Source of the DNA: Microbacterium sp. ACRRU
Lineage (GTDB): Bacteria; Actinomycetota; Actinomycetes; Actinomycetales; Microbacteriaceae
Direction of reading: 5' to 3'
DNA length: 64,000 bases
Assembly (NCBI RefSeq): GCF_022346945.1
Contig: NZ_JAKRNI010000001.1
Location: forward strand, 186,001 to 250,000
A program made the position numbers and the translations under genes. Positions 1 through 64,000 of the stretch are shown in pieces. The notes under the pieces were generated by a model that saw only the letters and a program-made list of their open reading frames with translations, was not told the origin of the DNA and made no database searches. How positions within the stretch are numbered: the first letter of the stretch is position 1; every line of letters starts with the position of its first letter.

Positions 1-254
1 GAGTACACCGGGTCGAGACCCTCCCACTCCGACAGGGCGTTGCAGAAGCGCACGGCGCGCAGCCAGCTCACCTGGACCGCCGGGCGGCGGGGGTTCTGGG
101 CGGTGATGCCGAGCACCTCGGCCATCTGCTCCTCGGTCACGGGGTAGACCCCCAGGTCGAACTCCTCCACGACGATCTCGCGCCGGTCGGCTCCACGCTG
201 ATCGCCCCGCAGCACGCTGCTTGCGGGGATGCGGGTCATCTCCACGTCGCTCAT
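1..254 (-). CDS. Formylglycine-generating-enzyme (SUMF1/FGE-sulfatase) family protein, 5' part only
   Basis: The first ~84 residues of a gene that leaves the window at base 1. The translation starts MSDVEMTRIPASSVLRGDQR and continues with an EFDLGVYPVTEEQMAEVLG segment and a PAVQVSWLRAVRFCNALSE segment. These match the N-terminal pattern of SUMF1/EgtB/PvdO-type proteins (a GsF-like turn, the Y.VT stretch, and PV..VSW..A..fCN). Known members oxidise sulfatase cysteine to formylglycine or act as iron-dependent oxygenases; the active-site cysteines lie outside the window, so the reaction cannot be assigned. The ATG overlaps the TGA of the upstream SMP-30-like gene (ATGA), suggesting co-translation. 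Confidence 0.75.
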   Translation of the reverse strand, partial: MSDVEMTRIPASSVLRGDQRGADRREIVVEEFDLGVYPVTEEQMAEVLGITAQNPRRPAVQVSWLRAVRFCNALSEWEGLDPVY

Positions 255-1174
255 GTCAGGGGGAGCATCCACACATCGGCGTTCCCGGTCAGGAACAGCC
301 GGGTCTCGCCGCTGTCGAAGGCGCAGTTGCTCACCACGTGGGGCGTCGGAACGACCCCCAGGCGGGCTCCTGTCTCGTCGACGATGACAACGCCGGCTTC
401 GCTGCTGATCCATAGCCAGCCGCGGCTGTCGACGGCAAACCCGTCCGGGATGCCGGCATCCACCGTCGCGAACGTGGACGGGGCGCCGAGCGTCTCGCCG
501 TTCCAGGCGCACGCGGCGATGCGGGGCAGGCCGTCAGGATGGGATTCCGCGACGTAGAGGGTGGACTCGTCGGGGCTGAAGCCGATGCCGTTGGGCGCGT
601 CGAGGTCGATCATGCGCTCGAGGGGTCGCCCTTCTTGCCAGCGGTACACGCTCTGGTGATCCAGCGACGGTTCGGCCGGATAGCCCTCGCGGGGGTCGGA
701 GATGCCGTACAGCGGGTCGGTGAACCACACGGCACCGGTGCGGTCGATGACGAGGTCGTTCGGCGAGTTCAGCGGCATCCCCTCGTACGCATCGGCGAGC
801 ACGTGCGTCCCGTTTCCGTCCGTGCGGCTGATCGCGCGGCGGCCGTGCTCGGCGTGCACGAGGCGCCCCTCGGCATCCACCGCGTTGCCGTTCGCGAACG
901 CCGACGGGTCGACGATCGCGACGACACTTCCGTCTTCTCGCCACCCGAGGGTGCGGCGGCCGATGACGTCGCTGAAGACGAGCATCCGTTCCTGCTCCCA
1001 CCAGACAGGCCCCTCGGCCCAGCTCGCGTCCGAGTACAGCGACAACACGCGTGCGGAGGGTGAGATGACGTGGCGCAGGCGATCGTCGTACACGCGCGGT
1101 CGCGCGACGTCGACAGGGGAGGGCTCCCGCCTCGTCTGCAACAGTCGTCCGTCGATCGTCGATGAAGTCGGCAT
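251..1174 (-). CDS. SMP-30/gluconolactonase/LRE-like family protein
   Basis: A 307-residue six-bladed-propeller protein of the SMP-30 family, whose members are metal-dependent lactonases or related hydrolases. Family marks seen: an EGPVWWEQE strand near residue 54 (metal-binding Glu), LNSPNDLVIDRTGAVWFTDP in the middle (metal-binding Asn), and NGIGFSPDESTLYV with GIPDGFAVDSRGWLWIS later (metal-binding Asp). No signal peptide, so probably cytosolic. It overlaps the downstream FGE-like gene by 4 bp. The substrate cannot be read from sequence. The start is uncertain: the first ~25 residues look unlike the family, and a GTG further in is possible. Confidence 0.85.
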   Translation of the reverse strand: MPTSSTIDGRLLQTRREPSPVDVARPRVYDDRLRHVISPSARVLSLYSDASWAEGPVWWEQERMLVFSDVIGRRTLGWREDGSVVAIVDPSAFANGNAVDAEGRLVHAEHGRRAISRTDGNGTHVLADAYEGMPLNSPNDLVIDRTGAVWFTDPLYGISDPREGYPAEPSLDHQSVYRWQEGRPLERMIDLDAPNGIGFSPDESTLYVAESHPDGLPRIAACAWNGETLGAPSTFATVDAGIPDGFAVDSRGWLWISSEAGVVIVDETGARLGVVPTPHVVSNCAFDSGETRLFLTGNADVWMLPLT

Positions 1175-1299
1175 ATGCCCAGTGAAACGGTCGCCGGCAG
1201 AAGCTGCAGCCGGGTTGACGGGCCCGCGCAGGATCAGACAGGCCCGCCGAACGGGTGTGCGGTGGATGCCGGATCCTTCTCAGAACATGAGAGGCGCGC

Positions 1300-1809
1300 T
1301 CAGTACGGTCGGCTCGGCGAAACATCCTCGGGCAGAACGAAGCAGGGTGAGAAAGACAGGATCTGAACGAATGTCTTGTCCACGGACAGCGCCACGAGAT
1401 ACCCCTCCCCGTCGCTGCCAATTACGTGGGCACTGGGCTGGCTGTCGGGCGTGAGGCCCGTCTCGGTGGTGTAATGATCGCGGCCGTCGTACTGCTCGGC
1501 GATCTTTTCGGTAACCGCTGCCCCGTCGTAGACGGCCCCTGAATTCAGCAACACCTTGGTCTGGCCTGACCAGAGATAGTCTCCCTCTCTACTGCACGAC
1601 ATGAGAGCACCGCTCGGATTCTGGTCGATTGATGCCACCTGCTCAGCAGGCACAAAACCCGCCAGAGTCTTCTCCATTCCCTGGGCGATCGACTTGGCCT
1701 CGTCTATGGTGACTTTGTCATCCACCTCGGCGTCTCCTTTCATCGGGCTGCAGCCGGTCGCGATCAGCAGCAAGAGAGCAACAGCTATCGTCCCTATGCG
1801 CGGTCTCAT
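1300..1809 (-). CDS. Putative lipoprotein (third gene of WXG-like/hydrolase cassette)
   Basis: A 169-residue protein with a classical lipoprotein signal: MRPR, a hydrophobic run, then the lipobox IATGC (Cys ~20), so it should be anchored on the outer face of the membrane. The mature part is acidic and contains two further cysteines. No family recognised. Its ATG overlaps the TGA of the large hydrolase-like gene upstream (ATGA), so the two are translationally coupled. A small lipoprotein behind a large possibly exported protein could be an accessory or immunity factor, but that is inference from position only. Confidence 0.8.
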   Translation of the reverse strand: MRPRIGTIAVALLLLIATGCSPMKGDAEVDDKVTIDEAKSIAQGMEKTLAGFVPAEQVASIDQNPSGALMSCSREGDYLWSGQTKVLLNSGAVYDGAAVTEKIAEQYDGRDHYTTETGLTPDSQPSAHVIGSDGEGYLVALSVDKTFVQILSFSPCFVLPEDVSPSRPY

Positions 1810-3599
1810 CGTTCAATCTCCCGAAGCATGTGGAACAGGGCGGTCTGATTTTCTGGGTTGTCACTCGCGATGAGGTTGTGGTTCTCGATCGGCGTAGTGG
1901 TGAGGGGAATGGATGCTGGGGGTACTGGCGCGATGACGGCGTTGCGTGAGCTCGCTCCACTTGGGATGTAGAGCGTGAAGTCGCCCTCTCGAACATAGAC
2001 GTGTGATTCAAAGACGCCCTCTCGTGTCGGAACCCGTCCGTCCCACACAGCGCCGGTTCCTTGGACTATCGAGAGAGCGTCGGTGTATCCCCAGTGGAAG
2101 TACTCTGTGCTGGAGCTTGGCGTCCACGCCGACGGTAGCCCGGCGCCCGCAAGAGAGTGCACCTGGGCATACTTCGCGCCCGCTACCTCCGACGACGAAA
2201 TCCCCCCGAGTCCCCACGAATGACCCATCCCGCCCTGTTCGGCGGCCGCTGCCTCAGACGAGGATGACAGGAGTTCATGCTGGAAGTCCGCGATCAGTCT
2301 CCCTGTGTCGAGGGCAGCGCCCTGGTCATTCGCCTCGACGATACGCGCGAAGTCCATTGCCCCGGATACCACGTCCTCTCCGGGAAACAATCCCTCCTTC
2401 CAGACGAAGGTAACGACGCGAGGGTCGTTCGTCCGAAGCCACCGTCCGACCTGCTGCACCTGATCGCCATAGAAGCTGTGGACGCTCGTAAACGTCCCGG
2501 GTACGTACGTGATGACGTCCGTCGTGTTCACATCGAGGGTCCCAATCATCTCAATGATGCTTTGAGAATCCGGCTCGTACAGGTAGAGCTGGACGTCTCC
2601 GTCTGCCGCTCGCTGCAAGTAGTCCAGCTGGCGCTCCAGCCGGCCGATAACGTCCCGCCACGCAAGGAAGTCTGGACCGCCGTGCGCGAGGGACAATTCG
2701 GACATGCGCCGGATCTCGGCTTCCACCAATGGGATGCGGTTTTTCGCATTCACCGCGTTGGCGGCGACGCGGTTCGCCGGGGGAACCCCACCCAGCGACC
2801 CCACGATGACGGATGCGCCGAGCACCAACGAGTCGAGGGCGCCCGGGTTTGAGGCGGCGAGCTGTGTCCACCAGGCGTTGACCGCCGTGGCATCCGGGGG
2901 ATTCGACGCGAACAGTCGGCGCCAGTCGTCGTGTGCAGCAAGGAGCGCGAGGGCGTCATCGGCCGTCCCGGCGCTGAGTTTCGCGAGGATGGCGAATGCG
3001 ACACCGTCGGCGAGGGCATCGTATTCGGTCGTCCACGCGGTGGAGGATGGTGACGTCCCAACCGCGTTGCTGCTCGACAGTACGATGTCGGGCTGACTGA
3101 TGGACGCCAGGTCGCGGCGCGCCTCTTCGATGGCGGCGTCTCGAAGCGAACGCAAAGACAGGCACGCGGCGATCAATTCCTGGTTGTGCGCGAACTGGCC
3201 AGGCCCCCATGTGTCCTCGGTGCTCCCGATGCCCATCTCGTCCGACGATGTGCGGTATCCGCGAACGGCGTCGCGGAAGCTTTCGATTTCTGCGCGGAGC
3301 GATGTCTCCTGGGCTCGTGCCAAGGCGAGCTGGTCGGCCAGCTCGGTCATGATCGCGGCGATACGCCGGAAAGTTTCGACGAAATCGTCGGCGGCCCGCG
3401 GCACGACCGACATGCGAGCGAGGAGTTCGGCGGCCTCCGGGGCGTCATAACTTGCGGGGAGGGCGTTCCACGTCGCCGTGATCCGCTCGGCGGAGTCGGC
3501 AGCGGCATCTGCGCGGTGGCGGAGGGACTCCGCGGCGGCAGACAGCGCGGAGGGATCGATCGTCACCGAGGGGACGTTGGAGAGGGTCACGAGCGTCAT
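1806..3599 (-). CDS. Large alpha/beta-hydrolase-like protein with WXG-like N-terminus (DUF1023-like)
   Basis: A 597-residue protein. Residues ~1-130 are alanine-rich helices with a central ATWNALPASYDAPEA turn, resembling WXG100/LXG-type helical hairpins. The C-terminal third contains a nucleophile-elbow motif, GHSWGLGG (~residue 450), preceded by VITYVPGTFTSVHSFYGD, the arrangement of DUF1023-type alpha/beta hydrolases of actinobacteria. It overlaps its neighbours at both ends by 4 bp, forming a strict three-gene cassette. The reaction and substrate are unknown. Export through an ESX/type VII-like route is possible for WXG-containing proteins, but no secretion genes lie in this window. Confidence 0.75.
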   Translation of the reverse strand: MTLVTLSNVPSVTIDPSALSAAAESLRHRADAAADSAERITATWNALPASYDAPEAAELLARMSVVPRAADDFVETFRRIAAIMTELADQLALARAQETSLRAEIESFRDAVRGYRTSSDEMGIGSTEDTWGPGQFAHNQELIAACLSLRSLRDAAIEEARRDLASISQPDIVLSSSNAVGTSPSSTAWTTEYDALADGVAFAILAKLSAGTADDALALLAAHDDWRRLFASNPPDATAVNAWWTQLAASNPGALDSLVLGASVIVGSLGGVPPANRVAANAVNAKNRIPLVEAEIRRMSELSLAHGGPDFLAWRDVIGRLERQLDYLQRAADGDVQLYLYEPDSQSIIEMIGTLDVNTTDVITYVPGTFTSVHSFYGDQVQQVGRWLRTNDPRVVTFVWKEGLFPGEDVVSGAMDFARIVEANDQGAALDTGRLIADFQHELLSSSSEAAAAEQGGMGHSWGLGGISSSEVAGAKYAQVHSLAGAGLPSAWTPSSSTEYFHWGYTDALSIVQGTGAVWDGRVPTREGVFESHVYVREGDFTLYIPSGASSRNAVIAPVPPASIPLTTTPIENHNLIASDNPENQTALFHMLREIER

Positions 3600-3967
3600 C
3601 GCACCAGTGCCTCTCGTCGCCCGGTGCCCGAGGTGCGGGGGAGCGGTATCGACGCTTCGGCACCGGATGTGGTGGATGCCATCTCGTCGTCAGCCTGCAC
3701 ATAGGCGAGAACAACCTGGCCGGCTGCGATCACAACGTCGCCGCCGTGTTGGACTGCGCCAGGGCCGGTGCGTCGCCGCTCCTCCGTTGCGCCCGTCAAC
3801 GCGGAGGCGAGGTCGGCTTCTGTCGTGACAAGCCGAACCATCTGGTCGAGGTCGGCGACCGCCCCGCTCACGGATTGACCTAACGATTCCAGCGCCGACG
3901 CAACGCCGTCGGTCGTCGAGACGAACCCCGCCACATCGATCGAATACTGCCCGCCCATGCGCTCCAT
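3596..3967 (-). CDS. Small WXG-like protein, first gene of the cassette
   Basis: About 123 residues from the ATG at 3967 (MERMGG...); a second ATG lies three codons later. The ORF extends further upstream, but those residues look non-coding. The N-terminal part YSIDVAGFVSTTDGVASALESLGQ is amphipathic and helical, as in small ESX-like partner proteins, but the diagnostic WXG tripeptide is absent, so the family call is weak. The C-terminus is polar and Ser/Thr-rich. ATGA overlap with the 597-residue hydrolase-like gene. A partner or chaperone for that protein is the simplest inference. Confidence 0.65.
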   Translation of the reverse strand: MERMGGQYSIDVAGFVSTTDGVASALESLGQSVSGAVADLDQMVRLVTTEADLASALTGATEERRRTGPGAVQHGGDVVIAAGQVVLAYVQADDEMASTTSGAEASIPLPRTSGTGRREALVR

Positions 3968-4076
3968 GCTAGGTAGAGGCTCGTCCGAAAGGCGGAGCTT
4001 GCACCGATCTGTGGACGACGCAGCCCGCACATCGGCCCTCCGACGAGGCAGATGAGGCGGGAGAGGGGAAAAGGCG

Positions 4077-4106
4077 AAGGCCCCGAATCCGAAGATCCGG
4101 GGCCTT
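4077..4106 (-). terminator. Rho-independent terminator after tRNA-fMet
   Basis: Inverted repeat with arms AAGGCCCCG and CGGGGCCTT around a short loop. Read on the minus strand it directly follows the tRNA 3' end and is followed by CGCCTTTTCC. It separates the tRNA from the cassette below. Confidence 0.8.
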
Positions 4107-4112
4107 CATTTG

Positions 4113-4186
4113 TTGCGGGGACAGGATTTGAACCTGCGACCTCTGGGTTATGAGCCCAGCGAGCTACCGAGCTGCTCCACCCCGCG
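4113..4186 (-). tRNA. Initiator tRNA-fMet (CAT)
   Basis: Complete cloverleaf with anticodon CAT. Two initiator hallmarks are visible: position 1 is C opposite A72 (no Watson-Crick pair at the acceptor end), and the anticodon stem has three consecutive G:C pairs (GGG...CCC). CCA is not encoded. A terminator follows at 4077-4106. Confidence 0.95.
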
Positions 4187-4270
4187 GCACAAGAGATAAA
4201 CCTAGCACGGGTTTCGAGGTCTGTCGAATCGGCGTTGATTCCGAACCGTCAGGCGGGCCATGATGCCGGG

Positions 4271-4783
4271 ATGCTGACCCCCACCGACGACCCCCATGAC
4301 GACATCGCCGACGGGCGCCCCGAGAGCGCCGCGCAGCGCGCCGACCGGAACTGGGTCGACGTGCTCCAGGAGCTCCGCGTGCTGCAGACCGGCACCCAGA
4401 TCCTCACCGGATTCCTGCTGGCGTTGGCGTTCCAACCGGCGTTCGCCGATCTCAGCCAGGCGCAGCGCATCGGCTACCTCGTCCTGGTTTCCCTTTCGGC
4501 CGTGACGGCGATCCTCGCGCTCGCGCCGGTGGCTCTGCATCGCGCCATGTTCCAGAAAGGCGTCAAGCCGTCCGTCGTGCGTTTCGGGCACCGGGCGCTC
4601 ATAGCCGCGCTCGCCGCGGTCGCGCTCCTGCTCGGGGGTGTCGTCGCGTTCGTGTTCGACGTGGTCGTCGGCCTGGATGCGGCGATCGCCGCCGCGGTCG
4701 TCCTCGGCGTCGTCATCCTCGTACTGTGGGTCGTGGCCCCGGCATTGCTTCGCCGGGTCGGCGGCGGAAGGGAACGCGCATGA
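4271..4783 (+). CDS. DUF6328-like four-helix membrane protein
   Basis: About 170 residues from the ATG at 4271; an earlier ATG at 4235 gives a less plausible N-terminus. A polar head is followed by NWVDVLQELRVLQTGTQILTG and then four hydrophobic helices, the first two short and the last two very hydrophobic (VALLLGGVVAFVFDVVVG and a Val/Ala/Leu-rich run). This fits the DUF6328 family of small actinobacterial membrane proteins of unknown role. Its last four bases overlap the start of the amidase gene (ATGA), so the two are probably one transcript. Confidence 0.75.
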   Translation: MLTPTDDPHDDIADGRPESAAQRADRNWVDVLQELRVLQTGTQILTGFLLALAFQPAFADLSQAQRIGYLVLVSLSAVTAILALAPVALHRAMFQKGVKPSVVRFGHRALIAALAAVALLLGGVVAFVFDVVVGLDAAIAAAVVLGVVILVLWVVAPALLRRVGGGRERA

Positions 4784-5586
4784 CGCACGGCACCGTGGGG
4801 GTGGCGGTGGCGCAGTTCGCCCCCGCCGCGTCGAAGCAGACCAATCGGGATGCCATCGGCGATCTCGCTCGCGAGGCCGCCGCCCGCGGTGCTCGGGTGA
4901 TCGTGTTCCCCGAGTACTCGAGCTACTTCATCGACCCGTTCGACGCCTCCCTGGCCGAGAACGCCGAGGACCTCGACGGCCCATTCGTGACGGCGCTCCA
5001 AGCGCTGGCGGCTGAGCTCGACGTCGTGCTCGTCGCGGGACTGGTGGAACCAGCTGACGACGGGCGGCGCGTGCGCAACGCCGTCGTAGCCGTGGATGGC
5101 GCCGGCATCCGTGCCGTCTACCGCAAGCTGCACCTGTACGACGCTTTCGGTCAGCGGGAGTCGGACTGGGTCGCGCCGGGAGAGATCGCGCCGCCGGAGA
5201 CCTTCGAGGTCGACGGCCTGCGGTTCGGCCTCATGACGTGCTACGACCTGCGCTTCCCCGAGGTGTCGCGGACTCTCGCCGACGCGGGAGTCGACGTCGC
5301 CCTCGTCCCCGCCGAATGGGTGCGGGGGCCGCTCAAGGAGCATCACTGGACGACGCTGCTCACCGCGCGGGCGATCGAGAACACGTTCTTCGTCGCGGGT
5401 GCCGATCATCCTCCGCCCCTCGGCGTCGGGCACTCCACGGTCATCGACCCCCAGGGTGTCGCCCTCGCCACGATCGGCACCGCCACCGACGTCGCCGTCG
5501 CTCACATCGATCCCGGCGCGATCGCGCGCGTCCGCCGGGTGAACCCGGCTCTCGACCTGCGGCGCTACCGCGTCACCCCGCGCTGA
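4780..5586 (+). CDS. Carbon-nitrogen hydrolase (nitrilase superfamily amidase)
   Basis: A 268-residue enzyme of the nitrilase superfamily. The Glu-Lys-Cys triad is visible: Glu in VFPEYSSYF (~residue 45), Lys in YRKLHLYDAF (~115), and Cys in LMTCYDLRFPE (~155). Members hydrolyse or condense amides in the cytosol; this length and the LHLYDAFG motif resemble omega-amidase or deaminated-glutathione-amidase relatives, but the substrate is not determined. The start is ATG 4780, overlapping the upstream gene; the longer ORF version adds unlikely arginine-rich residues. It converges with the aminotransferase gene 9 nt away. Confidence 0.9.
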   Translation: MTHGTVGVAVAQFAPAASKQTNRDAIGDLAREAAARGARVIVFPEYSSYFIDPFDASLAENAEDLDGPFVTALQALAAELDVVLVAGLVEPADDGRRVRNAVVAVDGAGIRAVYRKLHLYDAFGQRESDWVAPGEIAPPETFEVDGLRFGLMTCYDLRFPEVSRTLADAGVDVALVPAEWVRGPLKEHHWTTLLTARAIENTFFVAGADHPPPLGVGHSTVIDPQGVALATIGTATDVAVAHIDPGAIARVRRVNPALDLRRYRVTPR

Positions 5587-5595
5587 CCGGGGCGG

Positions 5596-6801
5596 TCAGG
5601 CCGGCGACAGGGCCGCGAGCCGCCGCGCCGCGTCCTCCAGCACCTCGACACGCTTGCACGCGGCGAAGCGGACGAGCGTGGCGTAGTCGGCGCGGTGCGC
5701 CGGGGAGGCGAACGCGGTGAGCGGGATGCCGACGACTCCCGCGCGCAGGGGAAGGTCACGGCAGAACGCGTCCGCGTCGACGGCGCCGAGCGGGGCGGCA
5801 TCCACCACCGTGAAGTACGAGCCGCCGGGTGTGCCGACATCGAAGCCCGCGGCCCGGAGACCGGTGCCGAGCAGGTCTGCCTTCGCCTTCATCTGAGCGG
5901 CGATCGAGGCGAAGAACGCGTCCGGCAGGCGCAGGCCGGCGGCGATCGCCGGCTGGAACGGCGAGCCGCCGACGTAGGTGAGGAACTGCTTCACGGCAAG
6001 TACCGCCGACACGAGCGGCGCGGGTCCGGTCACCCAGCCGGTCTTCCACCCCGTCAGCGAGAACGTCTTGCCGGCCGACGAGATCGACAGGGTGCGCTCG
6101 GCGGCGCCCGGAAGCGTCGCGATCGGGACATGGGGGCCGTCGAACACGAGGTGCTCGTACACCTCGTCGGTGACGATGATCGCGTCGTGCCGGTGTGCGA
6201 GTCGAACGACCTCTTCGAGAACGGCGTGCGAGAAGACGGTGCCGGTGGGGTTGTGCGGGTCGTTGACGAGGATGACCCGAGTGCGGTCGGACACCGCGGA
6301 TGCCAGGACCTCGAGGTCGGGCTGGAAGTCGGGCCACCGCAGAGGCACCGGGACGAGGCGCGCGCCGGCCAGCGCGACGCACGCGGCGTACGAGTCGTAG
6401 TAGGGCTCGAACACGACGACCTCGTCGTCCGGGCCGTCGATCAGTGCCAGCAGCGTCGACGACAGGGCTTCGGTGGCGCCGACCGTGACCAGCACCTGCT
6501 CTGCCGGATCCAGCTCGAGCCCGTAGAAGCGCTGTTGGTGCGCAGCGATCGCGGCGAGGAGGTCGGGGAAGCCGCGACCCGGCGCGTACTGGTTGACACC
6601 GTCGGCGATCGCGCGCCGCGCCGCCTCCACGACGATCTCGGGGCCGTCCTCGTCGGGGAAACCCTGCCCGAGATTGAGCGAGCCGGTCGCCGCGGCCAGC
6701 GCCGTCATCTCGGCGAAGATCGTCGGAACCGAGGAGCCGTCCGGCGCGACGAGTCCCGCGCCCGAGGCGGTGCGGCGCCAGGCGCCGGGGAGATCGTGCA
6801 T
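5596..6801 (-). CDS. PLP-dependent class I/II aminotransferase
   Basis: A 401-residue fold-type I aminotransferase. Visible PLP residues: NPTG near 184, the TDEVYEHLVF stretch (Asp ~212, Tyr ~215), and the Schiff-base Lys245 in SISSAGKTFSLTGWKTG. The GQGFPDEDGP head and SAGKTFSLTGWK are typical of kynurenine/glutamine/methionine transaminase relatives. With the converging nitrilase-family amidase (omega-amidase partners are known for such transaminases) a glutamine-transaminase/omega-amidase pair is conceivable, but this is inference. Single gene, no operon partner on its strand. Confidence 0.9.
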   Translation of the reverse strand: MHDLPGAWRRTASGAGLVAPDGSSVPTIFAEMTALAAATGSLNLGQGFPDEDGPEIVVEAARRAIADGVNQYAPGRGFPDLLAAIAAHQQRFYGLELDPAEQVLVTVGATEALSSTLLALIDGPDDEVVVFEPYYDSYAACVALAGARLVPVPLRWPDFQPDLEVLASAVSDRTRVILVNDPHNPTGTVFSHAVLEEVVRLAHRHDAIIVTDEVYEHLVFDGPHVPIATLPGAAERTLSISSAGKTFSLTGWKTGWVTGPAPLVSAVLAVKQFLTYVGGSPFQPAIAAGLRLPDAFFASIAAQMKAKADLLGTGLRAAGFDVGTPGGSYFTVVDAAPLGAVDADAFCRDLPLRAGVVGIPLTAFASPAHRADYATLVRFAACKRVEVLEDAARRLAALSPA

Positions 6802-6998
6802 GATGCGGAGGCCTCGTATCGGGAGGGGCGGCGGACGCCGTTCGGATCCTTCTCACCGTAGCCGAGCGTGCCGCGAGCACGCGGAAGGTGTCTTCGCATT
6901 CCGTTGCTGTGACACCCATAGACCGAACTCATCCGCGTCATAGGAAGAACACAGCATCCGGGGTCATGGTTGATCTCGCCTGGAAGAAGGAGCATCCC

Positions 6999-8648
6999 AT
7001 GAGCGACACCACGGACGACCGTCCCGAGGGTACCGAGCACCGCCCCACCACCGACGCGGCCGCGCAGGGCGCGGTCCCCACGTCGCACGACCCCGCCGCC
7101 ACCGACGGAGAGGCCCGCCCCCCGGAGTCCGGGACCGCCGAGGCCTCAGCGCCGTCGGTGCCGCCCGTACCGACGCGTTCGCCCGCGGACGCCGCCGCCG
7201 CGTGGCCCCCGCCCGGTCGGGGTCCGGCCACCGCATCGCAGGTGCAGCACCCTGCCGCGGCTCCGCAGCAGCCCGCGACCCCGCACCTCGGGACGCCGCA
7301 GCACCCCGCACCCCAGGGCCCGGGGTACGCCTCCGCACCCGGTGGAGCGTCGGCTCCGACCGGGCAGGCCTTCGGCCCCGCCGCCGGAGCGTCGTTCGGT
7401 ACCCACCCCACGCTGACCCTGCCCGAGTCGGAGAAGCAGAAGCCGCGCAAGAAGGGATCCGGCGCGAAGATCGCCGCGCTGCTCGTCGCGGCCGCGCTCG
7501 TCGGCGGTGGCGCCGGGCTCGGCGGCACCTACGCGGGCCTCGCCCTGTGGGGCGGTTCGGACGGCACCACGGCCTCCGGTCCCACCGCGATCACGGTCAA
7601 CGACCCGGACGACGTCAACGCGACCGCCGCCGTGGCCGCCAAGGTCGTCCCGAGCGTCGTCACGATCAGCGCCCGCGGCGCGCAGAACGCCGGCAGTGGA
7701 TCGGGCGTCGTGCTCAGTGACGACGGCTACGTCCTCACGAACACCCACGTCGTGACGCTCGACGGGCAGACCGGCGACGCGCAGCTGTCCGTGACCACCT
7801 CGGACGGGCGTGTCTTCGCAGCCACGGTCGTGGGCACGGATCCCACGTACGACCTCGCGGTCATCAAGCTCGAGAACGCCTCCGACCTGACCCCCATCGA
7901 GTGGGCCGATTCGTCGAAGCTCAACGTCGGAGACAACACCGTCGCGATCGGAGCGCCGCTCGGTCTGCCGAACACCGTCACCACCGGTATCGTCAGCGCG
8001 CTGAACCGGTCGATCCAGGTCGCCTCGTCCGCGGCGCCCTCGGACGGCTCCGAATCCGACGAGGGCAGCGAGCCCGGCCAGGAGAGCCCCTTCTTCTTCG
8101 ACTTCGGACAGGGACGCCAGACGCCCCAGACCAACCAGACGATCAAGATCGCCGTCATCCAGACCGATGCCGCCATCAACCCGGGCAACTCCGGTGGCGC
8201 GCTCGTCGACGACGAGGGCAAACTCATCGGCATCAACGTCGCCATCGCGAGCGCGGGCGGCTCGTCATCCGGAGGGCAGTCGGGCAACATCGGCGTCGGA
8301 TTCTCCATCCCCTCCGACATCGCTCAGCGCATCTCGCAGGAGATCATCGAGAACGGTTCCGCCACGCACGGCCTCCTCGGTGCGAGCGTGCAGGATGCCG
8401 CCTCCGTCCAGGGCGCGACGACGACCGGTGCCTACGTCGCCGAGCTCACACCCGGTGGGGCGGCCCAGGCGGGCGGCCTGCGGCAGGGTGACGTGATCAC
8501 CCAGTTCAACGGCATCCCCATCACCAACTCTGTGGACCTCACCGCGCAGGTGCGGGCCCTCGCGGCCGGTGCCGACGCCACGGTGATCTACGTGCGTGGC
8601 GGAAAGCAGGAGACGGCCGACGTGACGCTCGGGGCGATGGAGAACTGA
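6999..8648 (+). CDS. Membrane-anchored HtrA/DegP-like serine protease with PDZ domain
   Basis: A 549-residue protease. Residues 1-~150 form a Pro/Ala/Glu-rich cytoplasmic tail, then one transmembrane helix (~155-180) places the trypsin-like domain outside the cell. The catalytic triad is complete: His in LTNTHVVTL (~249), Asp in TYDLAVIKL (~284), Ser in INPGNSGGALV (~397). A PDZ domain covers the last ~90 residues. An acidic/Ser-rich loop (SDGSESDEGSEPG) is inserted in the protease domain. The start is ATG 6999, supported by AAGAAGGAG 8 nt upstream. Likely extracytoplasmic protein quality control. Confidence 0.93.
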   Translation: MSDTTDDRPEGTEHRPTTDAAAQGAVPTSHDPAATDGEARPPESGTAEASAPSVPPVPTRSPADAAAAWPPPGRGPATASQVQHPAAAPQQPATPHLGTPQHPAPQGPGYASAPGGASAPTGQAFGPAAGASFGTHPTLTLPESEKQKPRKKGSGAKIAALLVAAALVGGGAGLGGTYAGLALWGGSDGTTASGPTAITVNDPDDVNATAAVAAKVVPSVVTISARGAQNAGSGSGVVLSDDGYVLTNTHVVTLDGQTGDAQLSVTTSDGRVFAATVVGTDPTYDLAVIKLENASDLTPIEWADSSKLNVGDNTVAIGAPLGLPNTVTTGIVSALNRSIQVASSAAPSDGSESDEGSEPGQESPFFFDFGQGRQTPQTNQTIKIAVIQTDAAINPGNSGGALVDDEGKLIGINVAIASAGGSSSGGQSGNIGVGFSIPSDIAQRISQEIIENGSATHGLLGASVQDAASVQGATTTGAYVAELTPGGAAQAGGLRQGDVITQFNGIPITNSVDLTAQVRALAAGADATVIYVRGGKQETADVTLGAMEN

Positions 8649-8661
8649 CATCCCCCTCCCC

Positions 8662-8696
8662 GACGCCACCCCGCGATAGGCTCGCGGGGTGGCGTC
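8662..8696 (+). terminator. 14-bp-stem hairpin ending the protease gene and overlapping the next start
   Basis: Perfect arms GACGCCACCCCGCG and CGCGGGGTGGCGTC with a 7-nt loop (ATAGGCT), followed by TTTCTCG. It terminates the protease transcript, but the GTG start of the next gene (8689) sits inside the right arm and the loop carries a -10-like TAGGCT. Confidence 0.6.
8677..8682 (+). promoter_or_regulatory. Leaderless -10 box for GTG 8689
   Basis: TAGGCT with a 6-nt gap to the GTG. Transcription would begin at the start codon itself. Confidence 0.5.
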
Positions 8697-9960
8697 TTTC
8701 TCGTTCGGTGCGGGAAACGCGCGAAAACTCCGGCGCATCCCGCTGTATCTCGCGGGGCGGTTGCTGACGGCGGTGGTCCCGCGCTCCCGCGATCGCTGGG
8801 TGTTCGGGTGCGCGGTCGGCGTGGCCGACGGGGCCCTGGCACTGTGGCGTGTGGCAGACACGGCGGGGGAGCGGTCGACGTGGCTCGTCGCGGACGCCGC
8901 CCAGGCGAGGGATGCCGCCGACCTCGGCATCCGATCCGTTCGGCGGGACTCGCTTCGCGGGCTGTGGGAGACCGCTCGCGCGCGCGTGGTCGTCGTCACG
9001 CACGGGTTCGGCGACGTCAACCGCTACGCAGTCGTGGGAGCATTCGTCGTCCAGCTCTGGCACGGGATCCCGCTCAAGCGCATCGGTCTGGACTCGCCCG
9101 AGACCACGCGCAGCACGTTCCTTCCGCGGTGGAGCGCGGTGAACCGGCTCCTCGCCCTCCTGTACCGGCGCACGATGCGGCAGATCGCGCTGCTCCCGGC
9201 CGCCTCCCACCTCGTGCGCGGGCGGCTCGAGACGGCGTTCGGCCTCGACGATGCCCGTGTTCCCGTCACGGGGGAACCCCGGGTCGACGTTCTGTCGAGC
9301 GGCTCCGCGGAGGACCGCCGCCGTATCGCCCGCGCCGCGCTCGCCACCGCTCTCGACATCGATCTGGGCGATCGCCGGGTGGTGCTGTATGCGCCGACAT
9401 GGCGCGACGGTGCGGCCGATCCGGCGATCCCGACCCCCGACGACTGGGCGTCGATCGACGCCGTCCTGGCACGACGCGACGCCGTTCTGCTCATCCGGCC
9501 CCATCCACTCGGCGCCGGTGAGTACCGCGCGCCGAGCGAGCGGGTCCGCATGCTCGGCAGCGATCTCGTCGCCGACGTGACCCCGCTTCTCCCGGGGCTG
9601 GACGCCCTCATCACCGACTACTCCTCGCTCGCCTTCGACGCGGGGCTCGTCCCCCTTCCCGTGGTGTTCTTCGCGCCCGACCTCGAAGCGTACGTCGCCC
9701 GTCGCGGGCTCTACGGGCGCTACCGTGACGTCGCCGGCGACGAACCGGCGAGAACGTGGGAGGCGACGATCGCGCGAGTCGATGGCATCCTGGACGATCC
9801 GGCCGACGCGATCACCGCGTCCCGTCGTCGGAGCGCCGCCGTGCATGCCCACCGCGACGGACGCAATGCGGAGCGCGTGCACCGCGCGATCCGCGCTCGG
9901 TTGGACGCACCGTCGCGCCGTACGAGCCGCACAGCCGCGAGCCGAAGGAACGGACAATGA
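8689..9960 (+). CDS. CDP-glycerol/ribitol glycerophosphotransferase-like protein 1
   Basis: A 423-residue member of the TagB/TagF/TarL family, which transfers polyol phosphate from CDP-glycerol or CDP-ribitol onto a teichoic-acid-type polymer at the inner membrane face. Family motifs seen: QLWHGIPLKRIG (~residue 124), YAPTWRDG (~240), LIRPHPL (~268), and LITDYSSLAFD (~308). The start is a GTG without Shine-Dalgarno; a TAGGCT box 6 nt upstream suggests leaderless transcription. It overlaps the following paralogue by 4 bp (ATGA). Confidence 0.85.
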   Translation: MASFSFGAGNARKLRRIPLYLAGRLLTAVVPRSRDRWVFGCAVGVADGALALWRVADTAGERSTWLVADAAQARDAADLGIRSVRRDSLRGLWETARARVVVVTHGFGDVNRYAVVGAFVVQLWHGIPLKRIGLDSPETTRSTFLPRWSAVNRLLALLYRRTMRQIALLPAASHLVRGRLETAFGLDDARVPVTGEPRVDVLSSGSAEDRRRIARAALATALDIDLGDRRVVLYAPTWRDGAADPAIPTPDDWASIDAVLARRDAVLLIRPHPLGAGEYRAPSERVRMLGSDLVADVTPLLPGLDALITDYSSLAFDAGLVPLPVVFFAPDLEAYVARRGLYGRYRDVAGDEPARTWEATIARVDGILDDPADAITASRRRSAAVHAHRDGRNAERVHRAIRARLDAPSRRTSRTAASRRNGQ

Positions 9961-11414
9961 CCGACGCACGCTTCCTGCTCGAAGACGGGCACGCCGCCCT
10001 CGAGATTTCAGGTTCTGGTCCGCGCCCGGCGGCCGTGTCGCTGCGCGGTCCACGGGCTCGGGTCGAGGCGCGCCTGCATGGCCGCGGTCGCACCTGGCGG
10101 GCGGTGCTGCCCCTGCGGGCGGCACGCTGGGGCGGCCCTCAGCTTCCGCTTCCCACCGGGGAGTACCGGCTGCACATCGACGAGGGGGACGCGACGGATG
10201 CTCTCCCTCCCGCCGCAGCGCTGCCTCTGACGCAGCTACCGGGTCTGCGCGCCGCGTGGGCCGAAGGGCTGCTGCGGGTCGGGCCGCCGGTCGATCCCGC
10301 TTACGACTCGGGGGAGGGACAGGCCGCCCTGGAACGCCGCTACGCGACCTCGCGGCAGCCCCTCGAGAACGCGGTGTTCTTCGAGAGCTTCTACGGGCGG
10401 ACGGCCGGCTGCAACCCCCTCGCGATCGATCGGGAGCTCGCGCGGGTGGCGCCGACCGTCACGCGGTACTGGAGCGTCGTCGATCTTTCCGTGGCCGTTC
10501 CGGACGGGGCCGTGGCCGTCGTGGAAGGCAGCCCCGAATGGTGGCGCGCTCGGGCCGCTGCGCGCCTGCTCGTCGTGAACGATTGGCTCCGCCGCCGTTT
10601 CGTGCGCAAGCCGGGGCAGACGGTTCTGCAGACCTGGCACGGAACACCGCTGAAGCGGCTCGCGCTCCATCGTCCCGGCTTCGACCCGCGTCGCATGCTC
10701 GCGGTGATCCGAGAGGGCCGTCGGTGGAACATCCTCCTGGCGCAGAGCCCGTACGCGGCGCGCGTGCTCTCCCGCGCGTACGCGTTCCGCCGTCGGCCCG
10801 TCTGGGTCGAGGGGTACCCCCGCAACGACTCGCTGCAGACCGACGACGGCGCCACCACCCGGCGGAACCTCGGCATCGCGCTCGACGAACGCGTCCTGCT
10901 CTACGCTCCGACGTGGCGCGACGACCGCGAGGCCATGGTGGACTTCCTCGACCCCGCAGCCCTGGCCGCAGCGGCCGACGCGGTCGTCCTCGTGCGCGGG
11001 CACACCCGCACCCTGCAGCCGGGCGAGGACGCTCGAGGTCCCCGCGTGATCGATGTCACGGGATTCCCGGACACCGCGCGTCTTCTGGCCGCCGCCGACG
11101 CGCTCATCACCGACTACTCGTCGGTGATGTTCGACTTCAGCATCACCGGCAAGCCGATCTACTTCCTCGTGCCCGACCTCGAGCACTACCGGGGCGAGCT
11201 GCGCGGCTTCTACTTCGACCTGCTCGATGCCGCTCCGGGTCCCGTCGTGCGCACCCAGGACGAGCTGGAACGTGCGCTCGACGACGTCGACCCGGAGATC
11301 TTCCGCGAGCGCTACGAGAGGTTCCAGCGCGTCTTCGTCGCCCGCGAGGACGGGCGAGCCGGTGAGCGCGTCGTGGCACGCATCCTGGATCAGGGGCTCG
11401 TCGACCGCGAGTGA
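9957..11414 (+). CDS. CDP-glycerol/ribitol glycerophosphotransferase-like protein 2
   Basis: 485 residues. The first ~170 form a beta-rich domain seen in larger polyol-phosphate transferases, and the C-terminal ~300 carry the TagF-type catalytic fold: LQTWHGTPLKRLALH (~224), VEGYPRNDSL (~285), LLYAPTWRDDR (~315), VRGHTR, and LITDYSSVMFDF (~385). The ATG overlaps the stop of paralogue 1, so the two are co-translated. Probably the polymerase or second transfer step of a wall or capsule phosphopolymer; the polyol cannot be told from sequence. Confidence 0.87.
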   Translation: MTDARFLLEDGHAALEISGSGPRPAAVSLRGPRARVEARLHGRGRTWRAVLPLRAARWGGPQLPLPTGEYRLHIDEGDATDALPPAAALPLTQLPGLRAAWAEGLLRVGPPVDPAYDSGEGQAALERRYATSRQPLENAVFFESFYGRTAGCNPLAIDRELARVAPTVTRYWSVVDLSVAVPDGAVAVVEGSPEWWRARAAARLLVVNDWLRRRFVRKPGQTVLQTWHGTPLKRLALHRPGFDPRRMLAVIREGRRWNILLAQSPYAARVLSRAYAFRRRPVWVEGYPRNDSLQTDDGATTRRNLGIALDERVLLYAPTWRDDREAMVDFLDPAALAAAADAVVLVRGHTRTLQPGEDARGPRVIDVTGFPDTARLLAAADALITDYSSVMFDFSITGKPIYFLVPDLEHYRGELRGFYFDLLDAAPGPVVRTQDELERALDDVDPEIFRERYERFQRVFVAREDGRAGERVVARILDQGLVDRE

Positions 11415-11429
11415 CAGGATGCCGCCCGC

Positions 11430-12515
11430 TCAGGGCAGCGGGGTGTTCCGCCCACTGAGGCGGGACGTGTCGACGGTGTCGCGCGCTCCGCGCACAAGCG
11501 CCCACAGGAAACCCACGCCCCACGGCACATGCATGGAGGGCAGTACCGCGGCCGTCCAGAGCCGGTCGCGCCAGCCCCGGCCGCCACCGCGTCCCGACGC
11601 CACAGCACCGACGAGAACCGCATACGAGGCCACGGGGACGTGAGTCGCGGAAGCGGCGCGCCCCCGCACGACCCCGGCGATCTGCAGCGCGCCGACGATC
11701 AGGGACACGACCGCGGCGATCACCAAGGCGGGGGGCGCGAAGAACCGGAGGGAGTTGCGACGTCCGTAGCGGCGCACGAGCTCTCCCCGCCACGCCCCGG
11801 TGGCACGGAACTGCCGGACGAGGCGGGACCAGCTCTCGCGCGGCCAGTAGACCACTGAGAGCGTCGGATCGAACCACACTCGGTACCCGGCACGCCGGAT
11901 ACGGAGGTTCAGCTCCCAATCCTCGCCGCGACGGATCGATTCGTCGAAGCCGCCCACCTCCTCCAGAACCGCGCGCCGGAAGACGCCGAGGTACGCGGAC
12001 TCGGCAGCGCCCTCCTCGGTACCGCCGTGGTACGCGCCCCCTCCGAGGCCGGCCCGTGAGTTGTAGGCGCGCGCGACAGCGCGCTGGAAAGGGGTGCGGC
12101 CGTCGGCGCGCATCACCCCGCCGACGTTCGCGGCACGCGTGCGCGCAAGAGTGGCGAGCGCCCGTCGCGTGTACCCGGGGACGAGCTCGGAGTGCGCGTC
12201 CACACGGACGATGGTCGGGTAGCGGCTCGCCCGGATCGCGAGGTTCAGACCGACCGGGATGTCGGCGGCCGGGTTGTCCACGAGCACCACACGAGAGTCC
12301 GCAGCGGCGATCTCGCGAGCGATCACGTCCGTGGCATCCGTCGACGGGCCGAGCGCCAGCACCAACTCCACGGGGCCGGGAACCTCCTGCGCGAGGGTCG
12401 AGGCCACGGCCCGCCGCAGATAACGCTGCTCGTTCAGCACGGGCATGACGAAGCTCACGCCGGCGTCGTCAGGCGGGACGGGCGCGTCTCGGCGGCCGGG
12501 AGTCGCGAGGTGCAT
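11430..12515 (-). CDS. GT2 glycosyltransferase (ExoA-like) with C-terminal membrane helices
   Basis: A 361-residue family 2 glycosyltransferase: GVSFVMPVLNEQRYLRRAV at the N-terminus, the nucleotide-sugar metal motif in VRVDAHSEL (~100), and a GEDWELNLRIRRAGYRVWFD acceptor-site block (~210). Two or three hydrophobic segments after residue 260 anchor it to the membrane. It resembles succinoglycan-type ExoA glucosyltransferases. AAAGGA 7 nt before the ATG is a reasonable ribosome site. It converges with transferase 2 and is divergent from transferase 3, inside a surface-polymer region. Confidence 0.87.
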   Translation of the reverse strand: MHLATPGRRDAPVPPDDAGVSFVMPVLNEQRYLRRAVASTLAQEVPGPVELVLALGPSTDATDVIAREIAAADSRVVLVDNPAADIPVGLNLAIRASRYPTIVRVDAHSELVPGYTRRALATLARTRAANVGGVMRADGRTPFQRAVARAYNSRAGLGGGAYHGGTEEGAAESAYLGVFRRAVLEEVGGFDESIRRGEDWELNLRIRRAGYRVWFDPTLSVVYWPRESWSRLVRQFRATGAWRGELVRRYGRRNSLRFFAPPALVIAAVVSLIVGALQIAGVVRGRAASATHVPVASYAVLVGAVASGRGGGRGWRDRLWTAAVLPSMHVPWGVGFLWALVRGARDTVDTSRLSGRNTPLP

Positions 12516-12545
12516 CCGACGATCCTTTCACGCCGACCTGGCCGG

Positions 12546-12551
12546 TACCCT
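12546..12551 (+). promoter_or_regulatory. Leaderless -10 box for ATG 12558
   Basis: TACCCT, 6-nt gap to the start codon, no Shine-Dalgarno. Confidence 0.45.
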
Positions 12552-12557
12552 GGAACG

Positions 12558-13787
12558 ATGTCTCTCGCCCGCGACGCCCGTCTCGCCGTGGGCCTGCTGC
12601 GCAAGGCCCTCGCCACCCGCCGTGCACGGATCGACCTGCGGCGTGCGCTCGCCGAACGCGCACCCCTGCCGCAGAAGCACTTCCGGATCGCGGTCTACTT
12701 CGCCGACGGACCCGTGAACATGTACCAGATGCGCCAGTGGTACGCGCCCCTGCGCGAGCTGGCGAACGAATGGCCCGTCCTGGTCATCTCCCGTGCCATC
12801 CGGGGAGCCGACGCACTGCTGCGCGACGATGCGCTTCCGGTGGCTTTCGCCCCGACGGTGGGAGACGTCGAGGCCGTCCTCGACGAGCAGGACGTGCGCA
12901 TCGTGTTCTACGTCAACCAGAACACCCGCAACTTCCAGATGTTCCGCTACGGGCGCCGCTGGCACGTCTTCATCAACCACGGCGAGTCCGACAAGATGTA
13001 CATGACGACGAACCAGTTCAAGGCCTACGACTACGCCTTCGTCGCCGGCGACGCGGCTCGCGGGCGGCTGGCCCGAACGCTGTGGGACTACGACCTCGAC
13101 CATCGGACCTTCTCCATCGGGCGCCCCCAGGCCGATCACTACTCGGGTGAGCTCCCGTACGTGCCCGATGAGCGCACCGTGGTGCTCTACGCCCCGACCT
13201 GGGAGGGCGACCGCCCCTCCGCCCACTACGGCTCGATCCTCACGCACGGCGAGGCGCTCATCTCCGCGCTCGCCGCCACGGGCCGCCACCGGATCATCTA
13301 TCGGCCGCATCCTCGCTCCGGTGTCGTGGACCCGGCCTACGGCGCCGCCAACGAGCGGATCGTGTCGGCGCTCGCCGCGGCCAACGCCGCCGACCCCACT
13401 GCCCGTCACGTCCATGACACCGGCGCGGCCCTCGGCTGGCAGCTCGCCGCCGCCGACGTCGCCGTGGTCGACATCTCGGCGATGGTCTACGACCGGCTGG
13501 CGGCGGGAAAACCGCTCCTGGTGACACGCCCCGCCGATCCCGAGGCTCTGGTGGACGACAGCGGGTACCTGTCGTCGTGCGAATGGCTGGATGCAGATTC
13601 GGCGTGCGCCATCGTGACCCGGACCGACGAGGTGCTCGCCGACCCCGATGCGGTGGCCCGTCTGGATCACTGGGTGCGGTACTACTTCGGCGACACGACG
13701 CCGGGCGCGTCGACGCGACGGTTCCACGCCGCCGTGCGCACCCTCATGCAGCGGTGGGAGGAACGCGACGTGGCGACGTCGGTGTGA
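12558..13787 (+). CDS. CDP-glycerol/ribitol glycerophosphotransferase-like protein 3
   Basis: 409 residues starting MSLARDARLAV; the ORF runs further upstream, but only as a shadow of the divergent GT2 gene. Family motifs: HVFINHGESDKMY in place of the WHG block (~141), VVLYAPTWEGDRPSAHYGSI (~210), IIYRPHPRSG (~250), and AVVDISAMVYDRLAAGKP (~305). The acceptor block differs from its two neighbours, so it may transfer a different group. Convergent with the maltokinase gene 6 nt downstream. Confidence 0.82.
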   Translation: MSLARDARLAVGLLRKALATRRARIDLRRALAERAPLPQKHFRIAVYFADGPVNMYQMRQWYAPLRELANEWPVLVISRAIRGADALLRDDALPVAFAPTVGDVEAVLDEQDVRIVFYVNQNTRNFQMFRYGRRWHVFINHGESDKMYMTTNQFKAYDYAFVAGDAARGRLARTLWDYDLDHRTFSIGRPQADHYSGELPYVPDERTVVLYAPTWEGDRPSAHYGSILTHGEALISALAATGRHRIIYRPHPRSGVVDPAYGAANERIVSALAAANAADPTARHVHDTGAALGWQLAAADVAVVDISAMVYDRLAAGKPLLVTRPADPEALVDDSGYLSSCEWLDADSACAIVTRTDEVLADPDAVARLDHWVRYYFGDTTPGASTRRFHAAVRTLMQRWEERDVATSV

Positions 13788-13793
13788 CCGACG

Positions 13794-15128
13794 TCAGTCC
13801 GCGAGGGGGGCCAAGCGGCCGATGGCAGCGAGCGGGATCCCCACCCAATCGGGACGATTGCGCGTCTCGTAGATCGCCTCGTAGACGGCCTTGTCCAACT
13901 CGAAGGCAGCCAGCAGCGCCTCGGGTGCCGTGTTCGCGACACCGACGGTCGTGGCATACCCGTCGAGGAACGCCTGCTGCGCCGCGATGACCCAGGCGCG
14001 CACTGCGGCGCCGTCATCGTCGGCCACCGCGCCGGAGACGTAGTCGAACGACCGCAGCATGCCGGCCACGTCGCGCACGGCGAGGTCGGGGTTGCGGCGC
14101 TCGGTGATCGGACGCAGCGGCTCGCCCTCGAAGTCGAGGAGGACCCAGCCATTCGCCGGCGTGTACAAGACCTGGCCGAGGTGCAGGTCGCCGTGGACGC
14201 GCTGGAGCGGCGGCCACTCGGCCGCGGCGGCGGTGGCATACACCTCGCGGATGCGTTCCGCGAAGGGGGCGAGCGAGGGAACCTCGGTCAGCGCGATCGC
14301 GAGACGGCGCTGCCACGCCGCGGCCACGGCGTCGCGCACGGATGCGTCGGGCGCCACCGTGGGGAAGGCTGCGGCAAGAGCGACGTGCATGCGTGCGACG
14401 CTCTCACCGAGGGCGCGCGCGGCGGCGCTGAAGTCTTCACCCGCCGTGGCCGACTGCAGGGCGACGCGCCAAGCGTCTTCGACACCCTCGAAGAACTCCT
14501 GCGCGAAGGCGAGCGATCCGGTCACCGGTGCGCCGTCCGCAGCAGTCCACGTGCCGCGCAGCTCGCCGATGGCTGCAGGCACGAACGTCGCGCCGCCGGC
14601 TGCGAGTGCCGACTGTAGCTCGACGTCAGGGTTGATGCCCGCGTTGACGGGGCGGAACAGCTTGCAGATCACCGGGGGAGCCCCGTCGGGCCGGAAGATG
14701 ATCGAGGTGTTCGACTGCTCGCCGCTCAGCACCCGTGCGGGAACGGGCGACTCCGTCGCCGCGGGGGAGGGGGCGAGCGGGATGCCGACGAGGTCGGGAT
14801 GCGTATCTGCTCCGCCTTCACCGGTGCAGACCAGCCGGAACAGCAGGTCGGTGAACGCCGGGTCCGTTGTGGCATCCGACCACACCCGTCCGTCGGCGGC
14901 CGGGCCGATGAGACTTCCAGGAAGTACGTGCTCGGGCTCGCGCTGCGACACCGGGATCTGGTAGGTCACAGGGGGACTGGCCGCGTCGTCCCGGACCAGG
15001 AGTATCCGGGTGGCGGGGGAATCGAGCTCCCAATCGGCGACCAACGTCAGCAGGGGGTCGCGGCCCTTCGTGCCGTACCAGCGCTGTCGCGGCATCCACA
15101 CGGTCAGGAGATCGAGAAGGTCGCGCAT
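13794..15128 (-). CDS. Maltokinase (aminoglycoside-phosphotransferase fold)
   Basis: A 444-residue kinase. The N-terminal cap begins LLDLLTVWMPRQRWYGTKGRD, the signature of the maltokinase N-terminal domain. The kinase lobe has the catalytic VHGDLHLGQVLY (~308) and the metal-binding LLDFEGEP (~325). Maltokinase makes maltose-1-phosphate from maltose and ATP for the GlgE alpha-glucan route. In actinobacteria it often follows treS/glgE; neither lies in this window, so it stands alone here. A leaderless -10 box precedes the ATG. Confidence 0.88.
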   Translation of the reverse strand: MRDLLDLLTVWMPRQRWYGTKGRDPLLTLVADWELDSPATRILLVRDDAASPPVTYQIPVSQREPEHVLPGSLIGPAADGRVWSDATTDPAFTDLLFRLVCTGEGGADTHPDLVGIPLAPSPAATESPVPARVLSGEQSNTSIIFRPDGAPPVICKLFRPVNAGINPDVELQSALAAGGATFVPAAIGELRGTWTAADGAPVTGSLAFAQEFFEGVEDAWRVALQSATAGEDFSAAARALGESVARMHVALAAAFPTVAPDASVRDAVAAAWQRRLAIALTEVPSLAPFAERIREVYATAAAAEWPPLQRVHGDLHLGQVLYTPANGWVLLDFEGEPLRPITERRNPDLAVRDVAGMLRSFDYVSGAVADDDGAAVRAWVIAAQQAFLDGYATTVGVANTAPEALLAAFELDKAVYEAIYETRNRPDWVGIPLAAIGRLAPLAD

Positions 15129-15134
15129 GGGGCG

Positions 15135-15140
15135 AGGCTA
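15135..15140 (-). promoter_or_regulatory. Leaderless -10 box for the maltokinase gene
   Basis: TAGCCT on the minus strand, 6-nt gap to ATG 15128. Confidence 0.5.
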
Positions 15141-15198
15141 ACGCGATCGCGGACGCCGTGCGCGGGTCTTGCGCGCGAGCGGCGTCGATGAGATGGGA

Positions 15199-16131
15199 TC
15201 AGGATGCCTCGGGCGGCAGCGCCTCGTCGTCGTCTCGGCCCTTGCGGCGAGGAAGTGCCTTGCGCGCGACCGATCCCGTCCGGCGCGACGCCGAACCGAC
15301 GGCGCCGACGATCGCCCCGCCGACCCGCTGTACGCCACCGGCGGCGCGTCGTTCGAGCCGCTCTGCTCCGGGGCGCGGTTCGATATCCGTCGGCAGGATC
15401 ACCGGTGGCGCGCCGAAAGCGCGACGGGAATTGACCAAGACGCGGCGGCCGAGGATGTGGTTGCCCGCGCCGCCGACGACCGCTCCCACGCCGAAGGGGA
15501 GTGCCTTTCCGACCCACGACGCACCGCCACGGGCGACGAACTGACGCGTGAACGACGTCTTCAGGCGGTCGACCAGGGGTCCCACTGCCGCGCGGGGCAG
15601 CGTCTTGGTGACCAGTTCGCCCCAGTAATTGGAACGGGTGGTGCCCCGGCCGGCGGCCTGCGCCGCGAGTTGGGCGACGAGGTCGACGCCCTCTTTCCCG
15701 AGCATGAGGGTGAGCACGAGCGCACGTGCCCGGTCGGGGTCGTCCACCGCGACCCCATGCACCTCGGCCACGGACTGCGCGAACAGCGCGGTCGCCTCCA
15801 GGAAGCCGAGTGTCTCGACCCCGCTTAGCGCCAGCGTGACCCCCGTGCCGATCCCGGGAACCACGGCAGTGGCGCCCACCGCTGCGCCACCGGTGGTGAC
15901 GGCGGCGAGGTAGCGGCGTTCGAGAATCGTCAGGATCTCTTGGGGCGAGGCATCCGGGTGCCGAAGGCGGATGCTGCGGAGGTGGGCGAGCACCGCAGGT
16001 CTCTGCACGGAGAGAACCCGGTCGAGCATGCGGATCGTCCGGGGATGCTCCTCCGACCCTGCCGGCGGGAGTCCCCCCTTCCAGGGAGAGTCGCCGGGCA
16101 GGGAATGGATGCGATGCACCTTCTCAGCCAT
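15199..16131 (-). CDS. EcsC family protein
   Basis: 310 residues. The central region contains TGGAAVGATAVVPGIGTGVT and ALSGVETLGFLEATALFAQS, the glycine-rich hydrophobic block of EcsC-type proteins. EcsC is encoded near an ABC exporter in Bacillus, but its biochemical role is unclear. The C-terminal ~60 residues are rich in Arg and end in acidic residues. AGGATGG lies just upstream of the ATG. The gene may be co-transcribed with the nucleotidyltransferase 56 nt upstream on the same strand. Confidence 0.8.
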   Translation of the reverse strand: MAEKVHRIHSLPGDSPWKGGLPPAGSEEHPRTIRMLDRVLSVQRPAVLAHLRSIRLRHPDASPQEILTILERRYLAAVTTGGAAVGATAVVPGIGTGVTLALSGVETLGFLEATALFAQSVAEVHGVAVDDPDRARALVLTLMLGKEGVDLVAQLAAQAAGRGTTRSNYWGELVTKTLPRAAVGPLVDRLKTSFTRQFVARGGASWVGKALPFGVGAVVGGAGNHILGRRVLVNSRRAFGAPPVILPTDIEPRPGAERLERRAAGGVQRVGGAIVGAVGSASRRTGSVARKALPRRKGRDDDEALPPEAS

Positions 16132-16187
16132 GAGACCATCCTGCCGCGCGATATCGCCGGCACCGGGGCCTTGACGAACGAGGGCGA

Positions 16188-16880
16188 TCAGACGAAGAGG
16201 TTGGCGCGCTCGAGGTCCTCGGCGAAGTCCACCTCGACCGCGTAGAGGTCGGAGATGTCGAGCGGTTCGACCCGCATCCCGTCGTGGGCGATGGCGAGCT
16301 CGATGCCGCGCTCGAAGTAGTCCTGATCGTCGACGCGCTGGAGGTGACGCTGGAGCGTCTTCTTGTCGCGCGAGGAGATGTAGTTGATGCCGACGGCTTC
16401 GCCGAGCCCGCCGACGACGACCTTCGAGAGGTCCTTCACGAATCCCTCGGCGTCGACGGTGTACTTCACCTCTTCGTCGCTGACCTTCGCCGTGTTGACG
16501 GTGACGAACGAACGATCGGCCTCGACGAGCTCGACGGCACGCCCGAGAACGCGCGGGTCGAACACGACGTCACCGTTCAGCCACAGAACGCCGCCGCGCC
16601 CGGTTGCAGCGAGCGCGCGCAGCAGGCTCTTCGACGTGTTCGTCTGGTCGTACCGGTCGTTGTAGACGTAGTCGACGCGCGGGAACGCATCGACGATGGT
16701 CTCGGCGCGATAGCCGACGACCGTCGTGATTCGGGCCTCGCGTCCGAATGCGGCGAAGATGTTGTCGTGCTGCTGCTGCATGATGCTGCGGCCATCGGCG
16801 AGGACGGTGAGCGGTTTGGGCAGGCTCCGGCCGAGTCGCGAGCCCATGCCCGCAGCGAGGATGACGATCTGAACGGTCAA
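16188..16880 (-). CDS. LicC/TarI-like sugar- or polyol-phosphate nucleotidyltransferase
   Basis: 230 residues with the nucleotidyltransferase signature VILAAGMGSRLGRSLPKPLT at the start, DQTNTSKSLLRAL (~82) typical of LicC/phosphocholine-type cytidylyltransferases, LWLNGDVVFDP with the metal Asp (~105), and VEVDFAEDLERA near the end. Such enzymes activate a phosphorylated alcohol or sugar as a CDP or UDP derivative. Given three CDP-polyol transferases upstream, it could supply their donor; that is inference. An 18-bp palindrome lies 28 bp upstream of the ATG. Confidence 0.82.
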   Translation of the reverse strand: MTVQIVILAAGMGSRLGRSLPKPLTVLADGRSIMQQQHDNIFAAFGREARITTVVGYRAETIVDAFPRVDYVYNDRYDQTNTSKSLLRALAATGRGGVLWLNGDVVFDPRVLGRAVELVEADRSFVTVNTAKVSDEEVKYTVDAEGFVKDLSKVVVGGLGEAVGINYISSRDKKTLQRHLQRVDDQDYFERGIELAIAHDGMRVEPLDISDLYAVEVDFAEDLERANLFV

Positions 16881-16907
16881 GGCAGGCTCCTGGGGGATGA
16901 GTTGTCA

Positions 16908-16925
16908 TTTCCGGTTTACCGGAAA
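16908..16925. promoter_or_regulatory. 18-bp palindrome upstream of the nucleotidyltransferase
   Basis: Arms TTTCCGGT and ACCGGAAA separated by TT, a perfect 8-bp inverted repeat. Its size and place (27-45 bp before ATG 16880) suit an operator for a dimeric regulator. No regulator gene is adjacent. Confidence 0.5.
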
Positions 16926-17063
16926 GTCACGCCTTCGTGTCGAATTCATGCTAGCCAAATGAGCTGAGAAGGTGCATGATTCGCCCTGGTCGTTGCGCAT
17001 TCGTGATGACAGCTGATTCCGTCGTCGGGCAGCCGGGCCGCGGTCGGTGTCGGGACAGCTTGA

Positions 17064-17069
17064 TAGTTT
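17064..17069 (+). promoter_or_regulatory. Leaderless -10 box for the ABC ATPase gene
   Basis: TAGTTT, 6-nt gap to ATG 17076. Confidence 0.45.
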
Positions 17070-17075
17070 GGGGCG

Positions 17076-19157
17076 ATGACAGCGTCGCTGCCGCAGCCCC
17101 CTGAGTCCGCCTCCCCCCGGTCGGAGGACGATGGGGCGAGCCCCGACGTCGATCTTGGCCCGAAGCCCCGCACGACCGCGCCGCGCACACCCCGCCGGCC
17201 CGCCGGAACATCGGCGACGTCTGGGTCGCCCATGAATGCGGACTCGGATGCCGACACGGGCGATGAGCAGAAGGCGCAATCCGCGTCGCCCCGGAAGGCC
17301 GCGACGACATCCGCACCGCGTAGCCCACGCGCCGCGTCGGCCAAGAAACCCACGACCCCGCGCGCCACGGCCGAAAAGACGCCGGCCGCCTCGCGTGCGT
17401 CGGGTGAGAAGAAGCCTGCGACCCCTCGGGCATCGGGCGAGAAGAAGCCGGCGACGCCGCGTTCCACCGCGGCGAAGAAACCCGCGACCCCGCGGACTGG
17501 TGCAGCGAAGAAACCCGCGACGCCGCGGGCGACGGCCGCCAAGAAGCCGGCGACGCCGCGCACCGCCGGGGCGAACACGCCGCCGGTCGAACCCATCGAG
17601 GCCGAGACGACGCCGGTCGTGCCCGGGCCTCCGCCCCCGCTCCCCACCGACCTGGTCGTGCCTCCGCGTCCGCCGCTTCCCGTCCCGGCGGAGGCGTCGG
17701 ATGAAGCGCCCGCCGAGACCGAGGCGCCGGTGTCCGCCGTCGTCGACGCGCCGGTGCCCGCGTCGGCCGGTGGTGGCGACGATGCCGCCGCGCCGTCGCC
17801 GATCGCCGATCCCACCCCCTCTGATGTCGCCGTCGAAGAGCCGCCGGTGGAGGTGGCCGAGACCACAGGAGAACAGAGTCCGCGGAGCGTCGGTGAATCC
17901 ATACCCGAGAGGGATGCCGACCTCGTCGCGCCCGAAGTCGCGGATGCCGAAGCCGTCGAGGCTGCGCGCGCGGCTGCCGAACCCGTTGACGTCGACGTCG
18001 CAGACGCTGAACCCGGGGACGCTGAACCCGCGAACGCTGAACCCGCGAACGCTGAACCCGCGGAAGCCGAACCCGTTGAACCTGAGCCCGGGGAGACCGA
18101 GCTCGACGAGGTGGGATCGGAGGTCGACGAGCGCGCGGAGGACGGGTCGCTGGGGGCCGAGGCATCGGCCGATGTGCCCGCATCGCGTCAGGACGCCGTC
18201 GACAGCGAGTACCACGGCCACCCCGCTACGACGGAAGACCCCACCCCGGCGGACGTGGCGGTCGAAGCGTCCGCCGCGGCTGCGGTACCGGATTCCGAGG
18301 CGTCCGCCGACGGTGATCCGCGCGAGGCGTCGACCGATGACGCGGGGGCGACCACCGTCGACCACGCCGTGGACAAGGCGGCGGCAGACGACACCGACGT
18401 TCCGGCGCTGAGCCTGCGCAACGTCACGAAGACGTTCGGGGAGCTTCGCGCCGTGGACGGCGTCGACCTGACCGTCCCGGCGGGCTCGTTCTACGGGTTG
18501 GTGGGGCCGAACGGGGCCGGCAAGACCACGACCCTGTCGATCATCGCGGGTCTTCTGCGCTCGGATGCGGGGACGGTCGAGATCAACGGGGTCGACGCTG
18601 CGCGTCAGTCGCGCGTGGCGAAGAAGATGATCGGTGTGCTGCCCGACCGGCTCCGGACCTTCGACCGCCTGACCGGTCGTCAGCTCCTGTCGTACTACGG
18701 GGCGCTGCGCGGCCTTCCCGCCCCCGTCGTCGAGAGCCGCGCCGCCGATCTGGCTCGGGCGTTCGACCTCGTGGATGCGCTCGGTCGTCCGGTGTCGGAC
18801 TACTCCGCGGGAATGACGAAGAAGGTCATGCTCGCCGGTGCGATGATCCACTCGCCGCGTCTCCTCGTGCTCGACGAGCCGTTCGAAGCGGTCGACCCCG
18901 TGTCCAGCGCGGTGATCCTCGACATCCTGCGCGCTTACGTCGACCACGGCGGCACCGTGATCCTCTCCAGTCACGGCATGGAGCTCGTCGAGCGCGTGTG
19001 TTCGCGCGTCGCCGTCATCGTCTCGGGACAGGTGCTCGCGGAGGGCACCATCGACGAGGTGCGCGGAGAGTCGACGCTCGAGCAGCGTTTCCTCGAGCTC
19101 TCGGGCGGTCTGGGCGATGTGGAGGGACTCGAGTGGTTGCACACGTTCTCCGCCTGA
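17076..19157 (+). CDS. ABC transporter ATPase with a ~440-residue low-complexity N-terminal extension
   Basis: 693 residues. The ATPase domain (~445-680) is complete: Walker A GLVGPNGAGKTT (~478), a divergent signature DYSAGMTKKV (~575), Walker B LLVLDEPFEA (~597), and the switch His in SSHGMELV (~630). It resembles ABC-2-type exporters. Residues ~90-170 are basic, with at least five KKPATPR units spaced 8-11 residues apart, like histone-H1-type tails. Residues ~170-440 are acidic and Pro/Ala-rich, with NAEPA/DAEP tandem units. ABC ATPases of this class are normally ~230-300 residues. A coupled permease follows. Confidence 0.88.
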   Translation: MTASLPQPPESASPRSEDDGASPDVDLGPKPRTTAPRTPRRPAGTSATSGSPMNADSDADTGDEQKAQSASPRKAATTSAPRSPRAASAKKPTTPRATAEKTPAASRASGEKKPATPRASGEKKPATPRSTAAKKPATPRTGAAKKPATPRATAAKKPATPRTAGANTPPVEPIEAETTPVVPGPPPPLPTDLVVPPRPPLPVPAEASDEAPAETEAPVSAVVDAPVPASAGGGDDAAAPSPIADPTPSDVAVEEPPVEVAETTGEQSPRSVGESIPERDADLVAPEVADAEAVEAARAAAEPVDVDVADAEPGDAEPANAEPANAEPAEAEPVEPEPGETELDEVGSEVDERAEDGSLGAEASADVPASRQDAVDSEYHGHPATTEDPTPADVAVEASAAAAVPDSEASADGDPREASTDDAGATTVDHAVDKAAADDTDVPALSLRNVTKTFGELRAVDGVDLTVPAGSFYGLVGPNGAGKTTTLSIIAGLLRSDAGTVEINGVDAARQSRVAKKMIGVLPDRLRTFDRLTGRQLLSYYGALRGLPAPVVESRAADLARAFDLVDALGRPVSDYSAGMTKKVMLAGAMIHSPRLLVLDEPFEAVDPVSSAVILDILRAYVDHGGTVILSSHGMELVERVCSRVAVIVSGQVLAEGTIDEVRGESTLEQRFLELSGGLGDVEGLEWLHTFSA
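17390..17580 (+). repeat. Degenerate tandem repeat encoding KKPATPR units
   Basis: Imperfect 24-33-bp units with the core AAGAAACCCGCGACCCCGCG inside the ABC ATPase gene. They encode the basic part of its N-terminal tail. Confidence 0.75.
18001..18066 (+). repeat. Short tandem repeat encoding NAEPA units
   Basis: Consecutive near-identical 15-bp units (GCTGAACCCGCGAAC) in the acidic part of the same gene, prone to slippage. Confidence 0.8.
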
Positions 19158-20695
19158 GACTGGCGATGATGCTCGGTGCCCTCCGAGGGGACCGGGAGCA
19201 CGTGGTGCGGCGCGCCGTCGGGCTGTTCGTGCTGATCGCGGCGACCGTGTTCGCATCCATCAACCTGGCCGCCCTGGCGGACTCGGATCGTCTGACGACG
19301 GCTGTGGTCACGGTGCTCGCGGGTTCGGCGGTCACGCTCGGCTTCGCGCTCGCCCCTCCGATCACGGCATCCATCGACCCCCTCGACCCGCGTCGGTTCG
19401 CCGTGGTCGGGCCCGAGCCTCGCCCGCTCGCCGCGGCGCTCCTGCTGGCCGGGCTCCTCAGCGTGCCCGTCCTCGTCGTGCTGGTTCTGGCGATCACGCT
19501 GGCGGTCGCGTGGGTCGCGCAGGGTGCGGCGGTGTTCGCGAGCGTGGTGTCGATCGTTCTCGGCGTGGTCACGTGCGTTCTGCTGGCGCGGGTCAGCATG
19601 GCGTTGGGCGCCCTGGTGCGCCGCCCCCGGCAATCCCGGGAGCTGATCGGGGTCTACTTGATCGCTGTGCTCGTCGTCGTCGTTCCCGTCGGCATCTTCC
19701 TGGGGTCGCTGGAGTGGCGCGGCGTCGTCCCCACTCAGCTCGTGGGGGCTGCGGAAGTCCTCGCGTGGACGCCCGTCGGGGCCGCATGGAGCATTGCGTT
19801 GGCGCCGAGCGCAGGAGCCGCCGCCGGCAGCGTCGTCGTCGCCCTCGTGACCGTGGGCCTGCTCGCCCTGGCGTGGTTCGGGCTCGTGAAACGGTTGCTC
19901 ACGACCACGCCGCGCCCGGTGACGGTGCGCGAGCGAGCCGGCCTCGGCTGGTTCGCGATCCTGCCCGGGAGCCCCGGCGGCGCTGTCGCCGCACGCAGCC
20001 TGTCCTATTGGCTGCGTGATCGCCGGTACATCGTGAACGTCCTCGTGGTGCCGATCGCCGCGGTGTTCTGCATGCTGCCGCTGATCGTCGCCGGCGTCCC
20101 AATAGAGCTCGCGGTGCTGCTGCCGGCCCCGATCATCGCCCTCTTCCTCGGGTGGTTGCCCCACAACGATCTCGCGTACGACTCGACGGCCCTGTGGATG
20201 CACATCGCCAGCGGCGTACGCGGTGTGTCCGATCGGCTCGGACGGCTCGTTCCCGTCGTCCTCATCGCCCTTCCCCTTCTCGCTATCGCGGTTCCGCTCG
20301 CCGTCGCAGTGCACGGACGCTGGTCGTTCGCGCCCGCGCTCGTCGGCGTCTGCGCGGCGCTTTTCCTGTCGGGACTGGGACTGTCCAGCATCGCCTCGGT
20401 CGTTGCTCCGTACGCCGTATCGCGGCCGGGCGACAGCCCGTTCCAGCAGCCTCAGCGCACCGGCAGCGGCGGCGTCATGGCGCAGGGCCTCGTCATGGCG
20501 GGATCCGTGGTGGCGGCGGCGCCGGCGCTATGGTTCGCCTGGCAGGCGATCACCTCGGATGCGGCCGACGCTTTCCTCGCCCTGTGGATGGGGCTCGGTG
20601 CGGGAGCGCTCGTCTTCCTCGTCGGAGTCGCCGTCGGGGCCGTCGAGTTCGAACGCCGCGGCACACGTCTGATGGAGTTCGCCGAAGCGACGTGA
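19133..20695 (+). CDS. ABC-2-like transporter permease
   Basis: 520 residues with about a dozen hydrophobic segments spread over the whole length, for example LFVLIAATVFASINLAALA, VLVVLVLAITLAVAWVA and LIAVLVVVVPVGIFLGSL. No conserved catalytic motif. It is the membrane partner of the ATPase immediately upstream, with which its 5' end overlaps by 25 bp. I chose the GTG at 19133 because GGAGGG lies 6 nt upstream; ATG 19166 is the alternative. Substrate unknown; export of a drug, lipid or polymer is typical of the class. Confidence 0.82.
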   Translation: MVAHVLRLRLAMMLGALRGDREHVVRRAVGLFVLIAATVFASINLAALADSDRLTTAVVTVLAGSAVTLGFALAPPITASIDPLDPRRFAVVGPEPRPLAAALLLAGLLSVPVLVVLVLAITLAVAWVAQGAAVFASVVSIVLGVVTCVLLARVSMALGALVRRPRQSRELIGVYLIAVLVVVVPVGIFLGSLEWRGVVPTQLVGAAEVLAWTPVGAAWSIALAPSAGAAAGSVVVALVTVGLLALAWFGLVKRLLTTTPRPVTVRERAGLGWFAILPGSPGGAVAARSLSYWLRDRRYIVNVLVVPIAAVFCMLPLIVAGVPIELAVLLPAPIIALFLGWLPHNDLAYDSTALWMHIASGVRGVSDRLGRLVPVVLIALPLLAIAVPLAVAVHGRWSFAPALVGVCAALFLSGLGLSSIASVVAPYAVSRPGDSPFQQPQRTGSGGVMAQGLVMAGSVVAAAPALWFAWQAITSDAADAFLALWMGLGAGALVFLVGVAVGAVEFERRGTRLMEFAEAT

Positions 20696-20761
20696 CAGGG
20701 CGCGCATCGCGGTAAGCCGGCCACGGACGGTGCGAACCGTCCCGAGGCTGCGGTCCGCGGC

Positions 20762-20767
20762 TACACT
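20762..20767 (+). promoter_or_regulatory. -10 box for the DUF3039 gene
   Basis: TACACT, 8-nt gap to ATG 20776; leaderless or nearly so. Confidence 0.4.
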
Positions 20768-20775
20768 GGCAGACC

Positions 20776-21042
20776 ATGAGCACGCCTCTCGACCGACCCG
20801 ACAGCGGGGGTCTCGCGACCCTGGATCGTGAGCTCGAAGAGCTCATCCGCGAGGAGAACATCGAGCCGGGTGATCACGAGCGTTTCTCGCACTACGTGAA
20901 GAAGGACAAGATCCTCGAGTCGGCCATCACGGGCAAGCCGGTGCGTGCCCTGTGCGGCAAGAAGTGGACGCCGGGCCGCGACCCCGAGAAGTTCCCGGTG
21001 TGCCCGCAGTGCAAAGAGATCTACGAATCGCTCAACGGCTGA
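20776..21042 (+). CDS. DUF3039 protein (small zinc-ribbon-like)
   Basis: 88 residues. The second half holds HYVKKDKILESAITGKPVRA, then LCGKKW and PVCPQCKEIY, giving three cysteines in the pattern C-x(16)-C-x(2)-C with a preceding His. This suits a small zinc-binding fold and matches the DUF3039 family, widespread in actinobacteria and of unknown function. The first 35 residues are acidic. Single gene with its own promoter, convergent with the pncB-type gene. Confidence 0.85.
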   Translation: MSTPLDRPDSGGLATLDRELEELIREENIEPGDHERFSHYVKKDKILESAITGKPVRALCGKKWTPGRDPEKFPVCPQCKEIYESLNG

Positions 21043-21096
21043 TCAACCGGATGGGCGCGTCCCGCTGATCCTCGGCCCGCCTCCCGCTGGTGTCCG

Positions 21097-22419
21097 TCAG
21101 AGCTCGCGGTACTCGGTGGGCAACGCGGGTTCGGACTTGCTGAGGGCGAGCGCCCGCACGGGCAGTTCCTCGCGAACGCGCGCGTGATGCGCCCGGGCCG
21201 TCGCGACGCCTGCGGGCCCGAGCGCCGCGGCATCCGGTTCCCCATCGACGACCAACGGCACCTGCAGTGGCCGGGCGCCGGGGAACTGCGCGGCGGTGGC
21301 GAGTTCTTCGAATCCGTCGCTGACGGCGATGAGCTCGCTGGTCGCCGTCCCGCTGTCGAGCGTGCGGAACGCCGCCTTTCGACCGCCGTGCGACGCTTTC
21401 TGCGCCGAGGCCTTCGCCACCGGCACCCATGACCCGTCCTCCGCGGCGCGGGCGACCAGCTTGAACACGAGGCCGGCGGTGGGTGCGCCCGAACCGGTGA
21501 CCACCGAAGTTCCCACGCCGTAGCTGTCGACGGGGGAGGCCGCGAGGGCGGCGATGGCGTACTCGTCGAGATCGCTGGTCACGGTGATGCGCGTGTCCGT
21601 GGCGCCGAGCTCGTCGAGGAGCGCGCGCACCTCACCGGCGACGATGGGGAGGTCGCCCGAGTCGATGCGAACACCGCCCAGCCCCGTTCCCGCCACCCGG
21701 ATGGCCGTGCGGACGCCCTCGCGGATGTCGTACGTGTCGATCAGGAGGGTCGTGTCGGTTCCCAGGGCGTCGATCTGCGAGCGGAACGCCGCCTCTTCGC
21801 TGTCGTGCAGCAGCGTCCAGGCGTGTGCCGCGGTGCCCATGGTCGGCACGCCCCAGCGACGCCCCGCCTCGAGGTTGCTCGTCGCCGCGAAGCCCGCGAT
21901 GTAGGCGGCGCGCGCGGCAGCGACGGCGGCCTCCTCGCTCGCACGACGCGACCCCATTTCCGCCAAGGGACGGTCGCCCGCGGCCACACTCATCCGCGCC
22001 GCGGCGGTGGCGACGGCGGAATCGAAGTTGAGAACGCTGAGCGCGAGGGTCTCCAGCACGACGGCTTCCGCGAAGGTTCCCTCGATCGTCAGCAACGGCG
22101 AGCCCGGGAAGTAGATCTCGCCCTCGCGATAGCCGCTGATCGAGCCCGTGAAGCGGTATCCGGCGAGGAAGTCGAGGGTGGTGGCATCCACGATCCGGTT
22201 GTCGCGCAGGAACCGCAGCTCCTCGTCGCCGAATCGGAAGTCGCGGATGGCGTCCAGGAGCCGCCCGGTGCCCGCGACGACGCCGAAGCGGCGGCCGCCG
22301 GAGAGGCGCCGTCCGAACACTTCGAACACGCATCGGCGATGCGCCGTGCCGTCGCGGAGCCCGGCATCGAGCATCGTGAGTTCGTAGCGATCGGTGTGCA
22401 GGGCCGTGCTGCGCGTCAT
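21097..22419 (-). CDS. pncB: Nicotinate phosphoribosyltransferase
   Basis: 440 residues; makes nicotinate mononucleotide from nicotinate and PRPP in the NAD salvage (Preiss-Handler) pathway. Family marks: [13 protein letters not shown] at the N-terminus, a [20 protein letters not shown] strand (~30-50), the catalytic-region His of [18 protein letters not shown] (~205), IDTYD (~238), and IRIDSGDL-like [12 protein letters not shown] (~262) binding the phosphoribosyl group. A leaderless -10 box lies 6 nt before the ATG. Divergent from murI. Confidence 0.92.
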
Positions 22420-22425
22420 TTCGCC

Positions 22426-22431
22426 AGCCTA
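22426..22431 (-). promoter_or_regulatory. Leaderless -10 box for pncB
   Basis: TAGGCT on the minus strand, 6-nt gap to ATG 22419. Confidence 0.5.
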
Positions 22432-22533
22432 TTGCGACGGGGTGGTGTCGCCCGGACGCGTTGACAGCGAGGGAGCGCACCGCCCCACGGCGTGCATCGA
22501 GAACGGGTCGCGGGGCCGCGCCGGGCCCACCGG

Positions 22534-22539
22534 TAGGCT
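22534..22539 (+). promoter_or_regulatory. -10 box for murI
   Basis: TAGGCT, 8-nt gap to ATG 22548; no Shine-Dalgarno in between. Confidence 0.5.
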
Positions 22540-22547
22540 GGATGCCT

Positions 22548-23366
22548 ATGAACGACGCGCCGATCGGGATCTTCGACTCGGGAGTCGGCGGGCTCACCGT
22601 CGCCCGTGCGGTGTCGGCGCAGCTTCCGCGGGAGTCGATCCTGTACATCGGCGACACGGCCCGCTCGCCGTACGGCCCGAAACCCATCGCCGACGTGCGG
22701 CGCTACGCGCTCGAGGTCCTCGACACGCTCGTCGACCAGGGCGTGAAGATGCTCGTCATCGCCTGCAACACCGCGTCGGCGGCCATGCTGCGCGACGCCC
22801 GCGAGCGGTACGACGTCCCGGTCGTCGAGGTCATCGGGCCGGCGGTCCGAACGGCGATGTCGACGACGCGCAACGGGCGGATCGGTGTCATCGGCACCGC
22901 CGGCACGATCGGGTCACGCGCGTACCAGGACATGCTCGAGGTCAACGAGCGCCTCACGGTATTCGCGCAGGCGTGCCCGCGGTTCGTCGAGTTCGTCGAA
23001 GCGGGGGTCACCGACTCGCCCGAGGTCCTCGCGGTCGCGGAGGAGTACCTCGCCCCGCTGCGTGAGGCCGGTGTCGACACGCTCGTGCTCGGCTGCACGC
23101 ACTATCCGTTCCTCGAGGGCGCCATCAGCTACGTCATGGGTCCCGAAGTGAGTCTGGTCTCCAGCGACAGCGAGACCGCGAAAGACGTGTACCGCCAGCT
23201 CGTCTCCGGCGATCTGCTCGCCGGCCCGGATGCCGTCACCGCCCACCGTTACGAGGCCACGGGCGACTCCGCCGACGATTTCCTGCGGCTGGCCCACCGT
23301 CTGATGGGCCGCGAGGTCCGCGAAGTCCAGCTGGTGCAGACCGGCGCCATCGATCTGCCGCGGTGA
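22548..23366 (+). CDS. murI: Glutamate racemase
   Basis: 272 residues; converts L- to D-glutamate for peptidoglycan. The two-cysteine mechanism is visible: [15 protein letters not shown] (Asp10-Ser11), Cys73 in [11 protein letters not shown], a second Cys in [11 protein letters not shown] (~183) with the adjacent His. The start is ATG 22548, right after a TAGGCT box; the longer ORF has no support. First gene of murI-rph-rdgB, a common actinobacterial arrangement. Confidence 0.95.
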
Positions 23367-23398
23367 GCCGCGGCATCCCATCCGTCCCGAGGAGGACC

Positions 23399-24130
23399 AT
23401 GACCGACACCCGCACCGACGGCCGCGCCGTCGACGAGCTGCGTCCCGTCACGATCGAGCGGGGGTGGTCGGCGCACGCGGAAGGCTCGGCGCTCATCACC
23501 TTCGGCGGCACCAAGGTGCTGTGCACCGCGTCGTTCACCAACGGCGTTCCTCGCTGGCTCACCGGCAAGGGCAAGGGATGGGTCACGGCCGAGTACGCGA
23601 TGCTGCCGCGAGCGACCAACAGCCGCAACGACCGCGAGAGCATCAAGGGCAAAGTCGGCGGGCGGACGCACGAGATCTCGCGTCTCATCGGCCGGGCTCT
23701 GCGCGCGGTCGTCGACACCAAGGCGCTCGGAGAGAACACCATCGTCATCGACTGCGACGTTCTGCAGGCCGACGGCGGCACCCGAACCGCGGCGATCACG
23801 GGTGCGTACGTCGCCCTCGCGGATGCCATCGCCTGGGGGCGGCAGAAGAAGTTCATCGCGCAGCGCTCCGAGGTGCTCATCGACTCGGTGTCGGCCGTCT
23901 CGGTCGGCATCATCGACGGCACCCCGATGCTCGACCTCGCCTACGTCGAGGACGTGCGCGCCGAGACCGACATGAACGTCGTGGTCACCGGCCGCGGGCT
24001 GTTCGTGGAGGTGCAGGGCACCGCCGAGGGCGCGCCGTTCGACAAGCGCGAGCTCGACCAGCTGCTCGAGCTCGGCGTGAACGGCTGCGCGCAGCTGAGG
24101 GACCTGCAGACCGCGGCGCTGAGCGACTGA
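23399..24130 (+). CDS. rph: Ribonuclease PH
   Basis: 243 residues; phosphorolytic 3'-5' exoribonuclease that trims tRNA precursors. Recognised by the start [18 protein letters not shown], the RNA-binding [18 protein letters not shown] (~60-80), and [10 protein letters not shown]; the phosphate-binding block lies in [20 protein letters not shown]. The start is ATG 23399 with GAGGAGG 5 nt upstream; the ATG at 23363 lacks one. One base separates its stop from rdgB. Confidence 0.95.
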
Positions 24131-24131
24131 C

Positions 24132-24728
24132 ATGCCACGCGTCGTTTTGGCCACGCACAACCCGCACAAGGTCGAGGAGTTCCAGGCGATCGTCGCCGCC
24201 ACCCGCCCCGACCTCGAGGTCGTCGGCTACGACGGCCCCGAGCCGGTCGAAGACGGCGTGACCTTCGCCGCGAACGCGCTGATCAAGGCGCGCGCGGCCG
24301 CTGCCCACACGGGGCTTCCGGCGCTCGCCGACGACTCCGGTATCGCCGTGGACGTGCTCGGGGGATCCCCCGGGGTGTTCTCGGCGTATTGGGCAGGGCA
24401 CCGCAAGGATGCGACGGCGAACCTCGAGCTCCTGCTCGACCAGCTCTCGGATGTTGCCGACCCGCACCGTACGGCCCAGTTCGTCTCCGTCATCGCGCTC
24501 GTGCGTCCCGACGGCACCGAGGACACCGTCGAGGGCCGGTGGCCCGGCCGCCTCGCGGCCGCCCCGGCCGGGCCCGGGGGATTCGGATACGACCCGATCT
24601 TCATTCCCGACGGGCAGGACGCGGCCGCCGAGCGGACGGTGGGCGAGTGGTCCGCGGAGGAGAAGAACACGCATTCCCATCGCGCGCGGGCTTTCCGCAA
24701 CCTGGTCCCGCTCCTGCGAACCCTCTGA
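24132..24728 (+). CDS. rdgB: Non-canonical purine NTP pyrophosphatase (RdgB/HAM1)
   Basis: 198 residues; hydrolyses dITP, XTP and ITP to monophosphates to keep damaged purines out of nucleic acid. Family motifs: LATHNPHKVEEF at the start, FAANALIKARAAA (~50), LADDSGIAVDVLGG (~68-80, metal-binding Asp), and GPGGFGYDPIFIPDG (~150). Third gene of the murI operon, starting one base after the rph stop. Confidence 0.95.
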   Translation: MPRVVLATHNPHKVEEFQAIVAATRPDLEVVGYDGPEPVEDGVTFAANALIKARAAAAHTGLPALADDSGIAVDVLGGSPGVFSAYWAGHRKDATANLELLLDQLSDVADPHRTAQFVSVIALVRPDGTEDTVEGRWPGRLAAAPAGPGGFGYDPIFIPDGQDAAAERTVGEWSAEEKNTHSHRARAFRNLVPLLRTL

Positions 24729-24825
24729 CGTCGGCGCCGTGCGAGGGATCCCGGTGACCGCGGAAGCGATATCCGGTCTCATTCCCGAGTTGCTCCGACC
24801 GGGGTTTCCGGTCGCTTCGCGGTCG

Positions 24826-24831
24826 TAGCCT
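24826..24831 (+). promoter_or_regulatory. Leaderless -10 box for the CDF transporter
   Basis: TAGCCT, 6-nt gap to ATG 24838. Confidence 0.5.
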
Positions 24832-24837
24832 GGGCTC

Positions 24838-25755
24838 ATGCACGACCACGCGCCCGTCCGCGGCATCCGGGACGTCGGTCATCGGCGCCTGCTCGCCACG
24901 GCGTTGAGCCTGACGACGGTGGTCATGGTCGTGCAGATCGTGGGTGCGATCCTCACCGGGTCTCTCGCTCTGCTGGCCGATGCCGCGCACATGTTCACCG
25001 ACGCCGCGGCCCTCGTCGTCGCGCTCATCGCCACGGCGATCGCCGCGCGTCCCGCGGACGACCGGCGCACCTTCGGGTACCAGCGCGCCGAGGTCCTCGG
25101 GGCCCTGGTGAACGGCGTCGTCCTGATCGCGCTGAGCGTCTGGGTCGCGGTCGAGGCCGTGCAACGGTTGCTGCGGCCGGAAGCTCCCGAGGTGCAGGGC
25201 GGTCTCATGCTCGTCGTCGCCGTCGGAGGGCTCGTCGCCAACGCCGTGTCGATGTGGCTGCTGAGCCGGGCGCAGAAGCGCAACATCAACGTCCGGGGCG
25301 CGTATCTCGAGGTGCTCGGTGATCTCGTCGGGTCGGCCGCGGTGATCGTGGCTGCCGTCGTCATCGTCACGACCGGATGGGCGCAAGCGGATGCCGTCGC
25401 GTCGCTGTTCATCGCGATCCTCATCGTGCCGCGCGCGATCGGACTGCTGCGCGAGGTCATGGCCGTCCTGACCGAAAGCGCCCCGGTGGGGGTGCAGGTG
25501 GCGGAGATTCGGCGCCACCTCCGCGAGGCCGACGGGGTCGTGGACGTGCACGACGTGCACGTGTGGCAGCTCACGCGCGGTGCGCCGGTGTTCAGCGCGC
25601 ACGTCGTCGTCGAGGACGCAGCGATGGCCGACGGACGCGCCGCACGGATCCTCGCGTCGCTTCGGGGATGCCTCGCCGACCACTTCGACGTCGACCATTC
25701 GACGTTCCAGCTCGAACCCGCCGGGCACGTGGAGCATGACGCGCAGCACGCGTGA
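24838..25755 (+). CDS. Cation diffusion facilitator (CzcD/ZitB-like Zn2+ exporter)
   Basis: 305 residues with six membrane helices and a cytoplasmic C-terminal domain. The metal site is visible in helix II (LLADAAHMFTDAAALVVALI: His and Asp residues) and in helix V (LEVLGDLVGSAAVIVAAVVI). The short HDHAPVRGIRDVGHRR head is His-containing, as in zinc exporters. The last ~90 residues form the CDF cytoplasmic domain, with VHDVHVWQLT. Exports Zn2+ or a related ion in exchange for H+. Convergent with ligD. Confidence 0.92.
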   Translation: MHDHAPVRGIRDVGHRRLLATALSLTTVVMVVQIVGAILTGSLALLADAAHMFTDAAALVVALIATAIAARPADDRRTFGYQRAEVLGALVNGVVLIALSVWVAVEAVQRLLRPEAPEVQGGLMLVVAVGGLVANAVSMWLLSRAQKRNINVRGAYLEVLGDLVGSAAVIVAAVVIVTTGWAQADAVASLFIAILIVPRAIGLLREVMAVLTESAPVGVQVAEIRRHLREADGVVDVHDVHVWQLTRGAPVFSAHVVVEDAAMADGRAARILASLRGCLADHFDVDHSTFQLEPAGHVEHDAQHA

Positions 25756-25763
25756 CGCGCGTC

Positions 25764-28190
25764 TCAGTCCTCCCGCACCACGTCGGCGGGATCCTTGTCC
25801 GGCCGCAACCCTCGCCAGCGCGCCTGACGGAGGATGCCACCGGGTGTGAACTCGGCGAATTCCACCTCCGCGACGAGCCGAGGCTCGACCCACAGCGCGT
25901 CGCGCGCGTCCGCGGCGGGCACGCCGATGAACGGGTTCCGGGAGGTGCCGAGCGGCTCGAGGAGATCCGACAGCTGGGCGAGAGCTCGCTCGCCGAATCC
26001 CGAGCCGACCCGTCCGGCGTATCGGAGTCCGTCGGAGGAGGGCACGCCGACCAGCAGGGAGCCGATCGTGCCCGCGCGGTTCCCTTTGCCCGGACGGATG
26101 CCGCCGATAACGACCTCCTGGGTGCGCGAGTGCTTCACCTTCAGCCAGCGGTCGGTGCGTTGTCCGCGTCGATAGGGCGAGTCGGGGTCCTTCACGACGA
26201 TGCCCTCGAGGCCGAAGCGCTCGCTCGAGGACAGCGCGGCGTCCACGTCGTCGAACACGGGCGGGACGACGACGACGCGTGCCGCCGCGTGCGCGAGATG
26301 CTCCAGCGTGGCGCGTCGAGCGGCAAGGGGAAGTCCGGTGAGATCGCGCCCGTCCGCCTCGAGGACGTCGAAGAGATAGAGGTGCACGGGCGTCCGCGCG
26401 GCCTCCTGCGTGATGTCACGGGCCTGGGCGAGGTTCATGCGCTTCTGCAGGAGCGGGAAGCTGGGTCGACCCTGCGCGTCAAGCGCGACGATCTCGCCGT
26501 CGATCACGGCGGGGGCCGCACCGAGGCCGAGGTCGACCGCCGTCAGCTCCGGATACGTCGCCGTGAGGTCGTTGCCGTTGCGGGAACGCAGGCGGAGGCG
26601 CTCGCCGTCCCAGAGACCGATGCCGCGGATTCCGTCCCACTTCATCTCGACCCACACCTCGCGCCACCGCGCGGCAGCCGCGGTCGCGATGCCGGGCGTC
26701 GCCCCGGTCGCGAGCATGGGGCGGAGCTCCGAGTCCGCGACGGCGGACGCCCGCGGGGCTGACGATGCGGTGGTCGGCGCACTGTCCTCGCGAGGCACGA
26801 CCGCGGCACCGTCACGCTGGGGTCGGCCGTCGGCATCCGTCTTCATCCGGTGCAGCAACCACTGCGACTTCTCTCCGTCGCCCTCCGTGCGGATGAGGGC
26901 GAGACGGACACGACCGAGGGGACCCTCGGGCCGTCCTTCCAGGGTCGCGATGATCTCGTCGTCGCGCCACTTCTCCAGCTCGTATCGGCCGGTGTCCCAC
27001 ACCGTCATGGTGCCGGCGCCGTACTGACCCCGGGGGATCTCGCCCGCGAAGTCGAGGTACTGCATCGGGTGGTCCTCGGTCATCACCGCGAGGCTGTTCT
27101 TCCCCGTCGTCGCGGGAACGCCCTTGGGGACCGCCCAGCTGACGAGGACTCCGTCGCGTTCGAGTCGCAGATCCCAGTGCAGCCGCGACGCGTGGTGCTC
27201 CTGGATGACGAACCGGGGGAGACCCTCCGCGGGGGTTTCCCCGTGCGGCGCGCTCGGCACGGGTTCCGGCGTCCGCCCTGCGGTGCGCTTGGCGATGTAC
27301 GACCGCAGGGGGCCGTCGGACGGGTCGATCGAGGACAACGGGTCGTCGGTCCGCTCGAGCACCTCGTGGAAGAGCAGATGGCGCAGGCCGGGGTCGTCGA
27401 GTTCCTCCCACGTCCGCGGTGCGGCCACGGTGGGCTGGGCGCGTCCGCGCAGGGAGTAGGGCGCGATCGTCGTCTTCGATCCGTTGTTCTGACTCCAGTC
27501 GATGAAGACCTTGCCGGCCCGTGCCGTCTTGGCCATCTGGCTCACCACGAGATCCGGGTGATCCGCCTCGATCGCGCGGGCGAGTTCCTTGGCGACGGCA
27601 CTCACGGCGTCGCTCGACTGGCGACCGTCCAGGTGCGCGTACAGGTGAATGCCCTTGCTGCCGCTGGTGACCGGCATCGGGTCGAGGCCGATGTCGAGGA
27701 GGATCGTGCGCGCCCACCGGGCGACTTCTGCGCACTCCACGAGCCCGACGCCCGGACCGGGGTCGAGGTCGAGCACTATCCGATCGGGGTTCGACCTCGT
27801 CCCGGCGGCGTCGAACCGCCATTGCGGCACGTGCAACTCCAGGCTGGCGACCTGCGCCAGGTAGACCAGCGTGGCGAGTTCCTCCACGAGCGGATAGTCC
27901 TTCGCCCCCGAGGAATGGTCGATCGCGCGCCGCGGCACCCAGGCGGGCGCTCCGGGCTCGAGCGCTTTCGCGAAGAACGGCTCGGCGGGAGCGGCCTCGG
28001 TGCCCACCCCGTCGGGCCACCGCTTCCGGGTGACCGGGCGCGCCCGCACGTGCGGCAAGAGCCTCGGGGCGATCCGGGTGTAGTAGTCGATGACCTCGCC
28101 CTTGGTCGTGCCCGTCTCGGGATACAGCACCTTGTCGAGGTTCGACAGGCGCAGCCGGCGACCGTCGATCCGCACCGTCTGCTCCGCCAT
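25764..28190 (-). CDS. ligD: Multidomain ATP-dependent DNA ligase D (Pol-PE-Lig)
   Basis: 808 residues from ATG 28190, in the Pol-PE-Lig order known from mycobacteria. Polymerase/primase domain, residues ~1-290: LDLDPGPGVGLVECAEVARW carries the metal Asp pair (~142). Phosphoesterase domain, ~325-440: IQEHHASRLHWDLRLE. Ligase domain, ~500-808: nucleotidyl Lys in VEMKWDGIRGIG (~517). With Ku it fills, trims and seals double-strand breaks (NHEJ). A longer ORF runs into the repeat region; the start was chosen by family fit and a TACGCT box 6 nt upstream. Divergent from ku. Confidence 0.95.
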   Translation of the reverse strand: MAEQTVRIDGRRLRLSNLDKVLYPETGTTKGEVIDYYTRIAPRLLPHVRARPVTRKRWPDGVGTEAAPAEPFFAKALEPGAPAWVPRRAIDHSSGAKDYPLVEELATLVYLAQVASLELHVPQWRFDAAGTRSNPDRIVLDLDPGPGVGLVECAEVARWARTILLDIGLDPMPVTSGSKGIHLYAHLDGRQSSDAVSAVAKELARAIEADHPDLVVSQMAKTARAGKVFIDWSQNNGSKTTIAPYSLRGRAQPTVAAPRTWEELDDPGLRHLLFHEVLERTDDPLSSIDPSDGPLRSYIAKRTAGRTPEPVPSAPHGETPAEGLPRFVIQEHHASRLHWDLRLERDGVLVSWAVPKGVPATTGKNSLAVMTEDHPMQYLDFAGEIPRGQYGAGTMTVWDTGRYELEKWRDDEIIATLEGRPEGPLGRVRLALIRTEGDGEKSQWLLHRMKTDADGRPQRDGAAVVPREDSAPTTASSAPRASAVADSELRPMLATGATPGIATAAAARWREVWVEMKWDGIRGIGLWDGERLRLRSRNGNDLTATYPELTAVDLGLGAAPAVIDGEIVALDAQGRPSFPLLQKRMNLAQARDITQEAARTPVHLYLFDVLEADGRDLTGLPLAARRATLEHLAHAAARVVVVPPVFDDVDAALSSSERFGLEGIVVKDPDSPYRRGQRTDRWLKVKHSRTQEVVIGGIRPGKGNRAGTIGSLLVGVPSSDGLRYAGRVGSGFGERALAQLSDLLEPLGTSRNPFIGVPAADARDALWVEPRLVAEVEFAEFTPGGILRQARWRGLRPDKDPADVVRED

Positions 28191-28196
28191 CGCCCC

Positions 28197-28202
28197 AGCG
28201 TA
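28197..28202 (-). promoter_or_regulatory. Leaderless -10 box for ligD
   Basis: TACGCT on the minus strand, 6-nt gap to ATG 28190. Confidence 0.45.
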
Positions 28203-28870
28203 GAGCGGCGGGTTGCCGGATGCCGCGGGGTTGCGCCGCATAACTCCGGCGCGGCCTGGCGGGTCGGTGTGTTTCGGGCTGAGGGCCCTGGTTGTGCAGG
28301 AGTTGTGCGCCGCCGCGGGCACGAGCCCGTCGGCATCCGCCATCGCACGGCTTCTTCTGCCATCGCCCGGCGTGGAGCGGCGGGTTGCCGGATGCCGCGG
28401 GGTTGCGCCGCATAACTCCGGCGCGGCCTGGCGGGGCGGTGCGTTTCGAGGGGTAGGGGCCTGGATGTGCAGGAGTTGTGCGCCGCAGCCGCGGGCACGA
28501 GCCCGTCGGCATCCGCCGTCGCACGGTTTGGCCGGCCGTCGCCCCGGCGTGCATCGGCGGCGCTGCCGGATGCCGTGGGGTTGCGCCGCACAACTCCGGC
28601 GGAGCCTTGCGGGGCGGTGTGTCTCGGGCTGAGGTGCCTAGGTGTGCAGGAGTTGTGCGCCGCAGCCGCGGGCACAAGCACGTCGGCATCCGCCGTCGCA
28701 CGGTTTGGCCGGCCCTCGTTCCGGCGTGGAGCGGCGGGGTTGCCGGATGCCGCGGGGTTGCGCCGCGTAACTCCGGCGCGGCCCCGTGGGGCGGCGTGTT
28801 TCGGGCTGAGGTGCCTGGGTGTGCAGGAGTTGTGCGCCGCCGCGGGCACAAGCCCCTCGGCATCCACCGT
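28203..28870. repeat. Four degenerate direct repeats of ~175 bp between ligD and ku
   Basis: Units begin near 28203, 28375, 28551 and 28729 (spacing 172, 176 and 178 bp); the last is truncated near 28870. Each has the same order: GCCGGATGCCGCGGGGTTGC, then GCGCCGCAYAACTCC, a GC-rich spacer, then GTGCAGGAGTTGTGCGCCGC, then GGGCACRAGC and CGTCGGCATCCGCC. The GCGCCGC.YAACTCC and GGAGTTGTGCGCCGC blocks are inverted with respect to each other, so every unit can form a hairpin. No gene is credible here, although open frames run through on both strands because the units lack stops. Confidence 0.9.
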
Positions 28871-28892
28871 GTTGACGGTGTTCACTGGGAGT

Positions 28893-29756
28893 ATGCGATC
28901 GATCTGGAAAGGCGCGCTGACCTTCGGCCTGGTCAATGTGCCCGTGAAGGTGTACTCGGCCACCGAGGATCACGACGTGCCGCTCCACCAGGTGCACAAC
29001 AAGGACGGCGGACGGATCCGTTACCAGCGCATCTGCGAAGTGGACGGGGAAGTGGTGCCCTACCAGGACATCGACCGCGCCTACGACGACGGCGAGCGGA
29101 CGGTCGTGCTGACCAAGGACGACCTCGCCTCGCTTCCGAGCGAGCGAAGTCGAGAGATCGAGGTCGTCGAGTTCGTGCCGAGCGATCAGGTCGACCTCCT
29201 CACGCTCGACAAGGCGTACTACCTGGAGCCGGATTCGTCGTCGCCCAAGGCCTACGTGCTGCTCCGAAAGACGCTCGAGCAGAGTGACCGCACCGCGATC
29301 GTCCGATTCTCGCTCCGTCAGAAGACACGACTGGCGGCGCTACGCACCCGGGGCGACGTCCTCGTGCTCCAGACTCTTCTGTGGGCCGACGAAGTGCGCG
29401 AGGCGGCTTTCCCCGCCCTGGATGAGGATGTGCGAATCTCGGCGAAGGAGCTCGAGATGTCGGCATCGCTCGTCGAGAGCTTCTCGAAGGACTTCGACCC
29501 GGAGGAGTTCGGCGACGAGTATCAGCGGGAGTTGCGCACCCTCATCGACGCCAAGCTCGAACAGGGCGACGCTCTCGACACCGCCGCGACCTTCGGCGCC
29601 GAGGACGGCGACGACGACGGCGGTGAGGTCATCGACCTCATGGAGGCGTTGCGCGCCAGCGTCGAGCGCAGCCGCGCCGCCCGCGAGGATGCCAAGGGCG
29701 AGGCCGCACCGAAGAAGAAGCCCGAGGCGAAGAAGAAGACGTCGAAGGCTTCCTGA
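28893..29756 (+). CDS. ku: Non-homologous end-joining protein Ku
   Basis: 287 residues starting MRSIWKGALTFGLVNVPVKV, the signature N-terminus of bacterial Ku. The core includes VPYQDIDRAYDDGE and YYLEPDSSSPKAYVLLRKTL; the C-terminus is a lysine tail (KKKPEAKKKTSKAS) of the kind that binds DNA and LigD. It binds broken DNA ends as a homodimer and recruits LigD, whose gene is divergent across the repeats. Long in-frame ORF extensions upstream come from the repeats and are rejected. Confidence 0.95.
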   Translation: MRSIWKGALTFGLVNVPVKVYSATEDHDVPLHQVHNKDGGRIRYQRICEVDGEVVPYQDIDRAYDDGERTVVLTKDDLASLPSERSREIEVVEFVPSDQVDLLTLDKAYYLEPDSSSPKAYVLLRKTLEQSDRTAIVRFSLRQKTRLAALRTRGDVLVLQTLLWADEVREAAFPALDEDVRISAKELEMSASLVESFSKDFDPEEFGDEYQRELRTLIDAKLEQGDALDTAATFGAEDGDDDGGEVIDLMEALRASVERSRAAREDAKGEAAPKKKPEAKKKTSKAS

Positions 29757-29765
29757 CCGCGGCTC

Positions 29766-30527
29766 TCAGCGGTCGCGCTGGTCGCCGTCTTCGAGCGTCT
29801 GCGGGTCGAGGACGAGAGCTTCCGAATCCGCCTTCGTCACGACGTCGTGGCCGCGGGCGGCGTCGCGCTTGGCGGCGGCGCGCTCGCGGAAGTAGTGGAC
29901 GGCGATGAAGATCGCCGTGCCCGCGACGGCGGCGAGGAGGATGACGTCGATGTACTCGGTGACGATGTCGCGCACGAACGGGATGTACCCCACCGCGTAG
30001 CCGATCATCGTCAGTCCGATGCCCCAGATGATCGCGCCGATGAGGTTGTACAACGTGTAGCGCCGCCAGGGCATGTGCCCGACACCGGCCGCGATCGGAG
30101 CGAAGGTGCGCACGACGGGGACGAAGCGGGCGAGGATGACGGTGATGCCGCCGAAACGGACGAAGAAGGCGTTCGTGCGTTCCACGTTCTTCCGACTGAA
30201 GATGCCGGATTCTTTTCGCTCGAAGATCGAAGGTCCGGCCTTGTGGCCGATGAAGTAGCCGACTTCGCCGCCGATGAAGGCGGCGACGCCGATCGAGAGA
30301 GCGACGAACCAGGCGTTGATGCCGAACACCCCGTTCGGGGCAGCCGGTGTGGAGTGCGAAAGCAGGCCCGCCATGATCAGCAGCGTGTCGCCGGGCAGCA
30401 GGAATCCGACCAGCAGACCCGTTTCTGCGAACACGATGAAGCAGACGACGAGCAGTGCCCAGGGCTGCGAGTTGGTGATGATGGTCGCCGGGTCGAGCCA
30501 CGGGAGCAGGGCGGTGGGGTGGATCAC
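29766..30527 (-). CDS. DedA family membrane protein
   Basis: 253 residues. Hallmarks: FAETGLLVGFLLPGDTLLIMAGLL (~34-57), GAFIGGEVGYFIGHKAGPSIF-like GEVGYFIGHKAGPSIF (~95), and FVRFGGITVILARFVPVVRTFAPIAAGVGHM with the FxRFxPxxR-type block (~120-150). DedA proteins are polytopic and have been implicated in lipid-carrier recycling and envelope integrity. The start is the GTG at 30527. It lies downstream of tRNA-Leu on the same strand and converges with ku. Confidence 0.9.
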   Translation of the reverse strand: MIHPTALLPWLDPATIITNSQPWALLVVCFIVFAETGLLVGFLLPGDTLLIMAGLLSHSTPAAPNGVFGINAWFVALSIGVAAFIGGEVGYFIGHKAGPSIFERKESGIFSRKNVERTNAFFVRFGGITVILARFVPVVRTFAPIAAGVGHMPWRRYTLYNLIGAIIWGIGLTMIGYAVGYIPFVRDIVTEYIDVILLAAVAGTAIFIAVHYFRERAAAKRDAARGHDVVTKADSEALVLDPQTLEDGDQRDR

Positions 30528-30573
30528 ATCGGTCCCGTCGGGTCGAAGAAACGGTGTCGTGGAGAGATATCCG

Positions 30574-30655
30574 TGCGGAAGGGGGGACTTGAACCCCCAC
30601 GCCCGAAGGCACAGGAACCTAAATCCTGCGTGTCTGCCGGTTTCACCACTCCCGC
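30574..30655 (-). tRNA. tRNA-Leu (TAG)
   Basis: 82-nt class II tRNA with a long variable arm; anticodon loop TTTAGGT between CAGGA and TCCTG arms gives anticodon TAG. Acceptor arms GCGGGAG and CTTCCGC pair with one G:U. CCA not encoded. Confidence 0.95.
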
Positions 30656-30773
30656 GAGTGCCCTCATTCTAGGGCCGCGTCGCGGCGGCTCCATGTGAAC
30701 CGGCTCCCAACTCACGCCGGACCGGTGGGCGTGTCGCGGGAATGCGTATGCGGCGTGCTGGCTTGGAACCGAC

Positions 30774-31796
30774 ATGAAGGCGATCGTCTACTCGACCCCC
30801 GGTGACTCCTCCGTCCTGTCCCTCGTCAACCGCGACGTCCCCGAACCCGTCGCCGGTGAGGTGCGCGTTCGTCTGGCGGTCTCGGGCGTGAACCCCACGG
30901 ACTGGAAGGCGCGGGCCTCGGTGGGCCGACCGCTCGTCGCCGATGAGGTGACCCCCAACCAGGACGGAGCGGGAACGGTGGATGCCGTGGGCGACGGCGT
31001 AGACGGACTGACGGTGGGCGATCGCGTGTGGATCTTCCTCGCCGCCCACGAGCGCCCGACCGGCACCGCGGCCGAGTACGCGGTGATCCCCGCCGCACGG
31101 GCCGTCCGGCTGGCCGACGACGCGTCGTTCGAGCTCGGCGCGAGCCTCGGCGTTCCCGCGATGACCGCTCACCGCGCCTTGACGGTGCACGAGTTCGGGC
31201 CTTCGCGTCTTTCCCCCGGAGCGCTGGACGGGCGGACCGTGCTCGTGCAGGGCGGCGCGGGTGCCGTGGGCCACGCCGCGATCCAGCTGGCCGTCTGGGC
31301 CGGCGCCACGGTCATCGCGACGGTGAGCAGCGACGAGAAAGAGACCCTGGCGCGCGCGGCGGGCGCCCACCACGTGCTGCGGTATCCCGATGCCGCGTTG
31401 GCCGACGGCATCCGCGAGATCGCTCCGAACGGCGTAGAGCACATCGTGGAGGTCGCCATCGCGCAGAACGCCGGGCTCGACGTCGAGGTCGCCGCCAACC
31501 ACGCGTCGATCGCCTATTACGCCGACAACGGCGGTGATCGATTCACCGCCGCGGTGCGCGAGAGCTTCGCCAAGAACGTCCGCTGGCAGGGGCTGCTGCT
31601 GTACACCGTCGGTGACGATGCCCTCGGGGCCGCGGCCGAGGACGTGTCGGCGGCTGTGGCCGATGGTGCGCTCCCTGTCGGGGAAGAGGCGGGACTGCCG
31701 CTGACGTGGTTCCCCCTGGCGGATACGGCCGCTGCCCACGACGCTGTCGAGGCAGGGGCGACCGGCAAGGTGCTGGTGCGCATCGACGCGTCCTGA
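30774..31796 (+). CDS. NADPH:quinone oxidoreductase / zinc-independent MDR family
   Basis: 340 residues of the medium-chain dehydrogenase superfamily. The catalytic cap (~1-130) shows SGVNPTDWKARAS and NQDGAGTVDAVGDGVDGLTVGDRVW; the Rossmann domain has VLVQGGAGAVGHAAIQLA (~157-175). The zinc-ligand cysteine cluster of alcohol dehydrogenases is missing, which fits quinone reductase-type enzymes using NADPH. Substrate unknown. Single gene; closest upstream feature is tRNA-Leu on the other strand. Confidence 0.88.
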   Translation: MKAIVYSTPGDSSVLSLVNRDVPEPVAGEVRVRLAVSGVNPTDWKARASVGRPLVADEVTPNQDGAGTVDAVGDGVDGLTVGDRVWIFLAAHERPTGTAAEYAVIPAARAVRLADDASFELGASLGVPAMTAHRALTVHEFGPSRLSPGALDGRTVLVQGGAGAVGHAAIQLAVWAGATVIATVSSDEKETLARAAGAHHVLRYPDAALADGIREIAPNGVEHIVEVAIAQNAGLDVEVAANHASIAYYADNGGDRFTAAVRESFAKNVRWQGLLLYTVGDDALGAAAEDVSAAVADGALPVGEEAGLPLTWFPLADTAAAHDAVEAGATGKVLVRIDAS

Positions 31797-31870
31797 GGAC
31801 GCGCGACGCAGGGCTTGCGCGTATCGCGACGATCTCGCCGGGAACGGGCTGAACCGACGAGAGTGCTGGT

Positions 31871-31876
31871 TACGCT
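31871..31876 (+). promoter_or_regulatory. Candidate -10 box for the GAF-PP2C gene
   Basis: TACGCT about 65 nt before ATG 31942, which has its own GGGAGGA ribosome site. Confidence 0.35.
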
Positions 31877-31941
31877 CGAGGTCACGCCGGGTTCGAGGGC
31901 GACTCGGGCCCGCGGCGCGGACGACGGGAGGACCCACGCTC

Positions 31942-33099
31942 ATGACCACGACTCCTTCTTCCGGTGTTCCCGCGGTGGAGGACAGCGGGCTGTGGGATTC
32001 GCCCCCCGACGAACGCTTCGATCGCATCACCCGCGTGGCGCAGGAGCTGTTCGACGTCGACCTGGCCCTCGTCAACGTCGTGGGCGCGGACGACATCTAC
32101 ACCAAGGGCCAGCCCGACGGCGCGCGCTTCGGGTTCTCGTCGGTGGCGGAGGTCTTCTGCGGGGATACCGTCCAGCAGGACGACATTCTCGAGATCGAAG
32201 ACGCGCGCGCGATCGAGCGCTACGCGAGTCGGGGTGCCGTGACGCACTACGGCATGCGCTTCTACGCCGGCATCCCGCTGCGTAACGATCGGGGGGATGC
32301 CGTGGCGACCCTGTGTCTGCTCGATGGCGACTCGCGCCATCTGGATGCCGCCGAGCGGGAGGCGTTGTACAGGCTGGGGCAGTGGGCCCAGGCGGAAGTG
32401 CGACAGGCCCAGCCCGGGGCCGAGGCGGGCGGAGCGGCGTCGGCCGCGCCCCGAGGCGACAGTCTGGTCGGCGACGAGCTGCGCCTCGCGGCGCTCGCGA
32501 TCCCGCACGGGTTGATCAGCGGGGACCGCAGCGGATGGCAGCAGTTCGGCGGTCGTGTCGTCGTGACCCTCGCCGACGTCATGGGGAAGGGCGAGGAGGC
32601 GGGCCGTCTGGCCGACGAACTCCTGGCGGCCCTGCAGTCCCGCCGTGACAGCGCTCCGCTCGATGCCGTGCGGTCGGTCGAGGACGAGGCGCGTGCGACG
32701 GGCCGCTACCGCGACACGTTCGCGACGCTGTTCCATGCCGTCATCGACACGACGACCGGGATAGTGGACTTCGTCGACGCCGGCCACGGATTGACGCTGC
32801 TGCTGCGTGCCGACGGGACCACCGAGCGGCTCCGGTCGCACAACCTCCCGCTCGGGCTGCGCCCCCGCGAGCTGGCGTGGGAGGCGGGCCAGGTCGAGGT
32901 CGCGCGGGGCGATCTCATCGTGAGCGTGTCCGACGGAGCGCTCGACGCGTACGACTCCACGCTCGACAGCCTGCGCCTCATCGGTGAAGATCTGCGGCGG
33001 TCCGCGGATCCGGATGACTTCTTCCGGGATCTCTCCGTGCGAGTGTCGACGCAGCCCGTTGACGACGACGTCACCGCGGTGGTCGTGTCGATCCACTGA
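31942..33099 (+). CDS. GAF-domain PP2C-type (SpoIIE/RsbU-like) serine phosphatase
   Basis: 385 residues. An N-terminal GAF sensor (~30-150) includes VAEVFCGDTVQQDD and MRFYAGIPLRNDRGD. The C-terminal PPM phosphatase domain keeps its metal-binding Asps: ISGDRSGW (~193), VTLADVMGKGEEAGRLADEL (~212), IVSVSDGALDAYD (~330), and PVDDDVTAVVV at the end. RsbU/SpoIIE-like enzymes dephosphorylate STAS anti-anti-sigma proteins. Such a STAS protein, with its ATPase, is encoded in the operon converging on this gene from 46 nt away, so it is the likely substrate. GGGAGGA precedes the ATG. Confidence 0.88.
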   Translation: MTTTPSSGVPAVEDSGLWDSPPDERFDRITRVAQELFDVDLALVNVVGADDIYTKGQPDGARFGFSSVAEVFCGDTVQQDDILEIEDARAIERYASRGAVTHYGMRFYAGIPLRNDRGDAVATLCLLDGDSRHLDAAEREALYRLGQWAQAEVRQAQPGAEAGGAASAAPRGDSLVGDELRLAALAIPHGLISGDRSGWQQFGGRVVVTLADVMGKGEEAGRLADELLAALQSRRDSAPLDAVRSVEDEARATGRYRDTFATLFHAVIDTTTGIVDFVDAGHGLTLLLRADGTTERLRSHNLPLGLRPRELAWEAGQVEVARGDLIVSVSDGALDAYDSTLDSLRLIGEDLRRSADPDDFFRDLSVRVSTQPVDDDVTAVVVSIH

Positions 33100-33145
33100 C
33101 ACCTCCGTCCGCGGCCCATCGTCTCGCCGAGGCCGATCCCGCGGG

Positions 33146-35620
33146 TCAGTGCGGGGTGACTCGGGATGCCGCCCGGCGCCGGAGAGCGATGGCGAGCAGC
33201 CAGAGTGCGAGCAGCCCGCCGGTTGCGACGAGGGTGGCGACGAGCGGATCGTCGACGTCGAGCGCGGGGACGCTCGCGATCAGGATCAGCAGGAGCAGCT
33301 GCGCGCAGAACACGGCCAGGCTCGCTTGACCCAGCGGCACCCACACGGCGCGCCACACCCGGTCCACGGGCACCCAGACCGCGGTCAGGACGGCGAGGGC
33401 GACCGCGAGCAGGACGGCCGAATCGCCGAGCCGCATGAGGTCGAGACCACCGGGTGCGGACGGCGTGATCACGCCGAGAACCGGGGCAGTCACGCCAGTG
33501 ATGGCTGCCGCGGCCCACGCCAGAACGATCACCGTCGCCACCGTCATGCCTCCGGGCCGACGCAGGAGCCGGGAGATCACCGCGCGGTGGTATCCCACGA
33601 CGAGGCCGAGGACGAAGGGCAGCTGCCAGGCGAGGAGGGGATAGACCGCATCGAACGCGGTCGGCAGGAGGATGGCATCCGGTAGCGCGATCGACATGGC
33701 GTAGGCGGCGATGCTCACGGCCACGACGACCCACCACAGGCGACGACGCAGCAGGGCGAGGAACAGGGGTGCGAGGAGCGCCAGGGCGATGAACAGACCC
33801 AGGATCACGATCGGCCACGGGCTCATCCGTAGGAGGAGGAGATCGCGCACCGCGTACCACGGCGGTGGGTAGTCCAAAAGGCGCTCGGCGTTCGGGTACA
33901 GGTCGTACACGCGACCCGTCGACGGGTCGGTCAGCGTCGTGACGGTGGTGGTGTCGAGGAAGGGGAGGAAGCCCACGGCGAAGACGGCCACGATCACCGA
34001 CAGCGTCACGGCGTACAGCCGCCCGGCGCGTCGCCACCCGCGTGCGAGGGAATCGCCGACGCCGAGAGCATCGAGGCGGCGCCGGTAACCCAGCCCCATG
34101 ACGATGCCGCTGATCGCGACGAACAGCTCGGCGCCGGTGACGGAGAGGACGGCCTGCGACGCGACAGTGAGGGGCCCCGCGCTCGCGAGGACCGCGAGGA
34201 CGCCGCCCGCGATGGCGACACCGCGCACGACGTCGAGCCGCAGATCTCGTTCGTGCGCCTCGTGTCGGTATCGCCACCGGGGGAGCAGCCGCGACACCGC
34301 GAGTGCCATCACGAGGGCGATGGCTGCCCCGGCCATCGTCCACGCGGCGACCGTCGGTCGCTCCGACCCGGCCGGTTCCGTGAGGGGAGAATGGCTCGAA
34401 AGGCCTTCGTCCGCCGTCACCGGGGGAGTCACCGGCGCCCACGCGAAGCGTCCCGTCGCGACGAGGTCTGCCCGGAGCGCCTGCGCGACCCGAGGGTCCG
34501 CCGTCGCGCGCCAGTCCGCCTCGGCACCGCCGGCCTCGGCCTCGACGCGTTCGACCTCCAGCCAGGAGACGGTGTCGATGTGCGGATGCGCGGGCAGCTC
34601 GTTCAGCACCTGCTGCCACCATCCCCTCTTCACCGAGAGCTCGTCGTCACCCGCGCGCGCGGGGTCGAACAGGGCTCCGGTGTCGATCGCCATCGGGCGG
34701 TCCGGCCGGGCGAAACGCTCGGTGAAACTCTGCGGCTGGGCCACGGTGTACCCCCAGCGCTCTGCCAGACGCTGCGCGACCTCGCCGCTCTCGGGGGCGT
34801 CGTTGTGCTCGAGGGGAACCCCCCGGCCCGCGGCCGCCGCCGCCTCCCCCTTGCCGAAGTAGTAGAGGGTGAGCCCGACGCGATCCACGGCATCCGCACG
34901 CGGAAAGTACGGACCGTAGGGGTCGTCGGCCTCGGTGAGCAGGCCGTCGGCGTCGGTGTCGAGGGTCCGCTCGTCGCGCGCCGACAGGTCGTCCAGGCGC
35001 CCGTCGGCGCGGTCGAACGGGTATCCCGCCCCGTAGGACGGCACCCAGACGGTCTCGGCCCCCGAGGATCCGGCGTGCACGGCGTCGGCGACGGTTTCGA
35101 ACGCGCGCACGTACGCCGTGGGCTGCTGCCCCCACCGCACCCAGGACCCGTTCATCTCCGGGGCGAACCGCACGCGCTGCTCGGTGCCGTACGCGGCGTG
35201 CACGCGGTCGAGGGTGTCCGCGAGAGCCCGGGCGTCCGCCGCCGTGAGCTCGTCGAGATCCGTCGTCGGCTCGAACGTCAGGATGAGCGCTGCCCCCTGG
35301 GCTGCGGCCGCGGTGGCCGCGCGCTGCCAGCCCCGCTCCGCGGCGGCATCCAGGGGATAGGCCAGACGGATGCCGTAGGCCGGCGGCGTCTCACCGAGTC
35401 GCCGAGCGTACCCCTCCGGGGCGTCAGCACCCCAGTCCAGCTCGGGGGCGAACCACAGGCCCCCTGCGTCCGCGCCGGGTGACGCATCCGCGGCGGGCTC
35501 AGTGGGCGAACCGTCGACGGCGGCCGCGGCCACGCCGCTGCCCGCTGCCGCGAACACCGCGACCGCGGTGAGGGCCGTCGCGATGACCCGCGTGACCAGC
35601 CGGCGAGAGGCTCGCCTCAC
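33146..35620 (-). CDS. GH26-like domain fused to an OpgC-like membrane acyltransferase domain
   Basis: 824 residues. Signal peptide (~1-34), then a beta-mannanase-like (GH26) domain to ~390: the acid/base Glu is present in RVRFAPEMNGSWVRWG (~155), but the place of the usual nucleophile reads RPMAIDTGALFDP, without Glu. A linker and about ten membrane helices follow (~415-815), starting DLRLDVVRGVAIAGG, the entry motif of OpgC/acyltransferase-3-like proteins that acylate extracellular glycans. The ATG overlaps the stop of the ATPase gene (ATGA); it is last in the synthase operon. Likely binds, trims or acylates the polymer made by the first gene; this is inference. Confidence 0.82.
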   Translation of the reverse strand: MRRASRRLVTRVIATALTAVAVFAAAGSGVAAAAVDGSPTEPAADASPGADAGGLWFAPELDWGADAPEGYARRLGETPPAYGIRLAYPLDAAAERGWQRAATAAAAQGAALILTFEPTTDLDELTAADARALADTLDRVHAAYGTEQRVRFAPEMNGSWVRWGQQPTAYVRAFETVADAVHAGSSGAETVWVPSYGAGYPFDRADGRLDDLSARDERTLDTDADGLLTEADDPYGPYFPRADAVDRVGLTLYYFGKGEAAAAAGRGVPLEHNDAPESGEVAQRLAERWGYTVAQPQSFTERFARPDRPMAIDTGALFDPARAGDDELSVKRGWWQQVLNELPAHPHIDTVSWLEVERVEAEAGGAEADWRATADPRVAQALRADLVATGRFAWAPVTPPVTADEGLSSHSPLTEPAGSERPTVAAWTMAGAAIALVMALAVSRLLPRWRYRHEAHERDLRLDVVRGVAIAGGVLAVLASAGPLTVASQAVLSVTGAELFVAISGIVMGLGYRRRLDALGVGDSLARGWRRAGRLYAVTLSVIVAVFAVGFLPFLDTTTVTTLTDPSTGRVYDLYPNAERLLDYPPPWYAVRDLLLLRMSPWPIVILGLFIALALLAPLFLALLRRRLWWVVVAVSIAAYAMSIALPDAILLPTAFDAVYPLLAWQLPFVLGLVVGYHRAVISRLLRRPGGMTVATVIVLAWAAAAITGVTAPVLGVITPSAPGGLDLMRLGDSAVLLAVALAVLTAVWVPVDRVWRAVWVPLGQASLAVFCAQLLLLILIASVPALDVDDPLVATLVATGGLLALWLLAIALRRRAASRVTPH

Positions 35621-36033
35621 GGTCGCTCGCTCTCCAACTCCCAGACGTTGCGGGCACCGTCACGGCGGTAGGCGACGTGGTCCACACCCGCGACGGCCAA
35701 CGCCAACCCGCGGCCGGTCTCCTCGTCGATGGATGCCATACGCACGGCATCCGGATCGAACGACGTGGGCCGCCCGTCGTCGCCGAACGTGGCCCGTAGC
35801 CGGACCGGGGTGGCCGAGAGCTCGAGCGTGAACTCTCCGTCCGGCCTCGCGGCTCCGGAGTGCTCGACGATGTTGCCGGCGATCTCGATGACGGCGGTGT
35901 CGAAACCGAACCGCACGCGCGGCGGGACCTCACCGACCTCCGACCACCACTGCTCGAGCAGGTCGTGGATGGCGTCGAGGCTCGCGACCACGACGGGGGC
36001 GCTCAGGCGGCGCTCGATGTCGGTCTCAGTCAC
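35617..36033 (-). CDS. RsbW-like anti-sigma-type ATP-binding protein (HATPase_c_2)
   Basis: 138 residues of the GHKL ATPase fold. The N box is visible in FDTAVIEIAGNIVEHSG (~45-60) and the G box in EETGRGLALAVAGVDHV (~100-117). RsbW/SpoIIAB-type kinases bind a target protein and phosphorylate a STAS antagonist on Ser. I start it at GTG 36033, which has GGAGG 6 nt upstream and overlaps the STAS gene by 8 bp. No sigma factor gene is in the operon, so its target may be another protein. Confidence 0.85.
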   Translation of the reverse strand: MTETDIERRLSAPVVVASLDAIHDLLEQWWSEVGEVPPRVRFGFDTAVIEIAGNIVEHSGAARPDGEFTLELSATPVRLRATFGDDGRPTSFDPDAVRMASIDEETGRGLALAVAGVDHVAYRRDGARNVWELESERP

Positions 36034-36361
36034 GGAGAGCCTCCTCGACGCTCGGGCGGGGCCGCAGGACACGGTCGAGGTTCGTCAGCCCGAGGACCAT
36101 CGAGACCTGGTCCGACGGGGAGGCGAGCCGGAGGTCGCCACCGGCCTGGCGCGCGCTGCTGAGGCAAGAGACGAGCGCGCCGACCCCGGACGAGTCGACG
36201 AAGTCGGTCTGCGACAGGTCGATCACGACGACCGGACCGCCGCCCTTCTGAATGACATCGGTGACCGTCTCGCGGAAGTCGCACGCCGACACCATGGTCA
36301 ATCGTCCGCGCGGCGTGATGACGGTCGCGCTGTCGCGAGCGTCGATGTCGACCTGGAGCAT
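36026..36361 (-). CDS. STAS-domain anti-anti-sigma-like protein (RsbV/SpoIIAA family)
   Basis: 111 residues; a single STAS domain starting MLQVDIDARDSATVITPRGR. The phosphorylatable Ser lies in TDFVDSSGVGALVSCL (~58), the canonical position. In partner switches the unphosphorylated form sequesters the ATPase and the phosphorylated form releases it. The gene starts one base after the glycosyltransferase stop and overlaps the ATPase gene, so all three proteins are co-produced. Confidence 0.92.
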   Translation of the reverse strand: MLQVDIDARDSATVITPRGRLTMVSACDFRETVTDVIQKGGGPVVVIDLSQTDFVDSSGVGALVSCLSSARQAGGDLRLASPSDQVSMVLGLTNLDRVLRPRPSVEEALRD

Positions 36362-36362
36362 G

Positions 36363-38369
36363 TCAGTAACCCTTCGGTTCGTGGTCGGATGCCGAGTACC
36401 GCACGGCGCGGATGATGACGCTGAACACGGCGAGGTCGTACAGCACCCACACGATGTTGACCAGCGGCGCCACGCCCTCCGCCTGGCCCACGGCGTAACG
36501 GATGGCGACGACGACGAGCGACAGCACGAGAGCGGCCATCACGATCAGTTGCGGTCGAACGAGGTCCCATCGCGGCCGGTTCTCGGTGGACCGCGTCTTG
36601 GGGGTCACCGAGAACGCGAGCGAGCGCCCCCCGTAGACGTTGCCCACCGCGCTGGTGACCGCGCGGATCCAGGTGGGGAAGAGCGCGAGCGAGTACTGCG
36701 CCCCCCGCCACGTCGGGCGGCCGTTCGCCACGACGATGAACAGCACCTGATTCAGCACGAAGAACGGGATGAAACGCGCGAAGAAGTCCACGCTCCACGC
36801 CTGCACCGGCATGACGCCGAACGTGAGGTAGAGGACGGGAGCGGTGACGTACACGATCGCGGCGAAGCCCGAGAGGTAGCTCCACATCGTGCCGAAGTAC
36901 ATCAAGCGCTGACCCCAGCTGAGGCCTTTCTGCACCAGGGGGTTCTCGCGGAACATCACCTGCATCGTGCCCTGCGCCCACCGCAGGCGCTGCGTGAGCA
37001 TCGTGGGCAGGTCGTCGGGGGCCAGCCCCCGGGCGAGCACTTGATCGTGGTAGACCGACCGCCACCCCAGCCCGTGCAGGCGCATCGACGTCGCCATGTC
37101 CTCGGTGACCGAGATCGTGGCCAGCGGCATGATCGCCTGCGCCTCTTCGTCACGGCCCACGTCGAACGCGTTCACGAGCAGGCTGACGGATTCGACCGCC
37201 GCCAGGGGAGACAGGCTCTTCTCGGTCAGCGCTTCCAGGGCGACGTCGTCGACGGATGCCAGTGTCTCGGGGTCACCGGTCAGCTCGGCGAGGGCCGCGA
37301 GCTCGGCGCGCAGAGCGGAGATGTCCTCTCCGCTGAGGCGCTCGCGCACGTCGTCGATCCGGCGCTGGAACCGGTAAGTGAGGTCGGCCAGGGGCTCGCC
37401 GGTGGCGAGACCGGACTTGAGGGCGTCGAGGGCTGCGGCGACCTCATCCAGGGCGGCGACGACGCGGGGTTCTCGCGCGTGTGCACGTCGTGCCCGGGCC
37501 AACACCCGCCGAGATGCCCGGACACCACGGTCGACCGCACGTTCGACATCGCCGACGTAGCGGGAGACCCCGAGCTGCATGAGCGCTTCGCGGCGGAGAA
37601 TCGCGTTCGAGCCGCAGAAGAACGCCGCGTTCCATCCGTCCTTGGACTGCTGGATCGGGCCGTAGAAGAGGGGCGCCTGACTACCCAGCGGATCCGAGGG
37701 GGGCACGTTGACGAACCACTGCGGAGTCTGCACGAGCGCGACACGCTCGTCCGCGTCGAACCAGCCCAGTGTGCGGTCAAGGATGTCGGGGGAGGGGATC
37801 TGGTCCGCGTCGAGGATCAGGAGGAATTCGCCCTCGGTCACCATCAGGGCGTTGTTCAGATTGCCCGCTTTGGCGTGGCGCGGTCGATCGCGCCACGCCT
37901 CCGAGCGGGTGATGACCCCGATCCCCTCCGCCTCGGCGAGCGCGCGCAATTCGGCACGGTCGCCGTCGTCGAGGATCCACGTGCGGTGCGGGTAGCGGAT
38001 GGCGAGCGCCGCGCGAGCGGTCCCCATGACGAGATCCAGTGGCTCGTTATAGGTCGTCACGAGCACATCGACCGTCATCTCGCGCGTGATCGGGGGAGCG
38101 TCGTGCCGCTCCCGCAGCCGCCATGCGCCCAGACCGAAGAGGATGCAATCGATGAGGCTGTACGTCTCGGCCAGCACCAGGGGCACAGCGATCCACCAGT
38201 GCTCCCAGTTCACCGACGCCAGCCAGCGCCAGGCGAGGTAGTTGACCCCGCTCGCGATGGACAACACCACGATGACGCGGATCAGCGCGTGACGGCGGAC
38301 GCGCTGCGCCTCGCGCCGACGGGCCTCGTGACGGGAATCGTCACGGGGGACGGTTGTTTCGACGATCAT
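36363..38369 (-). CDS. Cellulose-synthase-like family 2 glycosyltransferase
   Basis: 668 residues from ATG 38369 (GGAG 7 nt upstream). Two N-terminal helices (~30-75), then the processive GT2 core: VDVLVTTYNEPLDLVMG, WILDDGDRAELRALA (~130), LLILDADQIPSPDI (~185), FFCGSNAILRREALMQLGV (~250), VTEDMATSMRLHGLGW (~418), and QRLRWAQGTMQVMF (~462), ending in about five helices. An extra ~150-residue helical insertion (bases ~37575-37125) splits the GSN and TED blocks. No PilZ domain. Makes and extrudes a beta-linked polysaccharide; the sugar is unknown. First gene of the operon with STAS, ATPase and GH26/OpgC. Confidence 0.9.
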   Translation of the reverse strand: MIVETTVPRDDSRHEARRREAQRVRRHALIRVIVVLSIASGVNYLAWRWLASVNWEHWWIAVPLVLAETYSLIDCILFGLGAWRLRERHDAPPITREMTVDVLVTTYNEPLDLVMGTARAALAIRYPHRTWILDDGDRAELRALAEAEGIGVITRSEAWRDRPRHAKAGNLNNALMVTEGEFLLILDADQIPSPDILDRTLGWFDADERVALVQTPQWFVNVPPSDPLGSQAPLFYGPIQQSKDGWNAAFFCGSNAILRREALMQLGVSRYVGDVERAVDRGVRASRRVLARARRAHAREPRVVAALDEVAAALDALKSGLATGEPLADLTYRFQRRIDDVRERLSGEDISALRAELAALAELTGDPETLASVDDVALEALTEKSLSPLAAVESVSLLVNAFDVGRDEEAQAIMPLATISVTEDMATSMRLHGLGWRSVYHDQVLARGLAPDDLPTMLTQRLRWAQGTMQVMFRENPLVQKGLSWGQRLMYFGTMWSYLSGFAAIVYVTAPVLYLTFGVMPVQAWSVDFFARFIPFFVLNQVLFIVVANGRPTWRGAQYSLALFPTWIRAVTSAVGNVYGGRSLAFSVTPKTRSTENRPRWDLVRPQLIVMAALVLSLVVVAIRYAVGQAEGVAPLVNIVWVLYDLAVFSVIIRAVRYSASDHEPKGY

Positions 38370-38495
38370 GCTCTTGCTCCGGGGGTGATTCACCACGGTG
38401 CCATGACCGCAAGAGAGGAATCACGCAGGTAGCGTCGAGCTGGCGGCTTCTGGTAAACGATCCGCCGATCCGCCTGCGCCGGCCGTCGTGTGGGG

Positions 38496-39131
38496 TCAGC
38501 GACCGGAGCGTGCGAGCGGCACGACGCACACGGCGAGGGCGGCGGCCGCGATCGTCAACGCGAGCGGACTTCCCGCCTGGTGAGCCACGGCGCCGACCAC
38601 GGCGCCCCCGACGAGCGATCCCCACAGCACCAACGGGCGCTGCCACGCGGTTCGGGATCCCCCGGTGACCAGCGCCGCGAGCGCCAACCCGAGGCTCACG
38701 AGGGTGCCCGTCGAGTACGTGATCGCAACGCGCGCGCGCCCATCGGCGAGGAAGAGCGTGTTCAGGGCGCCCATCGCAGCCGCGAGCAGGCCGACGCGCC
38801 AGAGCGTCGCCTCTCCGGCGAGAGCCAGGCCGGCGGCGGCCCCGACGGTCAGAGCCGCCGCGCCGACGATCCAGGGCCGGGGTCGCGCCATCCGCGTGTT
38901 CGCGACGCCGCCGAGGGCGACACCCGCGACGAATGCGGCGATGATCCCCGCGGAGGCCAGGGCCACGGCCGCACCCGGCCCGAGCACCTCGACCGCGGCC
39001 TGCGTCGAGTTGCCGCTCATGAACGACACGAACAGGCCCCCCGTGTCGAGGAAGCCGATGGCGTCGACGAACCCCGCTATGCCCGCGAGCGTCACGGAGA
39101 CGGTCAGCGACCCACGATCGACGTCCTTCAT
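38496..39131 (-). CDS. DUF1275 (YoaK) family membrane protein
   Basis: 211 residues from ATG 39131, with AAGGGA upstream; the longer ORF adds a polar tail without support. Six or so hydrophobic segments. Family block: AGIAGFVDAIGFLDTGGLFVSFMSGNSTQAAV-type sequence, here split as IAGFVDAIGFLDTGG and FVSFMSGNSTQ (~12-40). Function of DUF1275 proteins is unknown. Same strand as the MFS gene upstream, 82 bp away. Confidence 0.88.
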   Translation of the reverse strand: MKDVDRGSLTVSVTLAGIAGFVDAIGFLDTGGLFVSFMSGNSTQAAVEVLGPGAAVALASAGIIAAFVAGVALGGVANTRMARPRPWIVGAAALTVGAAAGLALAGEATLWRVGLLAAAMGALNTLFLADGRARVAITYSTGTLVSLGLALAALVTGGSRTAWQRPLVLWGSLVGGAVVGAVAHQAGSPLALTIAAAALAVCVVPLARSGR

Positions 39132-39213
39132 CCCAGTCCCTTCGCGTGACGCGTCGCGTTCATCGTGGGGCGGGAACGGTGGCGTCGGCAAGTCGAGCGG
39201 GCGGGGCCCTCCT

Positions 39214-40488
39214 TCAGCGCACCCGCGGCACGTAGCGCGGCACCCAGCGGACGAAGCCGATCGCGCCGGCCGCGGCGAGGAATCCCATCGCGGCGACCGC
39301 GATCGACAGTGACGCGGCCGCCGTCAGTGCGGACAGGATGAGAGGAGCGATGGCGCCGCCGCCGTCGGTCAGGGTCCGCCACGACCCGAGGAATGCCGCC
39401 GGGTCGGCGGGCGGAGCGAGATCGGCTCCGAGAGTGAGCAGGATGCCGCTGGACAGACCGTTGCCGACGCCGAGCACGGCGGCGAACATGGCGTACCACA
39501 TCGCGGCGTCACCGACGTCATGGGGGACCGAGAGCGCGAGGAATCCCGCGCCCATCAGCACCATCGCCGGCAGAGCCGCCCACAGTCGACCGAAACGGTC
39601 CATGACCTGGCCGCTCGCGTAGAACAGAGCGAAGTCGATGGCCCCGGACACCCCCACGACCACCGCGATCGCGGAGGCATCCAGACCCAGCGACACTCCC
39701 CACAGTGGCAGGACGACCTGTCGAGCCGATCGGACCGCCGACAGCGAAGCGGCGGCGAGACCGAGGCGCGAGAGCACGCCGCGGAAGCGCCACATCGTTC
39801 GGAACACGCCTGCGCGCTCGACGAGCGGAATCGCGCCGGTGACGGGTTCCCCGGTGTCTTCGGCATCCCCTCCGTCGCCGGTCGTCGATGCGGCGGCGGG
39901 GGCGGCGATCGCGCGCTCGGGATCCGGCCCCAGGAGGACGAGGAGGATCGTCGCGACCTGGCAGATCGCGAAGAACGCGATGGAGGCGGACTCGTCGCCG
40001 AAGATGCCCAGCAGGGCCGCCGACACGAACGGGCCCACGAACATCCCGAGGCGGAACGTCCCGCCCAGCAGCGACAGCGCGCGGGCGCGGAAGGCCAGCG
40101 GCACCCGGGTCGTCATGAACGAGTGTCGCGCCAGAGCGAAGGATGCCGTGCAGAACCCGATGAGGAACACCGCCGCAGCGAACACGGCGAGCGAACCAGC
40201 AAAGACGACGCCGAGCAGGCCGCCGAGGATGACGATGCCCGCAACGCCCATCGTCAAGCGCTCGCCGAATCGCGCGACCGCCCAGCCGGCGGGGATGTTT
40301 CCGCACAGCTGACCCACGACGAGAGCGGCGGCGATCAGGGCGGCGAGGGCGACGTCCGCGCCCAGCCGATTCGCGATCACCGGGATGAGGGGGATGACCG
40401 CACCCTCGCCGAGGGCGAAGAGCAGGGTCGGGCCGTAGATCATCGGCGCGAAGCGCACCAGTACGTTCCGGGGGGAGTCGGTCGTCAC
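39214..40488 (-). CDS. Major facilitator superfamily transporter
   Basis: About 424 residues, 12 hydrophobic helices in two halves. The loop 2-3 motif is visible in [18 protein letters not shown] and its second-half echo in [18 protein letters not shown]; a polar Glu/Asp-rich central loop (residues ~195-225) separates the halves. Substrate not inferable. The start is uncertain: GTG 40488 has a TATCGT box 7 nt upstream, while ATG 40515 would overlap the divergent prfB start. Confidence 0.85.
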
Positions 40489-40499
40489 CGTCTCCACGA

Positions 40500-40505
40500 T
40501 AGGCT
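40500..40505 (+). promoter_or_regulatory. -10 box for prfB
   Basis: TAGGCT, 8-nt gap to ATG 40514. It overlaps the region serving the divergent MFS gene. Confidence 0.45.
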
Positions 40506-40513
40506 GGAGTGTC

Positions 40514-41626
40514 ATGCTCGAACTGGACCTTGCCGCCGACATCCAGGCGCTGCGCTCGACCTTCGCCGATATTCAGGCCGTGGTCGACGTCGACGCACTC
40601 ACCGCCGATATCGAACGCCTGAGCGAAGAGGCGGGGGCGCCCGACCTCTGGGACGACGTCGACAACGCCCAGAAGGTCACCAGCCGCCTTAGCCACCGTC
40701 AGGCCGAGCTCAAGCGCATCACCGAGATCGAGCAGCGCCTCGACGACCTCGAAGTGCTCGTCGAGCTCGCCAACGAGATGGAGGACGAGGAGTCCGCCGA
40801 CGAGGCGCGCAAGGAGCTCGCTTCGCTCCGCGAGGTCATCAACCAGCTCGAGGTGCAGACGTTGCTCGACGGCGAGTACGACGCCCGGTCGGCGGTCGTG
40901 ACGATCCGCTCCGGCGCGGGCGGCGACGACGCCACCGACTTCGCCGAGATGCTCCTGCGCATGTACCTGCGGTGGGCCGAGCGTCACAAGTACCCGGTGA
41001 AGGTCATGGACACGTCGTACGCCGAGGGCGCAGGCATCAAGTCCGCGACGTTCGAGGTCGACGTCCCCTACGCGTACGGCACGCTGTCGGTCGAGGCGGG
41101 CACCCACCGCCTCGCGCGCATCAGCCCCTTCGGCGGCGCCGACAAGCGGCAGACGAGCTTCGCCGCCGTAGAGGTCATTCCCGTGATGGAAGAGGCCGTC
41201 GAGGTCGAGGTACCCGAGAACGACATCCGCGTCGACGTCTTCCGCTCGTCGGGTCCCGGCGGACAGTCGGTCAACACGACCGACTCCGCCGTGCGCATCA
41301 CGCACATCCCCACGGGCCTGGTCGTTTCGATGCAGAACGAGAAGTCGCAGATCCAGAACCGTGCGGCGGCCATGCGGGTTCTGCAGACGCGCCTGTTGCT
41401 GCTCAAGCGCGAAGAAGAGGCAGCCAAGAAGAAGGAGCTCGCGGGGACGATCACCGCGAGCTGGGGCGACCAGATGCGGTCGTACTTCCTCTACGGCCAG
41501 CAGCTGGTGAAAGACCTTCGCACCGGATATGAGGTCGGAAACCCCGCGGTCGTCTTCGACGGCGACCTCGACGGTCTGATCGCGGCCGGCATCCGGTGGC
41601 GAAAGCGCAAGGACGACGACGACTGA
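40514..41626 (+). CDS. prfB: Peptide chain release factor 2
   Basis: 370 residues; releases peptides at UGA and UAA stops. The anticodon-like SPF tripeptide is in [17 protein letters not shown] (~205) and the catalytic GGQ in [18 protein letters not shown] (~250). The reading frame is continuous: the internal UGA and +1 frameshift used for autoregulation in many bacteria are absent, as usual for actinobacteria. Followed by ftsE-ftsX-smpB-ssrA, a classical order. Confidence 0.97.
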
Positions 41627-41714
41627 CCGAGGGATGCCGCGAGCCGTGGCATCCATAGGACTCTCCCGGTTCCACGATCCGGCGCGTCCTCTCGGGCTGG
41701 AACGGTCGCGCGCT

Positions 41715-41720
41715 TAGGCT
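41715..41720 (+). promoter_or_regulatory. -10 box for ftsE
   Basis: TAGGCT, 9-nt gap to ATG 41730; very short or no leader. Confidence 0.4.
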
Positions 41721-41729
41721 CGTCGAGCC

Positions 41730-42791
41730 ATGATCCGGTTCGAGAACGTCACCAAGCGGTATCGCGGCACCACGAGACCGGCGTTGAACGCCGTCGACTT
41801 CGAGGTGCAGCGCGGAGAGTTCGTCTTCCTCGTCGGAGCCTCGGGCTCGGGGAAGTCGTCGTGCCTGCAGCTCATCCTGCGAGCAGAGACCCCGAGCGAG
41901 GGGAGGGTCGTCGTTCTCGGGCGTGACCTGCGCACCCTCTCCAACCGGAAGGTGCCGTACTTCCGCCGTCACATCGGGTCGGTGTTCCAGGACTTCCGTC
42001 TGCTCCCGAACAAGACCGTGCACCAGAACGTCGCCTTCACGCTCCAGGTCACGGGTGCTTCGCGCGGCTTCATCCAGCAGGCGGTGCCCGAGGTGCTGGC
42101 GCTGGTGGGTCTCGACGGCAAAGAGAAGCGTCTTCCGCACGAACTTTCCGGTGGTGAGCAGCAGCGTGTCGCGATCGCGCGCGCCCTGGTGAACCGTCCG
42201 CAGGTTCTCCTCGCCGACGAACCCACGGGAAACCTCGACCCCGGCACGTCCGTCGACATCATGCAGCTGTTGGCGCGCATCAACGCCGGAGGCACCACCG
42301 TCGTGATGGCGACCCACGAGGCCGGCTTCGTCGATCAGATGCAGCGTCGCGTGATCGAGTTGCGCAACGGCGAGATGGTCCGCGACGAACGACGCGGTGG
42401 GTACGGCGACACGTCGGGCATTCCCCGACTCGCCCCCGAGGTCGAGCGGGGCGCCGCCGCGGTGGCCGCTCTCACCGCGGTCCTCGAGGTTCAGCGCGAG
42501 GTCGCGCACGTCACCGGGGCCGTCGAGCCCCTCGATCTCTCCGCGGCCGCCCGGAACGACGCGGCACGAGCCGAGGCGGCACGCCCGGATGCCACGACCG
42601 GCCCGGCGGCTGAGGCCTCGGCGGCGGAGACCTCGGCGTCGGCCGACGCGACGCCGCCTCCGCGTGAACCCAGTACGAACACGCGATCGGTGCCCGTGAC
42701 CACACCGGACGTCGATGCGCTCGGCCTCGCCGATCGACTCGGTCTCGCCGACAAGAACGACCGCGACAACGAAGTGGGGCCCACGACATGA
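41730..42791 (+). CDS. ftsE: Cell-division ATP-binding protein FtsE with C-terminal extension
   Basis: 353 residues. The ABC ATPase occupies ~1-225: Walker [11 protein letters not shown] (~37), signature [15 protein letters not shown] (~136), Walker [14 protein letters not shown] (~158). FtsE with FtsX transmits division signals to wall hydrolases. It carries ~125 extra residues, Ala/Pro/Ser-rich and acidic, ending [16 protein letters not shown]; typical FtsE is ~220-230 residues. Overlaps ftsX by 4 bp. Confidence 0.95.
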
Positions 42792-43705
42792 GACTCGGGC
42801 TCATCCTCTCCGAGGCCTTCACCGGGCTTCGTCGTAACGCGTCGATGGTCATCTCGGTCATCCTCGTGACGTTCGTGTCGCTCACTTTCGTGGGTGCCGC
42901 GATGCTCATGCAGATGCAGATCGGCAAGATGCAGTCGTACTGGGCCGACCGTGCCCAGGTCGCAGTGTTCATGTGCGCGACGGTGTCGGACGCGCCGTCG
43001 TGCACGGCCGGTCAAGCGGCGACCCAGGAGCAGATCGATCAGGTCACCGCGACCCTCGACGGTCCCGCCCTCGCGCCACTGATCCGCAACTACACGTTCT
43101 CGACGAGCGATGAGGTCTTCGAGGATGCCAAGGCGCAACTCCCCGAGGACATCGCCGGCGTTGTCACCGCCGACCAGTTCAACGCCACCTTCAGCATCAA
43201 CCTCGTCGACCAGGGCCAGTCGGATGTCATCTCGGAGGCGTTCAGCAACCAGACCGGCGTCGAAGAGGTCACCGACCAGATGCAGTATCTGGAGCCGCTG
43301 TTCCAGACCCTGACGGTCGCGACCTACGTCGCCGTCGGGATCGCCGGGCTCATGCTCGTCGCCGCGGTTCTGCTGATCGCGACGACGATCCGGCTGTCGG
43401 CGTTCGCGAGACGCCGAGAGCTGGGCATCATGCGGCTGGTGGGGGCGTCGAACCGGTTCATCCAGACGCCGTTCGTCCTCGAGGGTGTCCTCGCGGCGCT
43501 GATCGGGTCGGCGCTCGCGAGCGTGGCGGTGTGGGCGATCGTCGGGGTCGGCGTGAACCAGTACCTCCGTGATCGCATCGGCTTCATCACTTCGTGGGTC
43601 GGCTTCGCCGACGTCGCGATCGTGGTGCCCGTGATCATCGTGATAGGTGTACTGCTGGCGGCTCTCAGCGCGAGCTTCGCGATCCGACGCTGGCTGCGCG
43701 CCTGA
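42788..43705 (+). CDS. ftsX: Cell-division permease-like protein FtsX
   Basis: 305 residues. One N-terminal helix ([20 protein letters not shown], ~19-38), an extracellular domain of ~130 residues with two cysteines ([15 protein letters not shown]), then three helices (~175-200, ~228-255, ~275-300). Conserved [20 protein letters not shown] lies between helices 2 and 3. Forms a complex with FtsE that activates peptidoglycan hydrolases. ATGA overlap with ftsE. Confidence 0.95.
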
Positions 43706-43710
43706 GTCTG

Positions 43711-43716
43711 TAGACT
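43711..43716 (+). promoter_or_regulatory. -10 box for smpB
   Basis: TAGACT about 40 nt before ATG 43757; the gene also has AGGAGG, so this transcript has a leader. Confidence 0.5.
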
Positions 43717-43756
43717 GAGGGGCTCTGTGTGCCCGGAATCATGAGGAGGTGGCACC

Positions 43757-44233
43757 ATGCCTCGTGAGCAGGGTGAGAAGCTCATCGCGTCGAACAAGAA
43801 GGCGCGCCACGACTACGCCATCGAGAAGACGTATGAAGCCGGGCTCGTGCTGACCGGCACCGAGGTCAAGTCGCTGCGGCAGGGCCGTGCGAACCTCACG
43901 GACGGTTACGCCTACATCGATGGCGGTCAGGCCTACCTGGACGCCGTCCACATCCCCGAGTATTCGCAGGGGCACTGGACCAATCACTCGGCCAAGCGCA
44001 CCCGCAAGCTGCTGCTGCACAAGGAAGAGATCATCAAGCTCTCGCACGCCGTCGCCGCGGGCGGGTACACCCTCGTGCCGCTGCGCCTGTACTTCCTCGA
44101 CGGCCGGGCGAAGGTCGAGATCGCGGTGGCCAAAGGCAAGCGCGAGTTCGAGAAGCGTCAGACAATTCGTGAGCGCGAAGACAAGCGTGAGGCGGAGCGC
44201 GCCATGCGCACGCGCAACCGCCTGGGGGAGTGA
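43757..44233 (+). CDS. smpB: tmRNA-binding protein SmpB
   Basis: 158 residues; binds tmRNA and brings it to stalled ribosomes for trans-translation. Family marks: [20 protein letters not shown] and [19 protein letters not shown] (~12-52), [25 protein letters not shown] (within ~70-95), and a basic C-tail [26 protein letters not shown] precedes the ATG. The partner RNA gene ssrA lies 0.8 kb downstream. Confidence 0.97.
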
Positions 44234-44236
44234 CGC

Positions 44237-44884
44237 TCACTCGGCCCGGAAGCGCCCTTCGACGGTTGCGCTGACGACGATCTCGGGCGCCTGGAGACTG
44301 AACGACGGGCCCGCCTCGGCTCTCGCGGCCATCATCCGGGGCATCGCGGCATCCGGATGCCGATCGAGCAGTCCGGCGTCCGCGATCTCGACGGCGGTGA
44401 TGGATGCCAAGCCCAGGGCTTCCGCGTACGCGGCCGCGCGCTCCACGGCGACCTGTACGGCGGAGGCAGCGACCTTCCGCTCGACCCGAACGCGGGTCTC
44501 GTGCGCGAGACGCCATTCGACCGCGGTCACCTGCACGTCGTCGGACTCGGCGACATCACCCAGCCACCAAGACAGCGCCCCAGCATCGGTGAAAGTCGCC
44601 GACAGTTCCACGCTCGCATGATGCACCAACGGCAGCTGCGCTCCGTCGTTGTTCCAGGGGCGGTCCGACCACACGGACACTCGTGCACTCGACCACTCCG
44701 ACACCTCGCCGGACCGAAGGTGCGCCACCAGACCGTCCTGGACGGATGCCGCCCGCTCCTGGGCTCGTTCGACCACCGGACCGCGCGTCGAGCCGTCGGT
44801 GGACACGGTGACGCGCACCGCCGCTTCCTCGGCCCGTACGCGCGTCTCGCTCTCGCCCCGCACCGTGATGATGACCTCGCTCAT
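44237..44884 (-). CDS. SIMPL domain (DUF541) protein
   Basis: 215 residues without signal peptide, starting MSEVIITVRGESETRVRAEE, followed by AAYAEALGLASITAVEIADAG (~150) and a C-terminal PEIVVSATVEGRF strand. This matches the SIMPL/DUF541 family (periplasmic or cytosolic proteins of unclear role, some linked to oxidative-stress resistance). A TAGGCT box lies 6 nt before the ATG. Convergent with smpB, divergent from ssrA. Confidence 0.85.
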   Translation of the reverse strand: MSEVIITVRGESETRVRAEEAAVRVTVSTDGSTRGPVVERAQERAASVQDGLVAHLRSGEVSEWSSARVSVWSDRPWNNDGAQLPLVHHASVELSATFTDAGALSWWLGDVAESDDVQVTAVEWRLAHETRVRVERKVAASAVQVAVERAAAYAEALGLASITAVEIADAGLLDRHPDAAMPRMMAARAEAGPSFSLQAPEIVVSATVEGRFRAE

Positions 44885-44890
44885 GCGGCG

Positions 44891-44896
44891 AGCCTA
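44891..44896 (-). promoter_or_regulatory. Leaderless -10 box for the SIMPL gene
   Basis: TAGGCT on the minus strand, 6-nt gap to ATG 44884. Confidence 0.5.
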
Positions 44897-44934
44897 GGCG
44901 AGAGGGTGGGAATGCGGAGGGGAGGGCGGCGTTG

Positions 44935-44940
44935 TAGACT
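44935..44940 (+). promoter_or_regulatory. -10 box for ssrA
   Basis: TAGACT about 77 nt before the mature tmRNA 5' end, implying a leader removed by RNase P. Confidence 0.5.
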
Positions 44941-45016
44941 GTGATGCTCGGGTGCTTCGGTGCCCGGGACTGGCAATTCAACAGTGTGACGATGGTCGCT
45001 CCTTCACGGAGTTCCC

Positions 45017-45383
45017 GGGGCTGATCGGTTTCGACAGCGCCTGCGAACCCGCGAGAAGCGGGCCGAGGATGTGGGGTTATCTCGTAAACGCTCCCTGCAA
45101 AACAATAAGTGCCGATGCTAAGCGCACTGACTTCGCCCTCGCTGCCTAAGCGAGCCCGATAGTCCGTCAGGCCGTGTGTGACCCCGCCACGGATCCTGGC
45201 GTCATTTAGGGGTCTTGCTGTGTGACGGCGTCCGGACGTCACGCGGGACTTTTCCCGGACTGGGCCTGTCGACTTAGGTGTCTGTGACAAAGGTCGGGGC
45301 CGAGCAGAACGTCTGCACAGACTGCGCCCGGAGAAAACGCGGAGACCCAGCGTTGGACGGGGGTTCGATTCCCCCCAGCTCCA
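45017..45383 (+). ncRNA. ssrA: tmRNA (transfer-messenger RNA)
   Basis: About 367 nt. The 5' acceptor strand GGGGCTG pairs with CAGCTCC near the 3' end, and the tRNA-like part has GGTTTCGAC after the 5' arm and a GGGGGTTCGATTCCCCCC T arm. The tag frame (45111-45149) encodes ADAKRTDFALAA followed by TAA, an actinobacterial-type proteolysis tag. CCA is not encoded. Works with SmpB, encoded upstream, to rescue stalled ribosomes. Confidence 0.96.
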
Positions 45384-45401
45384 CGAACCATCGTCGTACG
45401 A

Positions 45402-45451
45402 AATGGCCCGAGACCCGCATACTCTGCAGATCTCGGGCCATTGTTGTTTTT
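45402..45451 (+). terminator. ssrA terminator
   Basis: Twelve-bp arms AATGGCCCGAGA and TCTCGGGCCATT, followed by GTTGTTTTTCG. Confidence 0.9.
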
Positions 45452-45520
45452 CGTCGAGGCACCGACTTCGCACGTGGCTCGACGCGGCAGGGAATCTCGA
45501 CTTCCGAATACGTTCCGAAC

Positions 45521-45526
45521 TAGACT
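45521..45526 (+). promoter_or_regulatory. Leaderless -10 box for the antitoxin-like gene
   Basis: TAGACT, 6-nt gap to ATG 45533. Confidence 0.5.
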
Positions 45527-45532
45527 GGCCGC

Positions 45533-45991
45533 ATGAGCACGATCAGCGACTTCGGCATGACAGTCCGCCGGTCTTCAGACCTCAGCAAGCACGCCGCGGA
45601 GGTTTTCGCGGAAGCCGACGATCACCCGGTTCAGGTGACTCGACGCGACGGGGAGCCTCTGGTGCTGATGTCCCAACGTGAGGCGGACGCTCGTGCGCAG
45701 CTGCTTCAGTTGGCTGCTCAGCTCATCACCCTGTCGCTGGACGACGACGAGTCGCTGGAGGTCGGCATGACGAAGCTCTTCCCGTGGATGCTCGCGCTGT
45801 CGCCGGCAGACCAGGCAGAGTGCGCGAAGAACGTCGTAGATGCCGCCCGTGCATCGTTCTCCACCGGACAGGCTCACCTGGCCGTGGCGGAGCTGACGTC
45901 CTGGCGGGAGACGGCGACAGCACTCGCCGCCGGTCTGAGCTCGGAGCCGGTCGATTGGCTGGACGAGATCGAGTCCGTCGAGCGACCCTGA
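45533..45991 (+). CDS. Phd/YefM-like antitoxin with long C-terminal extension
   Basis: 152 residues. Residues ~8-55 match the Phd/YefM DNA-binding pattern: MTVRRSSDLSKHAAEVFAEA, PVQVTRRDGEPLVLMSQREAD. Typical antitoxins of this family are ~75-95 residues; here ~95 further residues, helical and Ala/Leu-rich, replace the short toxin-binding tail. The RelE-like gene follows after 2 nt. Phd-type antitoxins repress their own operon and neutralise the toxin; the pair probably does so here. Confidence 0.75.
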   Translation: MSTISDFGMTVRRSSDLSKHAAEVFAEADDHPVQVTRRDGEPLVLMSQREADARAQLLQLAAQLITLSLDDDESLEVGMTKLFPWMLALSPADQAECAKNVVDAARASFSTGQAHLAVAELTSWRETATALAAGLSSEPVDWLDEIESVERP

Positions 45992-45993
45992 CC

Positions 45994-46335
45994 GTGGCGA
46001 AGGGCGAGCAGGTCTCCCGGCCGACGAAGAAGAACGAGTACTCGATCCTTTTCGCGTCGACCGGCGCGAAGAAGGGGTGGCGTGATCTCGTGGCGACCAT
46101 CCGAAATCCGATGGCGGACGCCTGGGACTTTCTGACTCGGACGCCGACGGAACGAACACCCACGAACTATCCGCTCCGGGGCGAACTGGGCTCAGTCCAA
46201 CGCGACGGTGCGCGCTATGAACGGTGGCAGCACAAGCCAACGTTGAAGGGGGACGCGAGGATCTGGTTCTGGGTGGACGGGCGCACCGTGTTCATCGAAC
46301 AGGTGCATACGCACCACCCCAACGACACGAAGTAG
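45994..46335 (+). CDS. RelE/ParE-superfamily-like toxin
   Basis: 113 residues starting at GTG 45994. The C-terminus DARIWFWVDGRTVFIEQVHTHHPNDTK follows the RelE/Txe pattern (a basic-aromatic strand, then V...HP.DT). The GWRDLVATIRNPMADAWDFL helix and RGELGSVQRDGARYERWQ loop also fit a small ribosome-dependent RNase fold. It follows the Phd-like gene by 2 nt, the usual antitoxin-first order. Not proven active; catalytic residues of this family are weakly conserved. Confidence 0.7.
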   Translation: MAKGEQVSRPTKKNEYSILFASTGAKKGWRDLVATIRNPMADAWDFLTRTPTERTPTNYPLRGELGSVQRDGARYERWQHKPTLKGDARIWFWVDGRTVFIEQVHTHHPNDTK

Positions 46336-46377
46336 ACCGCCCCCTTTGTCCGCGCTTGCCGAGAGGCGTGATGTCGT

Positions 46378-46917
46378 TCACGCCGCGGTGCGGGTGTGGA
46401 CGTCGCTCTCGCCCGAGGCGCCGTTGAGCTCGAGGTAGACGCGTCCTTCGGTGCGCGTGAGGGTGGCGGTGTTGCGGCGTTCGATCGCGTCCGCCATCGT
46501 CTCCACGAACCCGGGGTCGAAGGAGTGCAGAAGCACCTCGTCGGCCCGGTGAATACGCTTCCCGGCCCAGGGCGCGGCCACCTTCTCTGGGTCGCGGTGC
46601 GTGTACACGGCGACCCGCTCGGCCTTCATGCTGCCGGTGTGCAGGCGGGCGGCATCCGGGGCTCCCACCTCGATCCACGCGGTCAGTGAGCCCGTCAGGT
46701 CGCGCACCAGGACGGCCGGTTCGTCCGTGGCGGAGACGCCCTCGCTGAAGGCGATGCCCTCCTCGTATTCGAGGCAGTACGCGAGTACGCGCGTGAGCAT
46801 GTAGGGCGCGGTCTCGGAGGGATGCCGCGCCACCCGCACCGCGAGTTCGTCGTAGACGCCGCGATCGACGTCGGAGAGCTGCACCGTGAAGGTGTGAATG
46901 GTTGCGCCGATAGCCAC
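46378..46917 (-). CDS. yaeQ: YaeQ family protein
   Basis: 179 residues. Matches YaeQ throughout: GATIHTFTVQLSDVDRGVYDELA at the start (here split), VRVARHPSETAPYMLTRVLA, LEYEEGIAFSEGVSATDEPA, and LTGSLTAWIEVGAPDAARLH. YaeQ has a PD-(D/E)XK nuclease-like fold but an unclear role. The start is GTG 46917: a TAGGCT box lies 8 nt upstream, while the longer ORF reads through an adjacent divergent gene. Confidence 0.88.
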   Translation of the reverse strand: MAIGATIHTFTVQLSDVDRGVYDELAVRVARHPSETAPYMLTRVLAYCLEYEEGIAFSEGVSATDEPAVLVRDLTGSLTAWIEVGAPDAARLHTGSMKAERVAVYTHRDPEKVAAPWAGKRIHRADEVLLHSFDPGFVETMADAIERRNTATLTRTEGRVYLELNGASGESDVHTRTAA

Positions 46918-46925
46918 GACGACCG

Positions 46926-46931
46926 AGCCTA
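46926..46931 (-). promoter_or_regulatory. -10 box for yaeQ
   Basis: TAGGCT on the minus strand, 8-nt gap to GTG 46917. Confidence 0.4.
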
Positions 46932-46965
46932 CGTCACCGGGTTGCCCGCACCTCACGGCGCCGCT

Positions 46966-46971
46966 TAGCGT
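46966..46971 (+). promoter_or_regulatory. Leaderless -10 box for the 85-residue gene
   Basis: TAGCGT, 6-nt gap to ATG 46978. Confidence 0.4.
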
Positions 46972-46977
46972 CGGAGC

Positions 46978-47235
46978 ATGCCCGATCCCCGCCGCCTGCG
47001 CATCGACGTCGGTCCGTTCCAGCTCGACCCGGATGCCGAGGCCCCCACGTGGACGGCGACGGGGTCGCGCGCAGCGGGCGGCACCGTGACGGGCGGATGG
47101 AGCGACTGGGTCGCCTTCGCACAGCGGGTGCTGCAAGCCGACGCGTTGTGGCGGGAGCGGGAGGCTCGCGGCGACGCGTGGGATCAGGGGCACGCCGCCT
47201 CCGGCGCCCCGGACGCGGTCAATCCCTACCGCTGA
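46978..47235 (+). CDS. Hypothetical 85-residue protein
   Basis: Not recognised. Soluble, Trp-rich for its size (five Trp), with a LRIDVGPFQLDPDAEAPTW head and a GGWSDWVAFAQRVLQADALW helix. The gene is supported by its -10 box at a leaderless distance and by its codon pattern. It is divergent from yaeQ and its end overlaps the end of the lipoprotein gene by 10 bp. Confidence 0.6.
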   Translation: MPDPRRLRIDVGPFQLDPDAEAPTWTATGSRAAGGTVTGGWSDWVAFAQRVLQADALWREREARGDAWDQGHAASGAPDAVNPYR

Positions 47236-47804
47236 GCCGGCGGCCACTCCACCAGCACGAGACTCTGTTTGGTGTCGGCGATCTTCACCCAGTCGTCGCC
47301 GAAAAGATAGGTGATGCCGTAACCGTCGGCATCCTTCCCGATCGCCCAATCCGGGTTCTCGGTGACGTAGATCAGGCCGTCGGAGCCGTCTTCGCGCTTC
47401 CAGCCGGACGCGACGAGCTCGTCCACCGCGTCCTGCACGGCATCCGCTTCGATCGGTGCCCACCCGAACATCTGGATGCGGTCGGAGGTCACGGAGCTGT
47501 CACCCCACTTGCACTGGATGCCGCCCGACAGCTCGGTCGCCCCGACGCGGAAGGCTTCGGTCTGCACCGTCCACCCGAGGCTGCGGAAGTCGGCGGCGGT
47601 GGTGCTCGGGATGATCGTCTCGCACGTCGGCTCGCCGGCGTCGGCGCCGGGTGTCTCGGTCGGTGTCGCCTCGGGCGGCGCCGTCGGGGTGACGGCCGGG
47701 GGAGCCGACGGTGCGGCGTCGGGTGCCGTGGGCGTGGTACACGCCGTCAAGAGAACCGCGGCGAGTATCGCGGTACCCGCGGCGGAGAGCGACCGCCGAA
47801 TCAC
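47226..47804 (-). CDS. Putative lipoprotein
   Basis: 192 residues from GTG 47804. Signal MIRRSLSAAGTAILAAVLLTAC with lipobox LLTAC (Cys ~22), then a Thr/Pro/Ala-rich linker (~25-60) and a ~130-residue folded domain with two further cysteines (CETIIPS and IQCKWGD), probably a disulfide pair. Family unknown. GTGA overlap with the HisN-like gene, so translationally coupled to it. Confidence 0.8.
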   Translation of the reverse strand: MIRRSLSAAGTAILAAVLLTACTTPTAPDAAPSAPPAVTPTAPPEATPTETPGADAGEPTCETIIPSTTAADFRSLGWTVQTEAFRVGATELSGGIQCKWGDSSVTSDRIQMFGWAPIEADAVQDAVDELVASGWKREDGSDGLIYVTENPDWAIGKDADGYGITYLFGDDWVKIADTKQSLVLVEWPPAQR

Positions 47805-48625
47805 GGGGCGTCTCCCTCGTGCAGGAAGGCGTGGAACGCATCGTGCAGCACGCCGTTCGACGCGAGCGAGGAGCCCGCGTCGAGCCGGTCGGAACCGTCG
47901 AACGCGCTGAACCGGCCGCCGGCCTCGCGCACGATCGGCGCGATCGCGGCGATGTCGTACTCCTTCACACCGAATTCGGCGACGAGCTCGAGACGACCTT
48001 CCGCGAGCCACATGTAGGGGAGGGCGTCGCCGTAGGCGCGATCGCGCCACACCGCGCGGGCGAGGCGTTCGAGCGTCGGCACGAGGTCGACGTCGTCCCA
48101 CTGTTCGATGCTCTGGAAGCTGATGCTCGCGTGCGCGATGTCGTCCACGCCCGAGACGTGGATGCGTCGCGCTTCGCCGTCGCGACCGTTCGTCCAGGCG
48201 CCGTGGCCGGTGGCGGCCCACCAGCGTCGTCCGATCGCCGGCTGGCTCACGACACCCACGGTCGGGACCCCGTCCACGGTGAGCGCGATGAGCGTCGCCC
48301 ACACGGGGATGCCGCGCATGTAGTTGTGGGTGCCGTCGATCGGGTCGATGACCCATCGGCGCGCGGTGTCGCCCGTCGTGCCGTACTCCTCGCCGAGGAC
48401 GGCGTCACCCGGTCGCTCGGCATCCAGGATGGCGCGGATCGCCCGCTCGGTGGCCAGATCGGCCTCGGTGACGTGGGTGCGATCGGGCTTGGTGTCGATC
48501 TGCAGGTCGACGGCGTCGAACCGCGCCATGGCGACCGCATCGGCCGCGTCGGCCAGGCGCAACGCCAGCTCGAGGTCGTCGCTCACCGACACCGCGGACG
48601 AGGGGATCGCATCGAGGGAAGCCAC
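47801..48625 (-). CDS. Inositol-monophosphatase-family phosphatase (HisN-like)
   Basis: 274 residues. Metal and catalytic motifs: VTEADLATERAIRAIL (~53), VLGEEYGTTG (~75), WVIDPIDGTHNYMRG (~90-105), and a C-terminal GVKEYDIAAIAPIVREAGG (~222). Actinobacterial members include histidinol-phosphate phosphatase HisN and inositol or fructose bisphosphatases; I favour HisN-like but cannot prove it. The start is GTG 48625, 6 nt after a TATTCT box; the longer ORF reaches back without support. Confidence 0.87.
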   Translation of the reverse strand: MASLDAIPSSAVSVSDDLELALRLADAADAVAMARFDAVDLQIDTKPDRTHVTEADLATERAIRAILDAERPGDAVLGEEYGTTGDTARRWVIDPIDGTHNYMRGIPVWATLIALTVDGVPTVGVVSQPAIGRRWWAATGHGAWTNGRDGEARRIHVSGVDDIAHASISFQSIEQWDDVDLVPTLERLARAVWRDRAYGDALPYMWLAEGRLELVAEFGVKEYDIAAIAPIVREAGGRFSAFDGSDRLDAGSSLASNGVLHDAFHAFLHEGDAP

Positions 48626-48631
48626 CGCTCC

Positions 48632-48637
48632 AGAATA
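48632..48637 (-). promoter_or_regulatory. Leaderless -10 box for the HisN-like gene
   Basis: TATTCT on the minus strand, 6-nt gap to GTG 48625. Confidence 0.45.
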
Positions 48638-48726
48638 GACGGCACCCCCACCCCGATTTGGCGTGCTCTCGTCACGCCTGGTAACGTAATCCCTCGGTTC
48701 GGAACGCGATTCTGAGCCGAAGGAAC

Positions 48727-48802
48727 GCACCTCTAGCTCAATCGGCAGAGCAACTGACTCTTAATCAGTGGGTTCTGGGTTCGAGTCCCAGGGGGTGCAC
48801 CA
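48727..48802 (+). tRNA. tRNA-Lys (CTT)
   Basis: Complete cloverleaf: acceptor GCACCTC/GGGGTGC with one G:U, anticodon CTT in GACTCTTAATC, T arm CTGGGTTCGAGTCCCAG, and an encoded CCA (48800-48802). Its last 40 bases recur at 51749-51788, marking it as the attachment site of an island. Confidence 0.96.
48762..48801 (+). repeat. Left copy of a 40-nt direct repeat (attL-like) within tRNA-Lys
   Basis: Runs from the anticodon stem through the acceptor end. Matches 51749-51788 at 39 of 40 positions; the single difference is G here versus A there in the acceptor arm. Confidence 0.85.
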
Positions 48803-48805
48803 CAA

Positions 48806-48849
48806 GGAAGGCCCGGAAACACTGAGCAAAATCAGTGACCGGGCCTTCC
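48806..48849 (+). terminator. Terminator-like hairpin behind tRNA-Lys
   Basis: Outer arms GGAAGGCCCGG and CCGGGCCTTCC, with an inner CACTGA/TCAGTG pair. Confidence 0.75.
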
Positions 48850-48899
48850 GCCGTTTCCGGCTCGGATCGGGCAACATCGCGAAAACAGCGCGTCCCGTT

Positions 48900-49248
48900 T
48901 CAGCCGACCGCGCGGAGCGGCCTGAGCGAACCGGCCTCCGCCTCAACCGCCGCCATGATGTCGTCCAAAACGTCCACGTTCGGCTTGGCTTCGAGCAGGT
49001 GGCCGTAAACATCTGCTGATGCGGTCGCGAGCGGCAGCGCGCTCGTCGTCGGCCTGGAAGCGGATGGCGAACTCGTCGGCCAGGTCTTCCAGCGCATCCT
49101 CGACCTCGCCGAGCTTGGCGACGGCGGTTTCGGCGAGGCGTCCCAGGACGCGCTCATAGGCAGGATTGCCAGAGGCTCCTGCGAGCTTGGGCAGGGCGGC
49201 GAGCTTCTGCTCTCGCGTGGCGTCTGCCGGGAGTGGCGTGCGGGGCAT
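48900..49248 (-). pseudogene. Frameshifted small gene in the island
   Basis: Starts at ATG 49248 with GAAGGAG 8 nt upstream and reads MPRTPLPADATREQKLAALP through ...FQADDERAAARDRI. It then runs out of frame at ~49010-49020. Continuing in the neighbouring frame gives ADVYGHLLEAKPNVDVLDDI and a stop at 48900. The total length (349 nt) is one base over a multiple of three, as expected for a one-base insertion. Helical, acidic product; family unknown. A sequencing error is the alternative. Confidence 0.55.
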
Positions 49249-49351
49249 TGTGATGTCTCCTTCTTTGTCCATGCTGAGCCGCGCTATCGAGCGGCAGAGT
49301 GGCCAGCGAGCGAGAATCGTTCTCAAGAAGGAGAGCGCAACGAACACGACC

Positions 49352-49696
49352 GTGCCTCATGTAAACGACCCAACAACAGTGTGGATATTCGAAGCGATGT
49401 TCATCTACGAAACCCTCAGCCGAGAGACAAACCGCATCCCGAAAGGTGCAGCCGTCGGTCTCCCGGAGTACCCGACCGCCCTCGGCATCCTCGGCGGCAT
49501 CCCGATCCTCGCGAGAGAGGTCGTCGTCCTGGCGGACGGCTCGTCGTGGCTGTACGCCGACGATGTTCCGGGCGGCTCCGTCCTGACGCCTGGTTCTCTC
49601 GGCATCTGCCACAAGTGCGGCGCAGGGTGCGCTCAGTTGGCTCCAGTCGTGCCCGAAGAAGGGACTCTTGCCGCAGCTCTGCTGCAAGCCCGGTGA
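49352..49696 (+). CDS. Hypothetical 114-residue protein in the island
   Basis: Weakly supported. From GTG 49352 it reads VPHVNDPTTVWIFEAMFIYE and ends with three cysteines in ICHKCGAGCAQ (~92), possibly a metal site. It lies divergent to the frameshifted gene; the nearest Shine-Dalgarno-like AAGGAG is 18 nt before the GTG, too far to decide the start. An opposite-strand ORF covers the same stretch but has less protein-like composition. Function unknown. Confidence 0.4.
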   Translation: MPHVNDPTTVWIFEAMFIYETLSRETNRIPKGAAVGLPEYPTALGILGGIPILAREVVVLADGSSWLYADDVPGGSVLTPGSLGICHKCGAGCAQLAPVVPEEGTLAAALLQAR

Positions 49697-49712
49697 TCGG
49701 CGTATGGGTGTC

Positions 49713-50129
49713 CTAATTGCGTCGCGGTCCGACGATCCAGAAAGGTCCCGCGGAGCAGCCCGCTGGAATCTCTGCTTCTAGCTCGCTCGGATCGCCAATC
49801 TCGTTGCCGGCGAACGTGATGGTGTCGCCCACTCGATACTGATCCTCGCCGAACGTGAGAGTCTCCCCGTCCCAAGTAACCTGATCGGAAGGGAAAATTG
49901 GGACCCTTGAGTTGTCCAGGCGCACACATCCATCTATCTCCACGAGAACCCCGCGAGCTTCCCCAGCGTCGCTGCCCCAATTCGGCGGAACCTCGTAAGT
50001 GGCGATCGCACCCTCACTTGCCCGGCTTTCGTCAGGCGTCTCGGAAGGCGTAGGGTCGCTCGCGAGTGAGCACGATGTGAGCAGAGTGGCGAGTACCACC
50101 AACAATGCAGCGGTGAGGAGCTTTCTCAT
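49713..50129 (-). CDS. Putative lipoprotein coupled to the S1 protease
   Basis: 138 residues from ATG 50129 (MRKLLTAALLVVLATLLTSC), lipobox LLTSC at Cys ~20, then a Ser/Pro/Glu-rich linker and a beta-rich domain with two cysteines (DGCVRL and PAGCSAG). Its ATG forms a TGATG overlap with the protease stop, so it is translated by re-initiation. A lipoprotein behind a secreted protease might be an inhibitor or anchor; this is inference only. Low-GC island gene. Confidence 0.7.
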   Translation of the reverse strand: MRKLLTAALLVVLATLLTSCSLASDPTPSETPDESRASEGAIATYEVPPNWGSDAGEARGVLVEIDGCVRLDNSRVPIFPSDQVTWDGETLTFGEDQYRVGDTITFAGNEIGDPSELEAEIPAGCSAGPFWIVGPRRN

Positions 50130-51355
50130 CACTGACATCCGGGCGGGTCGATGCACAGGTCAACCTGAAGCTGGTTGAGAACTGGATTGATCGGGGTGTA
50201 GAAGTCGTCGAAGGCTCCGTAACCCTTGAAGATCCCGTACGCGGTGTTTCCTAGGTAAACCGGTCCACCACTGTCCCCCGGCTGGACCGTCGACCCGTTT
50301 ATCCTTACGAGGCCATAGGAAGTCTTCTCACTACTTGTATGTGATTGGTTGAGGCCGATCACCCTCGCTGATTGTCGTCCGCCATTTCGGCCGTAGACGT
50401 AGACGGTCGAGTTGATGCTTACGTCACTGCGGGCCTTCTGCGCGCGGCCGAGGCCATGATCGTAATGGAACCAGGCATCCATCATGATGGGGCTTCGCAT
50501 CCACTGCATATCGCCGTATGTCTCGATATGCTGAGCACGGAAGTTGAAGTCGAAGTTTTAGTTCGGCGAGATTTGGCGCAAGTTTTTTGAGCAGTGGCCC
50601 GCAGTCACCACTCCGATGTCAGGACCCACCCTCGCGCTAACGACAAACCCGGACGTGCAGCTCAGGCCGGAGTCGAGTGCATTTAGTGCGGTTCCTCCAG
50701 CCTGCCCCCAACTCGCGTCACCGATCGCGCCTGTATCGGCAATGTACGTTTCGATAGTGAAGCCGCCCAGTGTGTCGGTGCTGAAGGCGTCATCCAACGA
50801 AGCCTTCAACTGTCCGACATGCCGGTCTAGAGCTTCGCGCGCCACTGAGTCATCGTTCTCAGATGCAAACTCGACTTGGTAGACCTTGCGATCGGGAATT
50901 GGCCCCGAGGTGACCGCTACGCCTTCCCCAACGTAGGTCAACGCAGTGTTGTGGATCTCTCTGCTGATGGTGGCCATCTGCACCTCTGAGGCGCCGAAAC
51001 CCTCAATCGCCTTGATCGGAACCGTACTGCCGTCAATGATTGCTGTGGCGTCAGGGGGTGTTGCGGCTGCGAACGCTACTTCGACGTACTTGTCGCGAAT
51101 CCATGCCACCGCGAAGTCATCAGGGAACTGTTCGCGAAGAGCCTTTATGATTGGTCCAGCCTCTAGCTGCCATACAGCTGCCGCCTCCTCCTCATCGAGA
51201 AGGGCCAGGCTTTCTTCGTCAAACTCTTGGACCCACGGCGCCTCGTCGCCGCTCGCCGTTTCATCCGGCGCAACCGCGGCCTGAGCCGACGACGCGAACA
51301 GGATGGATGTAGACATCGCTGCACCGAACATCAAGACTGTCGTGCTGATCCGCAT
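50129..51355 (-). pseudogene. Secreted S1 (alpha-lytic/streptogrisin-like) protease with in-frame TAA
   Basis: From ATG 51355: signal peptide MRISTTVLMFGAAMSTSILF...AQA, an acidic prodomain (to ~residue 205), then a chymotrypsin-fold protease. The catalytic His is in GVVTAGHCSKN. A TAA follows at 50558-50560. The same frame continues NFDFNFRAQHIETYGDMQWM, giving the catalytic Asp (GDMQW), and later STVQPGDSGGPVYLG with the catalytic Ser. One nonsense codon therefore splits a single protease gene between His and Asp. The truncated product cannot be active unless the stop is read through. Confidence 0.8.
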
Positions 51356-51433
51356 CAGACTTCCGCCCTCGGTAGTTGCTCGTATGAACAATTGCTCCGC
51401 TTGGGTCATCATCTCAGGGCGGCGCATGCCAGC

Positions 51434-51501
51434 ACAATGAGGCTGATGTCCTCGCGATGCTCGGCCACGCGACGGAGCTTGTCCGCGACGAGCTGAGCTA
51501 G
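51434..51501 (+). pseudogene. Possible remnant of a tyrosine-recombinase C-terminus
   Basis: Read in one frame to the TAG at 51499-51501 it gives NEADVLAMLGHATELVRDEL, with the MLGHA element of tyrosine integrases. No further integrase sequence is visible upstream, and a strong terminator follows. Too short for certainty. Confidence 0.3.
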
Positions 51502-51527
51502 ACGGCGCTACACCTGAGCCTTAAGCC

Positions 51528-51572
51528 GAGAACGCCCGGACTCCCTGGGGCTGGGAGGGTCCGGGTGTTCTC
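51528..51572 (+). terminator. Terminator near the right end of the island
   Basis: Long hairpin with arms GAGAACGCCCGGACTCCC and GGGAGGGTCCGGGTGTTCTC around a 7-nt loop. Confidence 0.8.
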
Positions 51573-51748
51573 TCGTGGCAGATGGGCGCAGGCGGGCGAG
51601 CGGGTCGGGAGGCCGGATCAGCGCGAAAACAGCGCCGCCGCTCGTCCCGGACGGTCCCGGACATCCCCGGTCGTTGTCCCGCGATCCGCGTGTTTCGGGG
51701 CTTTCCGGGGAGGTCGGGGAGCGACGGGGACCCAGGCCCAAGCTCTCC

Positions 51749-51788
51749 TAATCAGTGGGTTCTGGGTTCGAGTCCCAGAGGGTGCACC
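51749..51788 (+). repeat. Right copy of the 40-nt direct repeat (attR-like)
   Basis: Copy of the 3' part of tRNA-Lys (see 48762-48801); lacks any tRNA 5' half. The sequence between 51573 and 51748 holds no recognisable gene, but shares GCGAAAACAGCGC with the left end (~48878). Confidence 0.85.
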
Positions 51789-51793
51789 GACGA

Positions 51794-51827
51794 AACGCCC
51801 CCCACTGGATTTCCGGTGGGGGGCGTT
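51794..51827 (+). terminator. Terminator outside the island
   Basis: Perfect 12-bp arms AACGCCCCCCAC and GTGGGGGGCGTT, followed by CTGCTTCCG. Probably the original tRNA-Lys terminator before insertion. Confidence 0.8.
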
Positions 51828-51914
51828 CTGCTTCCGTTGTGATGCTCGCAGCACAGCGACGCCGCACTTGGCAAGGGCGTTCTGACATCGCCGCCGCACC
51901 TCTCCACTGGGGCG

Positions 51915-52976
51915 ATGAGTTCCGACACCACGCGTCGCGCCACCTCCAAACGCGACGCTCCCGCATCCGAGCACCCCGGCAAGCCGGATTCCCCCGATGA
52001 CCTCGACAAGCGCTCGTGGAAGTATGTCCTGCGCAAGACGCTGCATGAATTCCGGTCCGATGGGTGTATCGACATCGCCGCGGCGTTGACGTATTTCGCG
52101 GTCCTGTCGATCTTCCCTGCGCTGATCGCGCTGTTCTCGCTGCTCGGGGTCTTCGGGCAGGGCCAGGCGGCCGCCGACGCCATCCTCGGGATCATCGAGC
52201 AGGCGGCACCCGGCGAGACCGCGAGCACCATCCGCGGGCCGATCGAGCAGATCGCCTCATCGCCCGGCGCGGGCGTGGCGCTGATCACCGGAGTCGTGCT
52301 CGCCGTGTGGTCGGCATCCGGGTACGTGGGCGCGTTCAGCCGCGCAATGAACCGCATTTACGAGATCGACGAAGGACGACCGTTCTGGAAGCTCAAGCCG
52401 GTTCAGCTTCTCGTCACCGTGATCGGCATCGTTCTCCTCTTCATCGCGGCGACCATTCTCGTGGTGTCGGGTCCGGTCACCGCGGCGGTGGGCGACGCGC
52501 TCGGTGTCGGAGATGTGGCGCAGACGCTGTGGTCGATCCTCAAGTGGCCGGTCCTCGCCCTCATCGTCGTGCTGATGGTGGCGATCCTGTACTACGCGAC
52601 TCCGAATGCGAAGCAGCCGAAGTTCCGCTGGATCAGCGTGGGCGCCCTCATCGCGATCGTCGTGCTCGCCCTCGCCACCCTCGCCTTCGGTCTCTACGTC
52701 GGGAACTTCTCGAACTACGACCGCACCTACGGTTCCCTCGCGGGCATCGTGATCTTCCTGCTGTGGCTGTGGATCGCGAACCTCGCGCTCCTCTTCGGCG
52801 CTGAGTTCGACGCGGAGATGGAGCGCGCGCGTCAGCTCGAGGCCGGTATCGCCGCCGAGACCGACATCCAGCTGCCGCCCCGCGACGACCGCAACCTGAA
52901 GAAGGCGGATGCCAAGGAGGCAGAGGATGTCGCCGAGGGGCGCCGTATTCGGAAGGACCACGACTCGGCGAACTGA
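51915..52976 (+). CDS. YihY/BrkB family membrane protein
   Basis: 353 residues with six membrane helices. Family blocks: IDIAAALTYFAVLSIFPALIAL (split as AAALTYFAVLSIFPAL, ~60), WSASGYVGAFSRAMNRIYE (~135), and FLLWLWIANLALLFGAEFDAE (~285). Formerly called ribonuclease BN by mistake; the real role of the family is unknown. Polar N- and C-terminal tails flank the core. First gene to the right of the island. Confidence 0.9.
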   Translation: MSSDTTRRATSKRDAPASEHPGKPDSPDDLDKRSWKYVLRKTLHEFRSDGCIDIAAALTYFAVLSIFPALIALFSLLGVFGQGQAAADAILGIIEQAAPGETASTIRGPIEQIASSPGAGVALITGVVLAVWSASGYVGAFSRAMNRIYEIDEGRPFWKLKPVQLLVTVIGIVLLFIAATILVVSGPVTAAVGDALGVGDVAQTLWSILKWPVLALIVVLMVAILYYATPNAKQPKFRWISVGALIAIVVLALATLAFGLYVGNFSNYDRTYGSLAGIVIFLLWLWIANLALLFGAEFDAEMERARQLEAGIAAETDIQLPPRDDRNLKKADAKEAEDVAEGRRIRKDHDSAN

Positions 52977-53076
52977 GCCGGGGTGAGCCACTCCGGCGGC
53001 GAGGTGCGAGGTGGTTGTGGCGGTTGCCGGGGTGTCGGCCCTCGCATCATCGCCGATCGAGCGACAGGATGGCGAC

Positions 53077-53598
53077 ATGGCCGACGACGAGATGTGGGAC
53101 GTCACCGACGTCCAGGGCACGCCCACCGGAACGCTGCATCGCCGGGGTGACGGCCCCGTGCCAGCCGGGTCGTTCCACATCGTGGCATCCGTGTGTGTCG
53201 CGGCATCCACGGGTCGGGTCCTCGTGAGCCGAAGGGCGGAGGGGAAGGAGTACCCGCTCGCGTGGGAGTTCCCGGCGGGCAGCGCCCTGCGCGGGGAGTC
53301 CAGCCGTCGGGGTGCGATCCGCGAGCTCGACGAGGAGGTGGGCATCTCGGTCCTACCGGACGACCTCGTGCTCGTGGGGCGCGTCGTCGAGGAGCGCGCG
53401 CTGTTCGATCTGTGGTGCGCGCACGTCGAGGGCGAGCCCGAGGTGACGGTCGATCCCGACGAGGTGCTCGAGGCCGAGTGGGTCGACCTCGCCGAGGTGC
53501 GCCGCCGCTGGCAGGCGGGGCTCTTCGCAACGCCGTGGAACGCTCGATTCGCCCAGCTGTGGGAGACGCTCGACGACACCGTCCGGGGCGGTCGGTGA
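53077..53598 (+). CDS. NUDIX hydrolase
   Basis: 173 residues from ATG 53077 (AGGATGG upstream). The Nudix box is complete: G-x5-E-x7-REL-x2-EVG in GSALRGESSRRGAIRELDEE followed by VGI (~68-90). Members cleave nucleoside diphosphates linked to another group; the substrate is not inferable. GTGA overlap with the alpha/beta hydrolase gene. Confidence 0.9.
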   Translation: MADDEMWDVTDVQGTPTGTLHRRGDGPVPAGSFHIVASVCVAASTGRVLVSRRAEGKEYPLAWEFPAGSALRGESSRRGAIRELDEEVGISVLPDDLVLVGRVVEERALFDLWCAHVEGEPEVTVDPDEVLEAEWVDLAEVRRRWQAGLFATPWNARFAQLWETLDDTVRGGR

Positions 53599-54467
53599 CG
53601 GACCGGACGCACGCCGTCGCGGTTGCCGGCGGAACGCTGCACGTGGGGGAGTGGCATCCGGATGCCGACGGCGCACCGTGGCTGCTCGTGCACGGGGTCA
53701 CGGCATCGCACCGCGCGTGGTCGTGGGTCGCGGAGGCGGCGCCGAACCTGCGGCTGATCGCCCCGGACCTGCGGGGCAGGGGGCGCAGCGCCGACATCGA
53801 CGGCCCGCTCGGGATGGCCGCGCACGCGGATGACCTCGCCGCGGTCCTGGATGCCACGGGCGTCGAGCGCGCGGTGGTCGTCGGGCACTCGATGGGGGCG
53901 TTCGTGTCGGCGGTGCTCGCCGATCGGCACCCGGACCGCGTCGAGCGGGTCGTGCTCGTGGACGGAGGACTGCCGCTCGACCTTCCCCCGGGGATGCCGC
54001 CGCGCGATGCGGTGCGGCACGTCCTCGGGCCGACGGCCGCCCGGCTGGAGATGCGCTTCAGCGATCGAGGGCAGTACCGCGAGTTCTGGCGGGAGCACCC
54101 GGCGTTCGTCGGCCGGGAGGACCCTCTCCTCGATGACTACTTCGACTACGACCTCGTGGGAGAGGAGCCGGAGCTGCGTCCCGCGACGACGTTCGCCACG
54201 GTCGAGGCCGACTCGCTCGACCAGAACACCGGCGCCGACATCGCACGGGCCCTCGATCGGATGCCACGGCCCACGCTGCTGCTCGCCGCGGCGCGTGGAC
54301 TGCGGGGCGAGGTTCCGCCGCTGTATCCCGACCTCGCCGGCCTGCGGAGTGCTTTCCCGCAGCTGACGGACGCGCGCCGGGTGCCCGACACCGACCACTA
54401 CTCGATCGTGATGTCGCACCCCGGCGCACGCGCCGTCGTCGCCGCGACTCGGGGCCTCCTGCCATAG
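53595..54467 (+). CDS. Alpha/beta-fold hydrolase
   Basis: 290 residues from GTG 53595. The oxyanion region LLVHGVTASHRAW (~32), nucleophile elbow VVVGHSMGAFVSAVL (~95, Ser), and a C-terminal His in PDTDHYSIVMSHPG (~267) define the triad. A cap domain lies between ~140 and 220. Could be an esterase, lactonase or epoxide-hydrolase-like enzyme. Co-translated with the NUDIX gene (GTGA). Confidence 0.88.
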   Translation: MTDRTHAVAVAGGTLHVGEWHPDADGAPWLLVHGVTASHRAWSWVAEAAPNLRLIAPDLRGRGRSADIDGPLGMAAHADDLAAVLDATGVERAVVVGHSMGAFVSAVLADRHPDRVERVVLVDGGLPLDLPPGMPPRDAVRHVLGPTAARLEMRFSDRGQYREFWREHPAFVGREDPLLDDYFDYDLVGEEPELRPATTFATVEADSLDQNTGADIARALDRMPRPTLLLAAARGLRGEVPPLYPDLAGLRSAFPQLTDARRVPDTDHYSIVMSHPGARAVVAATRGLLP

Positions 54468-54501
54468 GAGCCCGATCTGAGCGCCCTCGGTCCGCTCCGG
54501 T

Positions 54502-55722
54502 TCAGGCCGCGTCTCCCACCAGAACGGCGGCGCCCTCGTCGGCGGCGGTCGGATGTGCCCGGTCGATGTGGGCGAGAGCCGCGCGACCGAACAGAACGCA
54601 GGTCGCTGAGATCACGACGGACACGGTCGCCATAACGTAGGGGACCCCGGCCCCGGCGGCGTGCCACAGGAACGCGGCGAGGGGCGGAGCGACGGCCCCA
54701 CCGAGGAACCGGACCGCCGAGTAGGCCGACGACGCGACCGAGCGCGGCAGATCGGTCGCCTCCATGACCGCCTCGGTGAGGGCGGTGTTCACGACGCCCA
54801 GGACGAGACCGCCCACGACGATGCACGCGACGAGCGCGGCGGGCGACCCCACGACGAACGCAGCGACGAGCAGGTCGACCGCCAGAAGCGGCAGTGCCAC
54901 GAGCAGGACGGTGGTCAGTCGCATCCGGCGCAGCAGGAGGGGAGCAACCCACACGCTCGTGACCGCCAGCGCCACGCCCCAGCCGAAGAACGTCAGACCG
55001 ATCCCCATCGCGCCGAAGCCGAGGGGGAACGGAGAGAACGCCAAGAGCGTGAAGAAGCCGATGTTGTAGAACAAAGCGGTCGCGGCCAGGATCGCCAGCG
55101 CCGGGCGGCCCAGCGCGCGGAACGGCGCGCTGAAGGGAATCGGCGAGCGGGCGGGCGACGGGCCGCGGAGGAGCACGAGCACCGCGACGAAGGCAACCGC
55201 CATCAGCGCCACGACGCCGAAGAACGGGCCGCGCCAGCTCGCCTCGCCCAGGATGCCGCCCAGCAGCGGACTCACGGCGATGCCGAGACCCAGGGCGGCT
55301 TCGTACAGCACGATCGCGGCGGAGCTCCCGCCCGAGGCGGCCCCGACGATCGTGGCGAGGGCGGTCGAGATGAAGAGGGCGTTCCCGAGACCCCATCCCG
55401 CGCGGAACCCGATGACGGCGTCGACGCTCCCGCTGAGGGCGCACAGGAGCGCGAACACGACGATGAGTCCGAGCCCGATGAGCAGTGTCGCCTTCGCGCC
55501 GATGCGGCTCGAGATCCAACTGGTCACGAGCATCGCCAGACCCGTGACGACGAGATAGCTGGTGAACAGCAGCTCGGTCTCGACCGGGCTGGCCTGCAAC
55601 GACTCCGCGATCGCGGGGAGGATGGGGTCGACCAAGCCGATCCCCATGAACGCCACGACACACGCGAACGCGACCGCCCACACCTGAGCGGGCTGCTTCC
55701 AGACGCTCGGAGCGGCGCTCAT
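54502..55722 (-). CDS. MFS transporter (drug-efflux-like)
   Basis: 406 residues from ATG 55722, 12 helices. The A-motif-like loop is in SWISSRIGAKATLLIGLG (~62); GFRAGWGLGNALFISTALAT (~105) resembles motif C-region sequence of DHA1-type efflux pumps. It overlaps the upstream MarR gene by 4 bp, so regulator and pump are one transcript, a typical arrangement for drug efflux. Substrate unknown. Confidence 0.88.
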   Translation of the reverse strand: MSAAPSVWKQPAQVWAVAFACVVAFMGIGLVDPILPAIAESLQASPVETELLFTSYLVVTGLAMLVTSWISSRIGAKATLLIGLGLIVVFALLCALSGSVDAVIGFRAGWGLGNALFISTALATIVGAASGGSSAAIVLYEAALGLGIAVSPLLGGILGEASWRGPFFGVVALMAVAFVAVLVLLRGPSPARSPIPFSAPFRALGRPALAILAATALFYNIGFFTLLAFSPFPLGFGAMGIGLTFFGWGVALAVTSVWVAPLLLRRMRLTTVLLVALPLLAVDLLVAAFVVGSPAALVACIVVGGLVLGVVNTALTEAVMEATDLPRSVASSAYSAVRFLGGAVAPPLAAFLWHAAGAGVPYVMATVSVVISATCVLFGRAALAHIDRAHPTAADEGAAVLVGDAA

Positions 55723-56153
55723 CGTGCCCCCTCCGGCTCGAGGCCCACGCGGGCCGCCAGGGCGTCGGCGCTCATGCGGACCGCGTCCCACTCGGCATCC
55801 GTCAGATCGGCGACGTGCGGGGTCAGGGCGGCGCTGAGCGCTTCCATCCAGCGGTCGAGCTCGCGCAGCCCCTCGTCGGTGGCCGACACGACGCTCACGC
55901 GCGAGTCGTCGGGATGGATGCCGCGGGCGAGCAGTCCCGCCGTCTCCATCTGGTGGACGAGCCGGGTCATGCCCGGCTGTGACACGCGGCTGAGCGTGGC
56001 GAGGTCGCCGATGCGCTGCGGGCCGTGGTCACGCAGGAGCGTCAAGGTGCGCCACTGTGCCGCGGGGGCGTCGTTCTTCGTCTCGAGGGCCGCGATGCGC
56101 GTCAGGGCGTGCACCGCGAGGATCAGTCTCTGCAGGTCGTCGTCGCGGGTCAT
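55719..56153 (-). CDS. MarR family transcriptional regulator
   Basis: 144 residues starting MTRDDDLQRLILAVHALTRI. The winged helix is visible: GDLATLSRVSQPGMTRLVHQ as recognition region (~50-70), then a wing HPDDSRVSVVSATDEG (~83-98). MarR proteins repress efflux genes and release DNA on ligand binding. It sits directly upstream of an MFS pump (ATGA overlap) and behind a palindrome that probably is its own operator. Confidence 0.92.
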   Translation of the reverse strand: MTRDDDLQRLILAVHALTRIAALETKNDAPAAQWRTLTLLRDHGPQRIGDLATLSRVSQPGMTRLVHQMETAGLLARGIHPDDSRVSVVSATDEGLRELDRWMEALSAALTPHVADLTDAEWDAVRMSADALAARVGLEPEGAR

Positions 56154-56160
56154 TCCCAAA

Positions 56161-56166
56161 AGTATA
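56161..56166 (-). promoter_or_regulatory. -10 box for the MarR-MFS operon
   Basis: TATACT on the minus strand, 7-nt gap to ATG 56153. Confidence 0.45.
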
Positions 56167-56189
56167 CCCGCGTTATATAGCGTGGGTAT
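56164..56189. promoter_or_regulatory. Probable MarR operator
   Basis: 26-bp inverted repeat, arms ATACCCGCG and CGTGGGTAT (one mismatch) around TTATATAG, overlapping the promoter of the MarR-MFS operon. Confidence 0.6.
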
Positions 56190-56192
56190 GCA

Positions 56193-56987
56193 TCATCGTC
56201 CGGCGATGCGCGTGGAGAGCTGATGCGCGTGCGCCAGCAGGGTGCGACCGAGTTCGGCGAGGCGCTCGCCGCTGAACCGGAACTCCACGCCCGTGAGACT
56301 CAGCGCCCACTGAGGCTCACCGGTGCGGGTGAACACCGCGGCCCCCAGGCCCCAGCTGCCCTCGACGATGAGGCCCGGATTCACCGCGTAGCCGCGAGCC
56401 TTCGTATCGGCCACGCGGGTACGCAGACGCGCCGGAGCGTGCGCAGCGCCCCACTGTTCGGCGAGGTCGGCATGGCGGTCAAGGTACGCGTCGACCTCGT
56501 CCGGTGGCAGGAACGCCAGGATCGCCAGTCCCGCGGATGCCACGCCCAGGGGGAAGCGCACGCCCTCCGACAGCACGAATGAGCGGATGGGAAAGCTGCC
56601 GTCCTCGCGGACGAGGCACACCGTCTCGTCGCCGCGGCGTACGGAAAGAAATGCGCTCTCCTCGGTGCGGACGGCGAGAGACCGCACGATGTCCCGCGCG
56701 ACCGTGGTGACGTCGAAGCGGGATGCCGCGACCGTGCCCATCAAGTACAGCTCGGGCCCCGGCAGCCACCGGCCCGTCGCCTCGTCGCGGTCGACCAGCC
56801 CCTCCTGCCGGAGCGCGGAGAGCAACCGGTGTGCCGTCGGGCGGGTCAGGTCGGCGCGTCGCGCGAGATCGACCACGGCGACGCCGTCGGTGCCGGCCGC
56901 CGTCACGAGGCGCAAGAGGTGAGCAGCCCGGGCGATGGCCTGCGTGCCCGGCACCATCGCGCGGGGGGAGGAAGCGGCGTTGTCCAC
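56193..56987 (-). CDS. IclR family transcriptional regulator
   Basis: 264 residues. N-terminal winged helix: IARAAHLLRLVTAAGTDGVA, then DLARRADLTRPTAHRLLSAL (~40-60); the C-terminal effector domain shows FPIRSFVLSEGVRFPLGVAS (~140-160). I start at GTG 56987, 7 nt after a TAGCGT box; ATG 56957 is the alternative. Divergent from the CoA-transferase/thiolase operon, which it most likely controls in response to a pathway acid. Confidence 0.9.
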   Translation of the reverse strand: MDNAASSPRAMVPGTQAIARAAHLLRLVTAAGTDGVAVVDLARRADLTRPTAHRLLSALRQEGLVDRDEATGRWLPGPELYLMGTVAASRFDVTTVARDIVRSLAVRTEESAFLSVRRGDETVCLVREDGSFPIRSFVLSEGVRFPLGVASAGLAILAFLPPDEVDAYLDRHADLAEQWGAAHAPARLRTRVADTKARGYAVNPGLIVEGSWGLGAAVFTRTGEPQWALSLTGVEFRFSGERLAELGRTLLAHAHQLSTRIAGR

Positions 56988-56994
56988 GATGTGG

Positions 56995-57000
56995 ACGCTA
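56995..57000 (-). promoter_or_regulatory. -10 box for the IclR gene
   Basis: TAGCGT on the minus strand, 7-nt gap to GTG 56987. Confidence 0.4.
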
Positions 57001-57094
57001 CGCGGGCTGGCATCCACATCGCAAGAATCGACGCGACCCCCGCGACGCGACGAGTTCACGATGGGGTCACTGATCCCTGCACGAAGGAGTCCGC

Positions 57095-57868
57095 GTGATC
57101 GACAAGACCTGGCCGTCGGCGGCAGACGCCGTCGCCGACATCCCCGACGGAGCATCGCTCGCGGTGGGCGGCTTCGGCCTCTCGGGAAACCCCATCGCGC
57201 TCATCGAGGCCGTCCTGGCGCAGGGCACGGGTGACCTCTCGGTCGTGTCGAACAACTGCGGCGTCGACGACTGGGGGCTCGGCATCCTGCTGGGAGCCGG
57301 CCGCATCCGCAAGATGACCTCGTCGTACGTCGGCGAGAACAAGGAGTTCGAGCGCCAGTTCCTCTCGGGCGAGCTCGAGCTCGAACTCACCCCGCAAGGC
57401 ACCCTCGCCGAGAAGCTGCGGGCCGGCGGGTCGGGCATCGCGGCGTTCTACACGCAGACCGGCGTGGGAACGCAAGTCGCCGAGGGCGGGCTTCCGCAGC
57501 GATACGACGGGGCCGGCGGCGTGGCCGTGGCATCCCCGGCCAAGGACGTGCGCGTGTTCGACGTGAACGGACAGCCGCGCGAGTTCGTGCTCGAGGAGGC
57601 CATCACCACGGACTTCTCGCTCGTGCACGCGTGGAAGGGCGACCGCCACGGCAACCTCGTCTTCCGCAAGGCCGCCCGCGCCTTCAACCCCCTCGCCGCG
57701 ATGGCCGGCCGCGTGTGCATCGCGCAGGTCGAGCACCTCCTGGAGCCCGGCGAGATCGACCCCGACGACGTGCATCTGCCCGGCGTCTTCGTCCACCGCA
57801 TCGTCGAGGTCGGTCCCGACATCCCCAAGCGCATCGAGAAGCGCACCGTCACCGAAGGAGCCCGCTGA
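57095..57868 (+). CDS. 3-oxoacid CoA-transferase, subunit A
   Basis: 257 residues from GTG 57095, with GAAGGAG upstream. The CoA-binding GGFGLSGNP loop (~24) and [14 protein letters not shown] (~50) mark the alpha subunit of class I CoA-transferases. With subunit B it moves CoA from succinyl-CoA to a 3-oxoacid: acetoacetate in SCOT, or 3-oxoadipate in PcaIJ. One base separates it from subunit B. The thiolase behind favours acetoacetate. Confidence 0.92.
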
Positions 57869-57869
57869 C

Positions 57870-58523
57870 ATGGCCCTCACCCGCATCGAGATGGCCGCCC
57901 GCGCGGCGCGCGAACTCTCCGACGGCTCGTACGTGAACCTCGGCATCGGTCTCCCGACCCTCGTTCCCAACTACGTCCCGGAGGGCGTGACGGTCGTCCT
58001 GCAGTCCGAGAACGGCATCCTCGGGGTCGGTCCCTACCCGACGGAGGACGCGGTGGATGCCGACCTCATCAACGCCGGCAAAGAGACCGTGACCACGCTC
58101 CCGGGCGCGGCGTTCTTCGACTCGGCAACGAGCTTCGGCATGATCCGCGGCGGCAAGATCGACGCCGCGATCCTCGGCGCCATGCAGGTGTCCGCGACGG
58201 GTGACCTGGCGAACTGGATGATACCCGGCAAGATGGTCAAGGGCCCCGGTGGTGCGATGGACCTCGTGCACGGCGCCGCTCGTGTCATCGTCCTCATGGA
58301 GCACGTCGCGCGCGACGGCTCTCCGAAGATCGTCGACACGTGCTCGCTGCCGCTCACCGGCCGCGGCGTTGTCGACCGCATCATCACCGACCTCGCCGTG
58401 ATCGACGTCACGGACGAGGGGCTCATCCTCGTCGAGGTCGCATCGGGCGTCACCGTCGACGAGGTCGTCGCCGCCACCCAACCCCCGCTCACCGTCCGCA
58501 TCCCCGAGGAGCAGAACGCATGA
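57870..58523 (+). CDS. 3-oxoacid CoA-transferase, subunit B
   Basis: 217 residues. The catalytic Glu is in [16 protein letters not shown] (~51), preceded by [15 protein letters not shown]; a later [20 protein letters not shown] is the usual subunit B block. Forms the active enzyme with subunit A. It overlaps the thiolase start by 4 bp, so the three genes are one operon. Confidence 0.93.
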
Positions 58524-59707
58524 CCTCCGCCACCGACGTCGTCATCGTCGCCGCCGCCCGCACGCCCCAGGGGCGTCTCAAGGGACAGCTCGCGCCGCTC
58601 ACCGCGGTGCAGCTCGGCGCGACCGCCATCTCCGGCGCCCTGGAGCGCGGAGGCATCCCCGCCGATGCCGTCGACGCCGTGCTGGTCGGGCAGGTCCTGC
58701 AGGCCGGGGCCGGACAGAACGCCGCGCGTCAGGCGGCGATCGCCGCCGGCATCGGCTGGGACGTCCACGCCGCGACGATCAACAAGGTGTGCCTGTCCGG
58801 GCTCACCGCGGTCATCGACGCGGCGCGCATGCTGCGACTCGGTGATGCCACGGTCATCGTGGCTGCGGGGATGGAATCGATGACCCGCGCGCCCCACCTG
58901 CTCATGAACTCCCGCGACGGGTATGCCTACGGCTCGGTCGAGGTGCTCGACCACATGGCGTACGACGGCCTCACCGACGCCTACGACCGCGAGAGTATGG
59001 GCGCGTCCACCGAACGGGCGAACGCCCGGTTCGAGGTGACCCGCGAGGCGCAGGACGCCGTGGCCGCGCGCTCGCACCAGCGCGCCGCAGCCGCACAGCA
59101 GAACGGCGTCTTCGACGCCGAGATCATTCCCGTCACGATTCCGCAGCGCAAGGGCGATCCCGTCGTCGTCACGGCCGACGAGGGGATCCGGCCGGACACG
59201 ACGACCGAGACGCTGGCCAAGCTACGCCCCGCGTTCGTAGAGGGCGGTTCGATCACGGCCGGCAATGCGTCGCAGATCTCGGACGGAGCCTCCGCTGTCG
59301 TCGTCACTACGCGCACGATCGCCGAGGATCGGGGGTGGGACGTCCTGGCCGTCGTCGGAGCCGCGGGTCAGGTCGCCGGCCCCGACAACTCACTGCACGC
59401 GCAGCCCGCCCGCGCGATCGCCCAGGCGTTGGAGAAGCAGGGGATCGCGGCATCCGACCTCGATCTCGTCGAGATCAACGAGGCCTTCGGGGCGGTGGTC
59501 GCGCGGTCGCAAGCGGAGCTCGGGATCGCCGACGAGATCGTGAATCCGCATGGCGGCGGTATCGCGATCGGCCACCCGATCGGGGCGTCCGGCAATCGTC
59601 TCGTCGTGCACGCCGTTCACGAACTGGTGCGGCGGGGGCGCGGCGCAGCCGCGGTCGCCCTCTGCGGCGGGGGTGGCCAGGGCGACGCGCTGATCCTCAC
59701 GCGATGA
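58520..59707 (+). CDS. Acetyl-CoA C-acetyltransferase (thiolase)
   Basis: 395 residues. Active-site Cys91 in [16 protein letters not shown], His in [20 protein letters not shown] (~350), and a second Cys in [15 protein letters not shown] near the C-terminus. The [17 protein letters not shown] stretch fits acetoacetyl-CoA thiolase rather than 3-oxoadipyl-CoA thiolase. With the CoA-transferase it can turn acetoacetate into two acetyl-CoA, or serve other 3-ketoacyl-CoAs. Confidence 0.92.
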
Positions 59708-59708
59708 A

Positions 59709-59738
59709 CGGATGCCGGGTCTGAGGGCCCGGCATCCG
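59709..59738. terminator. Inverted repeat between convergent genes
   Basis: Perfect 11-bp arms CGGATGCCGGG and CCCGGCATCCG with an 8-nt loop, between the thiolase and the small membrane-protein gene; likely a bidirectional terminator, although no U tract follows. Confidence 0.55.
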
Positions 59739-59749
59739 CGTCTCCGGCC

Positions 59750-60004
59750 TCAGCGCGACAGACGCTTCTTGAGGAGCTTCTCCTGACGCTTGGCGACGGG
59801 GGAGTCGCCGGCCACCTGACGTCCTCGGCGGGCACGGCGCGTGTCGACCACCGCGCCGACGGCGAGGGCGAGCGTGATGCCCCAGCTCAGCCAGGCCAGG
59901 GCGGTCCGCCACGTGAACGGCTCGTCATTGCGCAGGCCCCGCAGCAGCGTGACGCCGCCGGTGATGGCGCTGAGGAGTCCGGTTCCGAAGATGTACTGGC
60001 GCAT
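59750..60004 (-). CDS. Small membrane protein, 84 residues
   Basis: Two hydrophobic segments (YIFGTGLLSAITGGVTLL, ~4-21, and TALAWLSWGITLALAVGAVV, ~34-53) and a basic tail ending EKLLKKRLSR. No recognised family. The TAGGTT box 6 nt before the ATG supports the gene. Faces otsA divergently. Confidence 0.7.
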   Translation of the reverse strand: MRQYIFGTGLLSAITGGVTLLRGLRNDEPFTWRTALAWLSWGITLALAVGAVVDTRRARRGRQVAGDSPVAKRQEKLLKKRLSR

Positions 60005-60010
60005 TCCCCC

Positions 60011-60016
60011 AACCTA
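60011..60016 (-). promoter_or_regulatory. Leaderless -10 box for the 84-residue gene
   Basis: TAGGTT on the minus strand, 6-nt gap to ATG 60004. Confidence 0.4.
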
Positions 60017-60118
60017 GCGACCCGCCGGATCGGCGTCCCGCCGCCTTGACATCCCGCTCCGCGCCCGCGAGGAACGCTGGCTGACGCGAAACACGCTATG
60101 GCGCAGCGTCTCCCGACA

Positions 60119-60138
60119 GAATGCGCGTTATCGCATTC
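60119..60138. promoter_or_regulatory. 20-bp inverted repeat upstream of otsA
   Basis: Arms GAATGCG and CGCATTC around CGTTAT, 34 bp before the otsA -10 box. Possible operator; no known motif recognised. Confidence 0.3.
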
Positions 60139-60171
60139 CAGAGGTCCCGCGGAACGCGCTCACCCCACTGT

Positions 60172-60177
60172 TAGCCT
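60172..60177 (+). promoter_or_regulatory. -10 box for otsA
   Basis: TAGCCT; transcription near 60184 would leave a short leader that includes the GAGGAGG ribosome site at 60192-60198. Confidence 0.45.
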
Positions 60178-60202
60178 GGGGTCAAGCTACCGAGGAGGAC
60201 CT

Positions 60203-61659
<1,457 letters not shown>

Positions 61660-61663
<4 letters not shown>

Positions 61664-62439
61664 CCGCGGCCGACGCCGCGATCGAGGCGGTATCGACGAC
61701 CCCGGTGCTTCTGGTGGCGCTCGACTTCGACGGAACGCTGGCTCCGCTCGTCGACGACCCGATGACCGCGCGGATGATGCCGCGCGCCCGCGCCGCCGTC
61801 GACGCTCTCGCCGCGCTCCCGGACACGGTCGTCGCCCTGGTTTCGGGGCGTTCGCTCGGACACCTCCGCGAGATCGCCGAACACCTCGATGCCTCGCCCA
61901 TGTGGCTCGCGGCCTCGCACGGGGTGCAGTACTGGGTACCCGGCGCGGGCGAACAGCCGGCGTCGGACGACGCCGCCGACCTCGCGCTGCGCGACCGCCT
62001 GCGCGAGGCGATCACGGCGTCGGTCGCGCACCTGGACGGGGTCTGGATCGAGCCCAAGGAGTTCGGCGTGGGGGTACATACGAGGGTGGCGGACGCCGAG
62101 ACCGCCCGGGAGGCGCGAGAGGCCGCCGACCGGCTGGTGGCGGCGGAGGCGCCCGGGTGGCGCCGACGTACCGGACACGACATCCTCGAGTTCGCTTTCC
62201 GTCACGAGGGCAAGGACTCGGCGGTGGCACACCTCCGAGAACGGGTGGGGGCGACCGCGGTGCTTTTCGCGGGCGATGACGTCACGGATGAGGACGCCCT
62301 CCGCGCGTTGCGGACGGGGGATCTCGGCATCCATGTGGGGGACGCCGAGACGGCCGCGACCCTCAAGGTCGCGGACATCGACGCGCTGGTCGACGTTCTG
62401 GAGGCCGTCGCGCGTCAGCGTGTCGCTCGCGCGCAATAG
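61660..62439 (+). CDS. otsB: Trehalose-6-phosphate phosphatase
   Basis: 259 residues from GTG 61660. HAD motif I is VALDFDGTLAPLVDDP (~20), motif II ALVSGRSLGHLREIA (~65), and motif IV AVLFAGDDVTDEDALRAL (~203). Removes phosphate from trehalose-6-phosphate, the last step of the OtsAB pathway that makes the osmoprotectant trehalose. Coupled to otsA by a 4-bp overlap. Confidence 0.95.
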
Positions 62440-62442
62440 ACT
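62437..62442 (+). promoter_or_regulatory. Leaderless -10 box for ilvD
   Basis: TAGACT overlapping the otsB stop, 6-nt gap to ATG 62449. Confidence 0.5.
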
Positions 62443-62448
62443 GCGAGA

Positions 62449-64000
62449 ATGCCCGCTCCGCAGAATCCGAACACCGGCGAGTTCGACATCAAGCCCCGCA
62501 GTCGCGTCGTCACCGACGGCATCGAAGCCACGACCTCCCGTGGCATGCTCCGCGCCGTCGGCATGGGCGACGAGGACTGGGACAAGCCCCAGATCGGCAT
62601 CGCGTCGAGCTGGAACGAGATCACGCCCTGCAACCTCAGCCTCGACCGTCTCGCTCAGGGCGCCAAAGAGGGCGTTCACGCCGGTGGCGGATACCCGCTG
62701 CAGTTCGGCACCATCTCCGTCTCGGACGGCATCTCCATGGGTCACGAGGGCATGCACTTCTCGCTCGTCTCCCGCGAGGTCATCGCCGACTCGGTCGAGA
62801 CCGTGATGATGGCCGAGCGCCTCGACGGATCGGTGATGCTCGCCGGCTGTGACAAGTCGATCCCCGGCATGCTCATGGCATCCGCTCGCCTGGATCTCTC
62901 CAGCGTCTTCCTGTACGCCGGGTCCATCGCACCCGGCTGGGTCAAGCTCAGCGACGGCACCGAGAAGGACGTCACGATCATCGACTCCTTCGAGGCCGTG
63001 GGAGCGTGCCTCGCCGGCAAGATGAGCGAGGCCGACCTCAAGCGCATCGAGTGCGCGATCGCGCCGGGCGAGGGCGCGTGCGGCGGCATGTACACCGCCA
63101 ACACGATGGCCTCCGTCGCCGAGGCGCTCGGGCTGAGCCTCCCAGGCTCTGCGGCTCCGCCTTCGGCCGACCGCCGTCGCGACTACTTCGCCCACCGTTC
63201 GGGCGAGGCCGTGGTGAACCTGCTGCGCCAGGGGATCACCACGCGTGACATCCTGACGAAGGAGGCGTTCGAGAACGCCATCGCGCTGGCCATGGCCCTC
63301 GGGGGCTCGACCAACGTCGTGCTGCACCTTCTCGCCATCGCGCGTGAGGCCGAGGTCGAACTGACGCTCCACGACTTCAACCGCATCGGCGACAAGACGC
63401 CGCACGTCGCCGACATGAAGCCTTTCGGCAAGTACGTGATGAACGACGTCGACCGTCACGGCGGCATCCCCGTCGTCCTGAAGGCCATGCTCGATGAGGG
63501 CCTCCTGCACGGCGACGCGCTCACGGTGACCGGCAAGACGCTGGCCGAGAACCTCCGCGACCTCGAGCCCGACCCGGTCGACGGCGACGTCATCCACCGC
63601 TTCGACGACCCGATCCACGCCACCGGCGGAATCACGATCCTTCACGGCTCGCTCGCCCCCGAGGGCGCCGTCGTCAAGACCGCCGGCTTCGACGCGTCGG
63701 TGTTCGAGGGCCCGGCCCGCGTGTTCGAGCGTGAGCGCGCGGCCATGGACGCCCTCGAGGCGGGAGACATCAACGCGGGCGACGTCATCGTCATCCGTTA
63801 CGAGGGCCCCAAGGGCGGCCCCGGCATGCGCGAGATGCTCGCCATCACCGCGGCCATCAAGGGCGCGGGGCTCGGAAAAGATGTACTACTGTTGACGGAC
63901 GGTCGATTCTCAGGCGGCACAACCGGCCTCTGCATCGGCCACATAGCTCCCGAAGCGGTGGACGCAGGTCCTATCGCCTTCGTGCGCGATGGTGATCTGA
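62449..64000 (+). CDS. ilvD: Dihydroxy-acid dehydratase, cut at the window end
   Basis: The first ~517 residues, open at base 64000. Cluster-binding cysteines lie in [11 protein letters not shown] (~65), [14 protein letters not shown] (~130) and [14 protein letters not shown] (~205), with [16 protein letters not shown] (~285) and [12 protein letters not shown]-like [18 protein letters not shown] (~480). Iron-sulfur lyase that makes 2-keto acids in valine, leucine and isoleucine synthesis. The usual length is ~560-570 residues, so only the tail is missing. Confidence 0.95.

Follow-up and report, generated by a model that had tools for sequence, protein, structure and literature searches.

The window analysed here, a 64,000-nt stretch of Microbacterium sp. 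ACRRU (GCF_022346945.1, contig NZ_JAKRNI010000001.1, positions 186,001-250,000, forward strand), carries a cellulose synthase-like gene linked to all three components of a partner switch. The switch is probably dedicated to the synthase (a probability of roughly 60%): the unphosphorylated STAS protein would activate the enzyme directly, and a kinase and a phosphatase would set the state of the STAS protein. Allosteric control by c-di-GMP has its textbook example in the bacterial cellulose synthases.

Locus architecture

The genes and their relevant parts are as follows (window coordinates):

36363-38396, minus strand: synthase, BcsA-like processive GT2, 677 aa (open frame, Pfam, AlphaFold model)
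37110-37592, minus strand: helical insertion in the synthase, approximately residues 269-429 (~160 aa), between the DxD/FFCGS part and TED (alignments)
37212-37331, minus strand: element of the insertion, approximately residues 356-395, missing in both kinase-less lineages
36597-36614, minus strand: FxVTxK motif, F595-K600, taken as the gating loop on the strength of work on BcsA; F595, V597, T598 and K600 invariant in 73 rows
36026-36361, minus strand: STAS protein, RsbV/SpoIIAA-like, 111 aa (PF01740 2e-20, TIGR00377 4.1e-21)
36191-36193, minus strand: predicted phospho-acceptor Ser57 in D56-S57-S58-G59, assigned by analogy to RsbV/SpoIIAA (alignment column)
35617-36033, minus strand: RsbW-like serine kinase (HATPase_c_2), ~138 aa (Pfam 1e-11)
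33146-35620, minus strand: GH26-like domain and OpgC-like membrane acyltransferase in one open frame (Pfam, profile search)
34484-35461, minus strand: GH26-like domain (profile search)
33194-34282, minus strand: OpgC-like membrane acyltransferase domain (OpgC_C 9.1e-36)
31942-33099, plus strand: GAF and SpoIIE (PP2C-type) phosphatase, 385 aa, convergent (Pfam SpoIIE 1e-24, GAF 5.5e-14)

Open frames and Pfam matches bear out the original prediction of four chained minus-strand genes facing a convergent phosphatase gene. The RsbU-, RsbV- and RsbW-like roles are all present with their key residues kept (Pfam, alignments), and, as also predicted, none of the five genes encodes a sigma factor (Pfam). 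The region had been ended at 38369; the synthase open frame begins at 38396, unless a later start is used. The synthase and STAS open frames are separated by 1 nt, those of the ATPase and the GH26/OpgC protein overlap by 4 nt, and 46 nt lie between the 3' end of the phosphatase gene and that of the minus-strand array. The likely start of the ATPase, chosen from codon context, is a GTG at 36033, which gives an 8-nt overlap with the end of the STAS gene. Such an array is far beyond chance, given that the same genes are found together again in more than 100 loci. A promoter and terminator consensus scan gave no match, and a phage collection yielded five records with weak matches to the synthase, which do not indicate a mobile origin.

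The N and GRG boxes of the ATPase are conserved over 138 rows and the Asp motifs of the phosphatase (GD, D.MGKG, SDG and DD) over 122, both being sets of motifs with established roles. The Ser57 column, read like the insertion lengths from the alignment, is Ser in all 126 STAS proteins adjoining long-insertion synthases and is replaced by A, P or W in all six adjoining short-insertion synthases. The GH26-like domain of the window protein has no Pfam match; with a profile of 26 relatives, entries that we take to be GH26 enzymes, partly from their names, top the PDB list (best 1.1e-6). Of the two presumed catalytic positions, the acid/base is Glu and the nucleophile Asp in the window protein, and several of the 26 relatives deviate at one position or at both.

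Conservation of the linkage

The original prediction expected these families to co-occur in related genomes, and it clearly withstands this test. Among 146 unique loci, defined by synthases with the same ~160-aa insertion before TED, STAS and ATPase genes both lie within 6 kb of the synthase gene in 122, and a SpoIIE phosphatase gene accompanies them in 116. None of four insertion-less paralogs has a STAS, ATPase or phosphatase gene. Beyond the Actinomycetota, all three were found in the flanks of every proteobacterial plasmid locus examined (12/12) and of one Nostoc plasmid locus, and the arrangement also occurs on one metagenome contig each attributed to Roseiflexus and to Spirochaetaceae. 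Of the 12 proteobacterial loci, 10 have an OpgC or other acyltransferase gene alongside, and the Nostoc locus has a GH26-like gene. In 53 of 152 loci a single open frame encodes both the GH26-like and the OpgC domain; GH26 lies close to 75 of the 152 synthases (15 of the 75 being weak matches) and OpgC to 56, as against 132 for STAS.

In 14 loci (13 from Curtobacterium or its group) the synthase gene is accompanied by the kinase gene but by no STAS gene. The STAS gene is remote from the synthase but present in all four Curtobacterium genomes searched (the genus name was obtained through a duplicate locus, L212), and each of these holds a second STAS-ATPase pair elsewhere. STAS was likewise present in all three genomes searched of four from Arthrobacter, one of which also has a complete locus.

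The synthase and its insertion

The synthase matches Cellulose_synt in Pfam (1.1e-20), and its AlphaFold model (pLDDT 88.5, pTM 0.85) has E. coli BcsA as best fold match (9b8v_E, Z 39.8, rmsd 2.2 over 484 residues). As judged from this model, the GT2 core and transmembrane channel fold of BcsA are present, and alignments show that the TED, QxxRW and FxVTxK motifs are kept. The product would be a beta-glucan-like polymer. With 354 bits in two stretches the protein misses the TIGR03030 equivalog cut-off (699.1 bits). A PilZ domain had no Pfam match in the synthase, which ends 11 residues past the last helix of the model.

Helices are modelled in the insertion at residues 269-305, 310-331, 336-373, 378-392 and 397-411. 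The window sequence of the insertion matched no Pfam family at E <= 0.1, and other insertions gave scattered weak matches; in the PDB, the best profile match was a designed protein (E 0.052), and the fold search gave no match at E <= 0.001, which says little given the pLDDT of only 75 of the insertion model used. Insertions differ between phyla: in Proteobacteria they measure ~55-60 aa, and in Nostoc there are 36 aa and a further insertion. STAS would therefore not have to dock at the insertion in every phylum. Direct coupling analysis of the 116 complete loci, with reduced columns, yielded no interpretable signal: the STAS-ATPase control pair was not enriched, and the residue table of the top inter-protein pair, V284 of the insertion and position 52 of STAS, is without clear covariation.

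Fusions and kinase-less loci

Two relatives (G280 and G332) encode the synthase followed by STAS in one open frame, with STAS at the C-terminus, where BcsA has PilZ. In a third locus (L255) the synthase and STAS genes are in one frame across one stop. When the two proteins were aligned on the basis of this locus with the stop read through, STAS-only rows seemed to align into the insertion.

Six loci with short insertions (116-124 aa), the two fusions among them, keep STAS, whereas neither ATPase nor phosphatase was matched in their neighbourhood. Five of the six genomes were searched whole, in which the window ATPase was unmatched at E <= 0.001, and SpoIIE matches covered only approximately positions 103-191 of 192, with two of them (in G367 and G319) exceeding the cut-off. 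In the three short-insertion types, the alignment gaps that remove the element around residues 356-395 span 356-401, 365-399 and 356-394. The locus of Microbacterium rhizomatis (L279) branches from within the intact loci, and its state is therefore a loss. The other five loci form a second lineage in a quick tree, which places it beside all other rows, and its state could be ancestral. The same tree gives only two independent co-loss events, a number with which a tree-based pair test cannot reach 0.05. Three further kinase-less loci (L133, L115 and L269) retain the full insertion; in the first (genome G344, a draft of 100 contigs), STAS keeps its Ser, the insertion is 171 aa long, and ATPase and SpoIIE had no match genome-wide, a case that counts against direct activation by STAS.

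Retention of STAS where the kinase is missing and the site is non-phosphorylatable makes sense if STAS itself acts on the synthase. Taken together, the kinase-less and fused loci suggest that the final effector is STAS.

Alternative targets of the switch

The original prediction had left the target of the switch among the synthase, the GH26/OpgC protein and an unlinked sigma factor. The natural STAS-synthase fusions of two genomes favour the synthase. It might instead be the RsbW-like ATPase that binds the insertion and keeps the synthase off, unphosphorylated STAS drawing the kinase away, which is the logic of RsbW with a synthase in place of a sigma factor. The loss of residues 356-395 together with the kinase in both short-insertion lineages is in keeping with this, as are the 14 loci (13 Curtobacterium-type) that have the kinase and no STAS beside the synthase. 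However, STAS persists, in two genomes as a fusion with the synthase, in settings that yielded no kinase match and would leave a protein that merely antagonises the kinase without a function; the four searched Curtobacterium genomes have a second STAS-ATPase pair elsewhere; and L133, L115 and L269 have the full insertion without the kinase. We regard this arrangement as possible but doubtful. A role for the GH26-like/OpgC protein as the target, through trimming or succinylation of the polymer, or a linkage that reflects shared expression only, would fit the common operon here, the acyltransferase genes by 10 of 12 proteobacterial loci and the GH26-like gene by the Nostoc locus. It is improbable, because GH26 and OpgC accompany only 75 and 56 of 152 synthases, respectively, against 132 for STAS; both domains would also be expected outside the cytosol.

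In a canonical switch, the kinase would sequester a sigma factor that transcribes the operon or a regulon, and sigma control is the best-known role of RsbU/V/W homologues according to a review, which also reports partner-switch control of the housekeeping sigma factor in Chlamydia. The search for sigma regions found no SigB/SigF-type factor in the locus or the host genome. Of 11 region-2 matches in the genome, eight were examined: one is the sole region-3 sigma factor, which carries region 1.2 as in housekeeping types, and the other seven have only regions 2 and 4. An unlinked SigB/SigF-type target is unlikely, given that region 1.2 is present in the only region-3 factor, and the STAS-synthase fusions in two relatives also speak against sigma control; the switch might still act on the housekeeping factor, as in Chlamydia. 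The host genome encodes one stand-alone STAS protein. It is far less probable still that the switch adjusts the c-di-GMP level by way of a diguanylate cyclase and c-di-GMP then controls the synthase, as BgrV-BgrR of Sinorhizobium meliloti reportedly does. This arrangement is known for the beta-glucan synthase BgsA (PMC8457831). However, GGDEF had no match in the host genome in a search that was positive in 8 of 14 control genomes, and the synthase is without PilZ; for this genome the route is largely refuted and would call for c-di-GMP from a protein other than a GGDEF enzyme.

Proposed mechanism

In the preferred reading, direct activation of the synthase by STAS, a signal would reach the GAF phosphatase and lead to dephosphorylation of Ser57. 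Unphosphorylated STAS would then dock on the synthase from its cytosolic side, at the insertion and/or the C-terminal tail, and free the gating loop for polymer synthesis and export. When the signal is missing, the RsbW-like kinase would phosphorylate and/or hold STAS, and the synthase would be off. STAS would thus take the place held in BcsA by the C-terminal PilZ domain and c-di-GMP. We infer the binding of STAS to the synthase, activation by its unphosphorylated form, the role of the insertion and the signal alike.

Relation to known systems

The output of known partner switches is a sigma factor or a diguanylate cyclase, or their target is unknown (SypA, HmpV). The locus resembles the Rsb/SpoIIA systems (RsbU-RsbV-RsbW, SpoIIE-SpoIIAA-SpoIIAB) in its three roles, its key residues and the order of STAS gene then kinase gene. 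Unlike them, it is linked to a synthase, has no sigma factor in the locus and no SigB/SigF-type one in the genome, and has STAS fused in two relatives. SypA of Vibrio fischeri, as described in PMC4517449 and PMC10120452, is active when unphosphorylated and as S56A, and its target is unknown. In the SypA-SypE pair, too, the downstream effector is a STAS protein that belongs to a polysaccharide locus and acts below the level of transcription; however, SypE is a single protein with kinase and phosphatase functions, which here belong to separate genes, and here fusion and linkage name a candidate target. HmpU-HmpV-HmpW of Nostoc punctiforme is also a partner switch in a polysaccharide/motility setting, in which HmpV is thought to be active unphosphorylated and has an unknown target; the review passage on it mentions no link to a cellulose synthase-like gene.

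BgrUWV-BgrR of S. meliloti and HsbA-HsbD and SiaABCD of P. aeruginosa are described as switches of the STAS type or a related one whose target is an enzyme, namely a diguanylate cyclase; their output is c-di-GMP, whereas the host genome here has no GGDEF match. BcsA shares the fold (Z 39.8) and the TED, QxxRW and FxVTxK motifs with the synthase and has a C-terminal PilZ domain; the present family has no PilZ but a ~160-aa helical insertion before TED and, in two relatives, a C-terminal STAS. Anabaena all4160 is reported to be a glycosyltransferase with an N-terminal STAS domain (PMC8256260), which combines the same two domains in one protein in the reverse order to the synthase-STAS fusions. 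Among the open-access PMC papers listed, titles and abstract openings gave no prior description of this gene combination. STAS, SpoIIE and anti-sigma terms are absent from a paper that names a bcsA in a polar Microbacterium (PMC10384088) and from one on EPS operons (PMC7112194), and PMC9495663 likewise contained none of the terms sought.

Significance

The synthase family retains its gating loop without PilZ and is linked to a complete phospho-switch, and the present host genome has no GGDEF match. On balance, we lean towards the wider view that unphosphorylated STAS is a direct, phosphorylation-controlled allosteric activator of this family, which replaces PilZ and c-di-GMP, and that the arrangement (Actinomycetota, Pseudomonadota, a cyanobacterium and the Roseiflexus and Spirochaetaceae contigs) is either very old or has spread widely by transfer; this would also explain target-less STAS proteins in polysaccharide loci. 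If true, partner switching would not be confined to transcription but would also control a membrane enzyme post-translationally, and SypA and HmpV-type proteins would gain a testable class of candidate targets, for which the natural fusions and kinase-less lineages are ready-made experiments. For the bacteria themselves, it would be a new route to turning on an outer coat, one that dispenses with the customary messenger.

Organisation of the locus

The original prediction was of a partner switch, with the key residues of all three roles kept, wired to a polysaccharide synthase. The locus comprises the following genes:

36363-38396, minus strand: BcsA-like synthase, 677 aa (open frame, Pfam/NCBIfam)
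36026-36361, minus strand: STAS protein, 111 aa (open frame, Pfam/NCBIfam)
35617-36033, minus strand: RsbW-like ATPase (start inferred, a GTG overlapping the STAS end)
33146-35620, minus strand: GH26-like/OpgC protein, 824 aa (open frame)
31942-33099, plus strand: GAF-SpoIIE phosphatase (open frame, Pfam)

The end of the plus-strand phosphatase gene lies 46 nt from the GH26-like/OpgC gene. The key residues are indeed retained: D56-S57-S58-G59 of STAS (Ser57 being the predicted phosphorylation site), the N and GRG boxes of the ATPase and the phosphatase Asp motifs are present in the window and conserved in relatives. The GH26-like domain (34484-35461) carries Asp at the presumed nucleophile site, several relatives have other residues there, and some stand-alone copies near synthases (L138, L136, L116, L120, L250) have Glu at both sites; the fused domain may bind polymer rather than cut it.

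The synthase scored 354 bits, in two stretches, against the BcsA model TIGR03030, below the equivalog cut-off of 699.1. An insertion of ~160 aa separates its DxD half from its TED half, at the site where plant CESA carries its class-specific region. An AlphaFold model (pLDDT 88.5, pTM 0.85) has the BcsA fold (9b8v_E, Z 39.8, 484 residues), with the insertion modelled as a set of helices whose final part is of lower confidence. In BcsA, the FxVTxK gating loop is the element controlled by PilZ; Pfam found no PilZ domain in the window synthase, and the FxVTxK residues are invariant across 73 synthase rows. A gene of Synechococcus phage S-CBWM1 (114875-116128; H60), annotated as a putative cellulose synthase, is 33% identical to the synthase.

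Conservation of the switch beside the synthase

A total of 165 synthase loci were gathered: the window, 80 from genome sets (24 same-genus, 51 same-family, one same-class and four weak paralogs), four plasmid loci and 80 named loci, the best 80 of 578 confirmed matches in a species-genome scan. Removal of five duplicates left 160, with a fifth weak paralog (L032, a short locus) outside the count: 146 with a long insertion (156-179 aa), six with a short one (116-124 aa), four paralogs (14 aa) and four plasmid loci. The synthase sequence of Microbacterium sp. APC 3901 (L259) is identical to that of same-genus locus L089. Switch families were sought with profiles seeded from the window proteins, and matches were counted up to 6 kb from the synthase.

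STAS and ATPase genes accompany 122 of the 146 long-insertion synthases, together with the phosphatase at 116 and without it at six, and the phosphorylation site is Ser in all 126 STAS proteins beside long-insertion synthases. The predicted co-occurrence in relatives thus clearly holds for switch and synthase. GH26 was near only 75 of 152 synthases (15 of them weak matches) and OpgC near only 56 of 152, which argues against the GH26/OpgC protein as the switch target. Upstream of the synthase in two loci (L112, L135), a single open frame contains both an ATPase and a phosphatase match, possibly a kinase-phosphatase fusion or simply a long open frame.

Lineages without the kinase

All six short-insertion loci have STAS within 6 kb and none has ATPase or phosphatase; the phosphorylation site is replaced in every one (A in three, P in two, W in one). 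The four paralogs have no STAS, ATPase or phosphatase match within 6 kb. In two genomes of genus g71 (G280, G332) the synthase frame continues into a STAS domain, and in three of genus g49 (G319, G265, G367) the STAS gene lies directly 3' of the synthase. The window ATPase has no match at E <= 0.001 in these five genomes, and their SpoIIE matches, two of which pass the cut-off, cover only ~positions 103-191 of 192; these are probably ordinary PP2C phosphatases. The Microbacterium rhizomatis locus (L279) has the same kinase-less, short-insertion state.

In a quick tree of 79 synthase rows, built with the insertion left out, the short-insertion state has to change twice, each time on a supported branch: L279 falls within a group of intact loci, and the g49/g71 lineage splits off next to all the rest. 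Both lineages lack ~residues 356-395 of the insertion (window synthase numbering). Since STAS stays where kinase, phosphatase, phospho-Ser and this one segment are absent together, we read STAS as the part that acts on the synthase, probably frozen unphosphorylated in these lineages, although such events number only two and a test on the tree could not reach significance.

A rival explanation, that the ATPase rather than STAS binds the synthase, seems unlikely to us; several loci fit the STAS reading less neatly. At 14 of the 146 long-insertion loci the ATPase is the sole switch gene and no STAS lies beside the synthase; 13 of these belong to Curtobacterium or its group, and the other is L276. 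All four such Curtobacterium-group genomes searched have STAS with its own ATPase elsewhere. STAS is the sole switch gene at four of 146, including L282, near a contig end, and L115 and L269, where the insertion is full; the L115 genome (G174) has an unlinked STAS-ATPase-phosphatase set and the L269 genome further STAS matches. The G344 genome (L133) combines STAS bearing Ser with a full insertion, and no ATPase or SpoIIE match was found in it. The phosphatase stands alone at two of 146 (L254, L274), both at contig ends. No switch gene lies within 6 kb at four of 146, three Arthrobacter loci (L222, L229, L240) and L252; STAS 49-53% identical to the window's occurs elsewhere in 3/3 genomes searched from this set, and the L252 strain also bears a complete locus (L256).

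Candidate targets in the host genome

The synthase, one of the predicted targets, gains support from the STAS fusion in G280 and G332; for an unlinked sigma factor, another of them, the host genome offers one sigma region 3 match. Sigma region 2 has 11 matches; of eight examined, one has regions 1.2, 2, 3 and 4 and seven have regions 2 and 4. GGDEF has no match in the host genome. On these counts, neither a target of the SigB/SigF type nor control through c-di-GMP appears likely here. STAS has two matches, the window's and one in a SulP transporter; of 16 HATPase_c_2 matches, only the window's is in a short frame (155 aa), the rest being in frames of 406-736 aa. SpoIIE has three, the window's, a weak one at C16 and a stronger one at C69 (G000:C69:75188-75730, L185; 444-aa frame), which may supply this switch with a second input.

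Distribution and plasmid loci

The distribution is patchy, given that a long, close synthase match occurs in 25 of 149 genomes of the genus, own included (29 at E <= 1e-30, four with a weak paralog only), in 51 of 299 genomes and 25 of 85 genera of the family (E <= 1e-60), and in two of 396 in a phylum sample, own included. Named carriers among the best 80 of 578 matches include Microbacterium, Curtobacterium, Frigoribacterium, Clavibacter, Arthrobacter, Nocardioides, Gordonia, Rhodococcus, Mycobacterium aurum, Cellulomonas and Kocuria, together with one MAG contig assigned to each of Roseiflexus, Pseudomonadota and Spirochaetaceae.

Of 17 Pseudomonadota plasmid records, 12 were examined, the other five being more Pantoea stewartii, Pantoea piersonii and Salmonella enterica and another Pantoea strain. 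Their synthases have 55-60 aa at the same place (11 of 12 rows measurable), STAS, ATPase and SpoIIE-type matches flank all 12 (in L033 and L035, STAS and ATPase lie at 6.6-7.2 kb, just past the 6-kb limit), and OpgC or another acyltransferase is beside 10. Eleven rows (L033-L035, L284-L288, L290-L292) have SED and QRFKY/QRYKY in contrast to the actinobacterial TED and QxxRW, and therefore form a distinct subfamily, which suggests a different substrate or product; the FxVTxK motif is retained. At ~1111-3957 of the locus on Pantoea stewartii DC283 plasmid pDSJ10 (L035), an IS66 element separates the phosphatase gene from a partial STAS match, which leaves the STAS gene of this plasmid apparently interrupted, in contrast to Pantoea sp. 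JZ29. A 1.7-Mb replicon of Vibrio sp. THAF190c (L289) carries the same synthase with STAS, ATPase and phosphatase matches. Globin and response-regulator genes stand in a row at the synthase locus of three enterobacterial plasmids (L286, L288, L290), and the Pseudooceanicola locus (L284) has a gene for a heme-NO-binding protein; these neighbours may point to gas or redox input to the switch.

Plasmid pn1 of Nostoc sp. UHCC 0926 (L036) encodes GH26-like, DUF3131-like (by eye), synthase, STAS, SpoIIE-type phosphatase and ATPase proteins, with a transposase-like frame (by eye) among the switch genes. The Nostoc synthase carries just 36 aa at the insertion site before TED; its large insertion sits earlier in the protein, after the first Asp motif and ahead of DxD.

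Proposed mechanism

A signal would act through the GAF phosphatase to dephosphorylate STAS, and free STAS would bind and open the synthase; the kinase would reverse this. Unphosphorylated STAS is proposed to be activating because a frozen STAS is unlikely to be kept just to hold an enzyme permanently off, and by analogy with SypA. SypA is active when unphosphorylated and as S56A, and its target is unknown (PMC4517449, PMC10120452); HmpV is likewise a partner-switch protein without a known target. Other known partner switches act on the diguanylate cyclases BgrR and HsbD (PMC8457831), whereas the proposed target here is the synthase. No prior report of a partner switch tied to a cellulose-synthase-like enzyme was found among the open-access articles searched. 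The switch itself is ordinary, and what appears to be new is its proposed target, together with the inserted and fused parts.
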